Source: Capsulimonas corticalis
Lineage (GTDB): Bacteria; Armatimonadota; Armatimonadia; Armatimonadales; Capsulimonadaceae
Reading direction: 5' to 3'
Length of the DNA stretch: 64,000 nucleotides
NCBI RefSeq assembly: GCF_003574315.2
Contig: NZ_AP025739.1
Span: forward strand, 372,001 to 436,000
Each line of letters begins with the position of its first letter. Position 1 is the first letter of the stretch. Shown here piece by piece: positions 1-64,000 of the stretch. Made by a program: the position numbers and the translations under genes. Under the pieces are notes generated by a model. The model worked only from the letters and a program-made list of their open reading frames with translations, did no database searches and had not been told where the DNA came from.

Positions 1-70
1 AGTCTCCACGCTCTACTCCAGCGGAGGATAGTCACGATCGACCGGCCACTCCAGGTGACCCCGCCCTTTC

Positions 71-144
71 TACCTACCCCCGACCTTCGGCCGCCCCCTC
101 CGGGGCAAACCCACCCCGGAGGGGGCGGCCAAAGGCCGGAGTAG
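71..144. repeat. Long inverted repeat (interspersed palindrome family, copy 1)
   Basis: A perfect 17-bp stem (89-105 pairs with 114-130) encloses the 8-nt loop caaaccca. Imperfect complementarity continues outward to about 71 and 144. The outer arm has the same CTACCTACCCC...CCTTCGGCC core seen in the repeats near 47.4 kb and 57.4 kb. It lies just upstream of the copper operon. It could act as a terminator for an upstream gene or as a REP-like element; it has no T-run and encodes nothing I can see. Confidence 0.75.
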
Positions 145-190
145 TCACACGGAGAAACGACCGAGAGAGAATCAGGATATCAAATATCTT

Positions 191-1276
191 ATGCCATCGA
201 GACGTGATTTCCTCAAACAAGCGGCCCTGAGCGGCGCAGCGGCGATGCTGGGATCTCTCCCGCAAGCCGAAGCGTCGGGAGACGCACCGCTCGCGCTCCC
301 AGCCGGGCGGACGCTCGAATACTGGATCCAGGCGGACTCCCTGCCCTGGATTCTTGCCCCGAACGGCCGCGACTCGATGACGGGCGCTGCTTATGACGCG
401 GCTCAAAGCTCGTTTGTCACGGTGGGCTACCGGGCCTATTCCGAGAACTGGGCCGCCCTGCTGCCGCCCGATCCCGGGATCGGCGAAAACTCGGGCATCC
501 CCGGTCCCATCCTCCGAGCGCGAGTCGGAGACACGATCGTCATCCATTTCAAAAACAACGACGTTCGTCCAAAGCCGGCCGCGCACAGTATCCATCTCGA
601 AGGGCTGGTCCGCGAGATGGAGAACGACGGCTTCTGGCGCAGCAGCGAGCCGAACCTGCCGGGCACGGCGGTCTATCCCGGCGAAACATACACCTACCGT
701 TACACCGCGCCCGCAAGCGCCGCCGGCGCGTGGCTTTATTCCGATTTTTCCGCCTCCCGACGTATGAAAGGACGCGGCTTCGACATTCGGATCTACCGGG
801 ATGTCCCCGTCTATACCCGCGCCAAGCCGCAGGAGCCCTCCGAACTCGACGCTCCCGTGGGAGCGCAGTTTGGGCTCTTCGGCATGGCGATTATCGACGA
901 CGAGAACACAAAGCCTGCGGACCGCGAGAACGTGGTGATTTTCCACGATCTCTATTCCGACGATCTGCCGATGCTGGTTCAGGATTTCGACTGCATCAAC
1001 GGCCGATCGTTTCTTGGGAACACTCCGACCTTCCAGGCGCGAACCGGCGAACGGGTGCGCTGGCGCATCGGATCGGTCGGACGCGAGAACCATGTCTTCC
1101 ATATCCACGGCCATCGCTGGCGGATGAACGGAGCCTTCACGGACACGCATCTCCTGGCTCCGGGAACGACGGCGACTTTCGACTATCTCGAAGATTCTCC
1201 CGGGGAATGGCTGTACCACTGTCACTTCACGGAACATATAATGGGGGGAATGGCGGGGCTTTATGTGGTGTCGTAA
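191..1276 (+). CDS. Two-domain multicopper oxidase paralogue A (C-terminal copper ligands intact, N-terminal ones lost)
   Basis: Predicted exported cupredoxin protein of the small two-domain laccase size (361 aa). SRRDFLK at residues 3-9 followed by a hydrophobic stretch is a Tat signal, suggesting export after folding with copper. The C-terminal domain keeps every ligand: H301, H304 and H306 in HVFHIHGH, and H343, C344, H345, H349 and M354 in YHCHFTEHIMGGM. That is a full type 1 site plus this domain's half of the trinuclear cluster. The N-terminal domain is damaged: HxHG reads HLEG (H135, E137) and the expected HxH reads S184-D-F186. First gene of a tight four-gene unit with a redoxin, a cytochrome/monooxygenase-like protein and paralogue B. 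ATG 191 is chosen because the Tat motif follows directly; the AGGA at 174-177 is rather far upstream. Its substrate is unknown. As written it should not work as a conventional homo-oligomeric oxidase (inference). Confidence 0.88.
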   Translation: MPSRRDFLKQAALSGAAAMLGSLPQAEASGDAPLALPAGRTLEYWIQADSLPWILAPNGRDSMTGAAYDAAQSSFVTVGYRAYSENWAALLPPDPGIGENSGIPGPILRARVGDTIVIHFKNNDVRPKPAAHSIHLEGLVREMENDGFWRSSEPNLPGTAVYPGETYTYRYTAPASAAGAWLYSDFSASRRMKGRGFDIRIYRDVPVYTRAKPQEPSELDAPVGAQFGLFGMAIIDDENTKPADRENVVIFHDLYSDDLPMLVQDFDCINGRSFLGNTPTFQARTGERVRWRIGSVGRENHVFHIHGHRWRMNGAFTDTHLLAPGTTATFDYLEDSPGEWLYHCHFTEHIMGGMAGLYVVS

Positions 1277-1280
1277 TGTC

Positions 1281-1856
1281 ATGGCGGCGACCGTCGGGAT
1301 CCTCTGGAGCGTGATGGGGGGCGCACACGCCGCCGAGAACGCGCCGCATCTCGCGCCGGCGACGATGCGCGCGACCGGCCTGGACGGCAAGGCGCGACTT
1401 TTGCCGCTCCGCGCATCTCGGGCGACCGTATTGGTCTTTCTTCTGAGCGACTGCCCCGTCTGCAATCGCTACGCGCCGGAAATTCAGCGACTCGAAGCCG
1501 ACTATCGCCGTCAAGGCGTGGATATCGATGTCGTCTATGAGGATAGCGATCTCACGCGGACGCAGGCGCTGCGGCACGCCAAAGCGTACGGTCTGACCTG
1601 TGGACTTCTGTACGATCCCGCGCACATGCTGGCGCGCCAGGCCGGCGCGGGCTCCGTTCCCGAAGCCGTCGTGCTTTCCTCGGATGGCGCGGCCCTGTAT
1701 CACGGCCGGATCGACGACCGATTTCAGCACTTCGGGATGGCGAATCCGGCGCCGGCGCATCGCGATCTGCGATCGGCGCTCGATTCGGTATTGACCGGCG
1801 CGCCGGTCGCGGTCACGCAGACGCCGGTTGTCGGATGCGTCATCCCCAAAGATTGA
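1281..1856 (+). CDS. Exported thioredoxin-fold redoxin with CxxC
   Basis: 191 aa. A hydrophobic N-terminus ending near AHA (residues 15-17) suggests export. The thioredoxin fold is shown by the redox motif C58-P-V-C61 inside SDCPVCNRYAPEI and by the cis-proline region GSVPEA (P127). Further cysteines are C107 and C186, the latter in the VGCVIP tail. The YHGRIDDR stretch and the tail resemble redoxins found beside, or fused to, cytochrome c/Cu-monooxygenase-like proteins in Acidobacteria and Planctomycetes (recalled, not searched). Likely role: periplasmic thiol-disulfide exchange, perhaps keeping the type 1 copper cysteine of paralogue A reduced or delivering copper, as Sco/TlpA proteins do for oxidases (inference). 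ATG 1281 lies 4 nt after the preceding stop; an in-frame ATG at 1263 would overlap it. The next gene begins 16 nt downstream. Confidence 0.8.
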   Translation: MAATVGILWSVMGGAHAAENAPHLAPATMRATGLDGKARLLPLRASRATVLVFLLSDCPVCNRYAPEIQRLEADYRRQGVDIDVVYEDSDLTRTQALRHAKAYGLTCGLLYDPAHMLARQAGAGSVPEAVVLSSDGAALYHGRIDDRFQHFGMANPAPAHRDLRSALDSVLTGAPVAVTQTPVVGCVIPKD

Positions 1857-1872
1857 GGGAAGCCACGGTACG

Positions 1873-3351
1873 ATGAAGCCATCACGCGCATTTCTGATCG
1901 CCGCCTCGGTCCTGGCGCTCGCCGCCGGCCTATCGCTCCAGCGCGCCGCGCCGACGCGCGCCGATGCGCGGGAAGCGCCGACTCCGAACTACCGCCAGGA
2001 CATCCGCCCGATCGTCGCCGCGCACTGCGTCTCCTGTCACCAGGAACATTCGGGCGCGCCCTTCCCGCTGACGACATATCGGGATGTGGAAAAGAGAGCC
2101 GCGCAGATCGCCCAGGTCGCGACGGCGAAGTTCATGCCGCCCTGGAAGCCCGATTCTCATGGAGAACTGCTGGGCGAAAACCGCCTGTCCACACGGGAAA
2201 TCGATCTTTTGCAGCGATGGGCGGCTCAGAATACTCTGGAAGGACCGGCAAGCGGCGCCGCGCCGGACGTCTCCGCCGCCATCCCCCTCAACCAAGATTC
2301 CCGCGCCGGATTAGGAACGCCCGACGCCGTCCTGGAGCCGGCGGAGACGTCTCATATTCCTGCCGACGGGCCTGATTTCTACCGCTGCTGCATTCTGCCC
2401 ACACGCTTCGCCGAGGATCGGCATCTATCGGCGATTGTCCTGGAGCCGGGCAGCGCCGCCGTCGACCATGCGCTCATTTACCAGGACACGAGCCATCAGA
2501 TACGCTTGATGAACGCCGTGGCTCCCGGCGGCGCGTTCCGGGTGCAGGGAAGCACGACGGGGCTCCAGCCGGCCATGGTGATCGGCGGCTGGGGCGTCGG
2601 CGCGCATCCGGCCCGCTTTCCCGCCGGCGCCGGACTGCTGCTTTCGCGCGGCGCGGACATCATCGTCGAAACGCATTACCGCCCAAGCGGCAAACCCGAA
2701 ACGGATCGGCCGCGCCTGCTGCTGTACTTTTGCAAGGCGCCCGTGACGCATCTCGTCCGCGTAGCCCCGGTCATGCCGCGCGTCCTGCGTCTCCCGCCGA
2801 ACGTCACGGATATCCATGTCGGCGGACAGAGTCCCGTCACGAGCAATATCTCCGTCCTCTCGATCCTGCCGTATATGCGGCGGCGCGGCGCGGCGATCAC
2901 GATGGGAGTACTGACATCCGAGCAGAAGCAAAGTGTCCTGCTGAGCATCCCGCAATGGGACTTCGACTGGATTGGGGAGTATCGATTCCGACAGCCGGTT
3001 CGGATCTTGGCTGGATCGATGCTGACGATGGAGGCGATCTTCAACAACGCCGTTCCAGACAGCGATCGGGACGAAACCGTAACACAGAACGGTCTGGTCT
3101 GCTGGGGCGATGCGCCCACGGATGAGAACGCCGTCGCCTACATCTTCTACACCACCGACGCGGAATCCCTCGGCCGGCGCGACATCGCGGGTGTCCCGCC
3201 GGCCGGCGGACCGGCGCAGGCGGGGATGCGAAAAGTCATCCTCAAGATGTTTGACACGAATCACGACGGGACGATCTCACCGGAGGAATATCGTCATATG
3301 AGCGGTTATTTCCATGGCGGCATGCCGTCAATGGCGGGAATGGAGATGTAA
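1873..3351 (+). CDS. c-type cytochrome fused to degenerate PHM-like copper monooxygenase, C-terminal EF-hand
   Basis: 492 aa with a signal peptide (1-30). Residues 35-125 form a cytochrome c domain: haem motif C52-V-S-C55-H56 and candidate distal ligand M88 in FMPPW. Residues about 165-430 resemble copper type II ascorbate-dependent monooxygenases (PHM family), but the usual HH reads D198-H199, H268 is kept in ETHYRPSG, the HxH of the second domain reads Y334-M-R336, and the DEM methionine reads N419. The CuM site is therefore gone and CuH keeps two of three histidines. A canonical EF-hand loop (D461, N463, D465, T467, S469, E472) and a Met/His-rich tail close the protein. ATG 1873 is preceded by GAGGGAAG; an in-frame ATG at 1828 lies inside the previous gene. 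Probably a periplasmic electron carrier or scaffold rather than a hydroxylase (inference). Confidence 0.8.
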   Translation: MKPSRAFLIAASVLALAAGLSLQRAAPTRADAREAPTPNYRQDIRPIVAAHCVSCHQEHSGAPFPLTTYRDVEKRAAQIAQVATAKFMPPWKPDSHGELLGENRLSTREIDLLQRWAAQNTLEGPASGAAPDVSAAIPLNQDSRAGLGTPDAVLEPAETSHIPADGPDFYRCCILPTRFAEDRHLSAIVLEPGSAAVDHALIYQDTSHQIRLMNAVAPGGAFRVQGSTTGLQPAMVIGGWGVGAHPARFPAGAGLLLSRGADIIVETHYRPSGKPETDRPRLLLYFCKAPVTHLVRVAPVMPRVLRLPPNVTDIHVGGQSPVTSNISVLSILPYMRRRGAAITMGVLTSEQKQSVLLSIPQWDFDWIGEYRFRQPVRILAGSMLTMEAIFNNAVPDSDRDETVTQNGLVCWGDAPTDENAVAYIFYTTDAESLGRRDIAGVPPAGGPAQAGMRKVILKMFDTNHDGTISPEEYRHMSGYFHGGMPSMAGMEM

Positions 3352-3353
3352 CG

Positions 3354-4418
3354 ATGGACAGAAGAACAGCGCTCACCCAGACGAACTCTGGACTCCCTCC
3401 GGTCAGCCGCCGGAGCGTACTGCGCGGAGCGATGGCCGGCGGAACGGCGCTGGCGCTTGGCGCGTTCGTCCCCAGCGCGACCGCCGCGCAGGCCGCTCCG
3501 CGCGCCATCGGAACAATTCGTGAATACTGGATCCAGGCCGGCTCGTTTCCCAGAACGCTCGTCAGCGGCGGTCACGACGATCTGCTCGGCCGCATCTTCA
3601 CGCCCGAAGACAGCGGGTACTGGGCGCTCGGTTACCGCGCTTACACCCCGAATTGGGCGAAACCGCTGGCGTCCGATGCGAATCACGGCGAGAACGCCGG
3701 AATCCCCGGCCCGGTCATTCGCGCAAATGTCGGCGATACGATCGTCATCCACTTCCGCAACAACGACACGCACTATCGATTCCCGCACAGCATCCACGTC
3801 CACGGCCTGGTCTACACTCCGGAAAACGACGGCGCCTGGATCTCCTCCAAATCAAATGCTCCCGGAACGGCCGTGCTGCCCGGACACACGCACACATACA
3901 CTTACCGCGCCGATGCGACATCGGTGGGGACCTGGGTCTACCACGACCACTCCCTGCCCCAGTCCCTTGGCGGCGGCGCGCCCGTAATGGATCTGAGCAC
4001 GCAGCTCGGCATGTTCGGACTGATCGCCGTGGACGCGCCCGGCGCTCCTCCCGTGGATTGCGAGCACATCCTCTACTTCCACCAGATGTACGCCGCCGAC
4101 GTTCCCTCACTCGCTCAGGATTACGCCTGCTTCAACGGCGCCGCGTTTCTGCCGAACACCCCCGTCTTTCACTCAAAAGTCGGCGAGCGAGTCCGCTGGC
4201 GAATCGGAGCCCTCGGCCAGGAATTCTACACCTTCCACCTGCACGGCCATCGCTGGAAGACGGGGGACGGCTATAGGGATACAGCCCTCATCGGGCCAGC
4301 GTCGACGGCCACCATCGAGTACGTGGAAGACAATCCAGGCAGCTGGTTTTACCATGCGACCTCAACCAACCACCTCGTCTCCGGCATGATCGGGCAATAT
4401 TTCGTGACCAAGGCGTAA
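3354..4418 (+). CDS. Two-domain multicopper oxidase paralogue B (N-terminal copper ligands intact, type 1 site lost)
   Basis: 354 aa, Tat-type signal (SRRSVLRGA at residues 18-26), colinear with paralogue A. The N-terminal domain is complete: H148 and H150 in HVHG, H197 and H199 in YHDH. The C-terminal domain keeps H295 and H297 but has Y292 where the type 1 histidine belongs. In place of HCH it reads H334-A335-T336, so the type 1 cysteine and one type 3 histidine are absent; H340 and M345 remain. Without the cysteine it cannot bind type 1 copper. These losses are the mirror image of paralogue A, so B's first domain plus A's second domain supply all ligands. The YHDH and FHLHGHRW wording is like Streptomyces small laccase, whose trinuclear site sits between subunits (family knowledge). 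The ATG is 2 nt after the preceding stop, so translation is probably coupled. Last gene of the operon. Confidence 0.88.
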   Translation: MDRRTALTQTNSGLPPVSRRSVLRGAMAGGTALALGAFVPSATAAQAAPRAIGTIREYWIQAGSFPRTLVSGGHDDLLGRIFTPEDSGYWALGYRAYTPNWAKPLASDANHGENAGIPGPVIRANVGDTIVIHFRNNDTHYRFPHSIHVHGLVYTPENDGAWISSKSNAPGTAVLPGHTHTYTYRADATSVGTWVYHDHSLPQSLGGGAPVMDLSTQLGMFGLIAVDAPGAPPVDCEHILYFHQMYAADVPSLAQDYACFNGAAFLPNTPVFHSKVGERVRWRIGALGQEFYTFHLHGHRWKTGDGYRDTALIGPASTATIEYVEDNPGSWFYHATSTNHLVSGMIGQYFVTKA

Positions 4419-4436
4419 CCCACAAATGGCATCGGC

Positions 4437-4829
4437 TTACATGTACCAAATTCCACTGCCCCATTTCAAGTTTTCAGATTCGGAAGACCCACCGCCGCCG
4501 CCTTCTCGCTTATAAACCGTGAGAAATCGCTGGTCAAATTGCGCGTTACCCTGACAATACATGTCCGCGATCTCGCCACGCACCGTCCAATATTCGGACA
4601 GTTGCCCGATATTCGCATAATAGCGCTGAAACTCTTCAGAGTTACACCAAATCGCGAGCGCGTATTCGGGCAGAATGGTCGGGCGCTTGATTTTTGCAAG
4701 CGTCTCCAGCACTTGTTCCGGCGTGTAATATTGCGACGTGAGGTGGTCTTGTTTCAGCAGGTCGCGCAGTCCGGTGAGATAGAACCAAATCTGCTTGCGC
4801 TTTTTGATTTTACGGATGTATCCAAACAT
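4437..4829 (-). CDS. Small uncharacterised protein
   Basis: 130 aa, function not recognised. The N-terminus is basic (MFGYIRKIKKRKQ). A YYTPEQV segment followed by an aromatic-rich YALAIWC region recalls small DUF6559-like proteins, but I cannot confirm this. The tail is a glycine/serine run (GGGGGSSES) ending near the stop. ATG 4829 is chosen because GGAG lies about 10 nt upstream; a TTG further upstream at 4844 is less likely. It follows the dehydrogenase gene on the same strand by about 20 nt and may be co-transcribed with it. It converges with the copper operon, with only 18 nt between the stops. Confidence 0.6.
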   Translation of the reverse strand: MFGYIRKIKKRKQIWFYLTGLRDLLKQDHLTSQYYTPEQVLETLAKIKRPTILPEYALAIWCNSEEFQRYYANIGQLSEYWTVRGEIADMYCQGNAQFDQRFLTVYKREGGGGGSSESENLKWGSGIWYM

Positions 4830-4850
4830 GCGTGAGCGCTCCAAAGTCGC

Positions 4851-5678
4851 TTAATCTTCGATCAGCCGAACAAGCCCGATGAAATCGTCGTCGCCCCACC
4901 CTTCGCCCAGGGCGCGTTCGTAGAGGGCGTTGAGGTTTCGGGTTTGGGGCAACGGGTGCTCGCCGGAGGTCTCCAGGGCGAGGCGCAGGTCTTTGGCCAT
5001 GTGCTTGAGGGAGAACTGGGGGGCGTAGTCGTGCGCGATCAGTTTGGGCTGTTTGAGGTCGGAAAGGCCGGAGCGGCCGACGTTTTGGCCGAGCGCTTCG
5101 AAGAAGATTTCATCCGAGATGCCTTCGCGTCGCGCGAGGGTCAGGCTTTCGCTCAGTGCCTGCGCCATGGCGGCGAGGTTGAGGTTCATGGCGAGTTTTA
5201 AGGAGGACGCCGCGCCGATGGGGCCGATGTGCAGGATCGTTTGCGAGAGCCTTTCGATGATGGGGCGGATCTTGTCGATGGTCGCGGGATCGCCGCCGAG
5301 ATAATAAACGGTTTTGCGCTGCTCGGCCGCCGGTTTGCTGCCGGTGAAGGGGGCGTCGATGTAGAGGCCGCCTGCCGCCATCACTTGATCCGCGAACCGG
5401 CGTGTCCACTCCGGGGAAATGGTGCTGGACTGCAAAACGACGGCGCCGGGTTTGAGACTGGGAAGCGCCTGCTCCAGCACGGACTGCACGGCCGGCGGGT
5501 CGGCGACGACCACGATCACGAAATCGGCGTCCGTCACCGCCTCCGCGACGCTGGCGCGCTCGCCGGGGAAGTCTTTCGGCGTTCGGTTCCAGGGGCGCAC
5601 GTCGTGGCCGTCCTCGGCCAGGTTCTTCGCCCATGCGCCGCCGATAATTCCCAATCCCAATACCGCGATGCTTGTCAT
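4851..5678 (-). CDS. NAD(P)-dependent beta-hydroxyacid dehydrogenase / imine-reductase-like protein
   Basis: 275 aa, normal length for the 6-phosphogluconate/3-hydroxyisobutyrate dehydrogenase superfamily. A Rossmann GxGxxG (G8-L-G10-I-I-G13) begins directly after the start. DAPFTGSKPAAE (108-119) corresponds to the family's substrate-binding DAPVSG segment, and K161 with N165 in SLKLAMNLN match the catalytic Lys/Asn pair. It probably oxidises a beta-hydroxyacid or reduces an imine or aldehyde with NAD(P)H; the substrate cannot be told. ATG 5678 is chosen for the upstream GGGAG at 9-nt spacing and because the dinucleotide fold starts at once; a TTG at 5693 is the alternative. It is divergent from the GT-C gene at 5804. 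Confidence 0.85.
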   Translation of the reverse strand: MTSIAVLGLGIIGGAWAKNLAEDGHDVRPWNRTPKDFPGERASVAEAVTDADFVIVVVADPPAVQSVLEQALPSLKPGAVVLQSSTISPEWTRRFADQVMAAGGLYIDAPFTGSKPAAEQRKTVYYLGGDPATIDKIRPIIERLSQTILHIGPIGAASSLKLAMNLNLAAMAQALSESLTLARREGISDEIFFEALGQNVGRSGLSDLKQPKLIAHDYAPQFSLKHMAKDLRLALETSGEHPLPQTRNLNALYERALGEGWGDDDFIGLVRLIED

Positions 5679-5752
5679 AAATATTTCTCCCAATGGACTT
5701 TACCGGATGATACCCCGTTCGTCGATTTTCCGCGTTCGCAAAACACGGCAGG

Positions 5753-5758
5753 TATAAT
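5753..5758 (+). promoter_or_regulatory. -10 TATAAT ahead of the GT-C-like gene
   Basis: A perfect TATAAT lies 46 nt upstream of the ATG at 5804, giving a predicted start near 5765 and a short leader holding the AGAAGGA ribosome site. I see no good -35 hexamer at 16-18 bp, so the promoter is only plausible. Confidence 0.4.
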
Positions 5759-5803
5759 GAGCCTGCATGGCTTGGAGCACGGCCGGCCTGAGAAGGATCC
5801 CGA

Positions 5804-7162
5804 ATGTCCGAAAATCCCGAAGCGCGGCGAGTCCGCGCGATTGCGATCGCGCTGGTCGGCGGCTCCTTCCTGATTCGGTTTTGCTACGTCTTTCTTCTGA
5901 CCCAGTATTCCCATTATCTGGTGAGCGATATGGGCGGATACTGGGCGCGCGCATGCCGTCGGCTTGATGGCGACAGCGGCTCCTATTTGCAGTGGTCCGT
6001 GTGGCCGCCCTTCTTCCATATCCTGCTCTCCGGCGTCTTATTTCTGTTCCAGAAACTTTCGATGCCGTCCGGGCTCTGGCTCTCCTGCGTCGTCTTGCTC
6101 CAGATCGCGCTGGGGAGCCTGTCCGTATTCTGGGTCTATCGCATCGCCCACGGCGTCTTTGGCCGGGAGCGCCCCGCGCTCGCGGTCGGCGTCGTGTATG
6201 CCCTGACCTATCCCATCATCTACTTCAATGCGTTTCTGCTTTCGGAAAACACGGCGATCCCGCTCGTGATCGCCGCGGTCTGGCTGCTGCTGCAAAAGAC
6301 ATCGAAGCGGTTTGAGATGTTTTACGCGGGAGCGCTGCTGGGGCTGGCGTGCGGGATCCGCCCCGCCGATGTTCTGTACGCAGGTTCCTTTCTGCTCTTT
6401 CTCTGGACGGCGCTGCGCCGGCCGGCGACGGGCGATGCGGCGCGGAACTGGCGGCGCTGGGCGCCGATGGGAACGTTCGCGCTGGGCTTCGCCGGCGTCG
6501 TCGGGCTGATCTGCTTGGAGAATGCGCGGATCTCCTCCGGCGCGCTCTGGGGCCTCGGAGCGAACGGCGGAATGAACTTCTTTATGGCCCAGTGCAAAAT
6601 CGGCCATCTGGAATCCCATACCGTCTATCAGGGCCATCACTTCGACTACTCCTTCAGCCACCCCCAGTTCGCGGGCGAGCGCTGGCGCGCGAAGTTTTCG
6701 ACCGAAGTCGGCCTGCAAGACCAGGGCTACTTTTACCGCATGGGACTGCGTCAGCTGCGCCATCTCACGACCTGGCGCGACGACTTATGGGAGATGCGCA
6801 AGCTCCTGATCGGCCCGATCTTTCCCACATTCAACGATGCATGGGGATTCCAGACGCTCGATCTGCTCACACGCTGGACCCTGGCGCCGATGTTTCTCGT
6901 GGCGCTGATCGCGCCGCCGGCGGCGCGGCTGCTGCGCCGCCCCTGGGCCTCGCGCGAAATCCTGCTGCTGTGGTCGATCGTCGCTCTGACAGTCGCCACA
7001 TGCTTCTTTTACGGAAACGAGCGCCGCTTTCTCTATCCAACGATCTTCGCGGCGGAGATTATCGTCGTTTCCCTGGCCTGCCGCGCGGCCTCTTCGCTGT
7101 TATCCCGTTTACGCAGGGCGCGCGCCGGGAAGACTCATTCCACCAGGCAGTCGCGATCATAA
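5804..7162 (+). CDS. Polytopic membrane glycosyltransferase-like protein (GT-C fold, GT39/83-like)
   Basis: 452 aa with about ten hydrophobic segments spread over the protein. The first periplasmic loop holds an acidic motif (SDMGGYW near residues 44-50), the place where GT-C enzymes such as ArnT and protein mannosyltransferases carry the catalytic Asp. A lipid-linked sugar donor and an envelope acceptor would be usual for the fold, but neither can be read here. AGAAGGA lies just upstream of the ATG. The metallophosphoesterase gene starts 27 nt after its stop, so the two are likely co-transcribed. I am confident of an integral membrane protein and only moderately confident of transferase activity. 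Confidence 0.65.
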   Translation: MSENPEARRVRAIAIALVGGSFLIRFCYVFLLTQYSHYLVSDMGGYWARACRRLDGDSGSYLQWSVWPPFFHILLSGVLFLFQKLSMPSGLWLSCVVLLQIALGSLSVFWVYRIAHGVFGRERPALAVGVVYALTYPIIYFNAFLLSENTAIPLVIAAVWLLLQKTSKRFEMFYAGALLGLACGIRPADVLYAGSFLLFLWTALRRPATGDAARNWRRWAPMGTFALGFAGVVGLICLENARISSGALWGLGANGGMNFFMAQCKIGHLESHTVYQGHHFDYSFSHPQFAGERWRAKFSTEVGLQDQGYFYRMGLRQLRHLTTWRDDLWEMRKLLIGPIFPTFNDAWGFQTLDLLTRWTLAPMFLVALIAPPAARLLRRPWASREILLLWSIVALTVATCFFYGNERRFLYPTIFAAEIIVVSLACRAASSLLSRLRRARAGKTHSTRQSRS

Positions 7163-7188
7163 CGCAGAATTCGAAGAGGAATATTGGA

Positions 7189-9150
7189 ATGAGCCTTCTC
7201 GCTATCGATAACTGGCTGCGGTCCCCGGCGGACCATGACATCATTTCCCGCTGGACCGTCGGCGCGGGGCAGGAGCGCAGCCACGCCCTGTCCCTGCCGC
7301 AGCCACGCGATCCGCAGCGGTTCTCGTTCCTGGCGCTGGGCGACAGCGGCGACTCGGAGAGCGCGGGACCGGGCGTCTCGCCCCAGGACGCCGTGGCGCG
7401 CGAGATGGTGCGCGACACGCGCCTTGCGGGAGACTCCGGCGCGGTGATGGTGCTCCATATGGGCGACGTCGTGTACATGACCGGCGAGCGCCGTCTTTAC
7501 GACCGCAACTTCCGGCGGCCCTACAGCCCGTTTCTCACCGAAAGCAGCACCGTGGGCGACTTCACGTTTCGTCTGCCGTTCCTCCCGGTGCCGGGCAACC
7601 ACGACTATTACGATCTCGGAGCGTGGGCGAAGTGGCTCGCCAACGCGCCGCTGGTAGGCGCGGGGCTGCGCGCGCTCTGGCATGAGATCATGTCGTTCAA
7701 TGTCCCCGAGGGCGGCTCGGAGATGGGCAAGACGTACATGGACGCCTTCGTCGATTTGCAGGCGGACACGTCGCTCCATCCCCTTCCCTATGCGCTCAGC
7801 GCGCGGACGCGCCTGCCAAATCGATACTACAAATTTCAGCTCGGCAATGTCGATTTCTTCGCGCTCGATTCCAACACGCTGGACGCTCCCTCCCCGCAGG
7901 CCGACTCCGGGCAGGTGCGGCAGGACGCCGCCGACCGCGTGACCGATCTTGAAGCCAAAGCGCGCGCCGTGGACCTCGATATCCGAGCCGCGCGTCAGGA
8001 GCTGGAAACGCAGCGCGACGCGCGGCGTCTCTCGATCGCCGGCAGCGCCGAGGAGCGAATGCGGGTCACCGAACTTTCGCTGGATGTGGGGGAAGCGCTG
8101 GAGCGCCTGCGCGAGCTGCTGGAAGGCGCGGAGATGTCCGCCGCCGAGGGGCGGCGCGCGGCGCAGTCCGTCCGGATCGCCGAAACGCATTGGGACAAAG
8201 CCGCTGCGGATCTCAGCGAAGCCTCGGGAGATGGGATTGTCCGGGCGCTGGCGCGTCAGGAGACGGTGAGCGACGAAGTGTGCGCGTCGCTGTCTACCCT
8301 GGAGGAGTTCCTCGCGGTGCTCCCCGAGGGACGCCCTCGGGCGTCGATCCTGGAGACACGCCTGGAGATGGAGCGCGCTCTGCACGCCTGGGCGATCAGC
8401 GTGTCGCCCATCACCGGCGACGCCTCCGCGCGGCTCAAGGAGCTCAGCGAAGGCGCGCTCGACTTGCAGCGCGAGCTGGCGCTTGCGCGCCGCCGATCAC
8501 GCTTCCAGCCCGAGGATCACGATACGGCGCAGCTCACATGGCTGGACCGGGCATTGGAAGAGTCGGTGCGGCTCCGCCCGAACGCCTGGCGCGTCGTCTA
8601 TCTCCATCACCCGCTATACACGACGATCGGCAACCACTGCGAACGGTCGGACGTGCTCGACGTCCGCGACAATCTGACCCCGATCCTCGCCAGACGCGCT
8701 CACCTCATGCTCGCCGGCCACTCGCACGCGTTCGAGTGGTTTCGCTCGGAGGCTCTGCCGGAAATGGGCGTCTTCGTCACGGGCGGCGGCGGCCAGGTCA
8801 CTTTGCGTCCAAGCATTCTCAGTCCCGATCGATACACGCGCTTTTCCGGCGCGTACGACGCGCTGCGCCGGGCGGGCGTCACGGAATGCGCCAGCGCCGG
8901 GGCGGGTCCCGCCGCGCCGGATGGGTCGGACAGCCCACTCTACCATTACCTGAACATCGAAGTGACGCCCGACAAACTGATCGTCCGCCCCATCGGCGTC
9001 CGCCACGCCGACGACGGCTTTCGGCGCGAAGACCCGATGCCCGTCCACCACACGCCGGCTCTGCCGGAAGGGCGCCCACCCTTCGTCGCGCGATCGCTCC
9101 ACGCCGTGGAGATCACGCGCGGCGCCGCGCCGCAGGCCATTTGGGTTTAA
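7189..9150 (+). CDS. Calcineurin-like metallophosphoesterase with a long coiled-coil insertion
   Basis: 653 aa. All metal-binding blocks of the calcineurin-like phosphoesterase fold are present: GDSGD (51-55), MGDVVY (about 92), GNHD (about 135), HHP (about 472) and GHSH (about 508). Between GNHD and HHP lies an insertion of roughly 200 residues (about 240-445) rich in Glu, Arg, Ala and Leu with heptad-like spacing, predicted to be coiled coil. The core enzyme is therefore split in sequence but complete in motifs. No signal peptide is obvious, so it is probably cytoplasmic; the substrate is unknown. ATG 7189 is preferred because GAGGA precedes it by 8 nt; the reading frame stays open far upstream inside the preceding gene, but that part has no homology-like character. 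The stop overlaps the convergent APH gene by 3 nt. Confidence 0.85.
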   Translation: MSLLAIDNWLRSPADHDIISRWTVGAGQERSHALSLPQPRDPQRFSFLALGDSGDSESAGPGVSPQDAVAREMVRDTRLAGDSGAVMVLHMGDVVYMTGERRLYDRNFRRPYSPFLTESSTVGDFTFRLPFLPVPGNHDYYDLGAWAKWLANAPLVGAGLRALWHEIMSFNVPEGGSEMGKTYMDAFVDLQADTSLHPLPYALSARTRLPNRYYKFQLGNVDFFALDSNTLDAPSPQADSGQVRQDAADRVTDLEAKARAVDLDIRAARQELETQRDARRLSIAGSAEERMRVTELSLDVGEALERLRELLEGAEMSAAEGRRAAQSVRIAETHWDKAAADLSEASGDGIVRALARQETVSDEVCASLSTLEEFLAVLPEGRPRASILETRLEMERALHAWAISVSPITGDASARLKELSEGALDLQRELALARRRSRFQPEDHDTAQLTWLDRALEESVRLRPNAWRVVYLHHPLYTTIGNHCERSDVLDVRDNLTPILARRAHLMLAGHSHAFEWFRSEALPEMGVFVTGGGGQVTLRPSILSPDRYTRFSGAYDALRRAGVTECASAGAGPAAPDGSDSPLYHYLNIEVTPDKLIVRPIGVRHADDGFRREDPMPVHHTPALPEGRPPFVARSLHAVEITRGAAPQAIWV

Positions 9151-9956
9151 CCGAACAGACTCCGCTCCAGGGCTGGACGGTTCTGCGCGAACGCGCGCGT
9201 CTCAAGCTCCCAGTATTCGTACTGCCCCTGCTCGACCATTCGGGCACGCGCCGGATCGCCCGCCTCCGCGCCGGTCTTGATCCAATCCCGAAGCAGGCGC
9301 AGCGCGTCCTGCGTCAAATTCAGCAACTCCGGCGTGGCGTCGACGCCGTAACAGGAGCAGAATAACTTGAGGCGCCGGCTTCCATCGGCCAGCTCCGCGT
9401 GCGCCATCTCCGCCATGGGACCGCCGCCAAAGGTCAAGGGCGCCATCCAATAGACGGCGTAAGCCACATCCCGCAGGCGCGGCCCCGGTCCGGCGTCGTC
9501 AAAATCGATGGCTGCATAGGGTTTTTCGTCCTGGCAGACCCAGTTGTAGGGCGCGAAGTCATTGTGGCAGATGATCTCATGGCGACTCGGATCCGGATGG
9601 GCGTACGACCACGCGTCGCCGGGCTCCGTCTTAAAATCCCGCACGGCGTCATGGTAGCCGCGCAGCAGATTCGCGGCGGCGATCAGCGCGTCATCGCCCT
9701 CCCAGAGATAAGGCAGAAATCCGACGTCGCCCGGAAGGTAGGTAAGGATCTCGCGCCCCCGTTCGTCCACCCCGAGCAGGCGCGGGCAGCCGGTAAAGCC
9801 TTTGGCCTCCAGATGCCGCAGCAGGCGATGGATCGTGGGACTTCGCGGCGTCATCGCGCGGCGGACCGTATCGCCGACACGCACAACTCCCATGTTACTG
9901 TTGCCGCCCGTCAGCGGCTCTTCGCGCTCCGGTCCTTCATGTTCTTCGCTGGACAT
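9147..9956 (-). CDS. Aminoglycoside phosphotransferase-family small-molecule kinase (APH-like)
   Basis: 269 aa. The protein-kinase-like APH fold is shown by the catalytic loop HNDFAPYN (family pattern HxDxxxxN) and the metal-binding IDFDDAGPG (DFG equivalent). Such kinases phosphorylate hydroxyls on aminoglycosides, choline, homoserine, fructosamine and similar small molecules; nothing here points to antibiotic resistance. ATG 9956 is chosen because GGGAGGA lies 6 nt upstream, stronger than the upstream ATG at 9974. Its stop overlaps that of the convergent metallophosphoesterase gene, so no terminator separates them. It stands alone on this strand, downstream of the terminator at 10026-10056. 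Confidence 0.8.
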   Translation of the reverse strand: MSSEEHEGPEREEPLTGGNSNMGVVRVGDTVRRAMTPRSPTIHRLLRHLEAKGFTGCPRLLGVDERGREILTYLPGDVGFLPYLWEGDDALIAAANLLRGYHDAVRDFKTEPGDAWSYAHPDPSRHEIICHNDFAPYNWVCQDEKPYAAIDFDDAGPGPRLRDVAYAVYWMAPLTFGGGPMAEMAHAELADGSRRLKLFCSCYGVDATPELLNLTQDALRLLRDWIKTGAEAGDPARARMVEQGQYEYWELETRAFAQNRPALERSLFG

Positions 9957-10025
9957 CGCTTCCTCCCATTCCATATTACTTCTTTATCGCCGCAAACACG
10001 TAGAATTCCCAGCCAAAATCCCAGC

Positions 10026-10056
10026 AAAAAAAGCCGCTCCGGCAATCCGGAGCGGC
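10026..10056 (-). terminator. Intrinsic terminator of the ECF sigma operon
   Basis: A perfect 10-bp stem (10033-10042 with 10047-10056) with a CAAT loop is followed, in the minus direction, by seven T residues (A-run at 10026-10032). It ends the sigma, anti-sigma and lipoprotein unit before the APH-like gene. Confidence 0.9.
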
Positions 10057-10091
10057 AATCGATTGCGTTCGTAGCGCAAGGAAGAATAGTC

Positions 10092-11186
10092 TTATTTTTC
10101 GGCCATCGTTTTGGCGATGCTGAGCAGATCCGTCAACGGCATGCGACCGATGGCGACGTAGCGGCGTCCGTCGGCGACCCAGGCGACGGCGCTTTGGCCG
10201 TCGGCGCGCTCCTGCGTGAAGGCGTGGATCGTGGAGGTCAGCACGGCGGGCTTCCAGCTGGCGCCGCCATCGGCGGAGGGCACAAGCTCCGTCGCGCCGT
10301 TGGCGGCGTTGTTCGTCACGAAGACGGACAGCGCGCGCGGGCCGTTCGTGTACAGCACGTGGATGGCCGCCGTGGTGGACCTGGGCGCGCGGACCACGGA
10401 CTGAACGTGGAAGCCGGCGGTGTCGGAAGGAAGATCCAGAAGGCGCGCTTCGCCGGCGGCGTTGGGCGATGGCTGCGCGGCGGCGGTCAGGACGCGCGCG
10501 CCGCGCGGGATCGCCGGCTGGAAGGTCGCGGGCGTTACGACCGGTTTGACGACGATCTGCGACAGCTCGACACGGCGAGTCAGCGCGCCGTGCGGATCGT
10601 AGTTCTCGGTGCGCAGGCTGCGGCCGGACGCGTTGTCGATCCACAGACGCTCCACCAGGGCTCCGCTCGCGGATTGAACGCGCAGGATCTGCGCGGGCCG
10701 GCCGCCGACATCCGCCGTTCCCGGCTCGATCTCGCGCCGCCAGAGCGGGTCCGGCGCCGGGCTTCCCGTCTCCGCCGAAACGCTCTCGGGGGTCGGCCGG
10801 CGCAGCACGGTGCGGCTGCGGGGCTCATACTGCCAGGTCGTGGCGCCGTCGCACACCACCACGCGCCCGCGCGCGTCCGCCGGCTCGGAGTAGGTCAAGC
10901 GAAAGCGTCCGCCGGTCCCCTCGATCATCTCCATCACCGATCGCCGATCGTGGCTGTCCCCGCGCGAGGTGATGACGACATGCGCTTTCAGCGGCGTGTC
11001 CGTTGTCGCCTGAAGGCTGCTGGCCCAGAGCGAGTTCGCGGCGGGATCCGACGGCGAAGCCGGCGCGGGGACCGTCGCCACCGTCATCGATGTGGGCCGG
11101 TTGCATGAGGCGAGCATCAGACAGCCAAGAGGCGCCAGCAAAAGCCAGGGCGCGCGGGCCAGAATGGGTCGGCCGGAAGGTGTCAC
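10092..11186 (-). CDS. LolA/RseB-like outer-membrane or periplasmic lipoprotein
   Basis: 364 aa. The N-terminus is a lipoprotein signal with lipobox LASC (C28). Residues about 65-260 read like the LolA/LppX/RseB half-barrel: short alternating strands around RFRLTYSEP, TTWQYEP and LWIDNASGRSLRTENYD. A second, weaker domain follows (about 265-360), with a hydrophobic GARVLTA stretch between. Its ATG overlaps the anti-sigma stop by 4 nt (ATGA), so translation is coupled. RseB in enterobacteria binds an anti-sigma factor to sense envelope lipids. By position and fold this protein may modulate the adjacent anti-sigma factor in the same way (inference); simple lipoprotein or lipid carriage is the alternative. 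Confidence 0.72.
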   Translation of the reverse strand: MTPSGRPILARAPWLLLAPLGCLMLASCNRPTSMTVATVPAPASPSDPAANSLWASSLQATTDTPLKAHVVITSRGDSHDRRSVMEMIEGTGGRFRLTYSEPADARGRVVVCDGATTWQYEPRSRTVLRRPTPESVSAETGSPAPDPLWRREIEPGTADVGGRPAQILRVQSASGALVERLWIDNASGRSLRTENYDPHGALTRRVELSQIVVKPVVTPATFQPAIPRGARVLTAAAQPSPNAAGEARLLDLPSDTAGFHVQSVVRAPRSTTAAIHVLYTNGPRALSVFVTNNAANGATELVPSADGGASWKPAVLTSTIHAFTQERADGQSAVAWVADGRRYVAIGRMPLTDLLSIAKTMAEK

Positions 11187-11722
11187 AGGCTCCCGCCCAC
11201 GGATTCGTCGGCGGACGCGATTAGCGTGGCGCGGCCTTCCGCCGCCAGATCGCGGTGTCCCACGGGTTCGGCGGAGGTCAGCCCCACCAGATGCGCGTCG
11301 TGCAGGGCGTAGAACTGCGACATCTCCATCGTATTGGGAAGCGGCGTCGCCGTGGCGGGCGGCGTGCTTGGGCTGAACACCAGGAAGCCGACGCAGGCCG
11401 CCGCCGCGCCCAGTCCAAGGGCGTAAGCCGGTCGCAGGGTAAAGGATGGCCAGGCGCGGCGCGGCGCGCGAAGCGCCGATCCGTTTTGAGCGGTTTGGCG
11501 CGACCGGGCTTCCAGCAGGCCGAAGACACGGTCGCGCGCGCCGCCGTCCTGCGGGGCGGCGAGGCTCTGCATGGCGGCGCGCACTTCGCGCAGGCGGTCG
11601 TATTCATGCCGGCACGCAAAGCATTCGTCCAGATGCGCCGCCGTCAGAGTGGCTTCCGATCCATCGAGATCGTTGTCCAGGAGCCGGCTCAGATTTTCCC
11701 TTGTGTCATGACAGTTTGGCAT
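11183..11722 (-). CDS. Anti-sigma factor with HC2-type zinc finger and one membrane segment
   Basis: 179 aa. The N-terminal cytoplasmic part carries the zinc anti-sigma motif H30-x3-C34-x2-C37 (AHLDECFAC), which in this family binds and blocks an ECF sigma factor. One transmembrane stretch (about 106-125, ALGLGAAAACVGFLVF) leads to a short periplasmic tail. Encoded 24 nt after the ECF sigma gene and overlapping the lipoprotein gene by 4 nt, it is the expected partner of that sigma factor. Release probably follows a periplasmic signal, perhaps through the lipoprotein; no protease gene lies in the operon. Confidence 0.85.
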   Translation of the reverse strand: MPNCHDTRENLSRLLDNDLDGSEATLTAAHLDECFACRHEYDRLREVRAAMQSLAAPQDGGARDRVFGLLEARSRQTAQNGSALRAPRRAWPSFTLRPAYALGLGAAAACVGFLVFSPSTPPATATPLPNTMEMSQFYALHDAHLVGLTSAEPVGHRDLAAEGRATLIASADESVGGSL

Positions 11723-11746
11723 GGCGTTCCGTTCTTTCCCACGCGC

Positions 11747-12319
11747 CTAGCTCCAGCCAAGCGATTCCAAAGTTTTGCGCATCGCGGTCCGTCCACGATG
11801 GATTCGCGAGCGCACGGTGCCGATCGGCAGTTTCAGCATCTCCGCGATCTCGCTGTAAGGCATCTGCTCCACATCGCAAAGCAGCACGGCGGCGCGGTAC
11901 TCTTCGGGAAGAGCGTCCAGCGCCTTTTGCATTCGTTCCGAAAGGGTCGAGTCCATCAAAGAGATCTCGGGATTGGCGAGATGGTCCACGACATCACAGG
12001 TCTGCCCATCGCCGTTCTCATCCGTCCAGCCCGTATCGAGACTTTTCGCCTGACGCAGTTTCGCGCGGCGGGTCATGTCGATCCGATTGGTCGTCAGGAT
12101 ACGAAAGATCCACTTGTCGAAGCCCTGCCCCCGGTACTGCCCGAACGCCTGAAACGCTTCTCCTAGACTTTCGGCCAGCAGATCCTCGGCGTCATCAGCG
12201 TTCCCGCACATCCGATAGGCGTAGCGCCAGAACCGGTCCCAGTCGCGCGCGACCATGACCTCAAACGCCCTCAGACGATCCGCCGTCTGATCCTTCGCCC
12301 CGGTTTGAAAACGGGTCAA
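11747..12319 (-). CDS. ECF-family RNA polymerase sigma factor
   Basis: 190 aa from the chosen TTG. Region 2 is seen as WRYAYRMCGNADDAEDLLAE and region 4 as LPEEYRAAVLLCDVEQ followed by the helix-turn-helix SEIAEMLKLPIGTVRSR. The frame remains open to an ATG at 12448. TTG 12319 gives normal ECF length, has GGGAG 11 nt upstream, and lies downstream of a candidate ECF promoter at 12389-12417, which the longer form would contain. It should direct RNA polymerase to envelope-stress or metabolic genes and is held by the zinc anti-sigma factor encoded next. Target genes outside the operon cannot be told. Confidence 0.85.
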   Translation of the reverse strand: MTRFQTGAKDQTADRLRAFEVMVARDWDRFWRYAYRMCGNADDAEDLLAESLGEAFQAFGQYRGQGFDKWIFRILTTNRIDMTRRAKLRQAKSLDTGWTDENGDGQTCDVVDHLANPEISLMDSTLSERMQKALDALPEEYRAAVLLCDVEQMPYSEIAEMLKLPIGTVRSRIHRGRTAMRKTLESLGWS

Positions 12320-12388
12320 TCCGATTGCAGCTCCCACATTTAGCGCCAAGATCAAGACTCCTCTATTCCGGCGATCTCTAATAATTAA

Positions 12389-12417
12389 GAAAGCGTCACG
12401 GCCGCGCGGAAAGTTCC
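12389..12417 (-). promoter_or_regulatory. Candidate autoregulatory ECF promoter
   Basis: On the minus strand GGAACTT (12417-12411) is followed after 15 bp by CGCTTTC (12395-12389), near the usual ECF pattern of a GGAAC -35 and a CG-rich -10. A start near 12383 gives a leader of about 65 nt before TTG 12319. ECF sigma operons are often self-activated, which fits. Confidence 0.45.
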
Positions 12418-12522
12418 GGCGGGAGTCCGAATACCGCGATTCTACCATGATATGGCCGCCACTTCAGTAAGGCGCTTCGCCAGAATGGACGGAATGGATC
12501 GATCCACGCCCCATAAGTATGT

Positions 12523-12528
12523 TATAAT
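12523..12528 (+). promoter_or_regulatory. -10 TATAAT placing transcription start on the ATG (leaderless)
   Basis: TATAAT ends 6 nt before the ATG at 12535, so the expected first transcribed base is the A of that ATG. There is no Shine-Dalgarno sequence and no clear -35. This is the arrangement of leaderless genes. Confidence 0.5.
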
Positions 12529-12534
12529 TCTTAC

Positions 12535-14229
12535 ATGCAACTGAGTGACGCCCCGCCTGCCGCCATGTCTGAACCGCCGAAAGTTTCGCGCCGGTCTTCT
12601 CCCGCCGGCTTTTGGATTCTTGCCGCGGCGCTGGTCGCGTTCGCGTTCGGCCTGTGCGCGCAGCCGAGCCCGATCGTCGATTTCTTCTGGCAGGCGCGCA
12701 CAGGACACTGGATTTTAGACCACCACGCCGTTCCGCACGGAGACCTTTACTCATGGACACGTCACGGCCACCCCTGGATCGTGCATGAGTGGGCGATGTG
12801 CGTGCTGCTCTGGCAGGCTTACACGGCCGGCGGCTATCCCGGAGTGTGGCTGCTGATGTGGGGGCTCGTCTCCATAACGTTTCTGACGCTCTTTTACAAA
12901 GTCTGGCAAGAAACGGGACGGGCGACGCTGACGGCGTTCGCGCTGACTCTGTGGGCGGCAAAGCTGTGCAGCCCGTTGATCTCCCCTCGCCCCCATTTGA
13001 TTTCGTATCTCTGCCTGGCGCTGCTGCTCTGGGTCGTAATGGACGCGCGCCGCGAGTCGAGCAAGCTCAAGCAAATGTGGTTTTTGCCGCCGATCTGCGC
13101 GGTGTGGGCGAACTTTCATGGAGCGGTGATTATCGGCATTGCGATCGCGGCGACCTTCGCGATCTGTGACGCTATTGACGCCCGCTGGATCAAGACGGCG
13201 ACCTCGGATCGGCGGGCGCAGATGCTGCGTTTCGCGAAGCAGTCGGCCATTGTGCTTCCAATCAGCGCCGCCGCAACTATGATCAACCCGTACGGATGGA
13301 GGCTGTTTGCGATCTTCACGCAGACTGTCGGCGATAAGATCATGCCGAACTTCGTGACTGAATGGAAATCGCTCGATTTCCACAGCTCGTTCGGATCCGT
13401 CTTTGAAATCTTGATGGTCTTGTTTGTGCTGGGATTGGGGATGTCGCGCGAGCGGCGCGACCTATCCGAGGTGATCGTGCTGCTCATCCTGATGCACGCG
13501 GGGCTGACGGCGAGCCGCAATGTCCCGATCTTCGGCATGGCGGGCGTGCTGATCGCCGCGCGTCATATCCAATCAGCGCTGGCGGGAGCGCTTAAGATCA
13601 GCGAAGCGAGCGAAGCAAAATCCCCGTCGCTGTTCGGTTCCTCGCCATCGGTCGGGATCACGACGATCGTCGCACTGGCGGTCTGTCTCCAGGCGGCGAC
13701 CAGCGCAAAGGACGCCGTCGTGAACGCGCCGGCGCGGAGCGACACCGGTCTCTCCAAGATCTCACGCGTCGCCTTCGCCATGGACGGCTTTCCAATGGAC
13801 GCCTGCGCGTTCCTGCGCCAGGAGCAGTTCCCGACGGACGCCAAACTTTACAATGCCTATAATTGGGGCTCGACGATCCTTTGGAGCGCGCCCGAGTACC
13901 CGGTCTTTATCAGCACACAGACGGATATCTTCTTTGGCAAAGTCCTTAAGGATTACACGCTGATGTGCAATCAGCCGCACAACTGGCGTAAAGTCCTCGG
14001 GGACTACAATCCGGATATTGTCTTTCTGCCGGCCAATGACGGTCAGACCTGGATATTCCTCACCGATCCCGAATGGGCGCTCGTCTACGCCGACGACGCC
14101 GATCTGGACACCGACAAGCACGTCAACGCCGTGATCTTCGTGCGCCGCCTGCCCAAATACGACGCCCTGATCGCCCGCTGCCGCCACGACTGCGCGGCCC
14201 TGCGGGAACATCCAGAACTGACCAAATAA
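12535..14229 (+). CDS. Large polytopic membrane protein, GT-C glycosyltransferase-like
   Basis: 564 aa with about ten hydrophobic segments in the first 400 residues and a soluble C-terminal third. The first loop reads DFFWQARTGHWILDHHAVPHGDLYS (given as positions about 46-70), a pattern seen in many uncharacterised membrane proteins with an acidic residue and a W-x-x-G block after TM1, as in GT-C enzymes. Catalysis is not proven. ATG 12535 sits directly after a TATAAT box and has no ribosome site, pointing to a leaderless message; ATG 12565 (residue 11) is the alternative. It is transcribed away from the ECF sigma operon and converges on the isochorismatase gene. Confidence 0.6.
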   Translation: MQLSDAPPAAMSEPPKVSRRSSPAGFWILAAALVAFAFGLCAQPSPIVDFFWQARTGHWILDHHAVPHGDLYSWTRHGHPWIVHEWAMCVLLWQAYTAGGYPGVWLLMWGLVSITFLTLFYKVWQETGRATLTAFALTLWAAKLCSPLISPRPHLISYLCLALLLWVVMDARRESSKLKQMWFLPPICAVWANFHGAVIIGIAIAATFAICDAIDARWIKTATSDRRAQMLRFAKQSAIVLPISAAATMINPYGWRLFAIFTQTVGDKIMPNFVTEWKSLDFHSSFGSVFEILMVLFVLGLGMSRERRDLSEVIVLLILMHAGLTASRNVPIFGMAGVLIAARHIQSALAGALKISEASEAKSPSLFGSSPSVGITTIVALAVCLQAATSAKDAVVNAPARSDTGLSKISRVAFAMDGFPMDACAFLRQEQFPTDAKLYNAYNWGSTILWSAPEYPVFISTQTDIFFGKVLKDYTLMCNQPHNWRKVLGDYNPDIVFLPANDGQTWIFLTDPEWALVYADDADLDTDKHVNAVIFVRRLPKYDALIARCRHDCAALREHPELTK

Positions 14230-14270
14230 GCGCAAGCGCCAACATCGGGTTTCGGGTGGCATGCCGAACA

Positions 14271-14300
14271 AAAAACTGCCCCAATGAATTCATTGGGGCA
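14271..14300 (-). terminator. Intrinsic terminator of the isochorismatase-like gene
   Basis: A perfect 24-bp palindrome (14277-14300) centred on GAATTC is followed in the minus direction by a T-rich run (A-tract at 14271-14275 on the plus strand). It may also stop plus-strand transcripts from the membrane-protein gene. Confidence 0.8.
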
Positions 14301-14316
14301 TCTTCAGTAAAGACCT

Positions 14317-14880
14317 CTACTTCACCCACCCAAGCACCGTCCGGAACGCGTCTGTCCCCGCTTCTCCCAGCCACTCGTAAACCACCGCTTCGGCCGCCGC
14401 CGGAAAGACGCCGTTGTCGCGGATGCGCTCCATGCCGAGTTTGTGCTTTTCGAGCGTGCGGGACGAAACGCCGTCGGCGGCGACGTGGGCCTGGTAGCCG
14501 TCGTACACAAGATCGATCGCCGTTTGCGCGACGCAGATATGGGTCTCGACGCCGCAAAGGACGACTTGCGTGCGTTCCGTCTCGGCGAGCGCGGTGCGGA
14601 ATGCGTCGCTGGCGGCGCAGGAGAAGGACATTTTATCGATGATCGTGGCCTGAGGAATCGTTTCGGCGATCTCGGCCGCCAGCCCGCCCAGGCGCGCCGC
14701 GTTCTGGGTGGTGGCGAAGATCGGGATGTCCAGCAGAGCGGCCGTGCGCGTCATCAGCGACACTGACGCCAGCAGACGCTCGCGGTCATGGATGACGCGC
14801 AGGAGAGTATCCTGCATATCCACGACGACGAGGATGCTGCGCTGGGGGTCGAGAAGATTGGGGTTGCGTTCGTAAGTCAT
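14317..14880 (-). CDS. Isochorismatase-family cysteine hydrolase
   Basis: 187 aa. The catalytic triad of the family is visible: D21 in VVVDMQDTLL, K83 in IIDKMSF and C116 in GVETHICV, with the usual cis-peptide GVE before it. Members hydrolyse isochorismate, nicotinamide, N-carbamoylsarcosine and similar amides or vinyl ethers. This short, hydrolase-only form with ETHICV is like YcaC-type proteins of unknown substrate. Cytoplasmic; no signal. It lies 80 nt downstream of the LacI-type regulator on the same strand, so co-transcription is possible, and it ends at a clear terminator. Confidence 0.85.
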   Translation of the reverse strand: MTYERNPNLLDPQRSILVVVDMQDTLLRVIHDRERLLASVSLMTRTAALLDIPIFATTQNAARLGGLAAEIAETIPQATIIDKMSFSCAASDAFRTALAETERTQVVLCGVETHICVAQTAIDLVYDGYQAHVAADGVSSRTLEKHKLGMERIRDNGVFPAAAEAVVYEWLGEAGTDAFRTVLGWVK

Positions 14881-14960
14881 GGGTGTGGGCGCCTCTCACG
14901 TGGGAAAGGCCGGCTCGCGGCGTGCGCGAGTCGGCCTCGAATAAGAAATCCATTGCGAAG

Positions 14961-16034
14961 TTACGCCTGCGGCGGGGGCGCGCAGGAGTTTCGAATAATC
15001 AGCTGCGCGGACAGCGCGGCTTCGGCGTTGTCGCCGGCGACCGTGGTTTCCTGATCGTGCATCAGATAAAGCTGCTCCATCGCGGCCACGGCAAGCTCGG
15101 CGATCGGAGCGCGGATGGCGGTCAGCGGCGGAATGAAGAACTCGCCCACGTCCGGAGTGTCCTGGAAGGAAGCCAGCGACATCTGCGCGGGGACTCGGAC
15201 GTCGATTTCCGAAAGGGTCTGCGCGGCGACAGCGGCGACCTTCTCGTCGTAGCAAACGATGGCGGTCGGCTTCTTCGACGGCGGGACTTCCGGACCGGCG
15301 AGGCCAAAGATCGCTTTGCGGACCTGATCGCGCAGGGTGAGGACGGGCGTGACATCGAAGGGGACGGAGAGCAGGTCGGCGGGATTGCCCTGCCGCTTGA
15401 TCCACACCGCCTGCATGCCCTGCAAGCGCTGGCGGCTGACGCGCACGGATGACGACGGCGCGATCATGGCGACCCGGCGGTGCCCAAGGCTCCACAGATA
15501 ATCGCCCAGCTCGCGGCCGGCGGCGAATTCGTTGGTGTGCGCCATGAACAGCTCGCGCGGCGGGTTGTCCACCTCGCCGATCATGACGCAGGGAATGGTG
15601 GCGCTGGCCGCTTCGCGGGGAAGCAGCGTGGACGACAGCAGGATCAGGCCCATGATGCCGATGGCGTCGAGCTTGGGCAGATCGTCGGAGGTGAGCAGGC
15701 GCAGGCCGAAATCGTCCTCGGACTCGGCGCCGGACGCTTCCGCGTGCTTGCGCAGCGCGGCCTGAAGGAACTGGATCGCATGGGCGGACGCCGAGCTGTA
15801 CTCGGGGTCCCAGATGCCGATAAACTGCTCCGTGCGCTGCCGGCGCAGGCGCTGGCTGCCGCGCGGCCGTCCGGACCGGACCGGCGTGTAGTTCAGCATC
15901 TCCGCGACTTGCAAAACCTTACGTCGCGTATTTTCACTGACAAACGTGCCGTTATCGCGCCCGCTCAGGACTGTCGAGACGACGCTCGGCGACACACCTG
16001 TCCGCTCGGCGATGTCCTTGAGTGTCACAGCCAT
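14961..16034 (-). CDS. LacI/GalR-family transcriptional regulator
   Basis: 357 aa, normal length. The N-terminal helix-turn-helix reads VTLKDIAERTGVSPSVVSTVLSG (positions 3-25) and is followed by a hinge region with extra basic residues (RSGRPRGSQRLRRQR). The rest matches the periplasmic-binding-protein-like sensor domain, with TAIVCYDEKVAAVAAQTL and SLASFQDTP in the expected places near the C-terminus. It probably binds a sugar or purine-like ligand; target genes are not evident because the neighbours (isochorismatase, malate dehydrogenase) are not sugar genes. I saw no convincing operator palindrome in the 91 nt before mdh. Confidence 0.9.
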   Translation of the reverse strand: MAVTLKDIAERTGVSPSVVSTVLSGRDNGTFVSENTRRKVLQVAEMLNYTPVRSGRPRGSQRLRRQRTEQFIGIWDPEYSSASAHAIQFLQAALRKHAEASGAESEDDFGLRLLTSDDLPKLDAIGIMGLILLSSTLLPREAASATIPCVMIGEVDNPPRELFMAHTNEFAAGRELGDYLWSLGHRRVAMIAPSSSVRVSRQRLQGMQAVWIKRQGNPADLLSVPFDVTPVLTLRDQVRKAIFGLAGPEVPPSKKPTAIVCYDEKVAAVAAQTLSEIDVRVPAQMSLASFQDTPDVGEFFIPPLTAIRAPIAELAVAAMEQLYLMHDQETTVAGDNAEAALSAQLIIRNSCAPPPQA

Positions 16035-16084
16035 TTACAGTTTCCTTCCCACACCATCTCATCCCCGTACGCCGACCGTGTTCT

Positions 16085-16114
16085 CGCCGCGCTTCCTGAA
16101 CGGGAAGCGCGGCG
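16085..16114 (-). terminator. Strong hairpin after mdh
   Basis: A perfect 12-bp GC-rich stem (16085-16096 with 16103-16114) with a 6-nt loop lies 12 nt after the malate dehydrogenase stop. It lacks a T-run, so it may be a terminator of reduced strength or an mRNA 3'-end stabiliser. Confidence 0.6.
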
Positions 16115-16125
16115 GGAACGGTTTC

Positions 16126-17130
16126 CTACAGCTTGCCCAATTCCTTGAGCGAATCGACGGTGCCCTGCACCTTGCCGGCCGATTCTTTAATGCCCGCCAG
16201 CTCGACATCCGTCAGCGTGACTAGCTTGCTGAGGTCGTAGATCTCCTCCGCGCCGGCCGCGCCCAGTTTCGTGGGAGCGCCGAAGTACAGATCGGAGACG
16301 CCGTATTCGCCGCTCAGCAGAACGGTGACGGCGAGGATGCGTTTGCGGTCCAGCAGGACGGCCTCAACCATCTCGGCGGTCGCGACGCCCGGCGCGTACC
16401 ACGCGCTGGTGCCGATGAGGTTCGTCAGAATGCCGCCGCCCTGGCGGGTGTCGTCCTCGATCTTCTGAAGCTGCTCTTCCGTGATCTTGCCGGTCTCCAC
16501 CCACTTCTGGATCGGGATGCCGCCGACGGTGGTCAGGCTGCGCACCGGGACCATCTGGTCGCCGTGTCCGCCCAGGACATACGCCTGGATGTCTTCCACC
16601 GAGATCTTGAGCGCGGCCGCGATGTAGTTGCGGTAGCGTGTGCTGTCCAGTACGCCGGCCTGGCCGATGACGCGCTCGGACGGAAGGCCGGTCGCCTTCA
16701 GGGCGACGTGGCACATGGCGTCGAGCGGGTTCGAGACGACAATATAAACGGCGTCAGGCGACTGCGCGACGGCCTGAGAAGCGACGCTCGCGACGATGTC
16801 GGCGTTGACGGCGAGCAGATCCTCGCGGGACATACCCGGCGAGCGCGGCCGGCCCGAGGTGATCACCACGACATCGCTGCCGGCGGTGTCGGCGTAGTCG
16901 GATGTGCCGGAAAGGCGGCCGTCATAGCCGACGATCGGCGAAACCTGGTTGAGGTCGAGCGCCTTGCCCTGCGCCATGGAACCGGTTTTACGAGGACGCT
17001 CCAGCGTCAGATCGTCCGGCAGGTCCAGCAGCGTTACGTCCGCGTAGCCTTGCTGCGCCACATGGAACGCCACCGTTGCGCCCACATTTCCCGCTCCGAT
17101 CACGGATACTTTCTTACGTCCAGCCGCCAT
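16126..17130 (-). CDS. mdh: NAD-dependent malate dehydrogenase
   Basis: 334 aa. Oxidises malate to oxaloacetate in the TCA cycle, in the cytoplasm. Seen: the nucleotide-binding GAGNVGATVAF (12-22), the substrate loop with arginines SGRPRSPGMSRED, the NPLD motif (VVSNPLDAMCHV), the arginine of DSTRYR, and the catalytic histidine in GGHGDQMVP. The PGM-type specificity loop supports malate rather than lactate. It is longer than usual by a short insertion after DLPDD (about 39-50). Preceded by a strong promoter (17246-17274) with a leader of about 110 nt and followed by a hairpin, so it is probably a single-gene unit. A citrate synthase gene lies elsewhere in the window (52879). Confidence 0.93.
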   Translation of the reverse strand: MAAGRKKVSVIGAGNVGATVAFHVAQQGYADVTLLDLPDDLTLERPRKTGSMAQGKALDLNQVSPIVGYDGRLSGTSDYADTAGSDVVVITSGRPRSPGMSREDLLAVNADIVASVASQAVAQSPDAVYIVVSNPLDAMCHVALKATGLPSERVIGQAGVLDSTRYRNYIAAALKISVEDIQAYVLGGHGDQMVPVRSLTTVGGIPIQKWVETGKITEEQLQKIEDDTRQGGGILTNLIGTSAWYAPGVATAEMVEAVLLDRKRILAVTVLLSGEYGVSDLYFGAPTKLGAAGAEEIYDLSKLVTLTDVELAGIKESAGKVQGTVDSLKELGKL

Positions 17131-17245
17131 AATATGCCTCGTCTCCTGAGATATTCAATCGTCAAATTGGTGGGAATCCTCTCGTGCGCGATCTCTACGG
17201 CTGTGCGGCGACAGCGCAAATGCATACGAAATTGTTCCGTCATTA

Positions 17246-17274
17246 AGTATAGAAGGTTTGATTTTGTTTGTCAA
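17246..17274 (-). promoter_or_regulatory. Housekeeping promoter for mdh
   Basis: On the minus strand TTGACA (17274-17269) and TATACT (17251-17246) are separated by exactly 17 bp, a near-consensus sigma-70-type promoter. The predicted start is near 17240, about 110 nt before the mdh ATG. Confidence 0.8.
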
Positions 17275-17322
17275 CCAGACGCGCGCATTCGAAAGCCGAA
17301 TTTCGCGCCGGAGCGCGGAATC

Positions 17323-17347
17323 AAAAAAGCCCGGCCGGAGCCGGGCT
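17323..17347 (-). terminator. Intrinsic terminator after csrA
   Basis: A 7-bp GC stem (17328-17334 with 17341-17347) is followed in the minus direction by a T6 run (A-tract 17323-17328). It ends the csrA transcript about 30 nt after the stop. Confidence 0.85.
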
Positions 17348-17379
17348 TCTTATCGTGTTCAAAGGTCGTGGATCGACGA

Positions 17380-17625
17380 TTATTGGGTTTTGGCGGTGTT
17401 CGCGAAGGCGTCGCCGATCTCGTCCAGAGCGGACGGATCCTCGACAGACGCCGCCGCGCGGTTTTCCTGCTGAATTTGCAGATAAACCTCTTTGCGGTGA
17501 ACCGCGACGTCGCGCGGGGCGGAGACGCCGAGGCGAACCTGATCCCCGCGAACTTCGATGACCGTGATCTCCACGTCATCGCCGATCTTGATGCTTTGAT
17601 TGAGTCTTCGTGTGAGTACGAGCAT
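17380..17625 (-). CDS. csrA: Carbon storage/translational regulator CsrA
   Basis: 81 aa RNA-binding dimer that represses translation at A(N)GGA sites. Sequence matches the family throughout: [25 protein letters not shown], then [19 protein letters not shown] with the conserved GxxAP turn and the RNA-contacting arginine. The tail beyond residue 58 is longer than usual and acidic or polar. It lies downstream of fliW, its known protein antagonist, and the flagellar genes. In such organisms CsrA represses flagellin translation until FliW sequesters it (family knowledge). No flagellin gene is in this window. Followed by a clear terminator. Confidence 0.95.
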
Positions 17626-17742
17626 AGCGGCCCTCCCTGGCCCCTGATTTGGGTCGTGTTCTATATCTATAGAAACGCACCATCCATGGGAATCATTCCC
17701 GATTCCTCGTAATATTACGCGAGTTCTCTAAGAAGATCCTAA

Positions 17743-18210
17743 TTATGCGGCGGCGACAGCCTCCGTTGCCGGCAAAAGGCGGTGCCGAAGGCCATAATCG
17801 TCGCCGGCGACGATCACCTGGCGCGCGACATGCGCGACGGGATTGATCGCGATCGGCGCGAGCAGATTGGCCGTGATCCCCTTGGGATCGCCGGCGGGAA
17901 CCGTCAGCAGCGTATAAAGACGCGGTCCGAGCGGCTCTTCGCCGATCTCCAGGGCGTCCAGATCGCCGCTGGCGATGCGCGGCGCGTAGCCTGGGAAGAA
18001 GTGGCGCGGCTCCGCGGTCAAAAACGCCAGCTTCTCATCTTCTAACGATTGCAGCCACAGAAAGGGGCTGGATTTATCTTGCTTCGCCGAAGGATGGGAG
18101 ACGAACGCAAAGCGCCGCTTCTCTTCAAATCCGGGCAGTCCGTCTGGAAACGTAATAATGCTGTTCTCGTCGACATCCACCTGTCCGAATCGCGCCGTTT
18201 CGATCTGCAT
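17743..18210 (-). CDS. fliW: Flagellar assembly factor FliW
   Basis: 155 aa. Binds CsrA and is titrated by flagellin, coupling flagellin export to translation. The family start IETARFGQVDVDENSIITFPDGLPGFE and the later FLWLQSLED, FLTAEP and TVPAGDPKGITANLLAPIAIN are clear. ATG 18210 has an AGGAG (18226-18222) about 11 nt upstream. A small hairpin (18227-18246) abuts that ribosome site, which could influence its translation. csrA lies 117 nt downstream and flgL 86 nt upstream on the same strand, so all may share transcription. Confidence 0.92.
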   Translation of the reverse strand: MQIETARFGQVDVDENSIITFPDGLPGFEEKRRFAFVSHPSAKQDKSSPFLWLQSLEDEKLAFLTAEPRHFFPGYAPRIASGDLDALEIGEEPLGPRLYTLLTVPAGDPKGITANLLAPIAINPVAHVARQVIVAGDDYGLRHRLLPATEAVAAA

Positions 18211-18226
18211 ATGACAACTAACTCCT

Positions 18227-18246
18227 GCTCACCACGCTCGGTGAGC
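18227..18246 (-). promoter_or_regulatory. Hairpin directly upstream of the fliW ribosome site
   Basis: A 7-bp stem (GCTCACC with GGTGAGC, loop of 6) sits immediately upstream of the AGGAG of fliW. It could modulate ribosome access or CsrA binding at AGGA; this is only positional evidence. Confidence 0.35.
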
Positions 18247-18260
18247 GCTATAGAACGATC

Positions 18261-18282
18261 GCGCCGCCACGCAGGGCGGCGC
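18261..18282 (-). terminator. GC hairpin after flgL
   Basis: A perfect 8-bp stem (18261-18268 with 18275-18282) with a 6-nt loop lies 14 nt after the flgL stop. There is no T-run, so it is a weak terminator or an mRNA-end structure. Confidence 0.5.
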
Positions 18283-18296
18283 GGAGAATTTGATGA

Positions 18297-19181
18297 TTAG
18301 AGATAATCCGAAAGGCTGTGCTGGTAACCCTTGGAGACCGCGACGAGCGACGCCTGGTAGACGTTCTGCGCGCTTTGCAGCTGCACGTACGCCTGAGCCA
18401 GATCGACTTCCTCGACATTGGCGATGGCGTCCTTATAGGAAGTCTCCGCCCGCGTGAGGTTCTGCGTCACGCTGGTCATGGTATTGACCTGCGCGCCGAC
18501 ATTCGCTCGCACGGAGCTGACCGTGCTCAGGTTGGTGTCCAGCTTGCCAAGGTCGGCCGACATCGCATTGATGTCTCCCGAAGCGAGGTTCGCTTTCAGG
18601 TCGTTCAGGGTCGCAAAGAGGCCGCTGAAGACGGCGCTGCCCGGCGTGCTGATGCTGATATTATTGTTCTTGCCAACCGTCGCGGTCACGCTCCCGGTGT
18701 TTCCCTGATAAACAGGGCCGGTGGAGTGCGCCGTCGCGTCGTCGATATAAGGGGCCGTCTTGGTTTCGGTGCCGCTGAACAGATATTTGCCGTGGACATC
18801 CGAGTTCGCCGACTGGATTACCGACGAGATGATCCCATCGACCTGCGCCGAAAGCGCGGCCAGGCTGTCCGGGGTCTGGGTCGAGTTGGCGCCGGCGCTG
18901 GCGATCTGCCGCGCCGACAGGATGGCGTTCGAGACGTCCGAAAGAGCGCTGTCCGTCGCGTTCAGGAACGTCTTCGCCTGAGCGGCGTTTGTCTGGTACT
19001 GCGTGTTGTCCACCAGGGACGCGCGCAGCGACATGGAGTACGCCGCGCCCGCCGGGTCGTCCGATGGGTTGTTCAGCTTCTTACCGGTGGAGATCTCGGT
19101 GGAGACCGCGTTCAAATTGCTCAGACTGGTTTCGACATTGGCCGCCAGCGTGGCTGCGATTAAGCTACTCGTCACTCGCAT
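18297..19181 (-). CDS. flgL: Flagellar hook-filament junction protein FlgL (HAP3)
   Basis: 294 aa flagellin-like protein that joins the FlgK ring to the filament. The flagellin-type D0/D1 ends are present: the N-terminus has NLNAVSTEISTGKKLNNPSDDPAGA and the C-terminus has VEEVDLAQAYVQLQSAQNVYQASL. The middle (about 120-200) is short, with the HGKYLFSGTETKT segment typical of FlgL. No signal peptide, as expected for flagellar type III export. It lies 20 nt downstream of flgK. Confidence 0.95.
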   Translation of the reverse strand: MRVTSSLIAATLAANVETSLSNLNAVSTEISTGKKLNNPSDDPAGAAYSMSLRASLVDNTQYQTNAAQAKTFLNATDSALSDVSNAILSARQIASAGANSTQTPDSLAALSAQVDGIISSVIQSANSDVHGKYLFSGTETKTAPYIDDATAHSTGPVYQGNTGSVTATVGKNNNISISTPGSAVFSGLFATLNDLKANLASGDINAMSADLGKLDTNLSTVSSVRANVGAQVNTMTSVTQNLTRAETSYKDAIANVEEVDLAQAYVQLQSAQNVYQASLVAVSKGYQHSLSDYL

Positions 19182-19201
19182 GATTGATTATTCCTTCAAA
19201 A

Positions 19202-20584
19202 TTAACGGGCGGCCGTCAGGTCGGTAATCAGCGTGCCCACCATATCGTCCATGGTTTTGACAACTTTGGCGGCCGCCTCGTATCCGCGCTGAAACTTCAG
19301 CATATTGATCATTTCACTGTCCGTGGAGACACCCGTCACGGACGCCTTCTGCTGGCTCAGCTGCGACAAGCTGGAGGCGGAGCTGGCCGCCGCCGTTTTG
19401 GCGGCGTCGGTCCGAGCGCCCAGGTCCGCGATCCGCTCCTCATAGAAGCCGCTGACGGTCTTGCCGGCGATCAGCGCCTGGTTCTGGATACCGGCGAGCA
19501 AGGTCGCGTTCTGGCTGTCTCCCGGAGGAGGCGTGGTGGCGGGAGGCGTCGGCAGCGCGGCCGCCGCGAGCTTCTGCGGGTTGGCGATCAGCGTCGTGTT
19601 GACGGCGATGGTCGAAGCGTCCGTACCGGTGAAGAACGGCATATTGGTCGTTCCGTCCAGACCGGCGCCGCTCTGATGGACCGTATTCACGGCCGTGATC
19701 ATCGTCGAAGCCAGCGTGTCCAGATTGGCCTGATATCCGGTCACCAGGTTCTGGGAATTGTTGAGGCCGGCCAGCTCGCCGCCGGTCAAGTCGCCGCGCG
19801 CCGTCAGGCCGTTCGTTCCCGTCATGCTGACCGTATAAGCGTCGACGCCGTTGACCAGGCTGGTGGAGCCGATCGTGACGTTCACGGTGCCGTCGGTGCG
19901 GTTGACGACATTGATGTTCGCCAGCTTCGAGACCTTGTCGATCAGGACATCGCGCTGATCCAGAAGGTCGTTGGCGTCCAGATGCTGCGAGGTGGCCTGC
20001 CGGATCGTCACGTTCAGCGCGGCGATCTGGGTCCCATAGCTGTTCAGGCCGGTGAGGTCCGCCGTCTGCTTGTTGGCGATCTGGTCGTTGATGACGGTGA
20101 GAGACGCCTGCGTCTGCTGAATGACCTGTGTCATCGCGCTGGCTTTTTGCAGGATCGTGGCGCGGACGCCGCTGTCCTCAGGGTTGCTTTCCAGGTTGGT
20201 GAAGCTCTGAAAGAAGCTGTTCACGGAGTTGTCGATGCCGGTGTCCGACGGCTCTCCAAAGGCTCCCTCCACCTGATGCAGCGTGTCGTACTGCGACTGC
20301 TGCATGGTCTGCTGCGACGTATTGTCGCGGACCTGCACGTTCAGAAACTCGTCGCTGGCCCGAGTGATGCTCTGAGCGATGACGCCGGTTCCGATCATGC
20401 CCACATGACCGCCGCCGGAGACGGGGGGAGGAGAGTATGGGTCCGTTGTCTGAAGGTTGGCCGTCTGTACGGAGTATCCCGTCGTGCCGGCGTTCGCGAT
20501 ATTATGTCCGGTAACGTCCTGGCCGATCTGCGCCGCAGCAAGGCCGCGCGCGCCGATCTCCAGTCCGAAAAATGTTCCTGGCAT
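19202..20584 (-). CDS. flgK: Flagellar hook-associated protein FlgK (HAP1)
   Basis: 460 aa. First junction protein between hook and filament, exported by the flagellar apparatus. N-terminal rod/hook signature GHNIANAGTTGYSVQ, then the FlgK-type helical domain (ITRASDEFLNVQVRDNT, about 75-95) and the C-terminal D0 with SEMINMLKFQRGYEAAAKVV. Length is at the short end for FlgK. flgN lies directly upstream (14 nt), as is common because FlgN is the FlgK/FlgL chaperone. Confidence 0.95.
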   Translation of the reverse strand: MPGTFFGLEIGARGLAAAQIGQDVTGHNIANAGTTGYSVQTANLQTTDPYSPPPVSGGGHVGMIGTGVIAQSITRASDEFLNVQVRDNTSQQTMQQSQYDTLHQVEGAFGEPSDTGIDNSVNSFFQSFTNLESNPEDSGVRATILQKASAMTQVIQQTQASLTVINDQIANKQTADLTGLNSYGTQIAALNVTIRQATSQHLDANDLLDQRDVLIDKVSKLANINVVNRTDGTVNVTIGSTSLVNGVDAYTVSMTGTNGLTARGDLTGGELAGLNNSQNLVTGYQANLDTLASTMITAVNTVHQSGAGLDGTTNMPFFTGTDASTIAVNTTLIANPQKLAAAALPTPPATTPPPGDSQNATLLAGIQNQALIAGKTVSGFYEERIADLGARTDAAKTAAASSASSLSQLSQQKASVTGVSTDSEMINMLKFQRGYEAAAKVVKTMDDMVGTLITDLTAAR

Positions 20585-20598
20585 TCGTTAGCCCCTTT

Positions 20599-21069
20599 CT
20601 AGGCGAGTCGGTCCAGCAGCAGTCGGCAGCCATTGAGGCTCCGTCCGCCATACAGGATATCTGCTTTGCGTCCCGCCTCCACAAAGAGGTCCAGCGTAAA
20701 CGCAATATACTCAAGTTCGTTGTTGATCAGCCGCTCGTTCTGTCGGCTCAGTTCCTGGATGCGCTCCAGCGTCAATCGCAGCGTGTCGCGCACATTCAGG
20801 ATCGGTCGGCGGCTGCGCTCGGGAAGGTCTTCGACAATCGCGGACAGCAAACACGGCTTTCCATCGTCTCCCAGCAGCGCGGCTTGCCGCGCCTCCGCTT
20901 GAACCTCCAGCTGGGCCAGAAGCAGCGCGTGCTCGGTCTGTGTATCGTGGAACCGCTTCCGGTCGCAGGCGAGAAGCGCGCGCTGCTGCGTCTCCAGCAG
21001 CCTGCAATGTCGCGTTTGCAGCGTCTGCTCGTCGCGAAGCACTTTCAAAATCTTCTTTGTGTCCGGCAT
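20599..21069 (-). CDS. flgN: FlgN-family flagellar export chaperone
   Basis: 156 aa, almost entirely helical with heptad-like leucines and many Gln, Arg and Glu residues, as in FlgN. A typical feature is the early LRDEQTLQTRHCRLLETQQRALLACD (17-42). Sequence alone is weak for this family; position directly before flgK and flgL is strong support. It should bind the C-terminal helices of FlgK and FlgL before export. Confidence 0.8.
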   Translation of the reverse strand: MPDTKKILKVLRDEQTLQTRHCRLLETQQRALLACDRKRFHDTQTEHALLLAQLEVQAEARQAALLGDDGKPCLLSAIVEDLPERSRRPILNVRDTLRLTLERIQELSRQNERLINNELEYIAFTLDLFVEAGRKADILYGGRSLNGCRLLLDRLA

Positions 21070-21126
21070 AGGCCTCGTCTCTTTCTTAGCGCGTTTGTGA
21101 ACCCGGTACTTTCACCGGCCTCTCCA

Positions 21127-21552
21127 TTACTTCCATTGTCGGGTTTTCGACGCCGGGGCATTAGGCTTTTGAGAGGATTTTCCGGCGTCCGCGGCCGTTT
21201 CTTCCGAAGCATCTACGCCGGGCGCCGGCACGGGGGTCCCGTCGGCGTTCACGATGTCGGCGCGGGTTAGCTGGACGTACATCATCTTCGCCAGTCCAAA
21301 GTCTCCGCGCTCCGACATCACATCGGACACCTTCTGGTCCATCATCTCCTGGAACGTCTGCTCCTGGCCCGCGTCGTCCTTGAGCACCGTGCTCTTGGGG
21401 ATCGATTTGCGCATCTCCTTGAACATGAGATTCAGAAAGTAGCCTTCAAACTGCTGGCAGGCTTTCTTCAGGTCGGCGGGCTTCTGCGCGTGCGAAGCGC
21501 CCGTCATATTGAGCGGCAGATTAGCCGGAAGGCTCAGAGCCGGGGTTTCCAT
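21127..21552 (-). CDS. Rod-binding protein, FlgJ N-terminal-domain type
   Basis: 141 aa. Matches the rod-cap half of FlgJ: KKACQQFEGYFLNLMFKEMRKSIP (about 29-52), then TFQEMMDQKVSDVMSERGDFGLAKMMY. The C-terminal muramidase of enterobacterial FlgJ is missing, as in many phyla, so another enzyme must open peptidoglycan for the rod. Its ATG overlaps the last base of the flgI stop (TAATG), so translation is coupled. The tail is rich in Pro, Ala and Asp and poorly conserved. Confidence 0.88.
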   Translation of the reverse strand: METPALSLPANLPLNMTGASHAQKPADLKKACQQFEGYFLNLMFKEMRKSIPKSTVLKDDAGQEQTFQEMMDQKVSDVMSERGDFGLAKMMYVQLTRADIVNADGTPVPAPGVDASEETAADAGKSSQKPNAPASKTRQWK

Positions 21553-22661
21553 TAAAGCACCTCAATCTCGGCGTGCAGCGCGCCGGCTTCCTTCATGGCC
21601 TGCAATATGGAGATGAGATCGCGGGGCGTGACGCCGAGCGCGTTCAGGGATTTGACGACCTTGTCGAGCGTCGTTCCGCCCATCACTTTCATCAGCCGGG
21701 CGTCGCCTTCTTTGGTCTGGACGATCTTGCGCGGCTGCACCACGGTCTTGCCGTTACTGAACGGCGCGGGCTGAGAGATGATCGGGTCGTTTGTCACCGA
21801 GATCGTCAGATTGCCGTGGGCGATGGCGCACGGCGTGATCGTCGCGTTTCCGCCCATGACCACCGTTCCCGTCCGTTCGTTCACGACGATCTTCGCGACT
21901 TCGTCGGTATCCACCGGCGTATCTTCGAGCTCGGCGATCATATTGACCGTATCGGCGCCCGGCGAGAAATCGACTTGAATGGTCGCGGCGTCCATAGCGC
22001 GCGCTCCCGTGGCGCCCAGCGGCAGGTTACGCTGGATCGCTTTCGCAGCGCGCACCGCCGTGGTAAAGTCGGGCTGGTTGAGCGTGACGGACACCGAATG
22101 CGATTCGGTCCCGGAGAATGTCGTCGGCACTTCCTGCTCGACCATGGCGCCGGCGGGAATACGTCCAGCCGTAACGTGGTTCTTCGTGACTGATCCGCCC
22201 GCGCCTCCGCCGCCCAAAAATCCGCCGACCGACACGGAGCCCTGCGCCACGGCGTAGACCTTGCCGTCCGCCGCTTGAAGCGGCGTCTGGAGCAGCGTGC
22301 CGCCCTGAAGCGACTTCGCGTCGCCCAGACTGCTGACGGTAACATCGATCTGGCTGCCGTTCTTCACAAACGCCGGCAGCGCGGCGGTGACCATGACGGC
22401 GGCCACATTCTTCAGCTTCATCGCCGCCGCCGGCGAGTTCACCCCGAACTTCGCCAGCATGGAAGCGACCGACTGCGGCGTAAACGTCGTTCCGGTTCCA
22501 TCGCCCGTTCCGTCCAGGCCGATGACAAGACCGTAACCGACGAGTTGATTCGAGCGGACGCCCTGAACGACTCCAATGTCCTTCAGGCGAGCCTGCGCAT
22601 GAACGGCGGATCCGCCCGCGGTCAGCGCGAGCAATGCGAGGAGTGTCAATGTTTTTTTCAT
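21552..22661 (-). CDS. flgI: Flagellar P-ring protein FlgI
   Basis: 369 aa from ATG 22661, chosen because a clear signal peptide starts there (MKKTLTLLALLALTAGGSAVHA); an upstream in-frame start at 22712 would only add basic residues. RLKDIGVVQGVRSNQLVGYGLVIGLDGTGD and the C-terminal LVKSLNALG-type end (VVKSLNALGVTPRDLISILQAMKEAGALHAE) are diagnostic. It assembles in the periplasm around the rod with help from FlgA. A sigma-28-like promoter lies at 22712-22739. Confidence 0.96.
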   Translation of the reverse strand: MKKTLTLLALLALTAGGSAVHAQARLKDIGVVQGVRSNQLVGYGLVIGLDGTGDGTGTTFTPQSVASMLAKFGVNSPAAAMKLKNVAAVMVTAALPAFVKNGSQIDVTVSSLGDAKSLQGGTLLQTPLQAADGKVYAVAQGSVSVGGFLGGGGAGGSVTKNHVTAGRIPAGAMVEQEVPTTFSGTESHSVSVTLNQPDFTTAVRAAKAIQRNLPLGATGARAMDAATIQVDFSPGADTVNMIAELEDTPVDTDEVAKIVVNERTGTVVMGGNATITPCAIAHGNLTISVTNDPIISQPAPFSNGKTVVQPRKIVQTKEGDARLMKVMGGTTLDKVVKSLNALGVTPRDLISILQAMKEAGALHAEIEVL

Positions 22662-22711
22662 AGGTTGGTTTCGTGCGTACAGCCTTTGCCGCCTAAGTAT
22701 TCTTAATCTCA

Positions 22712-22739
22712 TTATTGGTAGAAATACCGGGTTTCATTA
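22712..22739 (-). promoter_or_regulatory. Candidate sigma-28 promoter before flgI
   Basis: Minus strand: TAATGAAA (22739-22732), 11-bp spacer, TACCAATAA (22720-22712). One base from the CCGATAA -10 and with the same geometry as the flgG and flgF sites, but a weaker -35. Confidence 0.45.
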
Positions 22740-22757
22740 GGGGCATGGAGAATCTCA

Positions 22758-22789
22758 ATCCCCCGCCGAGCTTTCGCTCTGCGGGGGAT
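22758..22789 (-). terminator. Hairpin between flgH and flgI
   Basis: A 9-bp stem (22758-22766 with 22781-22789) lies 29 nt after the flgH stop. With a promoter-like site right after it (22712-22739), it may separate the flgFGAH transcripts from flgIJ. No T-run. Confidence 0.5.
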
Positions 22790-22817
22790 GGGAATTTAGC
22801 CGGGAACGGGTCGTCCC

Positions 22818-23420
22818 TTAGAACAAGAACTTGAAGATGCGTGAGATGATGCCGTCGTGCTGCTTGTCGCCAACCGGGCCCTTGCCGCCGTATTTGATCT
22901 GCGCGTCGGCGACCAGAGGCGATGGGATGGTGTTGTCGGAGCCGATGTCGAGCGGGCGAATGACGCCGGTAAGGGTGATCTCCTGGGTCTCTGCGTTCAT
23001 GCCGACTTTGCGCTTGCCTTCGACGAGCATGTTGCCGTTGGGCAGGATCTCTTTGACGGTGACCGCAATGCGGGCCGTGAGGTTGTCGTTGCGGTCGGTG
23101 CTGCCGGAGGCCGTGCTGCCGATGGAGCCGCTCAGGCCGAGCGCCGGGATTCGCGAAAGGAGCGGTCCGATGCCGGGGCCGTAGCTGAAGTTCTCGTTTT
23201 TGGAGTTCTTCGTATTGGCGACGGAGGATGTGGACGCCGTTTCGGTGACGATGATGGTGAGCGTATCGCCGACCCCATGGGCTTTGATATCGGCGAACAG
23301 CGAGGCGGACGTCGTTCCCGTGGCCTTAAACGTGCTGCTGCCGGGATAAAGGGAGTCGGCGGAAGCCATTTGGACGGCGGACAGGGACAGGATGGCGGCG
23401 AGAATAATGGCGCGATTCAT
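22818..23420 (-). CDS. flgH: Flagellar L-ring protein FlgH (no lipobox)
   Basis: 200 aa outer-membrane ring protein. Seen: SLFADIKAHGVGDTLTIIVTETAS (39-62), then ARIAVTVKEILPNGNMLVEGKRKV, ITLTGVIRP and DAQIKYGGKGPVGD, all classical FlgH. Unlike the enterobacterial lipoprotein it has no cysteine anywhere in the signal region: the signal ends QMASADSLYPGS, a type I cleavage site. Three nt downstream of flgA on the same strand. Confidence 0.95.
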   Translation of the reverse strand: MNRAIILAAILSLSAVQMASADSLYPGSSTFKATGTTSASLFADIKAHGVGDTLTIIVTETASTSSVANTKNSKNENFSYGPGIGPLLSRIPALGLSGSIGSTASGSTDRNDNLTARIAVTVKEILPNGNMLVEGKRKVGMNAETQEITLTGVIRPLDIGSDNTIPSPLVADAQIKYGGKGPVGDKQHDGIISRIFKFLF

Positions 23421-23423
23421 GAT

Positions 23424-24116
23424 TTAAAGCTCCAATTGCACGGTGCGCTCGTCGAGAACGACGGCGGTGAGGTCGGTGGCGCTGCCGGTGCGGTGGACAC
23501 GGATCGTGTCGCCGACCGCGCCGGGGTCGCGAGCGACGCCGCTGGTGGTAATCGAAAGGCCGTCTTCCTCAAGAACGATGGACACATCGTCTCCACGCTT
23601 CAACACCGGCGCGGCGGCGGGACTTGCCGGCGCTGCGGGCGCGGCGGACGATCCCGACGCGGAGTGAGTTGCGAGATGGGAAGAGGCGGAAGATGGAACG
23701 GGAGTGGCGGCCGAAGCGGAGGCCAGGGTGACGGAGATCTTAGGCGCCCCTTCGATCACGGCGTCACGGCTGGGATTCAGACCGGCTTGGCGAAGCTTGA
23801 GCGCGACATCGTCGGGCGTCAATTGCCGCACGCTGTCGGCGAGCGGCGCGCGGCCGACGATCACGGCGCCGAGCCGGGCGCGCGCGGCGGCGTCGCCGCC
23901 GGTGATGTCGGCGATCGAGCCCAGCGTGAAGAACCCGTCGGCGTCGGCCGGTACGGCGGCGCTGGGCCGCAGCGAGACATGCGCCACGGTGGATTGCAGC
24001 GCCGCGATCTTCCTGGCCGTACTTCCCGGATGAGCGAGAGTGGCCCCGAATAAGGGTCCGGAGAGCGCGGAAGCGGCGGCGAGCACGCCGAAGCCTCCGA
24101 TGAAGAAGCGTTTCAC
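23424..24116 (-). CDS. flgA: Flagellar P-ring assembly chaperone FlgA
   Basis: 230 aa from GTG 24116, which has GGAGGA 8 nt upstream and begins a signal peptide (KRFFIGGFGVLAAASALSGPLFG); the longer open frame to 24233 overlaps flgG. The SAF-like domain and the C-terminal DVSIVLEEDGLSITTSGVARDPGAVGD, then VRVHRTGSATDLTAVVLDERTVQ-type end, match FlgA. An Ala/Ser/Pro-rich linker (about 128-165) separates the two parts. Works in the periplasm on FlgI. Confidence 0.9.
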   Translation of the reverse strand: MKRFFIGGFGVLAAASALSGPLFGATLAHPGSTARKIAALQSTVAHVSLRPSAAVPADADGFFTLGSIADITGGDAAARARLGAVIVGRAPLADSVRQLTPDDVALKLRQAGLNPSRDAVIEGAPKISVTLASASAATPVPSSASSHLATHSASGSSAAPAAPASPAAAPVLKRGDDVSIVLEEDGLSITTSGVARDPGAVGDTIRVHRTGSATDLTAVVLDERTVQLEL

Positions 24117-24147
24117 TATCTCATTCCTCCAACCAAACTTAAGAAGC

Positions 24148-24177
24148 GAAGTCCGGCGAACGAATTCGCCGGACTTC
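24148..24177 (-). terminator. Strong hairpin between flgG and flgA
   Basis: A perfect 13-bp stem (24148-24160 with 24165-24177) with a CGAA loop lies 19 nt after the flgG stop. Without a T-run it may reduce read-through into flgA or protect the flgG mRNA end. Confidence 0.6.
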
Positions 24178-24195
24178 TGAAAGTATGCGCCAAGC

Positions 24196-24984
24196 TTAGT
24201 GCTTGAGCTGGTTGGCGGTCTGGAGCATCTCATCCGCGGTTTGGATGGATTTGGAGTTCGTTTCGTAAGCGCGCTGCGCCGTGATCATATTGACCATTTC
24301 CTGGACGATCTGCACGTTGGACATTTCGAGGATGCCCTGAGACAGCGTGCCGAAGCCGCCCTGCCCCGCCGTGCCGTCCACCGGCGATCCGGAAGCGTCG
24401 GTCGCGGCAAAGTTGTTGCCTCCGAGGTGCTTCAGACCGGCCGGGTTGGAGAACTGAGTCAGCGTGATCTTGCCGATTGTCTGGGGCGTGGAGTTGCCGG
24501 CTTCGGTCACGCTCACGGTTCCGTCCTTGCCGATCGCGATGTCGGTAGCGGTGCTTGGGATGGTGATTTCCGGCTGGATCGCCATGCCGTCGGAGTTAAC
24601 GAGCTTACCCTGCGAGTCGCGCTTGAAGGCGCCGTCACGGGTGTAGCCGGTCGAGCCGTCGGGCAGAAGAACCTTGTAGAACCCATCGCCTTCGATGGCG
24701 ACGTCCAGCTTGTTGCCGGTGTTCTGGAAGGTGCCCTGGTCGAACATGGTTTCCGTGGCGCCGGTTTTGACGCCAAGGCCGACCTCGACGCCGGTGGGGG
24801 CCTGCGCGCCCTGAGCGACCACGGTGCCGGCGGGGCGCATTTCCTGGTACAGGAGATCCTGGAAGTCCGCGCGGCTGCGCTTGAAGCCGGTAGTGTTGAC
24901 GTTCGCGAGGTTGTTCGCGATCACGTCCATATTCAATTGCTGAGCCATCATGCCGGTAGCCGACGTGTAGAGTGCGCGCATCAT
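24196..24984 (-). CDS. flgG: Flagellar distal-rod protein FlgG
   Basis: 262 aa, standard length. N-terminus [47 protein letters not shown] and C-terminus [39 protein letters not shown] carry the rod/hook signatures (quoted as positions 1-47 and about 223-261 in parts). It forms the distal rod that crosses the periplasm inside the P and L rings encoded downstream. A sigma-28-like promoter lies at 25099-25126, leaving a leader of about 110 nt. Confidence 0.96.
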
Positions 24985-25098
24985 AGTAGCGAGGTCTCCT
25001 AGCGTTTGTGATCGACGCCCAAGTCGTGGGCGGCGGGTCGATCGGCTTCCGTCAGCACGAATGCGGACAGTCCAGCCGAGAAATTGTTGACAGTTTAA

Positions 25099-25126
25099 TT
25101 ATCGGTCGAGCGACCAGGTATCTTTA
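25099..25126 (-). promoter_or_regulatory. Sigma-28 (FliA/SigD-type) promoter of flgG
   Basis: Minus strand: TAAAGATA (25126-25119), 11-bp spacer, GACCGATAA (25107-25099), very close to the enterobacterial consensus TAAA...N11...GCCGATAA. It lies in the gap right after the flgF stop. Confidence 0.72.
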
Positions 25127-25912
25127 CTAGAGTTTTGCGACATCGTTGACGGCTTTGCCGGTCGCGTCGTCTTCGGTCTGAAGCATCTTCTGGTCAGTCT
25201 CATAAGCGCGGAGCACCGCGATCATGGAGACCATATCGCCGACGATACTGGTGTTGGCGGTTTCCAGGAACCCCTGGCGCACTTCCGAACCGGCGGATGC
25301 GGGACGCACCTGCGGGACGGTGACCATGTTGTCGCCGACCTTGGTCGCGTTGTCCGCCGCCGAAATGCCGGCGAGCCCCAGCGTGGCGACACTCTGTCCG
25401 TCCGCCTTGATCTGTCCGTCGAGACCGATGGTGATATTCTTGGCGCCCTGCGGAATGGTGATCGGCCGGTTGCTGCTGTCCAGCACCTGCGCGCCGCCCG
25501 TTACGGTCACGAGCTGATTCTGCGCGTTCATCGTCATCGATCCGTCGCGAGTGAACCGGATGCCCTGCGGAGTCTGCACTTCGAGAAACGCGTCGCCGCT
25601 CAGGGCGACATCCAGCGGATTGCCCGTCTTTTGCATGGCGCCGGTGGAGTAGTCGGTAGCGAGCTTGTAGACGCCGCCGCCATTGCCGAGCGTTCCGACC
25701 GCGCTGTGACCCTGGCTGGAGTTCTGAAGCAGCAGGCTTTGAAATGAGGAGAAGCAAGGAATATCCTGCTTGTAGCCGGTCGTGTTGACGTTGGCTAAGT
25801 TGTGCGCGATTGCGTCCTGCGCCTGTTCATTGGCGATCATGCCGCTGGCTGCTGTGTAAATTCCGCGTGTTATGGCCGGTGTTTCCTTTCCCGATACTTG
25901 GTCTAACATCAT
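25127..25912 (-). CDS. flgF: Flagellar rod protein of the FlgF/FlgG family
   Basis: 261 aa as an open frame from ATG 25912, kept because it is the most upstream standard start. Rod signatures: [32 protein letters not shown] and the C-terminal TSIVGDMVSMIAVLRAYETDQKMLQTED. As the second rod protein beside FlgG it is most likely FlgF. The first 13 codons look foreign to the family: homologues begin M-x-RG-(I/L)-YTAASGM, and here that methionine is replaced by the ATA codon at 25873, with GGAAAGGAAA about 8-10 nt before it. A sigma-28-like promoter at 25912-25939 would start the transcript after both ATG codons (25912, 25909). The real start may therefore be AUA at 25873. Confidence 0.88.
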   Translation of the reverse strand: MMLDQVSGKETPAITRGIYTAASGMIANEQAQDAIAHNLANVNTTGYKQDIPCFSSFQSLLLQNSSQGHSAVGTLGNGGGVYKLATDYSTGAMQKTGNPLDVALSGDAFLEVQTPQGIRFTRDGSMTMNAQNQLVTVTGGAQVLDSSNRPITIPQGAKNITIGLDGQIKADGQSVATLGLAGISAADNATKVGDNMVTVPQVRPASAGSEVRQGFLETANTSIVGDMVSMIAVLRAYETDQKMLQTEDDATGKAVNDVAKL

Positions 25913-25939
25913 TATCGGGCACGGCGCGCGGGATCTTTA
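25912..25939 (-). promoter_or_regulatory. Sigma-28 (FliA/SigD-type) promoter of flgF
   Basis: Minus strand: TAAAGATC (25939-25932), 11-bp spacer, GCCCGATAA (25920-25912). The -10 ends on the first base of the annotated ATG, so the transcript should begin near 25905, inside the open frame. Confidence 0.72.
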
Positions 25940-26016
25940 GTGGAAAAAGTACCGGATTTTGGGTAAAACTTTGGGGTGGGTAATTTGCGGTTTGGGAGAC
26001 GAGAGGATCGGCGAAA

Positions 26017-26307
26017 ATGGCGGCGAACACTGAGGATGCAATTGAAGAATTTATGGGCGACAATCCGAGGGCGTCGGAGTGGCGCGCCCTGCGGCTCTCC
26101 CTGACGGATCGGCTCAAGTCTCTGCTTCGCCAGCACGAACAGGAAACCGATTTGGGGACATTGGCGAATTTAGAACGTCAGATCCACACGCTGCGCGAGC
26201 AGATCAACGCGCTGGGAACGGAAGAAATCGTCTCGCAGTTCGTCGAAGATTCTGTGCGCGTGACGATCGCGCGGCCGGATCTGGGTGGGGAAGAGTTCGA
26301 AGATTAG
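26017..26307 (+). CDS. Small acidic coiled-coil protein, unknown function
   Basis: 96 aa, not recognised. Residues about 25-70 (LRLSLTDRLKSLLRQHEQE, then LANLERQIHTLREQINAL) have heptad spacing and should form a coiled coil; both ends are acidic. No signal or membrane segment. ATG 26017 has GAGAGGA about 10 nt upstream. It is transcribed away from flgF and ends at a good terminator, supporting a real single gene. A flagellar or adaptor role would be a guess from position only. Confidence 0.6.
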   Translation: MAANTEDAIEEFMGDNPRASEWRALRLSLTDRLKSLLRQHEQETDLGTLANLERQIHTLREQINALGTEEIVSQFVEDSVRVTIARPDLGGEEFED

Positions 26308-26312
26308 GGTAG

Positions 26313-26419
26313 TCTCAAAATAAATTCAGGTATCACGCGCGGGGGTACGCGGGATACCTGATTTTACATGTGCGCGAGGACTCGCACGGTATGTGGAGAT
26401 CGAACGCGTCGTTACGCCA
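26313..26419 (-). ncRNA. Candidate small RNA between tgt and the coiled-coil gene
   Basis: A near-consensus promoter (TTGACA-N17-TATATT, 26453-26425) overlaps the tgt stop and faces left. About 105 nt after its predicted start (near 26419) comes a perfect terminator hairpin with a U-rich tail (stem 26326-26334/26353-26361, then ATTTATTTT). The span has no ribosome site or credible reading frame. A second imperfect hairpin lies at about 26369-26387. It does not match 6S, SRP, tmRNA or tRNA features that I know. Confidence 0.4.
26326..26365. terminator. Bidirectional intrinsic terminator
   Basis: A 9-bp stem (26326-26334 with 26353-26361), extended by CGCG pairs inside, is followed by TTTT on the plus strand (26362-26365) and by a T-rich stretch on the minus strand. 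It ends the plus-strand coiled-coil gene and any leftward transcript. Confidence 0.8.
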
Positions 26420-26424
26420 CCACT

Positions 26425-26453
26425 AATATATCACACTCTTCGCCCGGTGTCAA
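26425..26453 (-). promoter_or_regulatory. Orphan near-consensus promoter at the tgt stop codon
   Basis: Minus strand TTGACA (26453-26448), 17-bp spacer, TATATT (26430-26425). It is downstream of tgt and has no protein gene to drive before the terminator at 26326. Confidence 0.6.
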
Positions 26454-27598
26454 GCCACTTCTTCGATTTTCATATCATTTTTCCGGCCATATTGCGCCAG
26501 CCGCGTCTGCATAAAGGACGCATAGTCGTCCCGCTCGATGGCGTCGCGGATATCGGCCATCAGTTGCGCGTAGTGCGCCAGATTGTGATAGGTCGTGAGT
26601 CGGGACGCCAGGATCTCATTGCACTTGTAGAGATGACGAAGATACGCCGCCGAATAACGCCGGCAGACCGCGCAGGAGCATTCCGGATCCACCGGGCCGA
26701 AGTCTTCGGTATAGCGGCTTCCCTTGATATTGATACGCCCGCGCATGGTGTAAAACGTGCCCGTGCGGCCCAGGCGCGTCGGCAGGACACAGTCGAACAT
26801 GTCCACGCCCTGCGCGACGGCTTGCAGGATATCCTGAGGGGTCCCCACCCCCATCAGATAACGCGGCTTCTCCTTGGGGATATAGGGCATGCTCCAGGAA
26901 ACGGCCTCCAGCATCTTCTCCGGCGGCTCGCCGACCGAAACTCCCCCAATCGCGATTCCCGGCGTGTCCTGCGCGGCGATGAACTGCGCGCTTTCGATGC
27001 GCAGGCTCTCGTACGTACCGCCCTGTGCGATGCCGAACAGCAGCTGCTCCGACGCCTGCTCTTTGTGATACGCCACGCAGCGCGTCAGCCATCGATGCGT
27101 GCGCTCGGTCGCCGACTGCGTCTGTTCGTAGGTGCTGGGGTACGGCGGGCATTCGTCGAACGCCATGATGATATCCGCGCCAAGCGCGTGCTGGACTTCA
27201 ATCGAGCGTTCCGGGCTGAAGAAGTGCTCGGAGCCGTCGATATGCGACTTGAACGCCGCGCCGTTTTCCGTGATCTTACGCAGATCCTGTAGGGAGAAGA
27301 CCTGGAAGCCCCCGCTGTCCGTGAGCATCGCGCCATCCCAGGCAATGAATTTGTGCAGGCCGCCGGCTTTTCGAACGAGCTCGTGTCCGGGCCGCAGATA
27401 CAGGTGGTAAGTATTGCCCAGGATCAGCGAGAAACCAAGTCCGGACAGCTCCTCCTGCGTCATCGCCTTGACGGTGCCGAGGGTGCCGACCGGCATGAAG
27501 ACCGGGGTTTGGATGGGAAGGGACGCATGCGGGAGACGCAGCTCGCCGCGACGCGCGCCGGTGTCGGACGACACGCCTTTGAGAGTGAATGATGTCAT
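26450..27598 (-). CDS. tgt: Queuine tRNA-ribosyltransferase (tRNA-guanine transglycosylase)
   Basis: 382 aa. Exchanges guanine 34 for the queuosine precursor preQ1 in tRNAs with GUN anticodons. Seen: MPVGTLGTVKAMT, the general-acid region DSGGFQVFSL, the nucleophile region VDMFDCVLPTRLGRTG, and the zinc site C-x-C-x2-C...H in ECSCAVCRRYSAAYLRHLYKC. PRYLMGVGTP is also conserved. Full length. The TPR gene ends 21 nt upstream on the same strand, so the two are probably co-transcribed from 28591-28620. No other queuosine gene lies in the window. Confidence 0.96.
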   Translation of the reverse strand: MTSFTLKGVSSDTGARRGELRLPHASLPIQTPVFMPVGTLGTVKAMTQEELSGLGFSLILGNTYHLYLRPGHELVRKAGGLHKFIAWDGAMLTDSGGFQVFSLQDLRKITENGAAFKSHIDGSEHFFSPERSIEVQHALGADIIMAFDECPPYPSTYEQTQSATERTHRWLTRCVAYHKEQASEQLLFGIAQGGTYESLRIESAQFIAAQDTPGIAIGGVSVGEPPEKMLEAVSWSMPYIPKEKPRYLMGVGTPQDILQAVAQGVDMFDCVLPTRLGRTGTFYTMRGRINIKGSRYTEDFGPVDPECSCAVCRRYSAAYLRHLYKCNEILASRLTTYHNLAHYAQLMADIRDAIERDDYASFMQTRLAQYGRKNDMKIEEVA

Positions 27599-27619
27599 AA
27601 AACGTACTGCATTAAGAAC

Positions 27620-28549
27620 TTACTGCTGGGAATCGATCTCTTTGAGACGCCCCTGCGCCACGGTATTGGCGGGGTCGATCTCCAGAACCCGATGGAACTC
27701 CGCCTTGGCTTCCGGGAGGCGGCCGGCGGCTTCGAGCGTCAGCGCCAAATTCGTGCGCGCTTCGACGTATCGAGGATTGATGGTGAGCGCTTCTTCAAAT
27801 TCGCGCACGGCGTCATCGTAAAGCTGCTGCGCGTTCAGCGTCACGCCGAGATGGTTGCGCAGGTCGGCGTAGTTGCCGTTGAGCTCCAGCGCCTTGCGGA
27901 ACTCCGACGCCGCTTCTTCGTACATTCCCCGCCGGTACAGATCGGCGCCGAGCTTGCCGTGGAAGGCGATGTCGTCGACATCCAGCTCCGCGACTTTTTC
28001 GAACTCGGCCAAAGCCGCCGCAAAGTTCTCCGACTTATGTTCCGAGATTCCCTGCGCGTACTCGGGAGTTTCGTAGGCGCGGTCCAGCCCCGCCGCTTCC
28101 TTGACCCTGGCGAGCGCCTCCAGCGGACGGCCGGCGTCATAGAGCGCCAGGCCCAATCCTAGGCTGGCCTTCGCGAATCGGGGATTGATCTTCAAGGCGT
28201 TTTCAAACGCCGAGATCGCCTCGACGCCGTGGCCGGACATGCGGCAGGCGTAACCGTAGTGGTGGTGGAGGTCCGCATAGTGCGGATTGATGGCGAGCGC
28301 CTGCCCCAGATACTCGCGCGCCTTTTCATAAGCTCGTCCCTGAAGCGCCGTCGTACCGAGATTCGCGTAAGCCTCGGCGATGTAGAACGACGACAATCGC
28401 TGTGTGAGCGCATCCGACCGCGCGCCCTTCTTCACGACCTCGTTCAGCTCCGCGACCGCCTCTTCGTACAGCCCCTGATCGAAGAGCCGGATCCCCTTAT
28501 CGTAATGCTCATTCCGACCGAATCCAAACAGTCGTCCCAGCATGGACAT
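27620..28549 (-). CDS. Tetratricopeptide-repeat protein
   Basis: 309 aa made of about eight TPR units (for example YEEAVAELNEVVKKG, YEKAREYLGQALAINPHYAD, YDDAVREFEEALTINPRYVEA). No signal peptide or extra domain, so it is a cytoplasmic protein-interaction scaffold with unknown partners. It follows its own strong promoter and precedes tgt by 21 nt. Confidence 0.88.
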   Translation of the reverse strand: MSMLGRLFGFGRNEHYDKGIRLFDQGLYEEAVAELNEVVKKGARSDALTQRLSSFYIAEAYANLGTTALQGRAYEKAREYLGQALAINPHYADLHHHYGYACRMSGHGVEAISAFENALKINPRFAKASLGLGLALYDAGRPLEALARVKEAAGLDRAYETPEYAQGISEHKSENFAAALAEFEKVAELDVDDIAFHGKLGADLYRRGMYEEAASEFRKALELNGNYADLRNHLGVTLNAQQLYDDAVREFEEALTINPRYVEARTNLALTLEAAGRLPEAKAEFHRVLEIDPANTVAQGRLKEIDSQQ

Positions 28550-28590
28550 AGCGACCGCCCTCCTGACGCCGTCCGCGCAACGTAAACCTG

Positions 28591-28620
28591 ATCATAGCAT
28601 AGGGGCGCGGGGAGTGTCAA
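28591..28620 (-). promoter_or_regulatory. Promoter of the TPR-tgt unit
   Basis: Minus strand TTGACA (28620-28615), 18-bp spacer, TATGAT (28596-28591), about 40 nt before the TPR ATG. Near-consensus. Confidence 0.75.
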
Positions 28621-28784
28621 GAATGGTTGGTATAACAAAAGCTGACCCAAGTCCTCATCAAAGCTCAATAAACTAGCCAAAATAAATCTTCATAATCGTT
28701 GACTCACACGTAGTAAAAGTGCAATAATGCACATTGCGATTTAGAATCACAAATTAAACGTACAAAAAACCGCATAATTGAAGT

Positions 28785-28790
28785 TATAAT
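28785..28790 (+). promoter_or_regulatory. -10 TATAAT of the AT-rich secreted-protein gene
   Basis: TATAAT lies 28 nt before the ATG at 28819, with AGTAGG as ribosome site between. No clear -35. The 200 bases upstream are strikingly AT-rich compared with the rest of the window. Confidence 0.45.
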
Positions 28791-28818
28791 ACTAACTTCA
28801 TAGAAAGTAGGTTGAACT

Positions 28819-29610
28819 ATGAAACCAGCATTGCTCCTCTTATCATCTGCTTCTATCGCTCTCACTCTATCTTCTCTCGCCACCGCAGGTAACGCAGCTG
28901 GAGCGATACATGATAGAACCATTGTGTCTCCACGAATCGTCCGTATAGTAGGACCTCCGCTTTCACCAGCCCCCACAAATCTCACGGTTTCTAAAGCGGG
29001 TTCAGGGCACCTATATCTAACCTGGCAGGGAGCTTTAGGCGCTCAATTCTTTGTAAAGCGTTGGACTGGTACGTCCTACACCACAATTGCATCGACAACA
29101 CAATCTTATTTCACGGATGGAAATTTAACAGACGGTGTTTCCTATATGTATGTCGTCAGTCAAACAATTAATGGAATTCCAGGTTATAATTCTACTTCAG
29201 TTTCTCAAACACCAGGATTGTCTTCAGTACCCAATCCACCAGGAAATATAGGGTGGTCAAACGATGGCCCAGTCACCGTTTACTCTGATGCTGTTCCTCC
29301 AGGACCGATATCCGGAAACCATTACAAACTGGTAAAAAGCTACATTGGTAGTGCATTAACCGCGACCCACGGCTCATCTCTCTATTTTGATGAATCGTGT
29401 TCGACGCCAGCGACATGGGAAGTAGTCATTTATCGCCCTGATGGCAGCGCTTCTAATGTTATCGATCCGGTTTCCGCACCTACGACTTATTGGAACAATT
29501 GGATCGGCGTTCCTGCAATCCCAGCTGGCTATACTCTGAAGTTATACTTCGTTGCTTACGCTCAACAGTCTTATCCAATGACTAACAGTAGATTTGAGTT
29601 ATGGTGGTAA
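28819..29610 (+). CDS. Secreted protein with a fibronectin-III-like domain; AT-rich, probably acquired
   Basis: 263 aa, not recognised as a named family. A type I signal peptide (residues 1-27, ending ATAGNAAGA) is followed by a fibronectin-III-like unit (about 50-125: APTNLTVSKAGSGHLYLTWQGALGAQF through YMYVVSQTINGIPGYNS, quoted in parts) and a C-terminal domain with one cysteine (ESCSTP). Its codons use A and T far more than all neighbours, and the upstream gap is AT-rich too, which suggests horizontal transfer. It stands alone between a TPR gene and an LptD-like gene on the opposite strand, and ends at a strong bidirectional terminator. Confidence 0.7.
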   Translation: MKPALLLLSSASIALTLSSLATAGNAAGAIHDRTIVSPRIVRIVGPPLSPAPTNLTVSKAGSGHLYLTWQGALGAQFFVKRWTGTSYTTIASTTQSYFTDGNLTDGVSYMYVVSQTINGIPGYNSTSVSQTPGLSSVPNPPGNIGWSNDGPVTVYSDAVPPGPISGNHYKLVKSYIGSALTATHGSSLYFDESCSTPATWEVVIYRPDGSASNVIDPVSAPTTYWNNWIGVPAIPAGYTLKLYFVAYAQQSYPMTNSRFELWW

Positions 29611-29638
29611 TTTAGGCCAGAGATATTAAGATTACTAG

Positions 29639-29672
29639 AAACGCCATCACCTCAAGGTGATGGCGTTTTTTA
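29639..29672. terminator. Bidirectional intrinsic terminator
   Basis: A perfect stem of at least 11 bp (29641-29651 with 29656-29666, loop TCAA) is followed by T6 on the plus strand and by a short T-run on the minus strand. It serves both the AT-rich gene and the LptD-like gene, which converge here. Confidence 0.9.
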
Positions 29673-29674
29673 TG

Positions 29675-31825
29675 TTAGAACGTTCCCGCGCCGAAGTCGA
29701 AGCGGACTTTGTGGGTGTCGGTGGAGTAGGTGAAGACGATCGAGCGGTTGAAGACGCGCCGGGTGAGCGAAAGCTCGGTGGCGTTGTAGCTGCCGGTGAA
29801 GTATTTGCTGTAGAACGTGGAGAGACCAAGCTGCCAATCGTCGTTGTACTTGTAGCTGACGGTGGAGAACAGATTGGTGGTGTTCTGAGGCCAGCCAAGG
29901 TTCGTCGAGAACGACATCAGCAGTTTCTTTGACGGCGTCGCGCTATAGCCGATGTTCATGCGATGCTGCGACGCGGCCTGATTGTAAAGGCCCGCGAGCG
30001 TGGAGTCTGAGTAATGGCTGAGCAGCGGGTCGTAGCGGTAGGTATAGTTAACATTGAGACGGCCATGCATCGGCATGACGCGCTGCAAGCCCAGCGTGCC
30101 CAGCAGCGTGGGCGACGTCTGCGAGGCGCCGCGGCTCCATGTCTGGCCGACCGTCAGCGAGTTGGAAAGCGAAGTATCCTTGCCGAAATGGATCGGAGCC
30201 GTGTAAAAGCGCATATCCAGGCCCTCGGTATCCAGCGACTGGGTCACTTTCGAGCTGTTCGGAATCGTGTAATTCGACTGCCCGGACTGCCAGGACGCCG
30301 TGGAAACGAAGTTGATTCCCGTCGCGCCGATTTCGCGCGCGTTGGTCTGCAAGTAAGTGTTCAGACTGGTTCCGGATGACGAATAACCATCCTGCCCCGG
30401 ATCCTGATTGGCGTTTGCGCTGAAGTTGAGCGAAAAATCCTTGAAACGATGGCTGACGTTCGACGCGCCGAAGATGCTGCGGTGGGCGGGCGAGTCGATA
30501 TAGAAGTTGCTGTTCGTCAGGGAATCGATCTGCTGCGTATGCTGCCAGTGCGCGCCCCAGTCCGAGCGCGTCAGGCTGTTCATGATCAAAGAGCCCTGGC
30601 CGCCAGCGCCCATGCTGTAGGTCTGCTGCAAGTCCAGAGAGACGCCGGGACGACTGCCGTTGATACCGCTGTAGGTTGGGACGCTCGTTTGCAGCGAAGC
30701 TCCGGCGATGGCTGAGTTGCGCAGATAAATCGTTCCGGTGCTGGTGGGGCTGACACTGTAGTAGTAAGGGACGTTGAGGAAGAGTCCCTGGGATCCGTAG
30801 CCGACGATCTGCTCGCCAAAGAGCTGATCCGTCGTCAGCGGCATCATATGGAACGGGACGGAAAGGACTTTTTTGCCATCGGAATAGATCGATGCCCGCC
30901 GGAACTGGAGCTGTGAGCCCTGATCGACGGCAATGGCGCGCGCGGTGATCACGACGCGGCTTTGGGACAGGTCCAGAAATGCGTATTCATCGGGAGCCGG
31001 CGCCGAGGCGTCTCCGCCGGGAATGGGCGGCGGCGCGCCCACGGCGGCGTCCCCGGAACGTATGTCGGCCGTGTCGAAACCCAAACCGCTAATGGTGACT
31101 TCGTGCGGCCCACGCTTGGCGTCGGACACAACGCCCTTGCCGCTCATGGAGTTCAGGTCAAACTTCAGCTGCGCCGCCGTCAGCGTGTGCTTATTCTGCG
31201 TCATCACGGCGTTGCGCGCGAGCAGCTGGAGACTCTGAAGATCGATTTGAATGGCGTCGGCGTTGATCGTGACGCCATGATAGTGCAGATGCGCCGAGCC
31301 GTGCTTCCCGTCGGCTTCGACGATCTTTCCGTCGGCGCTGTAAACCAAGTATTCCGCGCAGTCGATGCGGATCCATCGGGATTCTCCCCCGGAGGACGCC
31401 AGCGTACGATCGGCGGTAAACTCCACCGGAAGGTTTGCATTCCCAACTCCGGAGTCGCCCCCAAGGATGCACGTCGCCGTGACCGTCGCCATCGATTCGG
31501 AGGCGCTGCTGGTGAGGACGGCGCGCGCGACTCCGGAGACGGTAGTGACTGTTTCCTTATCCAGGATGCCCTGCGATGTGACGAGGTGGACTTCCGTGCC
31601 GTCGGGAACAAGCCCGCCATTGCCGTCGCGGATCATGATGGCGATTGTGGTCGTACTTTTGCCATCGGCGATGATGACACTGGGGTTCGCGGTGAGACTG
31701 ACGCTCGTCCGGCCTCCGGCATAGGCGGAGTGAACGGAAAGCGCAACGGCGCTGAAGCCGACCGCAATTCGAAAAACCTTTGAAATTCGGCTGCGCCTGG
31801 ACTTACCGCGCACTGTATGTTTCAT
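29675..31825 (-). CDS. LptD/OstA-like outer-membrane barrel with an N-terminal invasin-type Ig domain
   Basis: 716 aa from ATG 31825, where a signal peptide begins (after a basic start, IAVGFSAVALSVHSAYAGG). Residues about 39-140 are a Big_1/invasin-like Ig domain (SLTANPSVIIADGKSTTTI, DGTEVHLVTSQG, SGVARAVLTS). Residues about 165-270 repeat OstA-style strands (KIVEADGKHGSAHLHYHGV, LLARNAVMTQNKHTLTA). The last 400 residues alternate hydrophobic and polar residues as in a beta barrel and end in phenylalanine (DFGAGTF), the usual sorting end of outer-membrane proteins. LptD inserts lipopolysaccharide; here only part of that architecture is present, so a general glycolipid or porin-like role is equally possible. 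Followed by a terminator. Confidence 0.65.
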   Translation of the reverse strand: MKHTVRGKSRRSRISKVFRIAVGFSAVALSVHSAYAGGRTSVSLTANPSVIIADGKSTTTIAIMIRDGNGGLVPDGTEVHLVTSQGILDKETVTTVSGVARAVLTSSASESMATVTATCILGGDSGVGNANLPVEFTADRTLASSGGESRWIRIDCAEYLVYSADGKIVEADGKHGSAHLHYHGVTINADAIQIDLQSLQLLARNAVMTQNKHTLTAAQLKFDLNSMSGKGVVSDAKRGPHEVTISGLGFDTADIRSGDAAVGAPPPIPGGDASAPAPDEYAFLDLSQSRVVITARAIAVDQGSQLQFRRASIYSDGKKVLSVPFHMMPLTTDQLFGEQIVGYGSQGLFLNVPYYYSVSPTSTGTIYLRNSAIAGASLQTSVPTYSGINGSRPGVSLDLQQTYSMGAGGQGSLIMNSLTRSDWGAHWQHTQQIDSLTNSNFYIDSPAHRSIFGASNVSHRFKDFSLNFSANANQDPGQDGYSSSGTSLNTYLQTNAREIGATGINFVSTASWQSGQSNYTIPNSSKVTQSLDTEGLDMRFYTAPIHFGKDTSLSNSLTVGQTWSRGASQTSPTLLGTLGLQRVMPMHGRLNVNYTYRYDPLLSHYSDSTLAGLYNQAASQHRMNIGYSATPSKKLLMSFSTNLGWPQNTTNLFSTVSYKYNDDWQLGLSTFYSKYFTGSYNATELSLTRRVFNRSIVFTYSTDTHKVRFDFGAGTF

Positions 31826-31863
31826 AGGATTCCACAACAAGGGGAGAGGATTGAAGCAAAGGC

Positions 31864-31889
31864 GATGCGGGCGCTGGAGCGCCCGCATC
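31864..31889 (-). terminator. Hairpin before the LptD-like gene
   Basis: A 12-bp perfect stem (31864-31875 with 31878-31889) with an effectively 4-nt loop, followed in the minus direction by a short T-run (CCTTTG). It sits just after the upstream gene's stop (31899). Confidence 0.65.
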
Positions 31890-31898
31890 CGAGATCGA

Positions 31899-32798
31899 CT
31901 ACGGGCTCAGCGGCGGCGACGGGGGCTGCGACGGGCCTGTGCCCGTTCCTGTGCCGGTCCCCGTTCCCGTCCCTGTGGAGCTGGACGAGCCGTTGTTATC
32001 CGAGCCATGATGGAAGGCGAAGTAGACCGCCGCGCCAAGCGCCAGCGCGAGAAGCACGGGCGTTGCGCCGCCGGCTTTACCACGCTGCGAGCTCGAAACG
32101 ACGACGGGCCGGGCTGCGGTTTCCACCGGAAGCCCATTGATGCTGCTGGCGATCTGGCTGGCGGCGTCATCCAGCGCGCTGGCGACGACCTTATCGATCT
32201 GGTCGTTGGGCTGCGCCGGCGATGCGTTCACCGAGAGGCCAATGTTCTTAACAGCGTAGCCGGTCTGTGTATTGTACAGATTGCCGGTGACCTGGATGGC
32301 GACTTTTTTATTGGCGGCGTCCACTGAATAAGATTCGAGGTTCCCGATAAAGTAGGCGTCCGTGTCCAGTCGCGTCGAGATCTTGGCCGCGCGCGGCTTG
32401 TCATTGTCATCGTCGGCGAACGGGGTCTTGAGATCGTCCTCGACAAGATCCTTGTCGTCAAGACCGCGCTGCACCGACGGGAGCAGACGGCTGAAGCGCG
32501 TGATCTTGAACTTGTTCACGGTCTCAAGCTTCATCCGAACGGCGTCATCAAGCTTGGCGCTGATGCCTTCGGCCGACGCTCCGGCCTTGTTGGCGATCGG
32601 AAACAGCAGGATGCTACGGATGCTGACAGCTTCCGCGGCGTTAGAATCGGCGGGAGCCGCCTTGGGATCGGCTTTGGCGGGCGCTTTGTCCGCCGCCCGG
32701 GCCGCCGGGATCAAGCCGGACATCGGGGGCGCCAGCAGCGTCAGCGTCAGCCCCAGGGCCACGCCGCGCTTGGCGATGGCGACTTTATGAGTTGACAT
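31899..32798 (-). CDS. Exported protein with TolB/CsgG-like N-domain and a TG-repeat tail
   Basis: 299 aa, unnamed. Signal peptide (1-36). Residues about 55-220 read like the nucleoside-binding-like fold of CsgG or TolB N-domains (SILLFPIANKAG, ISAKLDDAVRMKLE, DAYFIGNLESYSVDAANKKVAIQVTGNLYNT), also found in the larger protein encoded upstream. A hydrophobic segment (about 246-264) precedes a low-complexity tail of Thr-Gly repeats and prolines. Possibly a membrane-anchored periplasmic partner of the CsgG-like protein (inference). Flanked on both sides by hairpins, so separately transcribed or attenuated. Confidence 0.55.
   Translation of the reverse strand: MSTHKVAIAKRGVALGLTLTLLAPPMSGLIPAARAADKAPAKADPKAAPADSNAAEAVSIRSILLFPIANKAGASAEGISAKLDDAVRMKLETVNKFKITRFSRLLPSVQRGLDDKDLVEDDLKTPFADDDNDKPRAAKISTRLDTDAYFIGNLESYSVDAANKKVAIQVTGNLYNTQTGYAVKNIGLSVNASPAQPNDQIDKVVASALDDAASQIASSINGLPVETAARPVVVSSSQRGKAGGATPVLLALALGAAVYFAFHHGSDNNGSSSSTGTGTGTGTGTGTGPSQPPSPPLSP
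31929..31979 (-). repeat. Short tandem (Thr-Gly) coding repeat
   Basis: About eight near-identical 6-base units (plus strand CCxGTx/CCCGTx) encode Gly-Thr pairs in the tail of the preceding protein. Such a tract could vary in length by slippage without breaking the frame. Confidence 0.6.
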
Positions 32799-32820
32799 AT
32801 ATTTGCGTCCTCTAGGAAAG

Positions 32821-32846
32821 GTCCGGCGCTGGCAACAGCGCCGGAC
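32821..32846 (-). terminator. Hairpin after the CsgG-like gene
   Basis: A perfect 11-bp stem (32821-32831 with 32836-32846), loop GCAA, followed in the minus direction by CCTTTCC. It lies 31 nt after the CsgG-like stop. Weak U-tail. Confidence 0.65.
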
Positions 32847-32876
32847 AACGACATTTGTCGCGCATTCAGGCGATAA

Positions 32877-34895
32877 TTAACCCGTCACCAGCGACTGCGG
32901 AACCGCAACCGGATCGGTGTATAGGTAAGGATTGGTATCACTATCCGTACCATTCCGTCCATCCCGAACGCCCACACGGTAGAACAACTGAGCAGCTCCC
33001 GGGAATTCCGTCTGCAGATTCAAGCCTGTCGAAGGATTGAAGAAGCTGAAAGGCAGTCCAGATTGCGGGCTGACCTGGCTTCCCGAGAAGATATTGATCG
33101 CGCCTGGATTGTAGGGACGATATGTCTTCTTACTGCCGAACGTAGCGCTTGTTGAGATCTCGAGAATGTAGTCACTTGCGCCATAAGTAGAGTTCAGCGT
33201 GACGAACACACGGTTCGGAGCTGTGCCCGTGAAATTTGTCCCATCTTGGATGAGCACAGGCGGCTGCAGATAAGTCACGGAGTTCGTTGTCTGCTGCGGC
33301 GTCAGATAGAAGTGAGTCGCAGTCGTCGTTCCCGTGGTTGTTCCCGTCGACCCGGTCGTCCCAGTCGTGCCGCCCGTGGTGGCTCCTGTCGGGGCTGTAG
33401 TCGTAATTGTCTGATCCCACAATCCTTCGACGGAATACCGGAAAGATACGCCAACCAGCGCAGTGGGAATACCGGCAGACGTACATTGCGGGTCGGTCGC
33501 CGTCGGTATACCGCATGTAAAGGTGCGCAAATCGATGCCGCCAGAGGTCGCCGGTTTGCTGGCGGTATAGGTTTTGAGTCGTCCGTCGTCGTAATAGTTG
33601 AGAGGCGATGCATCCGCTACGGCGTCAATCGGAACTGGTCCGAAGCCCAAAGGAACGGTTGCTCCCGTCGTACCACCGGCAAATATGGTCGTAGCTAAGT
33701 TTGTCCAGTCTGGACGGTAAATATGATATTCCTGGAACAGAGACGCATCAATGTTTCCACGATTCGCTGTAATATGAATCGCCACAGGAACGTATGTAGT
33801 GTTTGCGGTGGCGAGACCCACGGGCGCCTGACCAAAGACTCCTGCGTCACTGGCTCGAACCAGCACAGCTTTCACGCTGCCAAGGTGGGCGCCGCCGCCG
33901 GAGCCGGTGCTGCTGCCGCCCTTAACGAGGCTGAGCAGGAGGGCGCCGACTAGAATGGCGACCAGGATGCCGCCGATGCCGCTGAATGAGTTGCGCTTGC
34001 CGCTCGGCGTGCTCGCGGTGGAGGCGGTGGAGTTGTCGGAGACAAGACGATCCGCGCGCACCGAGTAGCTGGGAAGCTCGTAGATCGCCGTCGCGCGGTC
34101 CTGCGGCTGGATGCCCAGACCACGGTCGGTCACTTCGGCGGTGCTTTGATCGGGTTCAACCGAGGTCACGCGAATGCGGCCGACTTCCGAGCCGGCGCGC
34201 GTCACAAGCAGCTTCAGGCCGTCGTAAACACCATCGCGCGATCCCTTATTGATGAGAACCGTTGTGGTGTCGACGTTGTTCAAAACAGTTGCCTTAGGCA
34301 GATTGAACGACGTGATCTGGCGCACGGCGGTGAAGGTGGCGTTGTCGATCGCCTGGTTCACCAGGGAATCGTCATCGCCAGCTCCCACCGGACGCGGCGT
34401 GGAGACTCCCTGAGCGACGGCGCCGTTGACCAGCTCGCCCGAGACCGTATCCACAACACGAACGACAACGGAAACCGTTGCGCGGCGCGGCTTGTTGTCG
34501 AAAGCCACAGTCAGGATTTCACCGGAAACGACGGCGTCGACGTTGCGGTCACGTCCCAGCTTCTGCATGCCGATCTTATCGAGCGGCAGCGTCAAGCCCA
34601 AGTTCTCGAGTCCCGCAAGCGTATCCTGTCGCGGGGAGACATCGTATTTGTTGGATTTGCCAAGCTCAACGACGAACGAGTCCGAAGCCTGACGCCCCAC
34701 GTCGTTGCCGCCGTAGCCAGATCGGTTGGTAAAGTCGAGAACCGCCCAGGCGGGTTGTCCCGAGCGGGACGCCGAAGCCTGCGCCTCGGCGCGTGGCGCG
34801 GCTGCAAGCAGCAGCACCATGAGCGGCATCAGCATGGCGACTGAGAGGAGCCAGCTTAGGGGCCGGGCGCTCCAGTGCAATTTCAATCGTTTCAC
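32877..34895 (-). CDS. CsgG/FlgT-like envelope protein with an extracellular Thr/Gly-linked C-terminal half
   Basis: 672 aa, GTG start at 34895 with AGGAGGA upstream. Signal peptide 1-39. Residues 45-200 are CsgG-like (AWAVLDFTNRSGYGG, SGEILTVAFDNKPRRATVSVVVRVVDTVSGE). Residues about 205-275 resemble the FlgT C-terminal domain (LINKGSRDGVYDGLKLLVTRAG, GRIRVTSVEPDQSTAEV). A membrane segment (about 300-320, GGILVAILVGALLLSLVKGG) divides it from a C-terminal half with beta-rich stretches and a TTGTT...-type linker (about 525-550). CsgG forms secretion pores and FlgT an outer-ring flagellar part; which function applies is unknown. Encoded between the smaller TolB/CsgG-like protein and the giant protein. 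Confidence 0.65.
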   Translation of the reverse strand: MKRLKLHWSARPLSWLLSVAMLMPLMVLLLAAAPRAEAQASASRSGQPAWAVLDFTNRSGYGGNDVGRQASDSFVVELGKSNKYDVSPRQDTLAGLENLGLTLPLDKIGMQKLGRDRNVDAVVSGEILTVAFDNKPRRATVSVVVRVVDTVSGELVNGAVAQGVSTPRPVGAGDDDSLVNQAIDNATFTAVRQITSFNLPKATVLNNVDTTTVLINKGSRDGVYDGLKLLVTRAGSEVGRIRVTSVEPDQSTAEVTDRGLGIQPQDRATAIYELPSYSVRADRLVSDNSTASTASTPSGKRNSFSGIGGILVAILVGALLLSLVKGGSSTGSGGGAHLGSVKAVLVRASDAGVFGQAPVGLATANTTYVPVAIHITANRGNIDASLFQEYHIYRPDWTNLATTIFAGGTTGATVPLGFGPVPIDAVADASPLNYYDDGRLKTYTASKPATSGGIDLRTFTCGIPTATDPQCTSAGIPTALVGVSFRYSVEGLWDQTITTTAPTGATTGGTTGTTGSTGTTTGTTTATHFYLTPQQTTNSVTYLQPPVLIQDGTNFTGTAPNRVFVTLNSTYGASDYILEISTSATFGSKKTYRPYNPGAINIFSGSQVSPQSGLPFSFFNPSTGLNLQTEFPGAAQLFYRVGVRDGRNGTDSDTNPYLYTDPVAVPQSLVTG

Positions 34896-34943
34896 TCTAT
34901 CGGAGTCCTCCTGAGACTTGGTCCATTGTTAGCAAAAAGGGGC

Positions 34944-34972
34944 GGCTGGGCTCATTTTTGATGAGCCCAGCC
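34944..34972 (-). terminator. Intrinsic terminator after the giant secreted-protein gene
   Basis: A perfect 12-bp stem (34944-34955 with 34961-34972) with loop TTTTG, followed in the minus direction by GCCCC and T5. Confidence 0.85.
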
Positions 34973-34992
34973 CGGGAGAACCCGCCTGCTTA

Positions 34993-35013
34993 AAGAGCCG
35001 TCCTGCGGCTCTT
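34993..35013 (-). terminator. Secondary hairpin just after the giant gene's stop
   Basis: An 8-bp stem (34993-35000 with 35006-35013), loop TCCTG, begins 4 nt after the stop codon. With the stronger hairpin at 34944 it makes a tandem termination zone. Confidence 0.55.
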
Positions 35014-35016
35014 CGA

Positions 35017-38000
35017 TCAGGGCGCGGTCGGGATGTACACCGTGGTATCGATATACGCCTTGATCCAGTATCCGTGCCAGGGCTGAAGCGTTGTCGCCTT
35101 GACATAAGAGTTAGTGGCCGGATCGTATCCATAGATCGTCGGACTAATGACGTTATATTTCGTACTGATGGCGTCGGCGTACGACAGATGCTGCGTCGGC
35201 GTCGCCGGGTTCAGGAAGGTCAGCTTCGTAATGTCAATCGCAGTCGTGCTCGGCACGCCGATCTGGTTCCAGAATGCGTGCAGCGGGATATCGACTGTCG
35301 TTGTTGTCGGCGCCGTTCCCTTGAACGAAATGTCTGTTGCTCGCGGCAGCTTAATCCAATAGCCGTAACCCAGATGCAGGCTATCCGCCGGCGGCGTCGG
35401 ATCCACGACATACTGGAGCAATTGCGGCTGCCAAATGACCAGCTTGCTGCGATCCGTGCCGAAGAGCGTATCCAGCGAGAAGTTCCCGTAGTCATACGGC
35501 GCCGAGATCATCTGCAGTCCGGCGGGGAACGTCGTCACAACCGGGAATATATAATCCTGGCGCTTGAATGCTCCCAAGGTCACCGTGACCGGCAGAGCGG
35601 CGGACGTTGTATATCCGCTCTTGCTAAAGGTCACGAGATAATCGCCAGGCGGCAGGAACTTCTGATAGTTGATGGGGGAGCCATCGCCAGCAGGAGCCGC
35701 CGGAGAGGTGATCGCGCCCGTTGTCAAGGTCGCGACCGCACCGCCCGCCGCCGTCGTGATTGTCACCGTCACACCGCTGAGCGCGGGGCTGTTTGGACCG
35801 GCCTTAACTAATCCTCCCAATGTCCCAAGACTGAACGTAAGATCGGCGCGGGTGAACGCATTGCGCGTCACCGTAATCGTGCCGGTCGCCGCCACAGCCG
35901 GTCCAAGCGTTGGATCTGTTGCGACAACGGTGTATGTCCCTTCCGGAATCGAGCCGACATAGTTCAGCGGCTTCCCGTCGCCGGCCGGCGCAACGGGAGA
36001 TTTGGTCGCCCCCGTAGTGAAGGTGGCTGTCAGAGTATTCGTGTCCGTTGAGAAGAACTGCACGGACAATCCGAGAACCGGCTGACCTGTCGCCGCATTG
36101 ATGACAGATCCTCCAACGTAGCCCGGGGGGATCTTGTCGAGACCGAAGTCCTGACCAGACAGTGTCCCTCCACTGGTAACCGCAACCAAACGGGACTTTT
36201 GACCGTAACCCGGCGCTTTCGCGGTAAGAGTATACGTTCCCGGCCCCAGGCTGATTGTGTATGTGCCGTCCGCCTTGGTGATCACGGTCTGAGGCACGAG
36301 GATCTGATTGATCGCAACGGTAATGGTCGCGCCGCCGATTCCGGCGTTAGTCGCATTATCGAAGACGCGCCCTGTCACAGTTCCTGGCGTCGGCTTCAGA
36401 GCGAAGTCCGCATTCTTCGCATTGGCGTCCGCCGCGGCCAGCGTTCCATCCACGGTCTGACCGGGAAGGATTGTCACCGCCTGCGCCGTGGAATCGGGAT
36501 AGGTTGGTTTCAGTGACGCCACTCCATTGAATACACGTCCTTCGCCGAAGGTCGGTATGCTAGTAATCCGGTAAATTCCATTCGCATCGGTAGATGCAGA
36601 AAAGGATACCGTGGAGTCGTCAGCGGCGGTGAAGACGACCGAGGCGCCGCTGACCGGACTTCCTGTGTAGAAGTCAGTCACCTTGCCGATAATCGATCCC
36701 TTATCCACCGTCTGGATCGGCAGCGTCACCGGAACGTTGACGTCTCCTTCCACCGTGAATGTATCGGTCGCCAGCAATTCGAAGCGCTTGTACCCATGCT
36801 TAGCGGCGTAGATCTTATAGACACCCGGCGGCACGCCATCGATCGCAAAGTTGCCTGCGGAACCCGTCAGGGCCGTATATGCGGCGCGCGAACCTAGTTG
36901 CCCACCAACCGGGACGACATATACAACTGCTCCGGCAACACCGGTGCCTGTTGTGGTTCCTTCTCGCACAAATCCTGTGAACGATCCCGTTCGCAGATAG
37001 CTAATGATGTTATGGATCGTATTGGTGCGATAGTTTTTCGTCTCGAAATGATATTTGCGCGGGTCATCGCCGATACCATCACCGACCTTGACGACCTCTT
37101 GACTGATACTTTCCAGACCAAATGACGCGTATACTACGCGGCTGCCGTTGCTGGCAAGGTTTTCCGTGTAGACAATACCAGCGTCTTTGCCGCCGGTGAA
37201 TGTTAAGTCCGTCTTAGCGCCGTTCTGCGTATTTGGCGATACTGTGTCGATTGCCCCTTCTATGAGCTGGAAGGTGTTGTCCAGTCCGCGGAAGAACGGA
37301 ATTGGGTTTGTCGTAATTTCGTTCAGCGAGCCATCCGTGCGCCAATTTAACGAATTGCTCAAACTATTGGAAAGCCAGCTATTCCCAAAGCCCAGGATAT
37401 TGTCGGCGCCGGCAGACATAGCAGGGGTACCGCCGGCCGGGTTGGTCAACGCAACATTCAGCGTGTTCGACACGAAGTTAGAACTCGCGGAATTCGAACT
37501 CTGCGAAACAACATCCTGTCCCGAGACCAGCAGGCGGCCGCCTCCGGCCACAAAGGACGAGAGAGTAGCCTGAATATTAGGATCGCTTAGGGTTCCATCG
37601 CCCACGAATAGATCGTTCGTAAAGGGCGAGAACCAGAGGACACAGCGTGTGGCGACTGGTACGGAAGTCGCAGGCGCATTCAGGCCAAGAGCGGTGTCGA
37701 CAATGGCAGGCTGCGGCTCCAGCGTCTTGTTCGGACCAAAGATGGAGAGAACCGAGCTGTCGATTGGATCGTGGCAGAGAGTTCGCCAGATCGCGTATTG
37801 CTGGGATTTCACCAGAGGGTAGAATACGGGGTCATTGATTGTTCCCGCAGGCGATTGCTCCTGTGTGCGTCCACCATCATCAATCGTTTCGTCGTAGTAG
37901 GAATCGACGCCAAGACCATTCAAAGGAGAGATGAACATCGGCGCGATATAGACGGACGGCTTGCTGTCCCAGTAATAGCTACAGTTCGGCAGGATGTTAA

Positions 38001-41000
38001 CATCAACGTCCGTGACGTATGACTCCGCTCCGTAGTAAATAGGACGGAGGTTGGAGAAGAACGTTTGATGGCCTCCGAAGCTTGTGCCCGTAAACTTTTG
38101 CCCAAGCATGTTATCCGAAACAACCAGGATATCCTTGTTGGAAGGAAGCGGTTGGCTGGAGCATCCCCAGACATTGTCGTAGATCCTCCAGTTACCATGG
38201 GTGAAGCTATCCGTGTTCACATTGCCAGAGAAAGGATAGACGGCGTCATTATAAGCGATAACATCCAGATAGTAATCACTGACGGAATCGGGAGATGTCC
38301 AGGTGCCTGAATACAGCTTTCCGCCCTTATTGTCCTGCACAGGACTGAGGGTCAGAGGAAGCCATTCACCCGTGCCCCGCGTGGCGCCATCATCCGCATG
38401 CAGAAGATTCCCTTGATTATCCAGCGTAACATCGTCGCCCGTAAACGGCTTGCGGTCATCAATACCAGCGACATAGTATGGCGTACCATAGTCGGTAGAG
38501 TTGTTCCCAGGCGTTGCAACGGTGGGATTTAGATATTCGCACTCGTACTCAGCGCCATATGCATAGAACTTAGTAGGGTCGCCGCCCTTGAGTGGCTTGG
38601 CGGGCGTGCCGTCCTGGAACAGATCGATCAGGGTTTGCACATTTGTGACATACGCCGACATTGCCGGTCCCTGGTAAGTCCCGATGGAGATATTAAATTG
38701 CCCATCGTTTCCAGCCAGCATGCCATGCTGATCAAAGCGCCCCCCGTTGAAGACCTGATAGCCGTAGACGTTTCGATCATCTCCAATAAACCGTCCCCCA
38801 ACGATCTGATCGTAAACTCCTTTTGCGTTAAAAAGGTAATTCGCAGCGGTCTGCTTGGGATTTGGCAGATTGTTCGGAATGTCGAAAGTGTCGGGATCAG
38901 GGGCAAATAGTTTGTGCTCGCGCCCCAACTTATCTTGATATTTGCTATCCGGATCTTTGATCTGGATAAATACTTTGCTTGTCCCTGAAACCCGATCAGA
39001 CATACGGACAGTGAAAGTGATCTTCGCGCTTGTCGGAATATCACGCTTGGCGCTGCCGGTTTCATCCGTTGCGGACGGCAGAATGGGTTGATTGCCGACG
39101 TTGATGTGGACAATCTCCTTCTCATTGAACCGTTGCAGAATTGGCGGATCGACATCAAGAACCTGAGATTGGAGCAAACCGACATAGCCAGAACCAATCG
39201 CGGGATTCGCATTTCCCTGCGGCAGAGAGATGTCTGTTTCCGAGGGAGCGCCATCCGCCTGGTTATAGGTTACCGAACGATTGCTTTGGTAAACAATGCT
39301 GTAAATGGACCGGAACGGCGACCACGCGGGATAGTAATTCGAATACGAACCACTAGATTGCGTATTGAGGTGGTTGAGGCTGCCACTACCTTCGGTGTTA
39401 ACCTGTGTCGTGGACGAATCACTCTTCACCGAGGTGACAAAATACGAATAGGTAAACCCAGGAATAAGAGGTCCGTCAACAAATGTCTCAGGGTTCTTAT
39501 TGTATCGAACTCGATATAGCTTGAAAGTCGTGTCCGCCGGTCCCTTGCGATAGATGTTATAGGAACTGGCGCCGGCAACAGGAGCCCAGCTGATTGTCAC
39601 AACCTGTCCCGTTAGAACTCCCGAAATTGTTGGAGCTCCGTTTGCGGATGGAGGTATGCTGGTAACCGTGCCGCCGCTTGAGAGAAGCTCTAAACCGTTG
39701 ACAATTGCATTGCCGGTCACGCTCTCAAATGTAACCGTAATGAGACCATTGGCATCCGACTGTACCGACGAGTTGTCTAACTGTGTGGCGATGCCGAGGC
39801 CGCCAGTCTGATTAAAGATATCATAATTAGTCTGGACCGGAGCGCCATTAATCAGGATATTGAAAACTCGCTGTCCAGGCCCAGTCGCTGTCGGCTCCGC
39901 GAAGTGCAGACGAATATGGTACGTCGCGTTCGGAGCAGGAGTTAGGAGCGTATACGTAAAGTTCGGGTTAGCGCCCGTCGCCGTACGATATGTTTGATAA
40001 ACCGCCGCAGGAGCAGGATTTGGCGTCCCGGCAGTATTAATGGCGGGATTAGTCGCAGGATAAACCCCAACGCTACTCGCAGATACAAACGGAGTATCAG
40101 GAATGAACGTCCCTACAGCGGTATTGCTTCCAGAATTCAGTTGCAGAAGCGGCGTATCCGCATTCGCGGGGACAACTGTCAGCGTGTTCGATGGGCCGGA
40201 CTCAACTCCTGAGGTAAAGACCTCGGTGGATGCCTGGAAATAGTAGATGTCATGCGGCGATGAGGGAGACGCTCCTCTCGCGAACGCCAAATAGTCCGTA
40301 TCTCCGCGCGGATTGGAATACGGGTCCGTATTGCCAGAACTCCAGGACGGCGTCACATCGTCATTGCCGGGCGTGGTAATAACGCCATTGCTGGCTACGA
40401 GAGCCGTCGGAATGGAGCCATTGCTGCGCAGCATAATGATGTTGTGCAGAGTTCCGCCTGCAGTCGTCAGGACCGGCGAGGCGTCCAGCGTTCCCGGATT
40501 TCCATTACCCGGCGGAACACCAGGCTGAATGGAGCCGTTCGGAGTGACTCCGGACGCAGTCGAATCGAAAGCGATATACTGGCTATCCGGCGACCAAGTC
40601 GGGTTATTGTCGTCCGCCGGCCCGTTGGTGAGCTTCGCCGGGTACGGAGAGTTCAGATAACCATGAGACGCTACATTGAGAATGTAGATATGGATGTGGC
40701 CCTGATAGGTTCCAATATTCGTGCGAGCGGCGAAAGCAATCTGTCCGCCGCCGCCCCACGTCGGGCGGCCGACATAATCGAAGTCCAGCGCTTGGTCTTG
40801 ACGCAGCGTGAGGGCGTTGTTAAATCCAGTCAGACCTGTGACATTTACAACGGTTTGGCTGGGCTGGAAGGGAATGACGTAAAGATGCTGGAAGTTGACG
40901 GAATTGGCGTCTGAGGTAAATGCAAGCTGAGTATTGTCGCCCGGGCTCAGCGCGGGGTAAAGCTCGCCGTGCAGGCCGCCATTTTCGTTGGCGTTCGCCG

Positions 41001-41547
41001 CGCTATTCGTAATCTGGATGGGCTTGCCGCCGTTGGCCGGTACGGCCCAGATGTGGAACATCTTAGGATCGGCGCCGACACTGCCGTCATTTTTCTGGGG
41101 ATCGCGATTCGAGGCAAACAGGATATACTGCTCATCGTTGGTCCAAACGGGGAAAAAATTCGCCGCCTGGCGGACTTCACCGTCTACCGGCGTGAACGAA
41201 TCTCCGGGAGCGAAGGTATCAAAGGTCTGCACAGGTCCAACGACGGGATCTACAATCGGTGTCGCATGAGATCGCAGAGAATAGTTGTGCCTGGGACGAA
41301 GAAGGCTCGGGCTCATCAAGTAACGCCCATCGGCGCCGCGCAGCGGGTTATGGCCGGCGAGAGCGCTTGCGGCGAGCAGTTTGGACTTATCCGAGGCTAA
41401 CAGCGTCTGGAACGCCAGCGCCTTGCCCGTATTGCCACGAGCGGCGATGGACGTGGTGGTTCCCGCAAACAGGGCGAAACCCGCAAGCACGAGGAACAGG
41501 AAAATAGATGCGATGGTGGCGATCCGCAGATGGCGCTGAGCGTTCAA
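35017..41547 (-). CDS. Giant secreted multidomain protein (TolB-like propeller, malectin-like, FnIII, repeated carboxypeptidase-regulatory domains)
   Basis: 2176 aa. TTG 41547 is chosen because GGAGG lies 9 nt upstream; a TTG at 41556 touches that site. One N-terminal hydrophobic segment (ATIASIFLFLVLAGFALFAG) is a signal or anchor. Domains in order: TolB/PD40 beta-propeller blades (about 110-440; PVWTNDEQYILFASNRD, PTWSPDSQYIAFDS), a malectin-like carbohydrate-binding domain (about 500-625; YHIRLHFAEPTATGPGQRVFNILING), a fibronectin III domain (about 635-715), a long unrecognised region (about 720-1580), and four CarboxypepD_reg-type units near 1618, 1718, 1808 and 1913 (GKVTDFYTGSPVSGASV, GRVFDNATNAGIGGATI). 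A terminal domain from about 2010 has two GYWIK motifs. Probably a cell-surface or matrix protein. Driven by the promoter at 41794 with a leader of about 240 nt. Confidence 0.8.
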   Translation of the reverse strand: MNAQRHLRIATIASIFLFLVLAGFALFAGTTTSIAARGNTGKALAFQTLLASDKSKLLAASALAGHNPLRGADGRYLMSPSLLRPRHNYSLRSHATPIVDPVVGPVQTFDTFAPGDSFTPVDGEVRQAANFFPVWTNDEQYILFASNRDPQKNDGSVGADPKMFHIWAVPANGGKPIQITNSAANANENGGLHGELYPALSPGDNTQLAFTSDANSVNFQHLYVIPFQPSQTVVNVTGLTGFNNALTLRQDQALDFDYVGRPTWGGGGQIAFAARTNIGTYQGHIHIYILNVASHGYLNSPYPAKLTNGPADDNNPTWSPDSQYIAFDSTASGVTPNGSIQPGVPPGNGNPGTLDASPVLTTAGGTLHNIIMLRSNGSIPTALVASNGVITTPGNDDVTPSWSSGNTDPYSNPRGDTDYLAFARGASPSSPHDIYYFQASTEVFTSGVESGPSNTLTVVPANADTPLLQLNSGSNTAVGTFIPDTPFVSASSVGVYPATNPAINTAGTPNPAPAAVYQTYRTATGANPNFTYTLLTPAPNATYHIRLHFAEPTATGPGQRVFNILINGAPVQTNYDIFNQTGGLGIATQLDNSSVQSDANGLITVTFESVTGNAIVNGLELLSSGGTVTSIPPSANGAPTISGVLTGQVVTISWAPVAGASSYNIYRKGPADTTFKLYRVRYNKNPETFVDGPLIPGFTYSYFVTSVKSDSSTTQVNTEGSGSLNHLNTQSSGSYSNYYPAWSPFRSIYSIVYQSNRSVTYNQADGAPSETDISLPQGNANPAIGSGYVGLLQSQVLDVDPPILQRFNEKEIVHINVGNQPILPSATDETGSAKRDIPTSAKITFTVRMSDRVSGTSKVFIQIKDPDSKYQDKLGREHKLFAPDPDTFDIPNNLPNPKQTAANYLFNAKGVYDQIVGGRFIGDDRNVYGYQVFNGGRFDQHGMLAGNDGQFNISIGTYQGPAMSAYVTNVQTLIDLFQDGTPAKPLKGGDPTKFYAYGAEYECEYLNPTVATPGNNSTDYGTPYYVAGIDDRKPFTGDDVTLDNQGNLLHADDGATRGTGEWLPLTLSPVQDNKGGKLYSGTWTSPDSVSDYYLDVIAYNDAVYPFSGNVNTDSFTHGNWRIYDNVWGCSSQPLPSNKDILVVSDNMLGQKFTGTSFGGHQTFFSNLRPIYYGAESYVTDVDVNILPNCSYYWDSKPSVYIAPMFISPLNGLGVDSYYDETIDDGGRTQEQSPAGTINDPVFYPLVKSQQYAIWRTLCHDPIDSSVLSIFGPNKTLEPQPAIVDTALGLNAPATSVPVATRCVLWFSPFTNDLFVGDGTLSDPNIQATLSSFVAGGGRLLVSGQDVVSQSSNSASSNFVSNTLNVALTNPAGGTPAMSAGADNILGFGNSWLSNSLSNSLNWRTDGSLNEITTNPIPFFRGLDNTFQLIEGAIDTVSPNTQNGAKTDLTFTGGKDAGIVYTENLASNGSRVVYASFGLESISQEVVKVGDGIGDDPRKYHFETKNYRTNTIHNIISYLRTGSFTGFVREGTTTGTGVAGAVVYVVPVGGQLGSRAAYTALTGSAGNFAIDGVPPGVYKIYAAKHGYKRFELLATDTFTVEGDVNVPVTLPIQTVDKGSIIGKVTDFYTGSPVSGASVVFTAADDSTVSFSASTDANGIYRITSIPTFGEGRVFNGVASLKPTYPDSTAQAVTILPGQTVDGTLAAADANAKNADFALKPTPGTVTGRVFDNATNAGIGGATITVAINQILVPQTVITKADGTYTISLGPGTYTLTAKAPGYGQKSRLVAVTSGGTLSGQDFGLDKIPPGYVGGSVINAATGQPVLGLSVQFFSTDTNTLTATFTTGATKSPVAPAGDGKPLNYVGSIPEGTYTVVATDPTLGPAVAATGTITVTRNAFTRADLTFSLGTLGGLVKAGPNSPALSGVTVTITTAAGGAVATLTTGAITSPAAPAGDGSPINYQKFLPPGDYLVTFSKSGYTTSAALPVTVTLGAFKRQDYIFPVVTTFPAGLQMISAPYDYGNFSLDTLFGTDRSKLVIWQPQLLQYVVDPTPPADSLHLGYGYWIKLPRATDISFKGTAPTTTTVDIPLHAFWNQIGVPSTTAIDITKLTFLNPATPTQHLSYADAISTKYNVISPTIYGYDPATNSYVKATTLQPWHGYWIKAYIDTTVYIPTAP

Positions 41548-41787
41548 AGAGTTCAACCTCCGTGGTTGCGTACATTAGCATGCATGGGAACGCTTAACGG
41601 TGACGCGAGCGTATGACCAAGGAACTGATGCCGCAAACCGTTTCTCCAACTAAAATGACGACGTGGACTAGTCTGCAACTGGGGATATGTGTGGCGAAAG
41701 GCCGTCGCTAGAAATATTCGAACCTAGGATCGCCTTTCGCTCGGTGTGATCTACCAAATGCGATCTTCAAAATCATGAAAAACCGGC
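41548..41787 (-). other. Long 5' leader of the giant gene with a stable hairpin
   Basis: This lies in the only stretch over 300 bases without a gene (41557-41879). From the predicted start near 41787 the leader runs about 240 nt. It contains a 9-bp stem (41694-41702 with 41732-41740) closing a 29-nt loop that itself has a CTAG/CTAG pairing. I could not match it to a known riboswitch (checked by eye against c-di-GMP-I and tRNA-like patterns). Confidence 0.45.
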
Positions 41788-41793
41788 TTACGA

Positions 41794-41822
41794 ATTATAA
41801 CATAATGAATGTCTTTCCGCAA
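41794..41822 (-). promoter_or_regulatory. Promoter of the giant secreted-protein gene
   Basis: Minus strand TTGCGG (41822-41817), 17-bp spacer, perfect TATAAT (41799-41794). Located 58 nt after the MFS gene stop. Confidence 0.65.
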
Positions 41823-41879
41823 GCGCTAATTTTTATTAATACTCGCAGCACTACCAGGACCCGCCTCTCGACCTGCTTC

Positions 41880-43328
41880 TCATAAGACCGTCTTCTGGCG
41901 GCATGCCTTCAATTGACTTTCACGAATTGTGAGCAGGGAAAGCAGCATCCCGATCGTCACCAGCGACGCGGCCGCGACGAACGGCGCGATGTGCGAAACA
42001 TGCTTGTAAAGGATGCCCCCCGTGCTCACGCCGAGCAGAACGCCGACGCCTTGCGCCGTCGCCACCGCGCCGATCACGGTCCCTCGCTTGTCCGCATCCG
42101 CGAGCGTCGTCAGCAGCGCGTTCCACGCGGGAAATGCAAGAACAAAGCCTAGTCCCATCACCGCCGCCGAGCCGATGAATCCGATCTCGCGCACGTGGAG
42201 CGAATAAAGGATCGGCATGCCCCAGAGCCCGATCGCGCAGAGGACAAATCCCAGTCGGACACACTGCGTTTTGCCCCAGTAGTCCGAAAGGTGCCCCACC
42301 GGAAGCGCGAGGCATCCGATAATTAGAATGGGCCACAACGCCATCACGCCCACCGCTTTTTCCGTGAGATGGAACTCGTCCATCGCGAAGATCTTGACCA
42401 ATTGCGCGATACAGCCGATCCCCGCGAAGGTCACGAAGGCGATGGCGAGAAACTGCGGCACGGCGCGCATCGCCTGAACGAAGCGAGCCCAAGTGATATG
42501 CTCTTCTTCCTCATGATGCTCGGTCTGAGCCGCCGCCCGGATCTCCGCCTTGCTATGCAGACCCGTCGCGCAGAGGATCGCCGCGACGGCGAACAGCACG
42601 CTCGCCAGATAAAACGAGGGGAAATAGTGGCCGGGCTGAGAGACGGCCTGCGTTACGGCGTCAACAACGGGGGCGGGGGCATGATGGCGCCAATGCCCAA
42701 TGATCGCGTGCCCGACGTGGCGCATCTGCTGCCCCACGCTTGCGTCGCCGGTGAAGATCGGACCAAAGGCGTCGTCCACCGCGCCGCCGATGAGGAAGCT
42801 CAGCGCCAGCCCTACCATATAAGTGACATTCAGCAGGCCCATCGCCGCGCCGCGCTTATTCTCCGGAACCGTGTCGCCCACATAAGCAAACAGCGAAGGC
42901 CAGAGCGCCGCGCCGCCCAGGCCGTCGAGCAGGCGCAGAAATCCGAAGCAGATGATCACCGCGACCGCCGTGGCCGCCGCCCCATCGTAATGAATCGCCA
43001 TCAGGATCAGCGGCGTGAAGACCGTCACCAGCGAGCCGGCCAGCATAAGAGGCTTGCGCCCGAATTTGTCGGCCAAAACGCCCAGCGGCGATTTGAACAG
43101 CGCTTCGCTGATGAAGAACGGGATCGTGATCAGCGTCATCACGTCGGTGCCGATCTTCAGCCCCTTATTGTAGTAGACCGGCAGCGTGGAGTTATTCAAA
43201 ATCGCCGTGGCGAGCTCCGCGCACAGCGCGATTAGACAAACGGGGAGAATGGCCATCACCCAGCTGCGCAGCGGAGTGGCGGTGTATGGCGGAATTTCGT
43301 CCGGCGATGGCGTAGGTACGGAGTTCAT
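41880..43328 (-). CDS. Major facilitator superfamily transporter
   Basis: 482 aa with about twelve hydrophobic segments. The MFS signature between TM2 and TM3 is seen as GVLADKFGRKPLMLAG (family GxLaDrxGrr), and a second copy-like GHLSDYWGKTQCV lies in the C-terminal half. A soluble loop inserted in the middle (about 195-270) is longer than usual. Substrate unknown; the neighbours (GT4, Gfo/Idh/MocA oxidoreductase) suggest a sugar or sugar derivative. ATG 43328 is used; a TTG at 43349, directly after the upstream stop, would couple translation and cannot be excluded. Last gene of the operon. Confidence 0.85.
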   Translation of the reverse strand: MNSVPTPSPDEIPPYTATPLRSWVMAILPVCLIALCAELATAILNNSTLPVYYNKGLKIGTDVMTLITIPFFISEALFKSPLGVLADKFGRKPLMLAGSLVTVFTPLILMAIHYDGAAATAVAVIICFGFLRLLDGLGGAALWPSLFAYVGDTVPENKRGAAMGLLNVTYMVGLALSFLIGGAVDDAFGPIFTGDASVGQQMRHVGHAIIGHWRHHAPAPVVDAVTQAVSQPGHYFPSFYLASVLFAVAAILCATGLHSKAEIRAAAQTEHHEEEEHITWARFVQAMRAVPQFLAIAFVTFAGIGCIAQLVKIFAMDEFHLTEKAVGVMALWPILIIGCLALPVGHLSDYWGKTQCVRLGFVLCAIGLWGMPILYSLHVREIGFIGSAAVMGLGFVLAFPAWNALLTTLADADKRGTVIGAVATAQGVGVLLGVSTGGILYKHVSHIAPFVAAASLVTIGMLLSLLTIRESQLKACRQKTVL

Positions 43329-43349
43329 GATAGGCGCCAGGCGTCTCAA

Positions 43350-44423
43350 TTAGGAGCGCGCGAGGATTATTTCCCGTCCAGTGTCGGCCGATTGATAGAG
43401 AGCGTCGAGAATTTGCGTGACCATCAGCCCCTGCTCCCCGGTCGCAAGAACCGGAGTCTCGTCGGCGATCGCCTGGACAAACGATCGGATCTCTTGCTCG
43501 TGGGTCAATGCGTCCGTCAGATACGCCAGCGTCGTGTCCGTCAGCGTCCCGCTTTCCTCGCGGAAGATCTTATTTCCCTTGGCGTTGTAGATATCCAGCA
43601 GACCGCCGCCTTCCGTGCCGAAGAGATGAATGTTCATCTCGTTCTGCTCCAGATTCGCCGCGAACGACGATTCCAGAGTCAGGGTCGCGCCGTTCTCGAA
43701 GCGCACGAAGCCGACGGCGAAGTCCTCCACGCTGAACGTCTTCGGATCCCACTGTCCCATCAACCCCAGGATATCGCTGCGATGACCGAACTTCGCATAA
43801 GTCGCTCCGGAAACCGAGACAGGTTTCGGATGTCCCATGAACCAGAGGGCGAGATCGAGCATATGGACGCCGATATCGATCAGCGGCCCCCCGCCCTGCT
43901 TGTCCTTCTGAGTGAAGACGCCCCAGGAAGGAATGCCCCGGCGGCGCAGCGCGTGGACGCGCGTGTAGTAGATATCGCCCAGCTTGCCATCCTGAATGAA
44001 GCGGTGGATGGATTGCTGCGCGGCGCCGAAGCGCAAATTCAGGCCGACTTGCAGCTGCTTACCGGCAGCTTTGGCGGCCGCCACCATCTCCGCGCCCTCG
44101 GCGGCGTTGATGGCGATCGGTTTTTCGACCAGGACATGCTTGCCGGCCGCAAAAGCGTCGAGAACCGGCTGCTTATGCAGATAGTTGGGCGTACAGACAT
44201 CGACCGCATCGATCTCCGTCATCCGCAGCATTTCGTTCCAGTCCGTGAAGGCGTGCGGAATATTGAACTCCGACGCGGCGGCGCGCGCCGTTTCTTCATT
44301 GATGTCGCACACGGCGACAATCTTGACCTTGCCTTCGGCTTGCAGCTTCTGATACGACGGCAAGTGCTGCCGCTGCGCGACCCGGCCCGACCCGATCATC
44401 GCGATGCCCACGGGATTACTCAT
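43350..44423 (-). CDS. Gfo/Idh/MocA-family NAD(P)-dependent oxidoreductase
   Basis: 357 aa. Rossmann motif GSGRVAQ (about 10-16) and the conserved EKP lysine (VLVEKPIAIN, about 95-104) define the family; DIGVHMLDLALWFMG holds the usual histidine. Such enzymes oxidise or reduce sugars, inositols or biliverdin; the substrate is not evident. ATG 44423 overlaps the preceding glycosyltransferase stop (ATGA), so the two are translationally coupled; an open extension upstream to 44624 lies inside that gene. Confidence 0.9.
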   Translation of the reverse strand: MSNPVGIAMIGSGRVAQRQHLPSYQKLQAEGKVKIVAVCDINEETARAAASEFNIPHAFTDWNEMLRMTEIDAVDVCTPNYLHKQPVLDAFAAGKHVLVEKPIAINAAEGAEMVAAAKAAGKQLQVGLNLRFGAAQQSIHRFIQDGKLGDIYYTRVHALRRRGIPSWGVFTQKDKQGGGPLIDIGVHMLDLALWFMGHPKPVSVSGATYAKFGHRSDILGLMGQWDPKTFSVEDFAVGFVRFENGATLTLESSFAANLEQNEMNIHLFGTEGGGLLDIYNAKGNKIFREESGTLTDTTLAYLTDALTHEQEIRSFVQAIADETPVLATGEQGLMVTQILDALYQSADTGREIILARS

Positions 44424-45829
44424 TGGGCCGCCTCGGTAATATGCGAGCCGCCTGTCTCCACGATCTCCGTCTCGTCGTCCACCGTCACGAGATGCGAATC
44501 GTCCGTATCGAGCTCCAGAGCCGCAGCATCCAGGAATGCGGGGGACGCGGAAGCGGCGACGGGCGGCGTCAAATCGCGGCCGTCGTTGCCGGGCCACCAG
44601 GGACTCGTAATATACTCGCTCCACACACGATCGTATGTCCCAACAGTCTGGCGAGCGATATTATCCCAGTGGAAGTCCGTTTGCAGACGCGCGAAGGCGG
44701 CCTCCGCCAGCCGCTTGGCCGTTTCCGGCTCATGCAGCAGCTTGAGAATTCCGTCGCCCAACGAGTTTGGGTTGCCGGCGTAGGTCGTGATTCCCGTCAC
44801 ATTGTTCAGAACGACCTCGGGAAGACCGCCCGCGTCGGAAACGACCACGGGAACCTTCGCCGCCATCGCCTCCAGCGCCACGATGCCGAAGGGCTCGTAG
44901 AGACTGGGGAAGCAGGCGATGTCGATGATCTGATAGATCTTCATCAGATCTTCGTCGGGCACGAAGCCGGGGAAGTAAACGTGGCGCTCCATCCCCAGGT
45001 AGGACGCCAGGTTGTAGAGGTGGTCTTTGTGCCCGCCGCCAACGATCAGCAGCTTGGCGTCATGATATCCCCATCGAATTTTCGGCAGCGCTTCAATCAG
45101 CACCTGCACGCCTTTTTCACGCACCATGCGGCCGACAAAAAAGATGATCTTCTCTTCGGGCGCGGCGAACCGGGCGCGGAAGGCGGCGCGCTCTTCCTCG
45201 GAAAACTCCGGCAATTGGAACTTGGAGGCGTCGACGCCATTGTAGATGATATCCATCTTGTCCCACGGAGTGAGGAGCGCCTTTTCGCACTCGCGCTTCA
45301 TGAACTCCGTGCAGACGATCACGCGCCAGGACTCATGCTGAAGCCGCGATTCGATGGAGTTGATATACTCCTGGATCGGGCCGTTGATTCCGCTGTTGCG
45401 CCCGTACTCGGTGGCGTGGATAGTGGAGACGAAGGGCAGACGATACTTATACTTGAGCTCGTTGCCGGCAAAGAACGCCAGCCAGTCGTGAGAATGGATC
45501 ACGATCGGATCGTCTTCCGACGGCGGCAGGGCGTTCCCTTCGGAATCCACGCCCAGCAGCTCCTGAACGAGCGCATCGGCGCGGGCGAACATCGCGTTGT
45601 TCAGCAGATGAACCCAGTGAATGAAATCGTTCGCCTGGCCTTGCGGGACAACCCGATAGAGATGGATCCCATCCTCCACGGCCTCGGCGGCCGCGCCGGG
45701 GTGCTCGCAGGTGACGACGTGAACTTCCACGTCCTGCGCCTTGAGCGCGTGGGCAAGGTCATAAAGGTGACGGGAAATGCCGCCAACAATTTTAGGCGGG
45801 TATTCCCAGCTGAGCATGATAACGCGCAT
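44420..45829 (-). CDS. GT4-family glycosyltransferase (glycogen-synthase/sucrose-synthase-like fold)
   Basis: 469 aa. MRVIMLSWEYPPKIVGGISRHLYDLAHAL is the donor-side start typical of GT4/GT5 retaining transferases (quoted as positions 1-29 in part); HSHDWLAF, GRMVREKGVQVLIEAL and the E-x7-E nucleotide-sugar motif PSLYEPFGIVALEAMA follow. The last 45 residues are a low-complexity acidic tail beyond the enzyme. It may be a glycogen-type alpha-glucan synthase or an exopolysaccharide enzyme; the operon does not decide. First gene of GT4, oxidoreductase, MFS. Confidence 0.88.
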   Translation of the reverse strand: MRVIMLSWEYPPKIVGGISRHLYDLAHALKAQDVEVHVVTCEHPGAAAEAVEDGIHLYRVVPQGQANDFIHWVHLLNNAMFARADALVQELLGVDSEGNALPPSEDDPIVIHSHDWLAFFAGNELKYKYRLPFVSTIHATEYGRNSGINGPIQEYINSIESRLQHESWRVIVCTEFMKRECEKALLTPWDKMDIIYNGVDASKFQLPEFSEEERAAFRARFAAPEEKIIFFVGRMVREKGVQVLIEALPKIRWGYHDAKLLIVGGGHKDHLYNLASYLGMERHVYFPGFVPDEDLMKIYQIIDIACFPSLYEPFGIVALEAMAAKVPVVVSDAGGLPEVVLNNVTGITTYAGNPNSLGDGILKLLHEPETAKRLAEAAFARLQTDFHWDNIARQTVGTYDRVWSEYITSPWWPGNDGRDLTPPVAASASPAFLDAAALELDTDDSHLVTVDDETEIVETGGSHITEAAQ

Positions 45830-45865
45830 TGTTCGCGGAGCTCCTTCGATCTTTCGTGCGTTGAG

Positions 45866-45983
45866 GATGCCCCCCGGCCCCCACGGGAGGCGCGGACCAT
45901 ATTATCGACAACATAACAAAGATTATATTCGTCACGCCGACGTATCTATGGTTTTCACCCCCAGTGGGGGCCGGGGGAGCATC
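45866..45983. repeat. Inverted repeat pair (GGCCCCC family) between purD and the GT4 gene
   Basis: The arm at 45866-45884 is an almost exact reverse complement of 45964-45983 (GATGC...CCCGGCCCCCAC against GTGGGGGCCGGGG...GCATC, one-base difference), separated by about 80 AT-rich bases. The right arm also forms its own CCCCC/GGGGG hairpin. It lies between the purD stop and the GT4 start and may hold promoter or termination functions. Confidence 0.6.
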
Positions 45984-45991
45984 CGAATTTC

Positions 45992-47296
45992 TTACTCCGT
46001 CCGCGCCGGCTCCGCCTGATGGCCGATATCCGTACGATACTGCATTCCCTCAAATGAAATGTTCTTAACCGCCGCGTAGGCCCGGGCGCGGGCCTGAGAG
46101 AAATCTTCGCCGAGGCCGGTCACGGTAATGACACGGCCGCCGTTGGTGACGACTTCGCCCTCAGGGCCGTTCGACGTGCCGGCGTGGAAGACGACGACAT
46201 CGGACAGATGCGCGACCTGGTCCAGGCCATGGATCGGAATGCCTTTGGGATAGGGGCCGGGATAGCCGCCGGACGCCAGAGTAACGCAGACGGCGCTCTG
46301 AGTCTTCCAGGTGACGACGACTTCGTCCAAATGCGCGTCGGTGACGCCGAGGAGGATGTCCACCAGGTCCGTCTCCAGCAACGGCAGCACGACCTGCGTT
46401 TCGGGGTCGCCAAAGCGGCAGTTGAACTCCAGGGTCTTGAGCTGGCCTTCGGGAGTGACAATGACTCCGGCGTAGAGCACGCCTTTGTAGGGAATGCCCG
46501 TGTCTCGGATGGCTTCCACGGCGGGACGCAAAATCTGATCGACCGCCTGCGCGTAGAGCGCCGGAGTCAGGAACGAAACGGGCGCGTAGCAGCCCATGCC
46601 GCCGGTGTTCGGACCAAGATCGCCGTCGTATGCGCGCTTATGATCCTGCACGGGGATCATGGGAATCAGGCTGGTTCCGTCGGTGAACGCCATCAGCGAA
46701 GCTTCACGGCCGACGAGAAATTCTTCGATCACCACGCTGTCGCCCGATGCGCCAAAGGCTTTGTCCACCATCACGGTATGGATCGCCGCCGTGGCTTCCG
46801 ATTCGCTGGGACAGATAAAGACGCCCTTGCCGGCGGCCTCGCCGTCGGCCTTGATCACGATGGGGGTGGTGGGGTTATTCGCGAAATGGGTGTGCAGGTA
46901 GTGGTTCGCGGCGTCCGCCGAGGTGAACGAAGCATAAGAAGCGGTAGGAATGTTATACCGCTGCATGATGTCCTTGGCGTATGCTTTGGAGCCTTCCATG
47001 AGCGCGGGCTCGCGGGCAGGTCCAAAGATGCGCAGCCCCTGCTGCTCGAAGCGATCGACGATTCCGGCGATCAGCGGCACTTCAGGGCCGACAACGGTCA
47101 GATCGATGCCGTTATTCACGGCGAACGCCAGCAATGCTTCGATGTCATCGGAGGCGATCGGGACACATTCGGCGTTCTTCGCGATCCCGGCGTTGCCGGG
47201 CGCGGCGTAGATGCGGCTGACCTGCGGGCTTTGCGCCAGCTTCCAGACCAGAGCATGCTCGCGGCCGCCGCCGCCGACCACTAAAACTTTCAACAT
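45992..47296 (-). CDS. purD: Phosphoribosylamine-glycine ligase (GAR synthetase)
   Basis: 434 aa, full length. ATP-grasp enzyme that joins glycine to phosphoribosylamine in purine synthesis. MLKVLVVGGGGREHALVWKLAQSP at the start (positions 1-24), GPEVPL, the ATP-grasp block PIVIKADGEAAGKGV, QDHKRAYDGDLGPNTGGMG and CRFGDPETQ are diagnostic. ATG 47296 chosen because homologues begin with this exact motif; the open frame extends into the repeat upstream. No other pur gene is adjacent. Confidence 0.96.
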   Translation of the reverse strand: MLKVLVVGGGGREHALVWKLAQSPQVSRIYAAPGNAGIAKNAECVPIASDDIEALLAFAVNNGIDLTVVGPEVPLIAGIVDRFEQQGLRIFGPAREPALMEGSKAYAKDIMQRYNIPTASYASFTSADAANHYLHTHFANNPTTPIVIKADGEAAGKGVFICPSESEATAAIHTVMVDKAFGASGDSVVIEEFLVGREASLMAFTDGTSLIPMIPVQDHKRAYDGDLGPNTGGMGCYAPVSFLTPALYAQAVDQILRPAVEAIRDTGIPYKGVLYAGVIVTPEGQLKTLEFNCRFGDPETQVVLPLLETDLVDILLGVTDAHLDEVVVTWKTQSAVCVTLASGGYPGPYPKGIPIHGLDQVAHLSDVVVFHAGTSNGPEGEVVTNGGRVITVTGLGEDFSQARARAYAAVKNISFEGMQYRTDIGHQAEPARTE

Positions 47297-47387
47297 ACAG
47301 TCATTACCTCGAAAACCATTGGCGAACGTCTCACAAACCGATCTAGCCCTGGCAAACTCACTCCGCCGTTCGGACCACCCCGGCTCG

Positions 47388-47508
47388 GGCAAACCCACCC
47401 CGGCCCTTCGGGCCACCTCTCCCGTGTCCTACCTACCCCGGCGCTTCGCGCCACCCTTCCCTGCTTCAAGGGAGGGGTCGGCCGAAGGCCGGGAGTGGGT
47501 TTGCCGAA
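47388..47508. repeat. Long inverted repeat (interspersed palindrome family, copy 2)
   Basis: Left arm GGCAAACCCACCCCGGCC... (from 47388) pairs with right arm ...GGCCGGGAGTGGGTTTGCC (to about 47505). Between them are CTACCTACCCC and nested CTTCGCGCC and AAGGGAGGGGT hairpins that share sequence with copies 1 and 3. It fills most of the purD-dnaB gap. Confidence 0.75.
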
Positions 47509-47528
47509 GGCTAGGCTTGCCTACGCCG

Positions 47529-49001
47529 CTAGAACCCTGTCGGCTCGTCGTCGCGGTTCAATTCCAAATCCACAAACTTCGCGTAGTCGGCGATAAATCC
47601 GACTTTGACCATCCCCGTCGGACCGTTACGGTGCTTACCGACGATGATTTCCGTCTCTTCCATCGCGCCCCGCTCCGGCCGTTCGCCGTTCTCGTCGGCT
47701 TGATATGCTTCCTTCAGCTTGTAGTACGCTTCGCGGTACAAGAAGCAGACCATGTCGGCTTCCGCCTCGATGGATCCAGATTCTCGAAGGTCGCTGAGCA
47801 TCGGGCGCTTGTTTTCGCGGGTCTCGACGGCGCGCGAAAGCTGGGAAAGCGCGATGACCGGAACTCGAAGCTCGCGCGCGAGGGATTTCAAGCCGCGCGC
47901 GATCTCGCCGATCTCCTGCGTGCGGTTATCCGTCTTCTTGTGCGAGCGCATCAGCTGCAAATAATCGACAACGATCAGCCCGAGACCATGCTCGGCCATC
48001 AAACGCCGGCACTTCGCCCGCATCGTCAGCGCCGTGCTTTCGGTGGCGTCGTCGATAAAGACCGGAGCGTCGTACATATCCTGAACGACCATCGCCAGCT
48101 GCGTCCACTCGTCCTCGGACAGATGCCCCGTGCGCAGCTTGTGCGCGTTCACCTTTGCCTGAGAACAAAGCATACGCATCGCGAGCTGCTCTTTGGACAT
48201 TTCCAGAGAGAAGATCGCAACGGGTTTATTCTCATTAATGGCGACATGCTCGGCGATGGAGAGACAGAGGCTGGTTTTCCCCATACTCGGGCGAGCAGCC
48301 ACAATGATCAGGTCGGTGTTTTGCAGGCCCGACGTGATCATGTCAAAATCGTGGATCCCGGTGGAGAGTCCGGAGATCGTCTGCTTCATCTCTCCCAGTT
48401 CTTCGGCTTTGCTGTAAACAGACAGCAGAAGGGTGCGCAGCTGGGCGAAGTACGCCGTGGTGCGATTCTGAGAGACGCTGAAGACAGCGCGTTCGGCCTG
48501 ATCGATCACCTCTTCGATGTTTTCGATCTCGCCGCGCGCCGCTCCGATAATCTCAAAGGCCGCCTGGATCAGACGGCGCAGAATCGCCTTCTCCTCGACG
48601 ATTTTGGCGTAGTACTCAACGTTGGCGGCGGTCGGGGTCGTCTCGAACAGCGAGGTGAGATACTTCATCCCGCCGATCGAGTCCAGTTTGTCCCGGTTTT
48701 TGAGCTCTTCCTGGACGGTGATCAGGTCCACGGGTTCATCGCGCTCGGTGAGCGTGGTGATGACGTCGAAGAGGACCTGGTGCGCGTCCCGGTAGAAATC
48801 CTCTTTGTCGAGGATTTCCGCCGCCTTCTCAATCGCGGTGCGCTCGATGAGCATCGCGCCGAGCGTGGACTGCTCCGCCTCGATATTCTGCGGCGGAACG
48901 TACGCCCCCAGCCCCGACGCAACATCGTTGCTGCGGCCGGAGCCGTTGGCGTAATCTCCGCCGGACCGATTTTTCCATCCGCCGCCGTTGCGTTCCGCCA
49001 T
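47529..49001 (-). CDS. dnaB: Replicative DNA helicase DnaB
   Basis: 490 aa. Hexameric helicase of the replication fork. N-terminal domain begins PPQNIEAEQSTLGAMLIE (about 37-54); RecA-like core has Walker A ARPSMGKTSL, the DnaB motif SLEMSKEQLAMRML, Walker B LIVVDYLQLM and RGLKSLARELRVPVIALSQLSR. A Gly/Ser/Asn-rich N-terminal extension of about 30 residues is unusual but probably harmless. No intein. rplI lies 73 nt upstream on the same strand, a common pairing. Confidence 0.97.
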   Translation of the reverse strand: MAERNGGGWKNRSGGDYANGSGRSNDVASGLGAYVPPQNIEAEQSTLGAMLIERTAIEKAAEILDKEDFYRDAHQVLFDVITTLTERDEPVDLITVQEELKNRDKLDSIGGMKYLTSLFETTPTAANVEYYAKIVEEKAILRRLIQAAFEIIGAARGEIENIEEVIDQAERAVFSVSQNRTTAYFAQLRTLLLSVYSKAEELGEMKQTISGLSTGIHDFDMITSGLQNTDLIIVAARPSMGKTSLCLSIAEHVAINENKPVAIFSLEMSKEQLAMRMLCSQAKVNAHKLRTGHLSEDEWTQLAMVVQDMYDAPVFIDDATESTALTMRAKCRRLMAEHGLGLIVVDYLQLMRSHKKTDNRTQEIGEIARGLKSLARELRVPVIALSQLSRAVETRENKRPMLSDLRESGSIEAEADMVCFLYREAYYKLKEAYQADENGERPERGAMEETEIIVGKHRNGPTGMVKVGFIADYAKFVDLELNRDDEPTGF

Positions 49002-49074
49002 AGGTAACCTTTCAGAGACGAAACATCAAAAGGCGGGACGCTCGGGGCGCCGCGCCCCGAAGCAATCGGAGCCG

Positions 49075-49524
49075 TTAGGCTTGAGCGACAACCGCCACCG
49101 TGATCGGTACGGTGACATCACGGTGCAGCTTGATCGGAACTTCGTATTCGCCGACCGACTTGATCGGCTCCAGCAGGCCGACTTTACGCTTGTCGAGCTT
49201 GACCGACAGGTCCTTCTCGATCGCGGCGGCGACATCGGCGGCGGTGACGCGGCCGTAGAGGCGGCTGTTCTCGCCGGCCTTCACCGAGATGGTGACGGTC
49301 TTCTCGGCGAGCTGCGCGGCGGCGGTTTCGGCGCCTTGAAGCAGCTTCACGGCGCGGCGCTCCTCGTTGGCGTTCTTGATCTCAAGGTTCTTGAGCGCGC
49401 CGCCGACGGCCGCGACGGCCAGGCTGCGGGGGAACAAATAGTTGCGCGCGTAACCGTCGCTGACCTGGACGACGTCGCCCTGCTTGCCTTGATTGGCGAT
49501 ATCTTTCGAGAGAATGACTTTCAT
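49075..49524 (-). CDS. rplI: 50S ribosomal protein L9
   Basis: 149 aa, full length. The N-terminal rRNA-binding domain MKVILSKDIANQGKQGDVVQVSDGYARNYLFPRSLA (1-36) and the connecting helix plus C-terminal domain (TVSIKAGENSRLYGRVTAADVA region) are clear. Co-oriented with dnaB. rpsF, ssb and rpsR, the usual neighbours, are absent; instead an MCE gene precedes it. Confidence 0.97.
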   Translation of the reverse strand: MKVILSKDIANQGKQGDVVQVSDGYARNYLFPRSLAVAAVGGALKNLEIKNANEERRAVKLLQGAETAAAQLAEKTVTISVKAGENSRLYGRVTAADVAAAIEKDLSVKLDKRKVGLLEPIKSVGEYEVPIKLHRDVTVPITVAVVAQA

Positions 49525-49584
49525 GTGCTTTTCCTTATCGTTCGTTAAAATGTGCGGCGCGGTGAACGGATTTCGATGTTCGCT

Positions 49585-51114
49585 CTAACGCCGAAGTTCG
49601 ACGCCCACCACAGCGCCGGTGTGATGCGTCACGTCATCCAGGCCAAACAAGAGGCCAAGATTTGGATTCAGCATCAGTGTGCCACGCGTGTCCAAACGCG
49701 CGTGGTTCGGGTCGTAATAGTCCGCCGAAAGCGAAACGCCTCGCCCAAGTCCAATGTCTCCGCCGACGCCCAGTTTGGAGGCATGCAGCCCGAGACGATA
49801 ATCCGATCCGCCATGCTTGCCGATCACCTGGCCCAGCTGCAGGTTCAATCGGTTGGCTTCCGTGAAATCATAGACGCCCACCTGCGCGAACGTGTTGGAC
49901 GCCCCAAACGGAACAAAAGCGTCGATGTCCGAGCGGAACCGCTTTTCGCGCGTGTTGACTTCCAGATCGACGCGCGGCAGGATCACCGGAATGCTGTCCA
50001 CCTGCGGAGCCTTCGGCGCGCCGCCGGGAGCGACGATCACGGCGCCGACGCCGGGCGCCGCCACCACGGTCGCGTTTTTGCCCTTCACGCCCAGAATCTT
50101 GTTGAGCCGCTGCACCAGGATCGTCGTCTGCTCACTGGTTTCGCGGACATTATGCACCGTTTCACGCAGATCGCCCTGGAGCGACTGGTCCCCAGCGACC
50201 TTCTGGAAGTCCGTCGTCATCTGCGCCAGTTTTTGCGTCGTCACATTCAAATTCGCGACGATCTCGCTCAGGTTCTTCGAGACGCCGCCCTTGCTGAGCA
50301 AGTCGTTCGCCTGCGAGGTGATCCCCTCGACCGCCGCCGTCGTATCGCGCAGGTTACCGACGATCTCGTTGATCTTCTCGCGGTTTTCCGTCGTCGTGTA
50401 TTTGATCTGCGCCGTCGTGTCGGTAATGTTGCCGAGCGCTACGCGCGAGGTGCGCTGCGTCTCGCCCAGCATGCCTTGCAGCATCTCGTTGTCCTGCGTG
50501 ATCAACGCGTCCAGTTTATGCGTCAGCGCCACCCCGTTCGCGGTCGCCTGATCCACGTTCGCCACGGACTGCCTCAGGTGAGCCTGGAGCTTCGGGTCAG
50601 TCGCCAGGGCCGAGCTTTTCTCCAGGATCTCCTGCGCCTTCGCCGTGGTCACCGTCAGCTGGTCCAGCAGTTTGTTCGCGCTGGTCATGGTCGACTGGAG
50701 GTCCAGCGCGCGCGTTCCATGCAAATCAGTCGCGCCTTCCGGAATATCCAGGGCCGATCTCTCTGCGCCGGTCGGCGGAACGACATTGACCACGGCTTCC
50801 GTGCCAAGCAGGCTGCCCGTGGAAATGACAAAATCAGACCCTGCGGGAATCTTATATTTTTGCTTGATCTCCAGCGTCAAATCGACATGGACTCTGTCCG
50901 ACTTCAGATTGATTGCCGTGACCTGCCCGATATCCACGCCGACCATTTGAACCTTGGACCCCTTGATCACTCCGCTCACGTCATTGAAAACGACATTCAG
51001 CAGATAAGTCTTTGGGGCAAGCGAATGTCCAAAAAAACTGAACAGGTAACCGATGAGCGCGATGGACGCTATCAAGACCGCTCCGACTCGGACGGCGTAA
51101 CCCTGAGTTTGCAT
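49585..51114 (-). CDS. MCE/MlaD-family lipid-binding protein with long helical C-terminus
   Basis: 509 aa. One N-terminal membrane anchor (about 9-28) leads into the MCE domain (about 38-115; NVVFNDVSGVIKGSKVQMVGVDIGQVTAI, SLLGTEAVVNVVPP). Residues about 120-330 are rich in Asn, Thr, Gln and Leu with long helix-like stretches, as in MCE proteins that form periplasm-spanning tubes. The C-terminal 130 residues look beta-rich (RGVSLSADYYDPNHARLDTRG) and may contact the outer membrane. With the MlaF- and MlaE-like genes directly upstream it forms a lipid ABC transport system across the periplasm. Confidence 0.88.
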   Translation of the reverse strand: MQTQGYAVRVGAVLIASIALIGYLFSFFGHSLAPKTYLLNVVFNDVSGVIKGSKVQMVGVDIGQVTAINLKSDRVHVDLTLEIKQKYKIPAGSDFVISTGSLLGTEAVVNVVPPTGAERSALDIPEGATDLHGTRALDLQSTMTSANKLLDQLTVTTAKAQEILEKSSALATDPKLQAHLRQSVANVDQATANGVALTHKLDALITQDNEMLQGMLGETQRTSRVALGNITDTTAQIKYTTTENREKINEIVGNLRDTTAAVEGITSQANDLLSKGGVSKNLSEIVANLNVTTQKLAQMTTDFQKVAGDQSLQGDLRETVHNVRETSEQTTILVQRLNKILGVKGKNATVVAAPGVGAVIVAPGGAPKAPQVDSIPVILPRVDLEVNTREKRFRSDIDAFVPFGASNTFAQVGVYDFTEANRLNLQLGQVIGKHGGSDYRLGLHASKLGVGGDIGLGRGVSLSADYYDPNHARLDTRGTLMLNPNLGLLFGLDDVTHHTGAVVGVELRR

Positions 51115-51128
51115 GAATCCTAAAGTTC

Positions 51129-51953
51129 CTACCGGTGGGCGACTTCGATCGGCCCGTGAGAGTGTCCCAGGATGAACTGCTGGACGATTGGGTTCTTGGA
51201 CGATTTGATCTCGTCCGGCGAACCATAGACCAGCACTTCCCCTTCGTGGAGCATCGCGATCTTGTCGCTGATCCGAAAGATACTCGTAATATTGTGCGAC
51301 ACCACGATACTGGTGACGCCCAGCTTATCGCGCATCTGCATGATCAGTTCATCGACCACGCTCGCCACCACGGGATCCAGTCCGCTGGTAGGCTCATCGT
51401 ACAAAAGCATTTCCGGCGCCATAGCGATCGCCCGCGCCAGGCCGACCCGCTTGGCCATACCTCCCGAAAGTTCGGACGGATGGAGGCTTTCCGTGCCCGG
51501 CAGTCCCACCAGCGCCAGCTTCTCGCTGACGATCTCGCGGATCTGCTTGCTGCGCATGCGCCGCCGGCGCATCAGCCCGAAGGCCACATTCTCATACACC
51601 GTCAGCGAATCAAAGAGGGCGGCGTATTGAAACACCATGCCCATGCGCTCGCGGACGTGGTTCAAATCGTCCTCGGCCATGCCGACGATCTGCGAGTCGC
51701 CGATCCAGATCTCGCCGCTGGAAGCCCGCGTCAGGCCGCCGATGCAATGCAGCAGCGTCGTCTTGCCGCAGCCGGACATCCCCATGACACAGAGGATCTC
51801 GCCGGGGTTGACTTCAAGATCGATCCCCTTCAGCACTTGCTTGCCGCTGACCTGGTACTTGAGATCCTTGACGACAATCCGCGACTGCTCCGGGGCCGCC
51901 GCCTCAATCTCCTCGGACTGCGCGGGATCCGCGCTGTTGGCGTCGAAACTCAT
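51129..51953 (-). CDS. Lipid ABC transporter ATPase, MlaF type
   Basis: 274 aa. Walker A GMSGCGKTT, ABC signature LSGGMAKR and Walker B LLYDEPT are intact; MAKR in place of QQR is typical for MlaF/TtgA-type ATPases. ATG 51953 overlaps the permease stop (ATGA), so translation is coupled. It powers phospholipid movement between membranes together with the neighbouring permease and MCE protein. The 14-nt gap to the MCE gene supports one operon. Confidence 0.93.
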   Translation of the reverse strand: MSFDANSADPAQSEEIEAAAPEQSRIVVKDLKYQVSGKQVLKGIDLEVNPGEILCVMGMSGCGKTTLLHCIGGLTRASSGEIWIGDSQIVGMAEDDLNHVRERMGMVFQYAALFDSLTVYENVAFGLMRRRRMRSKQIREIVSEKLALVGLPGTESLHPSELSGGMAKRVGLARAIAMAPEMLLYDEPTSGLDPVVASVVDELIMQMRDKLGVTSIVVSHNITSIFRISDKIAMLHEGEVLVYGSPDEIKSSKNPIVQQFILGHSHGPIEVAHR

Positions 51954-52780
51954 ATGCCGGAGCTCTTCGTAAACATGGCGGCCGCCAGGAAGAAGTTCGA
52001 AAGATAGATCAAAACGATCGACAGAACGACGGAGTTCGTAGTCGCCTGTCCAACTTCCGTCGCGCCGCCCCGGGTCCTCAGACCCTGATGGCAGCCGACG
52101 AGCGCGATGATCAGGCCGAACACTACGGTCTTCACCATGCCCAGATAGAAGTCCGACGGCTCCAAAAACTGCAAAATTGACGACGGAAAGGTCGCGGCCG
52201 GAATTCCTTCCATGTAGACCGCGACCATATATCCCCCGACAATCCCCGCAGCGTCGGCCAGGGCGCATACGGCGGGCAGCATGATCAGCGAAGCGATCAC
52301 GCGCGGCACCACCAGATACTCGATCGGGCTGACCGCAAGCGCCCGCAGCGCATCGATCTGCTCCGTGACCTTCATCGTGCCGATCTCAGCCGCGATCGCG
52401 GAACCGGCGCGCGCCGCCACGACAACTCCGGTCAGCACCGGGGCGAGCTCCCGAGAAATCGCAAGCGACACAACCGCGCCGACCAGCGAACCGACGCCAT
52501 AGCGGTTCAAAAACTGCGAGAAATAAAGAGCGATGACGGCGCCCGAAGCAAAGCTGGTGAGCAATGCGATGGCTACCGAGTGAACACCTAAAAACGCCAT
52601 TTGCTGGATCAGATCACGCGGATTGATCCGTCCCTGCAATAGCGCCGTCAGAGTCTGCCCCAGCAGTATCGAGAGCTCCCCAATATACCCCAGCACGACA
52701 GTAAAAATGTTCGCGCTCTTCGCCCTCGTCGAATCCACATCCGCCGGAGCCGTCGCTGCTTGATCGGCCATATCACCCAT
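51950..52780 (-). CDS. Lipid ABC transporter permease, MlaE type
   Basis: 276 aa with about five to six membrane segments. Conserved MlaE features: ALLTSFASGAVIALYFSQFLNRYG, ISRELAPVLTGVVVAARAGSAIAAEIGTMKVTEQIDALRAL (quoted as about 115-155 in part) and CHQGLRTRGGATEVGQATTNSVV. ATG 52780 used; ATG 52771 is an equal alternative. Starts the mlaE-mlaF-mce operon, divergent from citrate synthase. Confidence 0.92.
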   Translation of the reverse strand: MGDMADQAATAPADVDSTRAKSANIFTVVLGYIGELSILLGQTLTALLQGRINPRDLIQQMAFLGVHSVAIALLTSFASGAVIALYFSQFLNRYGVGSLVGAVVSLAISRELAPVLTGVVVAARAGSAIAAEIGTMKVTEQIDALRALAVSPIEYLVVPRVIASLIMLPAVCALADAAGIVGGYMVAVYMEGIPAATFPSSILQFLEPSDFYLGMVKTVVFGLIIALVGCHQGLRTRGGATEVGQATTNSVVLSIVLIYLSNFFLAAAMFTKSSGI

Positions 52781-52878
52781 TAAACCCGGTACAGTATACT
52801 TGAATCGGGTATACGAGTCAAGGCGAGTCGGCGTGAGCGGGCAGGCGCCGAGTGAGTCTTTCCAGGAGAATGAAGCAG

Positions 52879-53982
52879 ATGAGCGCACATATCTATCGCG
52901 GTTTGGAGGGAGTCGCGTTCGCGAAAACCGCGCTCTCGGAGGTCGACGGCGCCGCCGGGCGCGTCACGATTCGCGGATACGATCTGCGCGACCTGGCCGG
53001 CAAAGTCACATTCGATGACATTGTCGGGCTGCTGTTCCAGGGAGATCTTCCCACGCCTTCCGGACGAGACGCCCTCGCCGCATCGATCCGTGAGGCAGTC
53101 ACGCTTCCCTTCGCCGCAAGCGCCGCTCTGTCGCGCGCCGTCGCCGCCGATCCCATGGACGCCCTGCGAGCCGCTGCGGCCGCCCTGCCTTCTCCCTCGG
53201 AAACGAACGCCGCCACCGCCATCTCCCTCATCGGCGGCGTCGCCGGCATGATCACCGATCATCACCGCCTGCGTCTTAGCGAGATCACCCCGCCCGAAGC
53301 TCCGGAGGAGCGCAGCACGGCCGCGTTCCTCCTGCATGGCGTTCTCGGGCGAACGCCGACGATCGCGCAGACACGCGCGCTGGACGCCTATCTCGTCACG
53401 ATGAGCGAGCACGGCATGAACGCCTCCACGTTCGTCGCCCGCTGCGTCATCTCCACGGATTCCGATATGGTCAGCGCCCTGACCGCCGCCATCGCCTCCC
53501 TGAAAGGCCCGCGCCACGGCGGCGTCCCCGGCCCGCTCCTGCATGACCTGCTCGCCATCGGCGAGACATCCCGCATCGAACCCTGGGTCCGCGCGCAGGT
53601 CGCCCAGAAAAAGCGCATCCTCGGCTTCGGCCATCGCGTCTACAAAGTCCGCGACCCACGCGCCGAGGTCCTCGCCGAAGCCGCCGGAGAACTTGCGCAA
53701 ACCGACAAAGAAAAAGCGCTCCTCCAATTCGTTCAAGATTTCGACGCCATTACCAGCGCCGTCCTCGCCGAAATCAAACCCACCCACAAACTGTTCGTCA
53801 ACGTCGAACTCTACGCCGCCCTCATCCTGCACCTGCTGGGCATTCCCGCCGACCTCTTCACCCCCCTCTTCGCCGCCGGCCGCACAGCGGGCTGGTGCGC
53901 GCATATGATCGAGCAGCACGGAGACAATCGCCTGATCCATCCAGAGGTGAGTTACGTGGGCGCGCGAGGACGAGAGATTTGA
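52879..53982 (+). CDS. Citrate synthase (citrate/2-methylcitrate synthase family)
   Basis: 367 aa from ATG 52879, which has AGGAG 10 nt upstream (ATG 52870 is too close to that site). Condenses oxaloacetate with an acyl-CoA, normally acetyl-CoA for the TCA cycle. Active-site regions: H178 in SEHGMNASTF, H213 in GPRHGGVPG and catalytic H252 in GFGHRVYKVRDPR. The third catalytic residue, usually Asp in NVDFY, is E310 here (NVELY), a conservative change. The N-terminal part is short, as in the dimeric bacterial type. Malate dehydrogenase is encoded at 16126 but not linked. Methylcitrate synthase activity cannot be excluded. Confidence 0.9.
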   Translation: MSAHIYRGLEGVAFAKTALSEVDGAAGRVTIRGYDLRDLAGKVTFDDIVGLLFQGDLPTPSGRDALAASIREAVTLPFAASAALSRAVAADPMDALRAAAAALPSPSETNAATAISLIGGVAGMITDHHRLRLSEITPPEAPEERSTAAFLLHGVLGRTPTIAQTRALDAYLVTMSEHGMNASTFVARCVISTDSDMVSALTAAIASLKGPRHGGVPGPLLHDLLAIGETSRIEPWVRAQVAQKKRILGFGHRVYKVRDPRAEVLAEAAGELAQTDKEKALLQFVQDFDAITSAVLAEIKPTHKLFVNVELYAALILHLLGIPADLFTPLFAAGRTAGWCAHMIEQHGDNRLIHPEVSYVGARGREI

Positions 53983-54152
53983 GGCGAACGCCCTCAATTT
54001 CGCGCCTTGGAAAGATGTACGAACCGCTATAACAGCATCCCTTCTTACTTTTTCAGAAGCAACCCCGTACAAGTAACAGTGAGCGCGCCGGACGCTGGAA
54101 CCAAAAATGGAATCAATCAGAGTGACGCATTCACTGAGGTTAAGGATCAACC

Positions 54153-54950
54153 ATGAAATCGAAATCTGGATTTACACTTATAGAGTTGCTCGTAGTTATC
54201 GCCATCATTGCGGTTCTCGCCGCGATTCTCTTCCCCGTGTTCGCAAAGGTGCGAGAAAAGGCGCGGCAGACGAGTTGCGCTTCCAACGAGAAGCAGCTGG
54301 GGCTGGCGTTCATGCAGTATTCGCAGGATAACGACGATATGATGCCTTCGGGAACGCAGGGCGCGTATCAGTATGGACGCGGCTGGGCGAGCAATATCTA
54401 CCCGTACATCAAGTCCACCGCCGTTTATGCCTGTCCGGACGACAGCCAGAGCGGGACCCACGTTTCTTACGGGTTCAACGCGAACTTTGACATGTCCGGC
54501 TGGAACGGAAGCGCAAACCAGCTTTATCCCCTCGCCGTCGCCCAGATGCAGTCGCCATCGAAAACGGTCATGCTGTTTGAAACGGCTTACGATCCGTGCG
54601 ATCCGAGCAATCCCTTGGACGGCGATTCGGCGTCCGGCAGCGGCACGGCGCGACCGTTCTGGCGCGGCGTCTACGATACGGGCCTGCTCGGCGGCATCGC
54701 CGATCCCGGCTCTTACTACAGCGGCAACCAGGCCGGCGGCATTTATGGCCCGACGAACTACTATAACAGCAAGGGCGGACGCCACACCGATGGCTCCAAC
54801 TTCTTGTTCGGCGACGGGCACGTCAAATGGACTCGGGGAATAAATATCGCCGGGGGAATGAACAACACGACTTCCGGCGACTGCGGGGGAAGCGGCACGG
54901 CCGCCAATAGCGACTGCAGCTCGTATGTGGGGACATTCAGCTACAACTAA
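54153..54950 (+). CDS. Type II/IV prepilin-like protein of the DUF1559 group
   Basis: 265 aa. A class III signal and pilin helix ([34 protein letters not shown], residues 5-38 in part) is followed by the [19 protein letters not shown] region and a C-terminal half ending in the [10 protein letters not shown] motif of this group. The prepilin peptidase would cut after the glycine before FTLIE. Such pseudopilins are greatly expanded in Armatimonadota and Planctomycetes; function unknown, perhaps surface pseudopili. ATG 54153 has AAGGA upstream. A single-gene unit with its own terminator. Confidence 0.92.
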
Positions 54951-54982
54951 GCGTCACGCGGGAGTTCTCAACAAGGCAAGAT

Positions 54983-55013
54983 AGGCCGGGCGCATCTGCG
55001 CCCGGCCTTTCTT
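54983..55013 (+). terminator. Intrinsic terminator of the pseudopilin gene
   Basis: An 11-12-bp GC stem (54983-54994 with 54997-55008) followed by TTTCTT. On the other strand it could also stop transcripts from the RRM gene. Confidence 0.8.
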
Positions 55014-55035
55014 GGGTTCTATCGACGAGGGTCGA

Positions 55036-55470
55036 TTACCAGCGATTGCCGCCGCCGCCGCTGGTGTAGCCGCCGCTGTCGCGACCGCCTCCACCACCGC
55101 CGTAACCACCACCGCCGCCACGGCTGCCGCCGCCGCCGCCGTAACCACCGCCGCCGCCACGGTTGCCGCCGCCACCGCCGCCATAACCGCCGCCGCTACC
55201 GCCACGGCCACCACCGCCGCCTTCGCGGGGCTTGGACTCATTGACGGTCAGGGCGCGATTGCCGACGGTCTTGCCGTTCATCGCGGTGATCGCCTGCTGC
55301 GCTTCATCTTCGCTCGCCATTTCGACGAAACCGAAGCCGCGGGACTGGCCGGTATAGCGGTCGGTAACGACCTGCGCGCTCACGACATTGCCGATCTCGG
55401 CGAACAGATCGTTCAGCTCCTGGTCGGTGGTCTGGTAGCTCAAATTGCCTACGTAAAGTTTGGTGGCCAT
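55036..55470 (-). CDS. Glycine-rich RRM RNA-binding protein
   Basis: 144 aa. One RNA-recognition motif with RNP2 LYVGNL (5-10) and RNP1 RGFGFVEM (44-51), then a tail of about 60 residues made of Gly, Arg, Tyr and Ser (GGYGGGGG repeats). This layout matches bacterial and cyanobacterial Rbp proteins, often cold-induced and binding mRNA. The long gap upstream (to 55706) could hold a regulated leader, with a TATACT box on the minus strand near 55661-55666. No partner genes. Confidence 0.93.
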   Translation of the reverse strand: MATKLYVGNLSYQTTDQELNDLFAEIGNVVSAQVVTDRYTGQSRGFGFVEMASEDEAQQAITAMNGKTVGNRALTVNESKPREGGGGGRGGSGGGYGGGGGGNRGGGGGYGGGGGSRGGGGGYGGGGGGRDSGGYTSGGGGNRW

Positions 55471-55706
55471 CGAATGGCTCCTTTCGAAACACGGATCGCG
55501 TAACGCGCGATAGGAATGGACTGGCCTTGATCAGACGTTGCAAGACGGCCTTTGTGAAAGTCTCGGGATCCGCGGAGCGAAAGGGCCGGGGCGTCACAGA
55601 ATCGGGCGGCGAGCTGAACCGTAAAAAGGCAACCGGGACTAGCCCCGGTATCGCACACAGTATACCACGGGAATGGATAATTGAAACCTACGATTTTTCG
55701 TCATTT

Positions 55707-56393
55707 TTACGACGTTACAAATCGCACCATCATGACGAAATGACAAGCGCTTCCGCCGAGCACGAACAGGTGCCAGAGGTCGTGCGCGCTGAACTTCCCC
55801 GGCCACAAATGCGGCCGGTCCAGGGCGAAAACGACCGCCCCTAATGTATACGTCAGACCGCCCGCAAGCAGCCACTCGACGATCCCCGGCGGCAGCGACG
55901 CCCGCAGCCGCGCCAGCGCCAGCGTGATCAGCCAGCCCATCACGATATAAAGCGCCACGCGCACCCATTCCGGCGCGGATTTCCAGAACAGGGTCGCGCA
56001 GATTCCCAGAACCGCCAGGCCGTACTCGGCTCCCAGAATCGCCCATCCACGCCATCCGCGCAGCATCAAAAGGCAAACGGGCGTGTATGTCCCCGCAATC
56101 AGGAGATAGATCGCGGTGTGATCGAAGCGCATCAAGCGGTCGGCGTATTTGGGCGGAACGCGCAGCAGGTGATACAGCGCGCTCGCCGTGTACAGCAGAA
56201 TCAGCGTCGCGCCGTAGATCGAATAGCTCACCACATGCGCCGGCCGGCCGCGCGCGAGCACGACCAGGATCACCAGCGCCGCGATCGACAGCAGCGCGCC
56301 CGCCCCGTGCGAGAGGCCGCTGAACGGCTCACGCAAAGGGTTGACTCGTTTCGGCTTGACCGGGGCGGGCTTTATAGGTTCGTCTTCAGCCAT
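55707..56393 (-). CDS. Hemolysin III / PAQR-family membrane protein
   Basis: 228 aa with about seven membrane segments. Family blocks: GLSHGAGALLS, SALYHLLRV, DHTAIYLLIAGTYTP and the C-terminal HDLWHLFVLGGSACHF with the zinc-type histidines. Bacterial members (YqfA, YplQ) affect membrane fluidity or hydrolase-like lipid reactions; real hemolysis is not implied. Its start overlaps the hydrolase stop by 22 nt. Last gene of a three-gene unit. Confidence 0.92.
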   Translation of the reverse strand: MAEDEPIKPAPVKPKRVNPLREPFSGLSHGAGALLSIAALVILVVLARGRPAHVVSYSIYGATLILLYTASALYHLLRVPPKYADRLMRFDHTAIYLLIAGTYTPVCLLMLRGWRGWAILGAEYGLAVLGICATLFWKSAPEWVRVALYIVMGWLITLALARLRASLPPGIVEWLLAGGLTYTLGAVVFALDRPHLWPGKFSAHDLWHLFVLGGSACHFVMMVRFVTS

Positions 56394-57649
56394 GCCTGTA
56401 TCTTTGGGACCATCGCGGGCAGCGGCGGAATGTGTCCGGCGTTGTCGTACCAGTCGATCTGGACATGATTGTCCGCCGGCTTGGTCGCCGCGTCATAAAA
56501 GGCCTGCGCGGCGAACGGCGGGACGATATCGTCCAGACGACCGCACTCCATCAGCACGGCGCGCGGCGCGATATGCGCCGCGAAGTTTACCGGCTCCTCG
56601 GATTGCAGCAGTATGCGAGTCATGTTCCAGTCCATGCCCTTCCACTGGGCCATGGAGCGTCCGCCCACCACGGCGTCCCGCTCCGACAGCGCCTTCAGGA
56701 TCCCCGCCAGATCGCCCCCGCCGGACACCAGCACCGTCGCCTTGATCCTCGGCTCCACGCCCGCCGCGACCGAGCCGATCAGCGCGCCGAGCGAAAAGCC
56801 CATCAGCCCCACCCGCTTGGGATCGACATCGGGGCGCAACGTCAGCAGGTCGATCCCCCGTCGCACGTCCAGCACCGTCTGCCGCCCGCCTCCGATCATA
56901 TCCATCGTAAACTGCGGCGCCGCCGGCGTCCCATCCGCCTTCTTCGGCGCACGCTCGCCATGTCCGTATTCGTCAATGATCAGCGACACATAACCGCTCG
57001 CCGCCGCCAGCTGTCCCAGCGGCGCCAGCGACTCCTTGTTGCCGCCCAGACCATGCAGCAGCACGAGACACGCTGCCGGCGCCACCTTGGTCGCCTTGTC
57101 GGGAAGATACAGCAGCGCCGGCACCCGCACATCGTTGACGCTCCGATAGGTCAGCGTCACAACGCGCCCGCCGGGAAAGTGGGTCGTTGTTCCGAACTTG
57201 GCGGCCAGCGGCTGCCGGGCGTCGTATTTGTAGAGCGGCAGCGCCGTTGTGTACGCGCGCTCCGCATCGACGGCCAGGGCTGCGGGGATCTGCGCGAAGG
57301 CGAGTGTGGAGGTGAGGAAAATGAGAGTAATCGCAGACGCAAGCGCCCCTCCTGAGTGACCTACCCCGGCGCTTTGCGCCACCCCTCCCTTTCTACCTAC
57401 CCCCGGCCTTCGGCCGACCCCTCCCGCGGCGGGAAGGGTATTAGGATTGAGTTCGCAAGCGGCTTTCGTAAGAGCGTCTCTTACAAACCCTTCCCGCCGC
57501 GGGAGGGGTCGGCCGAAGGCCGGGGGTAGGTAGAAAGGGAGAGGCGGCGCGAAGCGCCGGGGTAGGTCACTCAGGAGGGGTGGCCCAAAGCGCGAGGGTA
57601 AGTCGAACGCCGGGAGTAGGTCATAGCGCATCCATCGCAAAAGCCTCAT
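56372..57649 (-). CDS. Alpha/beta hydrolase whose export signal is interrupted by an in-frame palindromic repeat
   Basis: 425 aa from ATG 57649, which has GAGGAG 6 nt upstream and overlaps the preceding stop (ATGA). The enzyme part (about 130-425) is a dienelactone-hydrolase or acetyl-xylan-esterase-like fold: LVLLHGLGGNKES, the nucleophile elbow MGFSLGALIG and the late NAGHIPPLP histidine. Before it, MRLLRW and a hydrophobic stretch ending TSTLAFAQ look like the two ends of one signal peptide. They are separated by about 90 residues coded by the long inverted repeat at 57345-57580, rich in Pro, Arg and Gly. The frame is preserved. The protein may be mis-targeted or start later. Confidence 0.75.
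   Translation of the reverse strand: MRLLRWMRYDLLPAFDLPSRFGPPLLSDLPRRFAPPLPFYLPPAFGRPLPRREGFVRDALTKAACELNPNTLPAAGGVGRRPGVGRKGGVAQSAGVGHSGGALASAITLIFLTSTLAFAQIPAALAVDAERAYTTALPLYKYDARQPLAAKFGTTTHFPGGRVVTLTYRSVNDVRVPALLYLPDKATKVAPAACLVLLHGLGGNKESLAPLGQLAAASGYVSLIIDEYGHGERAPKKADGTPAAPQFTMDMIGGGRQTVLDVRRGIDLLTLRPDVDPKRVGLMGFSLGALIGSVAAGVEPRIKATVLVSGGGDLAGILKALSERDAVVGGRSMAQWKGMDWNMTRILLQSEEPVNFAAHIAPRAVLMECGRLDDIVPPFAAQAFYDAATKPADNHVQIDWYDNAGHIPPLPAMVPKIQAWLKTNL
57345..57580. repeat. Very long inverted repeat (interspersed palindrome family, copy 3)
   Basis: Arms of about 93 nt (about 57345-57438 and 57488-57580) are almost perfect reverse complements around a 49-nt centre. Each arm has three modules: CTCCTGAGTGACCTACCCC, GGCGC-TT-GCGCC and CTACCTACCCCCGGCCTTCGGCCGACCCCTCCCGC (positions given in parts). 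The modules recur in copies 1 and 2. It lies within the reading frame of the hydrolase. A third, partial module (57581-57620) follows. Confidence 0.85.
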
Positions 57650-58374
57650 ATCACACTCCTCAAAATCGCCTGCAATCGGTCGTAATCTTCCGACAGAAAT
57701 CCCGCCAGCGCTTTGCCTGCTTTCAGCAGAAACGCCTGCTCGTTCGACTGCGCCGGAGCCGCCTGGCGCAGGCACGCCGCGACAAGCTCATCGGCGGGAG
57801 CGCCGCCGAGCGCGCCGGATCCGTTCAGGACGCCGCGCAGGAAGGAGAGGTCGCTGGTGAGCGCGCGGATTTCTTCGTGCGTGCAGGGATAAACGCGGCT
57901 ATGGACGCGCGGCGAGCGCGGCGGCAGGTGACGGCGCAGCCCCTTGTCGCCGTCGCTGTAGGCGACCAGCAGTCCTGAGAACTCCGTGCGCAGAAGCTCG
58001 AAGATCTGCGGCTGCTGCGCGCGCAGTTCTTCCTCGTCTTCATAGCCAAGCGCCGACGGGCGACGGCCCTGCTCCAGCGACGCCGTCTGCGATCCGAACA
58101 CCAGCGCATAGACCGCCGGCGGCAGCACGATATCCTTGGGCGCGAGCGTCTCGCCAAACGGCAGCGCGAACGGGTCCGGCTCGTCGGCGTCCCCGGTCAG
58201 GGCGGCGATCGGCGCGGGCGCCGACGCGCTCGGCTTTCCGATCTTGACGAACGATCCGAACGGCGGCGGGTCATATAACTTCGGAATAATTTCACGCGGG
58301 ACTTCGAGACACTGCGCGACGAACGTCGTCGTCGATGTCTCCACAATCTCGCCGATCGGGCCTTCGGCGCTCAT
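57646..58374 (-). CDS. Uncharacterised protein with a HAS-barrel-like N-terminus
   Basis: 242 aa. The start PIGEIVETSTTTFVAQCLEV followed by GSFVKIG resembles the HAS-barrel found at the N-terminus of HerA ATPases and in stand-alone cyanobacterial proteins. The rest (ELLRTEFSGLLVAYSDG, HSRVYPCTHEEIRALT) is not recognised; no ATPase motif is present. Probably cytoplasmic. It begins an operon with the hydrolase (4-nt overlap) and HlyIII genes. Confidence 0.55.
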   Translation of the reverse strand: MSAEGPIGEIVETSTTTFVAQCLEVPREIIPKLYDPPPFGSFVKIGKPSASAPAPIAALTGDADEPDPFALPFGETLAPKDIVLPPAVYALVFGSQTASLEQGRRPSALGYEDEEELRAQQPQIFELLRTEFSGLLVAYSDGDKGLRRHLPPRSPRVHSRVYPCTHEEIRALTSDLSFLRGVLNGSGALGGAPADELVAACLRQAAPAQSNEQAFLLKAGKALAGFLSEDYDRLQAILRSVI

Positions 58375-58398
58375 AGGTCATTGGCCTTTCTGATTAGC

Positions 58399-58533
58399 GG
58401 CCCTCACCCGGCCCTTCGGGCCACCCTCTCCCAATTCTGGGAGAGGGTTAAAATTTGGATCATTAATCCAAAACTCAAAAACTCTGCCTCCCCCTCTCCC
58501 AGAATTGGGAGAGGGGGCCGGGGGGTGAGGGCC
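58399..58533. repeat. Composite inverted repeat (CCCTCTCCC family)
   Basis: Outer arms GGCCCTCACCCGG (58399-58411) and CCGG...GTGAGGGCC (58518-58533) enclose two complementary inner palindromes, CCCTCTCCCAATTCTGGGAGAGGG (58424-58447, quoted in part) and its partner at 58493-58516. The centre is AT-rich. Elements of this kind, with GGGAGAGGG and GGGGTGAGGG, are common in many bacterial genomes. It lies between the divergent HAS-barrel and rhomboid genes. Confidence 0.75.
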
Positions 58534-58577
58534 CAATTCCTATCATTATAGCCTACCCGCCGCCGCGCGCCCCGCAA

Positions 58578-58607
58578 TTGACACCACAATCGCGCCTATG
58601 CTAGAAT
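58578..58607 (+). promoter_or_regulatory. Promoter of the rhomboid-DUF5693-csaB unit
   Basis: TTGACA (58578-58583), 18-bp spacer, TAGAAT (58602-58607). The start near 58614 lies downstream of an in-frame ATG at 58606, which sets the rhomboid start at TTG 58627. Confidence 0.75.
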
Positions 58608-58626
58608 GCCCGGTGGAGATTTCGTT

Positions 58627-59418
58627 TTGATCCCGCTGCGCGACAACCAACCCACGGAGAGATTCCCGGCCGTCACGATCGCTCTGATCGCGCTCAATGT
58701 CGTGATGTTCATCGCGCAGTGGCTGCTTCCCCTGGACGCGTCCCTGACGGCTGTCCCCTATGAATTGACTCACCACGTCGATATCGTTGGGCGCGTCGCG
58801 CTGTCGAGTTCCGGACATCTGCTGGCGCCGGGGCAGCATCCCGCCGCCATTTTGACCTATGGCCCCAGCCCCCACCCGCTCTGGATCACCATCTTTACCT
58901 CCATGTTCATGCACGCGGGACTCATGCACCTGGGCGGCAATATGCTGTTTCTGTGGGTCTTCGGCAACAACATTGAAGATGCGCTGGGACGATTTCGATT
59001 TGTCGTATTTTATCTCCTCTGCGGGCTGGCGGCGGCGCTGCTCCAGATCGCGACGGATCCGAACTCGGTGACGCCGGTGCTGGGAGCGTCCGGCGCGATC
59101 GCCGGCGTGCTGGCGGCGTATTATCTGCTGTATCCACGCGCGCGCGTGCTCACGCTGGTCCCGATCAGTTGGTTCGGCTTCTTTGTCGAACTGCGCGCCG
59201 GCTGGGTCCTGGCCTTCTGGTTCGCCCTTCAAGTCTACGAGGGGCTTGTCGGGATCGGAATGGAGCGCGGCGGCGGAGTCGCCACCTTCGCGCACATCGG
59301 CGGGTTCCTCACCGGGCTGGCTCTGATCCAGCTCTGCGGCGGCCGCCGCCTCGCCCAGCGTCAAAGCAAGCGCGCGGCGCTGATCCCCATTCCCCCCAGC
59401 GAACGGGGCTATTCGTGA
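58627..59418 (+). CDS. Rhomboid-family intramembrane serine protease
   Basis: 263 aa from TTG 58627. This start gives the family's usual IPLRDNQPTERFP beginning, has GGTGGAG 8 nt upstream, and lies after the predicted transcript start, whereas ATG 58606 overlaps the -10 box. Six or more membrane segments. Catalytic Ser S155 in GASGAIAG and His H223 in FAHIGGFLTG; the HLGGNMLFLWVFGNNIEDALG loop is conserved. Cleaves membrane proteins within the bilayer; substrates unknown. Followed at 46 nt by DUF5693. Confidence 0.95.
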   Translation: MIPLRDNQPTERFPAVTIALIALNVVMFIAQWLLPLDASLTAVPYELTHHVDIVGRVALSSSGHLLAPGQHPAAILTYGPSPHPLWITIFTSMFMHAGLMHLGGNMLFLWVFGNNIEDALGRFRFVVFYLLCGLAAALLQIATDPNSVTPVLGASGAIAGVLAAYYLLYPRARVLTLVPISWFGFFVELRAGWVLAFWFALQVYEGLVGIGMERGGGVATFAHIGGFLTGLALIQLCGGRRLAQRQSKRAALIPIPPSERGYS

Positions 59419-59464
59419 TTGATCTCCGCCATTTTCAAGAACTTTAACTTCCGAGAACCATCCA

Positions 59465-61456
59465 TTGTCAAAAAATACGATCCTGATCCTGCTGATTCTT
59501 CTGGGCGTCATCGCCGCCGGCGTCACATTCTCGCATCGCTTGAAGGCGGAATCGCGCAACCGGCGCATTGAGCTTGTCGTGGACTGGGCCGACGCGCAGC
59601 AGCTCGCCAACACCACGAGCCTGCCGATCGACGATGTGCTCACACAGCTGCACCACGCCGGCGACGTCACCGATGGTCCGCACAAGCGCCTGGCGGGCGT
59701 CACCACGATCGCCGTCAGCGAGGACACGCTGGAATCGCTGCGCGGCAACGGCGTGCTCAGCTACAGCCGTGTCGGCAACAATACGATCCTGACGTTCACG
59801 CCCGGATTCGCCGATCAGCAGCAGCGCGTCGAAGACGCCTTCCAGAACAAGATGCGCCTGAAAGTCGCCAAGCTGCCGAATGGGTCGCTGCAAGTCGAGG
59901 CGCCGTGGGCGCAGTTCAACGGCCTGCCGATCGGATTGGACGACACCGTCGTGCAGACCGTGCGGCGCAACCATCTGCTCGTGGCGCCCCGCCTGCTCAA
60001 CTATACGGGCGTCACGGCCCAAAGCATTGCATGGGAGCTCGCGAAGGTCAAACAGCAGTGCCGGGGCGGCGCCGGACCGCTGATCTTCTCGGGATCCGCC
60101 GTGCTCGGCAACCGGCCGCTGCTTCAAGCGACCGCCGACGCGATCCATCAGAACGGCTTTACCTACGGCAGCGTCGAGTTCGCGAAGACGCTCGGCGACG
60201 CGGATCTGTCCCGGATGGCGGCGCCCGATATGGTGCGCGTCCACAGCATCGGCAACGATGAGATGGGAACGATGGACGAGCCGACCGCGCAGGAGCGCTT
60301 CGTGCGCGCCGCTAAGGAGCGCAATATCCGGGTCTGCTATGTGCGCCTCTTTATCAACGGATTGGTGGGCGAGCCGGACGTGATCCAGGCGAACACGAAG
60401 TTCCTCGCGAAGATCGTGGACGGGATTTACACGGCGCATCAGACCGTCGGCGGTCCCGCGCATCCGTACGCCGACGATCCCACGCCGCCGAAATGGGCGC
60501 GCCTGCTGATGGGACTGGGCGTGGCGGCGGGCCTGCTGCTGCTGCTGCGCGCCTTTACGGGGATCGACGGCGCGGCGTTCGCGATCGCGGCCGCGGTCGC
60601 GGTCCTGCTCTGCCTTGGCCTCGCCTGGCCCGAACTGTCCATGAAGGGGCGGGAGATCCTGGCGCTGATCGCCGCCTGCATCTTCCCGGCGCTGGGCTTC
60701 TGCGTCATGCCTGTGCGCGCTCTGACGAAAGCCAACAGCAAGTCGACGCGCTGGATTCTCGCGGAGGCGCTGGGCGAATATATCCGCATCACGATCTCGA
60801 CGCTGGCGGGAGTGCTGATCGTCGTCGGCCTCCTCTCCGGGCGCATCTTCTTGCTGAAGATCGATCAGTTCCTCGGAGTCAAAGCCGTCTTAGTGGCGCC
60901 CGTTCTTCTCGTCGCCCTTTACTATGGCCTGGGGCTGTTCCAGTTTGACCGCCACGCGCCATGGAGCGCGCGGCGCGACCATATTCTCGCGCAGCTGCGC
61001 GCCCTCGCCGCGCAGCCGCTGCTGCTGGGGCAGGTCGTGCTGGGAATCGTCACGCTGGTGGCGCTGGCGCTGTTCGTCGCCCGCAGCGGCAACGATCCGG
61101 GCGTCGGCGTCTCCGCGAGCGAGCTGAAGATGCGCGCCCTGCTGGATAAGTATCTGCTGGTCCGTCCCCGCACCAAGGAGTTCCTGCTCGGCCACCCCGC
61201 CCTGCTGTTCGGTCTCGCGGCGGCCGCTTCCGGGAGGTTCAAAAAGGCGATCGTCCCTCTGCTAATCGTCGGCGCCATCGGCCAGTCGTCCCTGCAAGAC
61301 ACGTTCTGCCACCTGCATACGCCGCTGCTGCTTTCCAGCCTGCGCGCGCTGATCGGATGGGCGCTCGGCGCTTTAGTGGGCGCGATCCTGTACGCCGTCG
61401 CGCTCGCCATCGCGCGCCGCCAGGACGGCGCGCAGACGGTCCGGAGCGCGTCTTGA
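59465..61456 (+). CDS. DUF5693-family polytopic membrane protein
   Basis: 663 aa, TTG start. One N-terminal anchor, a large extracytoplasmic domain (about 25-340, with RIELVVDWADAQQLAN and the SALTITTIAVSEDTL-like DGPHKRLAGVTTIAVSE), then about eight membrane segments. Matches DUF5693, whose gene commonly precedes csaB; function unknown but probably part of cell-surface polysaccharide pyruvylation or anchoring. Its last bases overlap the csaB start (TTGA). Confidence 0.8.
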   Translation: MSKNTILILLILLGVIAAGVTFSHRLKAESRNRRIELVVDWADAQQLANTTSLPIDDVLTQLHHAGDVTDGPHKRLAGVTTIAVSEDTLESLRGNGVLSYSRVGNNTILTFTPGFADQQQRVEDAFQNKMRLKVAKLPNGSLQVEAPWAQFNGLPIGLDDTVVQTVRRNHLLVAPRLLNYTGVTAQSIAWELAKVKQQCRGGAGPLIFSGSAVLGNRPLLQATADAIHQNGFTYGSVEFAKTLGDADLSRMAAPDMVRVHSIGNDEMGTMDEPTAQERFVRAAKERNIRVCYVRLFINGLVGEPDVIQANTKFLAKIVDGIYTAHQTVGGPAHPYADDPTPPKWARLLMGLGVAAGLLLLLRAFTGIDGAAFAIAAAVAVLLCLGLAWPELSMKGREILALIAACIFPALGFCVMPVRALTKANSKSTRWILAEALGEYIRITISTLAGVLIVVGLLSGRIFLLKIDQFLGVKAVLVAPVLLVALYYGLGLFQFDRHAPWSARRDHILAQLRALAAQPLLLGQVVLGIVTLVALALFVARSGNDPGVGVSASELKMRALLDKYLLVRPRTKEFLLGHPALLFGLAAAASGRFKKAIVPLLIVGAIGQSSLQDTFCHLHTPLLLSSLRALIGWALGALVGAILYAVALAIARRQDGAQTVRSAS

Positions 61457-62556
61457 GCGCCCGGGGGCCGCGCGTCGCCCTTTCCGGCTATTACGGCTTC
61501 GCGAACGCCGGCGACGAAGCCGTCCTCGCCGGCCTGATCCAGTCCCTGCGCGCCGGCGGCGGCGCCGATCTGACGATCGACGCGCTCAGCATCGCGCCGG
61601 AGGAAACGGCGGCGACCCACAGCGTCACGGCCAGCCATCGCTATCAAGTCAAAGCGCTGATAGAATCGCTCCGGCGCGCGGATCTGCTGCTGAGCGGCGG
61701 CGGCAGCCTGCTGCAAGACGTCACCAGCGCGCACGGGGTCTTTTACTATCTCGGCGTCGTGCGTCTTGCCCAGATCCTGGGCAAAAAGACGATGTTCATC
61801 GCGCAGGGAATCGGCCCGCTGATCCGTCCGCGCACGCGCCGCATGGTCGCCTCGGTCGCCAACCGTCTGGACGCCGTCACGGTCCGCGACCCAGAGTCCC
61901 TCGCCCTGCTCCGCGAAATCGGCGTGAGCCGGCCGCCCATGGAAGTCACCGCCGATCCCGCCCTGCTGCTCACCTCCCGCGCTCCCAGTACTGGGACACG
62001 AGAAGGCCAGATCGCCGTGTCTCTGCGTCCCTGGGCGCAGAGCGCGGAATCGCTGCCGGAGATGGTCGCGAAGGCGTCCGCGATTGGCGCGCCGAATGCG
62101 CGCGCGATCGCCGTCGCGATGCAGCCGCAATCGGATTTCGCGCCCATGGAACAGTTCGCGCGGCAATGGCGTCAGACAAGCGACCAACAGACCGTTTCCC
62201 TTCCCGCATCGGCCGACGCGCCGCTGCCGCTGCCGGATCTGCTGTCCGCGATCGGCTCCAGTCAGATGGTCGTCGGCATGCGGCTGCACGCGCTCATTCT
62301 CGCCGCGGCGGCGGGCGTTCCCTCAGCGGCGCTCGCGTACGACCCCAAAGTCGGGGCGTTCATGCGCTCCACGGGGCAGGAGGACGCCGTTCTGGACGTT
62401 CACGCCGCCGATCAGGCGGCGCTCGACCAAACGATCGCCAGGGTCTGGGCCGAACGCGCCGAGCGCGCCGGACGGCTTCATGAAGCGCTGCCCCCGCTGC
62501 GCGCTTCGGCGATGCGGAATGCGGAAATAGCTTTGGATCTCATTCGACGAAGGTAG
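61453..62556 (+). CDS. csaB: Polysaccharide pyruvyl transferase CsaB
   Basis: 367 aa from TTG 61453, overlapping the preceding stop and with GGAG 6 nt upstream. Adds ketal pyruvate to a cell-wall polysaccharide, which binds SLH-domain S-layer proteins. Seen: ALSGYYGFANAGDEAVL at the start, DLLLSGGGSLLQDVTS, GQGIGP-like AQGIGPLIRPRTRR, VRDPESLALL and the late VGMRLHALILAAAAGVPSAAL. All typical of CsaB. No SLH protein is in the window. Confidence 0.93.
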   Translation: MSARGPRVALSGYYGFANAGDEAVLAGLIQSLRAGGGADLTIDALSIAPEETAATHSVTASHRYQVKALIESLRRADLLLSGGGSLLQDVTSAHGVFYYLGVVRLAQILGKKTMFIAQGIGPLIRPRTRRMVASVANRLDAVTVRDPESLALLREIGVSRPPMEVTADPALLLTSRAPSTGTREGQIAVSLRPWAQSAESLPEMVAKASAIGAPNARAIAVAMQPQSDFAPMEQFARQWRQTSDQQTVSLPASADAPLPLPDLLSAIGSSQMVVGMRLHALILAAAAGVPSAALAYDPKVGAFMRSTGQEDAVLDVHAADQAALDQTIARVWAERAERAGRLHEALPPLRASAMRNAEIALDLIRRR

Positions 62557-62565
62557 GATCAAACG

Positions 62566-64000
62566 ATGTCTTCAGTGCAACCAGCCAGGCTGATCGCTCT
62601 CGGCTTCTTCGCGGCGTTTCTGGCCGGCTGCGGCGGAGGCGGCGGCCTGGATAACGGCAACCCCGGCGGCGGTGGCGGCGATCCCAATACGGCGGTTTTG
62701 GTCGGCAAAGTCGTCGGCTCCGACGGCGGCCCGATCCCCGGCGCGATCGTCACGATCGACGACGGCAACCAGACGACCACGCTGTCGCAGGGCGGCTTCC
62801 AGCTCACGAATCTGGCGCCCGGCGTCCATCGCCTCTACGCGCAGACCAATGTCGCCGGCGCCAACTATACCGGCAGCACGCAGGTGCTGACCAACTCCAG
62901 CACGACGACATCCAACGCGATCATCCAGCTTTCGCCGTCCGGCCAGCAGGCGACAATCGTCGGCTCCGTCAGCGACAGCAGCGGCCGGCCGCTGCGCGAC
63001 GCGCGCGTCTTCCTCGGCGTTCCGGTCTCCTCCCCGACTTCGAACGGCGATGTGCAGTCGCTGGTCGCCTTCGCGGATAACAACGGCAACTATCGGATCC
63101 CCAACGTCCCCACGACCAATCCCTCCTACACGCTCACCGCGTCCCTGCTGGGATATCAGAATGGGACGTCGAATCTGAGCGGTCTGAGCAGCGGGCAGAC
63201 GCGCACGATGAACTTTGGGCTGGCGCGGTCATTCAACCAGAGCACGCTGACGCCGACGAACCTCTCGGCGCAGTCCTTCACGCAGCCGTCCACGGCGCTG
63301 AGCGCGAACGCCCGAAGCGGCGCGCAGGCGCACGCGGCGTCCCAGGGAAGTGTGTACAACCAGATCCGGCGCACGCTGAGCCCGGCGTACGCCCAGGCTG
63401 TCAGCGGACTGCATCCGGCGCTTCAGATCAAAGCGCTGCGCACGCAGAGCCATGTGGCCGGCTTCGGCAGCTACGCGGTCTCGGTGGACCTCTTCTTCGA
63501 TGAGTCCTCGCGCACCAGCCTGTCCGGCTTCCGGGTTTACCGAGGCGACGGCAACGCCGCGCTGACGGCTTACGATTTCCTCCAGGACCCGGTCGCGAAT
63601 ACCTTCACCGATCTGGACCCGTCGTACTTCGCCGACCAGCAGTATCGCTTCGCCGTCAGCGCCGTCAACACGGACAGCTCGGAAACCGGCCTGTCGAACA
63701 CCGCGACGGTCGTGCCGCTGGGCCAAATGCTGCTCAGCCAGCCGGGCCAGAACCAGACGCTCAATAATCCATTGACCGTGAGCTGGCAATCTGTAAACGG
63801 CGCGACGGCGTACGCCGTGTTCGCTTACAACGAATATCCCACCGACGGCTCGGTCCCGATCGCGAAGAACACAACCTTGGCGGCCTCGGCCCGTTCGTAC
63901 ACGTTCCCTGGAAACTTCACCACGGGAGACTACTGGATCGTGGCGGCGGCCTCGGCGGATAGCGGAGCGGAGATTAGCGTAAGTCAAATTACGAACGTTC
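62566..64000 (+). CDS. Lipoprotein with carboxypeptidase-regulatory-like and FnIII-like domains (runs off the window)
   Basis: At least 478 aa, incomplete at the window end. Lipobox LAGC (C22), then a Gly/Asn-rich linker, two CarboxypepD_reg-type beta domains (about 43-125: GKVVGSDGGPIPGAIVTIDDG; about 130-220: GSVSDSSGRPLRDARVFLG), a linker, and FnIII-like units from about 300 (VSVDLFFDESSRTSLSGFRVYRGDG). Probably a surface lipoprotein related in domain content to the giant protein at 35017. ATG 62566 has AGGTAGGA upstream. It follows csaB by 9 nt and may share its transcript. Confidence 0.82.
   Translation, partial: MSSVQPARLIALGFFAAFLAGCGGGGGLDNGNPGGGGGDPNTAVLVGKVVGSDGGPIPGAIVTIDDGNQTTTLSQGGFQLTNLAPGVHRLYAQTNVAGANYTGSTQVLTNSSTTTSNAIIQLSPSGQQATIVGSVSDSSGRPLRDARVFLGVPVSSPTSNGDVQSLVAFADNNGNYRIPNVPTTNPSYTLTASLLGYQNGTSNLSGLSSGQTRTMNFGLARSFNQSTLTPTNLSAQSFTQPSTALSANARSGAQAHAASQGSVYNQIRRTLSPAYAQAVSGLHPALQIKALRTQSHVAGFGSYAVSVDLFFDESSRTSLSGFRVYRGDGNAALTAYDFLQDPVANTFTDLDPSYFADQQYRFAVSAVNTDSSETGLSNTATVVPLGQMLLSQPGQNQTLNNPLTVSWQSVNGATAYAVFAYNEYPTDGSVPIAKNTTLAASARSYTFPGNFTTGDYWIVAAASADSGAEISVSQITNV

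Follow-up and report, generated by a model that had tools for sequence, protein, structure and literature searches.

Complementary copper-ligand losses in two paralogous multicopper oxidases of Capsulimonas corticalis: a putative heteromeric oxidase

Small laccases assemble as a three-subunit ring, in which domain 1 of each subunit builds a trinuclear copper site together with domain 2 of its neighbour. Two paralogous genes of this general type, here called A and B, lie within a stretch of 64,000 nucleotides of the Capsulimonas corticalis genome (the window, to which all positions below refer), and each of their products lacks copper ligands that the other has kept. Do the two proteins complete a single oxidase site between them, as a sequence-only reading of the locus had proposed, or has copper catalysis been given up in both? 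The genes concerned are the following:

191..1276, + strand: paralogue A, 361 aa, a two-domain multicopper oxidase with a twin-arginine signal (Pfam, predicted model)
1281..1856, + strand: redoxin-like protein with a CPVC motif, a probable operon partner (Pfam Redoxin, 5.6e-10; 4-base gap to A)
1873..3351, + strand: P0004, the middle protein, haem (CVSCH), monooxygenase-like and EF-hand
3354..4418, + strand: paralogue B, 354 aa (Pfam, predicted model), starting 2 bases past the preceding stop

A and B had been described as adjacent, which has to be corrected, as two genes lie between them (1281-1856 and 1873-3351). The intergenic gaps from A to the redoxin gene, the haem-protein gene and B are 4, 16 and 2 bases, so that all four genes probably belong to one operon, common to A and B, and co-expression is implied. 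A promoter and terminator search at the locus gave no informative signal.

Fold and copper ligands of the two paralogues

A and B are 49% identical, both frames are intact, and both contain the two Cu-oxidase cupredoxin domains PF07732 and PF07731 (in A, Cu-oxidase_2 at 2.6e-22 and Cu-oxidase_3 at 4.4e-19). The solved sequences nearest to them are ceruloplasmin and small laccases. AlphaFold2 monomer models, with a mean pLDDT of 80 (A) and 89 (B), aligned across both domains with small-laccase structures, a comparison that the sequence-only reading had suggested, with an rmsd of 1.9-2.3 Å and Z scores of 25 (A) and 26-27 (B); Z was 30 to ceruloplasmin for each, and the models superpose on residues ~335-699 of the human protein, its second two-domain unit, the N-terminal extension included. 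The Pfam matches and the models thus bear out the assignment of A and B to the small-laccase-type family, whose trait is the inter-subunit trinuclear site. Neither protein contains all eight trinuclear histidines in one subunit type, and they are accordingly filed as a variant of the two-domain multicopper oxidases, with a putative oxidase function. The positions that matter are these:

593..595, + strand: A H135, codon CAT, the sole domain 1 trinuclear ligand that A retains
599..601, + strand: A E137, codon GAA, a former trinuclear His
740..748, + strand: A S184-D185-F186, where the domain 1 H-x-H is gone
1091..1108, + strand: A H301..H304..H306, type 1 His and two trinuclear His, intact
1217..1252, + strand: A H343-C344-H345...H349...M354, type 3 His pair and type 1 Cys, His and Met, intact
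3795..3803, + strand: B H148-V149-H150, first pair of the trinuclear half-site, intact
3813..3815, + strand: B Y154, matching by spacing the catalytic Tyr108 of small laccase; A has R141
3942..3950, + strand: B H197-D198-H199, second pair of the trinuclear half-site, intact
4227..4229, + strand: B Y292, codon TAC, a former type 1 His
4353..4361, + strand: B H334-A335-T336, where the type 1 Cys and one type 3 His are gone

Every ligand residue named for A and for B in the sequence-only reading was recovered at its position, and each had been called kept or lost correctly. A retains 8/8 copper ligands in domain 2, including a complete type 1 site (H, C, H, M), and 1/4 in domain 1, which leaves it with five of the eight trinuclear histidines. 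B shows the reverse, with 4/4 in domain 1 and 5/8 in domain 2 (H295, H297, H334, H340 and M345), that is seven of the eight trinuclear histidines and an incomplete type 1 site (Y292, A335). No domain 1 Cys is present in either protein. The sole pairing that gives all twelve ligands is the one that had been proposed, domain 1 of B facing domain 2 of A.

Directly before the type 1 His, A carries N300 (1088-1090), a position occupied by Phe in most homologues and by Tyr in small laccase. In small laccase this Tyr is part of the substrate surface, and the substrate specificity of A may therefore differ.

In SLAC, the small laccase of Streptomyces coelicolor, the ligands are H102, H104, H156, H158, H231, H234, H236, H287, C288, H289, H293 and M298, and Tyr108 is a catalytic tyrosine beside the trinuclear cluster (PMC3918160). 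The presence of Y154 in B against R141 in A agrees with domain 1 of B being the working half. Alanine replacement of each of the ten ligand histidines of SLAC, and of the ligand Cys, abolished most activity (PMC3918160); as A and B have each lost three ligands, a homo-oligomer of A and a homo-oligomer of B should, by analogy, both be inactive.

A sequencing error or frameshift was considered as the source of the pattern and is unlikely: none of the replaced codons GAA, TCC, TTT, GCG and ACC can be reached from one for His or Cys by a single base change, which could explain only Y292 (TAC), the frames are intact, and the genome assembles into a single contig of 7.65 Mb.

How surprising is the fit between the two sets of losses? 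Under a null model in which three of twelve ligands are lost at random from each protein, a complete inter-paralogue pairing has p = 0.009, and a Fisher test of the complementary halves (12/12 kept) against the other halves (6/12) gives a two-sided p = 0.014, or 0.077 for the trinuclear ligands only; all of these values assume independent losses, and if losses always cluster within one half-site, complementarity could arise by chance about one time in two. Losses inside one half-site are non-independent, so that the complementarity, modestly significant at p ~0.01 under independence, is suggestive and not decisive. A further measure is retention against a changing background. Of the other conserved columns, 31 of 78 changed in domain 2 of A and 21 of 72 in domain 1 of B, yet these domains kept 8/8 and 4/4 ligands, with a joint chance of ~0.004 if ligands were as free to change as other conserved columns and, again, independent.

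The opposite relaxation of the two domains that a shared site would lead one to expect outside the ligands was not significant in counts of unique changes, either in domain 1 (13 in A, 6 in B, p 0.17) or in domain 2 (11 in A, 8 in B, p 0.65). The domain 1 branch lengths initially showed a fourfold excess of A over B, and in a larger tree they were 0.93 (A) and 0.33 (B). Since the simple change counts are non-significant despite this excess, domain-specific relaxation was dropped as support.

Ancestry and distribution of the pair

All 32 homologues compared, as well as four more distant ones, have 12/12 ligands, and the complementarity claimed for the locus is thus real and specific to the A/B pair among these proteins. 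The nearest homologues are from Streptomycetaceae, at 45-55% identity, and occur in 20 of 150 genomes sampled; none at this identity was found among 127 other genomes sampled from the class, and weaker homologues occur in other Actinomycetota.

Five actinomycetotal genomes (G313, G476, G547, G712 and G760) carry two copies, both with 12/12 ligands (L057/L068, L079/L117, L075/L092, L123/L130 and L121/L128). Such genomes are a useful control for ligand loss after duplication. As both of their copies are intact, duplication alone does not lead to ligand loss, and plain decay after duplication is ruled out as the norm.

Trees were built with the ligand columns left out. A and B emerged as sisters nested among the single-gene proteins of Streptomycetaceae, with supports of 98/94 in a tree of 33 rows and 98/98 in one of 19 rows, and the grouping was also recovered from the N-terminal part and domain 1 only (97/99). 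The domain 2 tree alone did not recover A+B, yet did not reject it (AU p 0.21). End branches are 1.12 for A and 0.71 for B, against a median of 0.24. The nesting of the two sisters within a clade of 12/12 proteins sustains the duplication scenario of the sequence-only reading and indicates that the duplicated gene was intact and that the complementary losses followed in the copies. The ancestral intact gene was probably acquired from, or common to, an actinomycete lineage; a gene transfer, and its direction, are suggested by the tree.

Intact orthologues of A and B in close relatives had been named in advance as evidence that would speak against a shared site, and a search of 291 genomes from this phylum returned no orthologous pair. 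Neither A nor B has a close homologue there, the best reaching 33-35% identity (L014 and L015, both 12/12), and there is no second A/B pair among them. A single scan of a species genome collection returned two relatives, both intact single genes, and no second pair. None was found on plasmids, where the best match had ~30% identity, in viral contigs, or in the Actinomycetota samples. These searches gave no second genome with the pair, and no independent conservation speaks for it. Within the C. corticalis genome itself, no other member of the A/B oxidase family was found.

L014 and L015, from the same phylum, are intact two-domain oxidases with ceruloplasmin-like HTCHWHGK and WLIHCH motifs, and may serve as a bacterial model for one unit of ceruloplasmin.

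The intervening genes and what the complex may do

Where six aligned relatives of the redoxin-like protein carry just one Cys (DCPIA/SN), the protein itself reads CPVC, apparently a newly gained CxxC of the thioredoxin type. In the phylum, a redoxin gene immediately followed by a haem/monooxygenase-like gene is a recurrent pair (L113, L114, L107, L110, L103 and L109), flanked by A and B in the window only.

P0004 is 37% identical to its relatives, a family found in 71 of 201 genomes of the phylum and with three members in this genome. Most copper ligands of this family are gone from it, four motifs being altered: HH to DH198, HYH to HYR270, HMH to YMR at 334-336 and EMC to ENA at 418-420, so that each is without at least one ligand residue. 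Among 11 relatives, HH, HYH, HMH and EMC are all retained but for one protein, in which HYN replaces HYH, and the Pfam Cu2_monoox models match relatives and not P0004. A paralogue in the same genome (L114) is among the relatives with copper motifs. The haem motif CVSCH and the EF-hand are retained, and P0004 is predicted to be a copper-free pseudo-monooxygenase with both of these intact. Copper sites have thus been lost in three neighbouring genes, A, B and P0004, and the loss in P0004 makes a general loss of copper chemistry in the operon a live alternative.

With regard to association, ring order, copper loading and catalysis, we infer the following. Exported A and B subunits would assemble in the cyclic, head-to-tail manner of two-domain oxidases. 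At the interface of domain 1 of B with domain 2 of A, a complete trinuclear cluster would form beside the type 1 copper of A; electrons would enter at this copper (C344), pass through H343/H345 to the shared cluster, and reduce O2 to water there. In a closed ring of three, not every interface can be complete, and either A2B or AB2 has one complete site. The simplest stoichiometry would be A2B, with one complete oxidase site and one spare type 1 copper, an arrangement found within the single chain of ceruloplasmin. By analogy with ceruloplasmin, B would stand for the first unit and A for the last and, in A2B, also for the middle one. More speculatively, the haem domain of P0004 could be the electron donor.

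We consider the case for A and B as an obligate heteromeric oxidase, in its simplest form an A2B ring that has a single complete cluster, to be evenly balanced, and the same holds for a complex with one shared copper site in which P0004 serves as haem electron donor or scaffold. The fuller proposal, of a catalytic copper cluster that can arise only between two paralogous gene products, an analogue of ceruloplasmin divided between genes, fixed by complementary half-site loss and perhaps supplied with electrons by P0004, falls slightly short of that balance.

The complementary pattern has to be weighed against readings in which A and B never reduce O2 together. They may be non-catalytic cupredoxins, the type 1 site of A acting as an electron carrier or copper binder and B as a copper-poor scaffold, which with P0004 form an electron-transfer or sensing complex. 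The complete type 1 site of A would suit such a role, as would a P0004 that kept its haem motif and EF-hand while losing its own copper ligands; a copper-free protein, factor V, is known from the wider family (PMC3600357), and the lack of domain-specific relaxation outside the ligands is also in keeping with it. However, this explanation leaves unaccounted for the four trinuclear histidines in domain 2 of A and the four in domain 1 of B, the fit between the two ligand sets, and the catalytic Tyr retained in B, and we regard it as rather unlikely, if still a serious rival. The same losses in three neighbouring copper-protein genes, together with the long branches of A and B (1.12 and 0.71 against a median of 0.24), could instead mark a decaying relic operon, whose copper chemistry is no longer needed and whose ligands were lost at random, with a coincidental complementarity. 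Yet some one change per site has left all four reading frames unbroken, export signals have survived along with many conserved residues, and the losses of each paralogue are limited to one half-site, which makes simple decay improbable.

Other partners or metals might also be involved, the type 1 copper and half-cluster of A working with an oxidase subunit encoded elsewhere, and B housing a type 2/type 3-like centre for another reaction. A homo-oligomer of B would still have 7/8 trinuclear histidines and, with its type 1 copper gone, a potential centre of type 2/3, but the genome encodes no further member of the family, and A and B share an operon and are each other's closest relatives; of the explanations considered we find this one the hardest to credit. 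Among these readings, the shared A/B oxidase site is the one that we favour.

Significance and comparison with known systems

If A and B do form one oxidase, the locus would show an intermediate stage on the way from a homotrimer to an oxidase of several units that has a single active site, with ligands lost in trans from the two gene copies; in ceruloplasmin, only the final, fused product can be seen. The locus would also be a clean test case of how complementary loss binds duplicated subunits to each other in a heteromer, since the ligands are all known and all open to swapping. A warning for annotation would follow as well: a ligand-based procedure would discard both A and B as dead.

The nearest homologues of A and B, the single-gene oxidases of Streptomycetaceae (L044-L059, L068, L075, L079 and others; 45-55% identical), differ from them in having 12/12 ligands and no redoxin or haem partners in the neighbourhoods checked. 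P0004, for its part, belongs by sequence to the copper type II monooxygenase-like haem proteins, whose other members keep the motifs that it lost. A parallel in principle to mutual dependence is the deoxyhypusine synthase of trypanosomatids and its prozyme, duplicated subunits for which it is proven that an impaired subunit and a dead paralogue make an active enzyme only together (PMC3663545). That enzyme is unrelated, however, one of its subunits is weakly active alone, and it has no metal half-sites.

Type-B small laccases such as SLAC resemble A and B in their two cupredoxin domains, the type 1 site in domain 2, the HxHG and HxH motifs in domain 1 and the same predicted fold. In contrast to A and B, each of which is without three ligands, SLAC is built from a single kind of intact polypeptide, as a homotrimer whose three sites are all complete; a trimer with three clusters is described in PMC3918160. 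A search of the open literature, subscription papers being outside its scope, returned no description of a heteromeric small laccase. The sequence-only reading had considered an oxidase of this kind to be undescribed, which holds for a heteromer in that literature but not for the principle, since the same trick is known within one chain in six-domain oxidases (PMC3600357).

It is to ceruloplasmin and the six-domain oxidases that the models of A and B have their best structural match (Z ~30). Of three possible trinuclear sites, ceruloplasmin has a single one, between domains 1 and 6; bacterial and algal six-domain oxidases have theirs at the junction of domains 2 and 3, and more than one is not known in any member (PMC3600357). 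In these proteins two units contribute to the one trinuclear site, the first with its domain 1 and the second with its domain 2, and ligands have been lost elsewhere (PMC3600357), a pattern that A and B share at the level of sequence. In ceruloplasmin, however, three two-domain units are fused in one chain, whereas A and B are separate frames of 361 and 354 aa.
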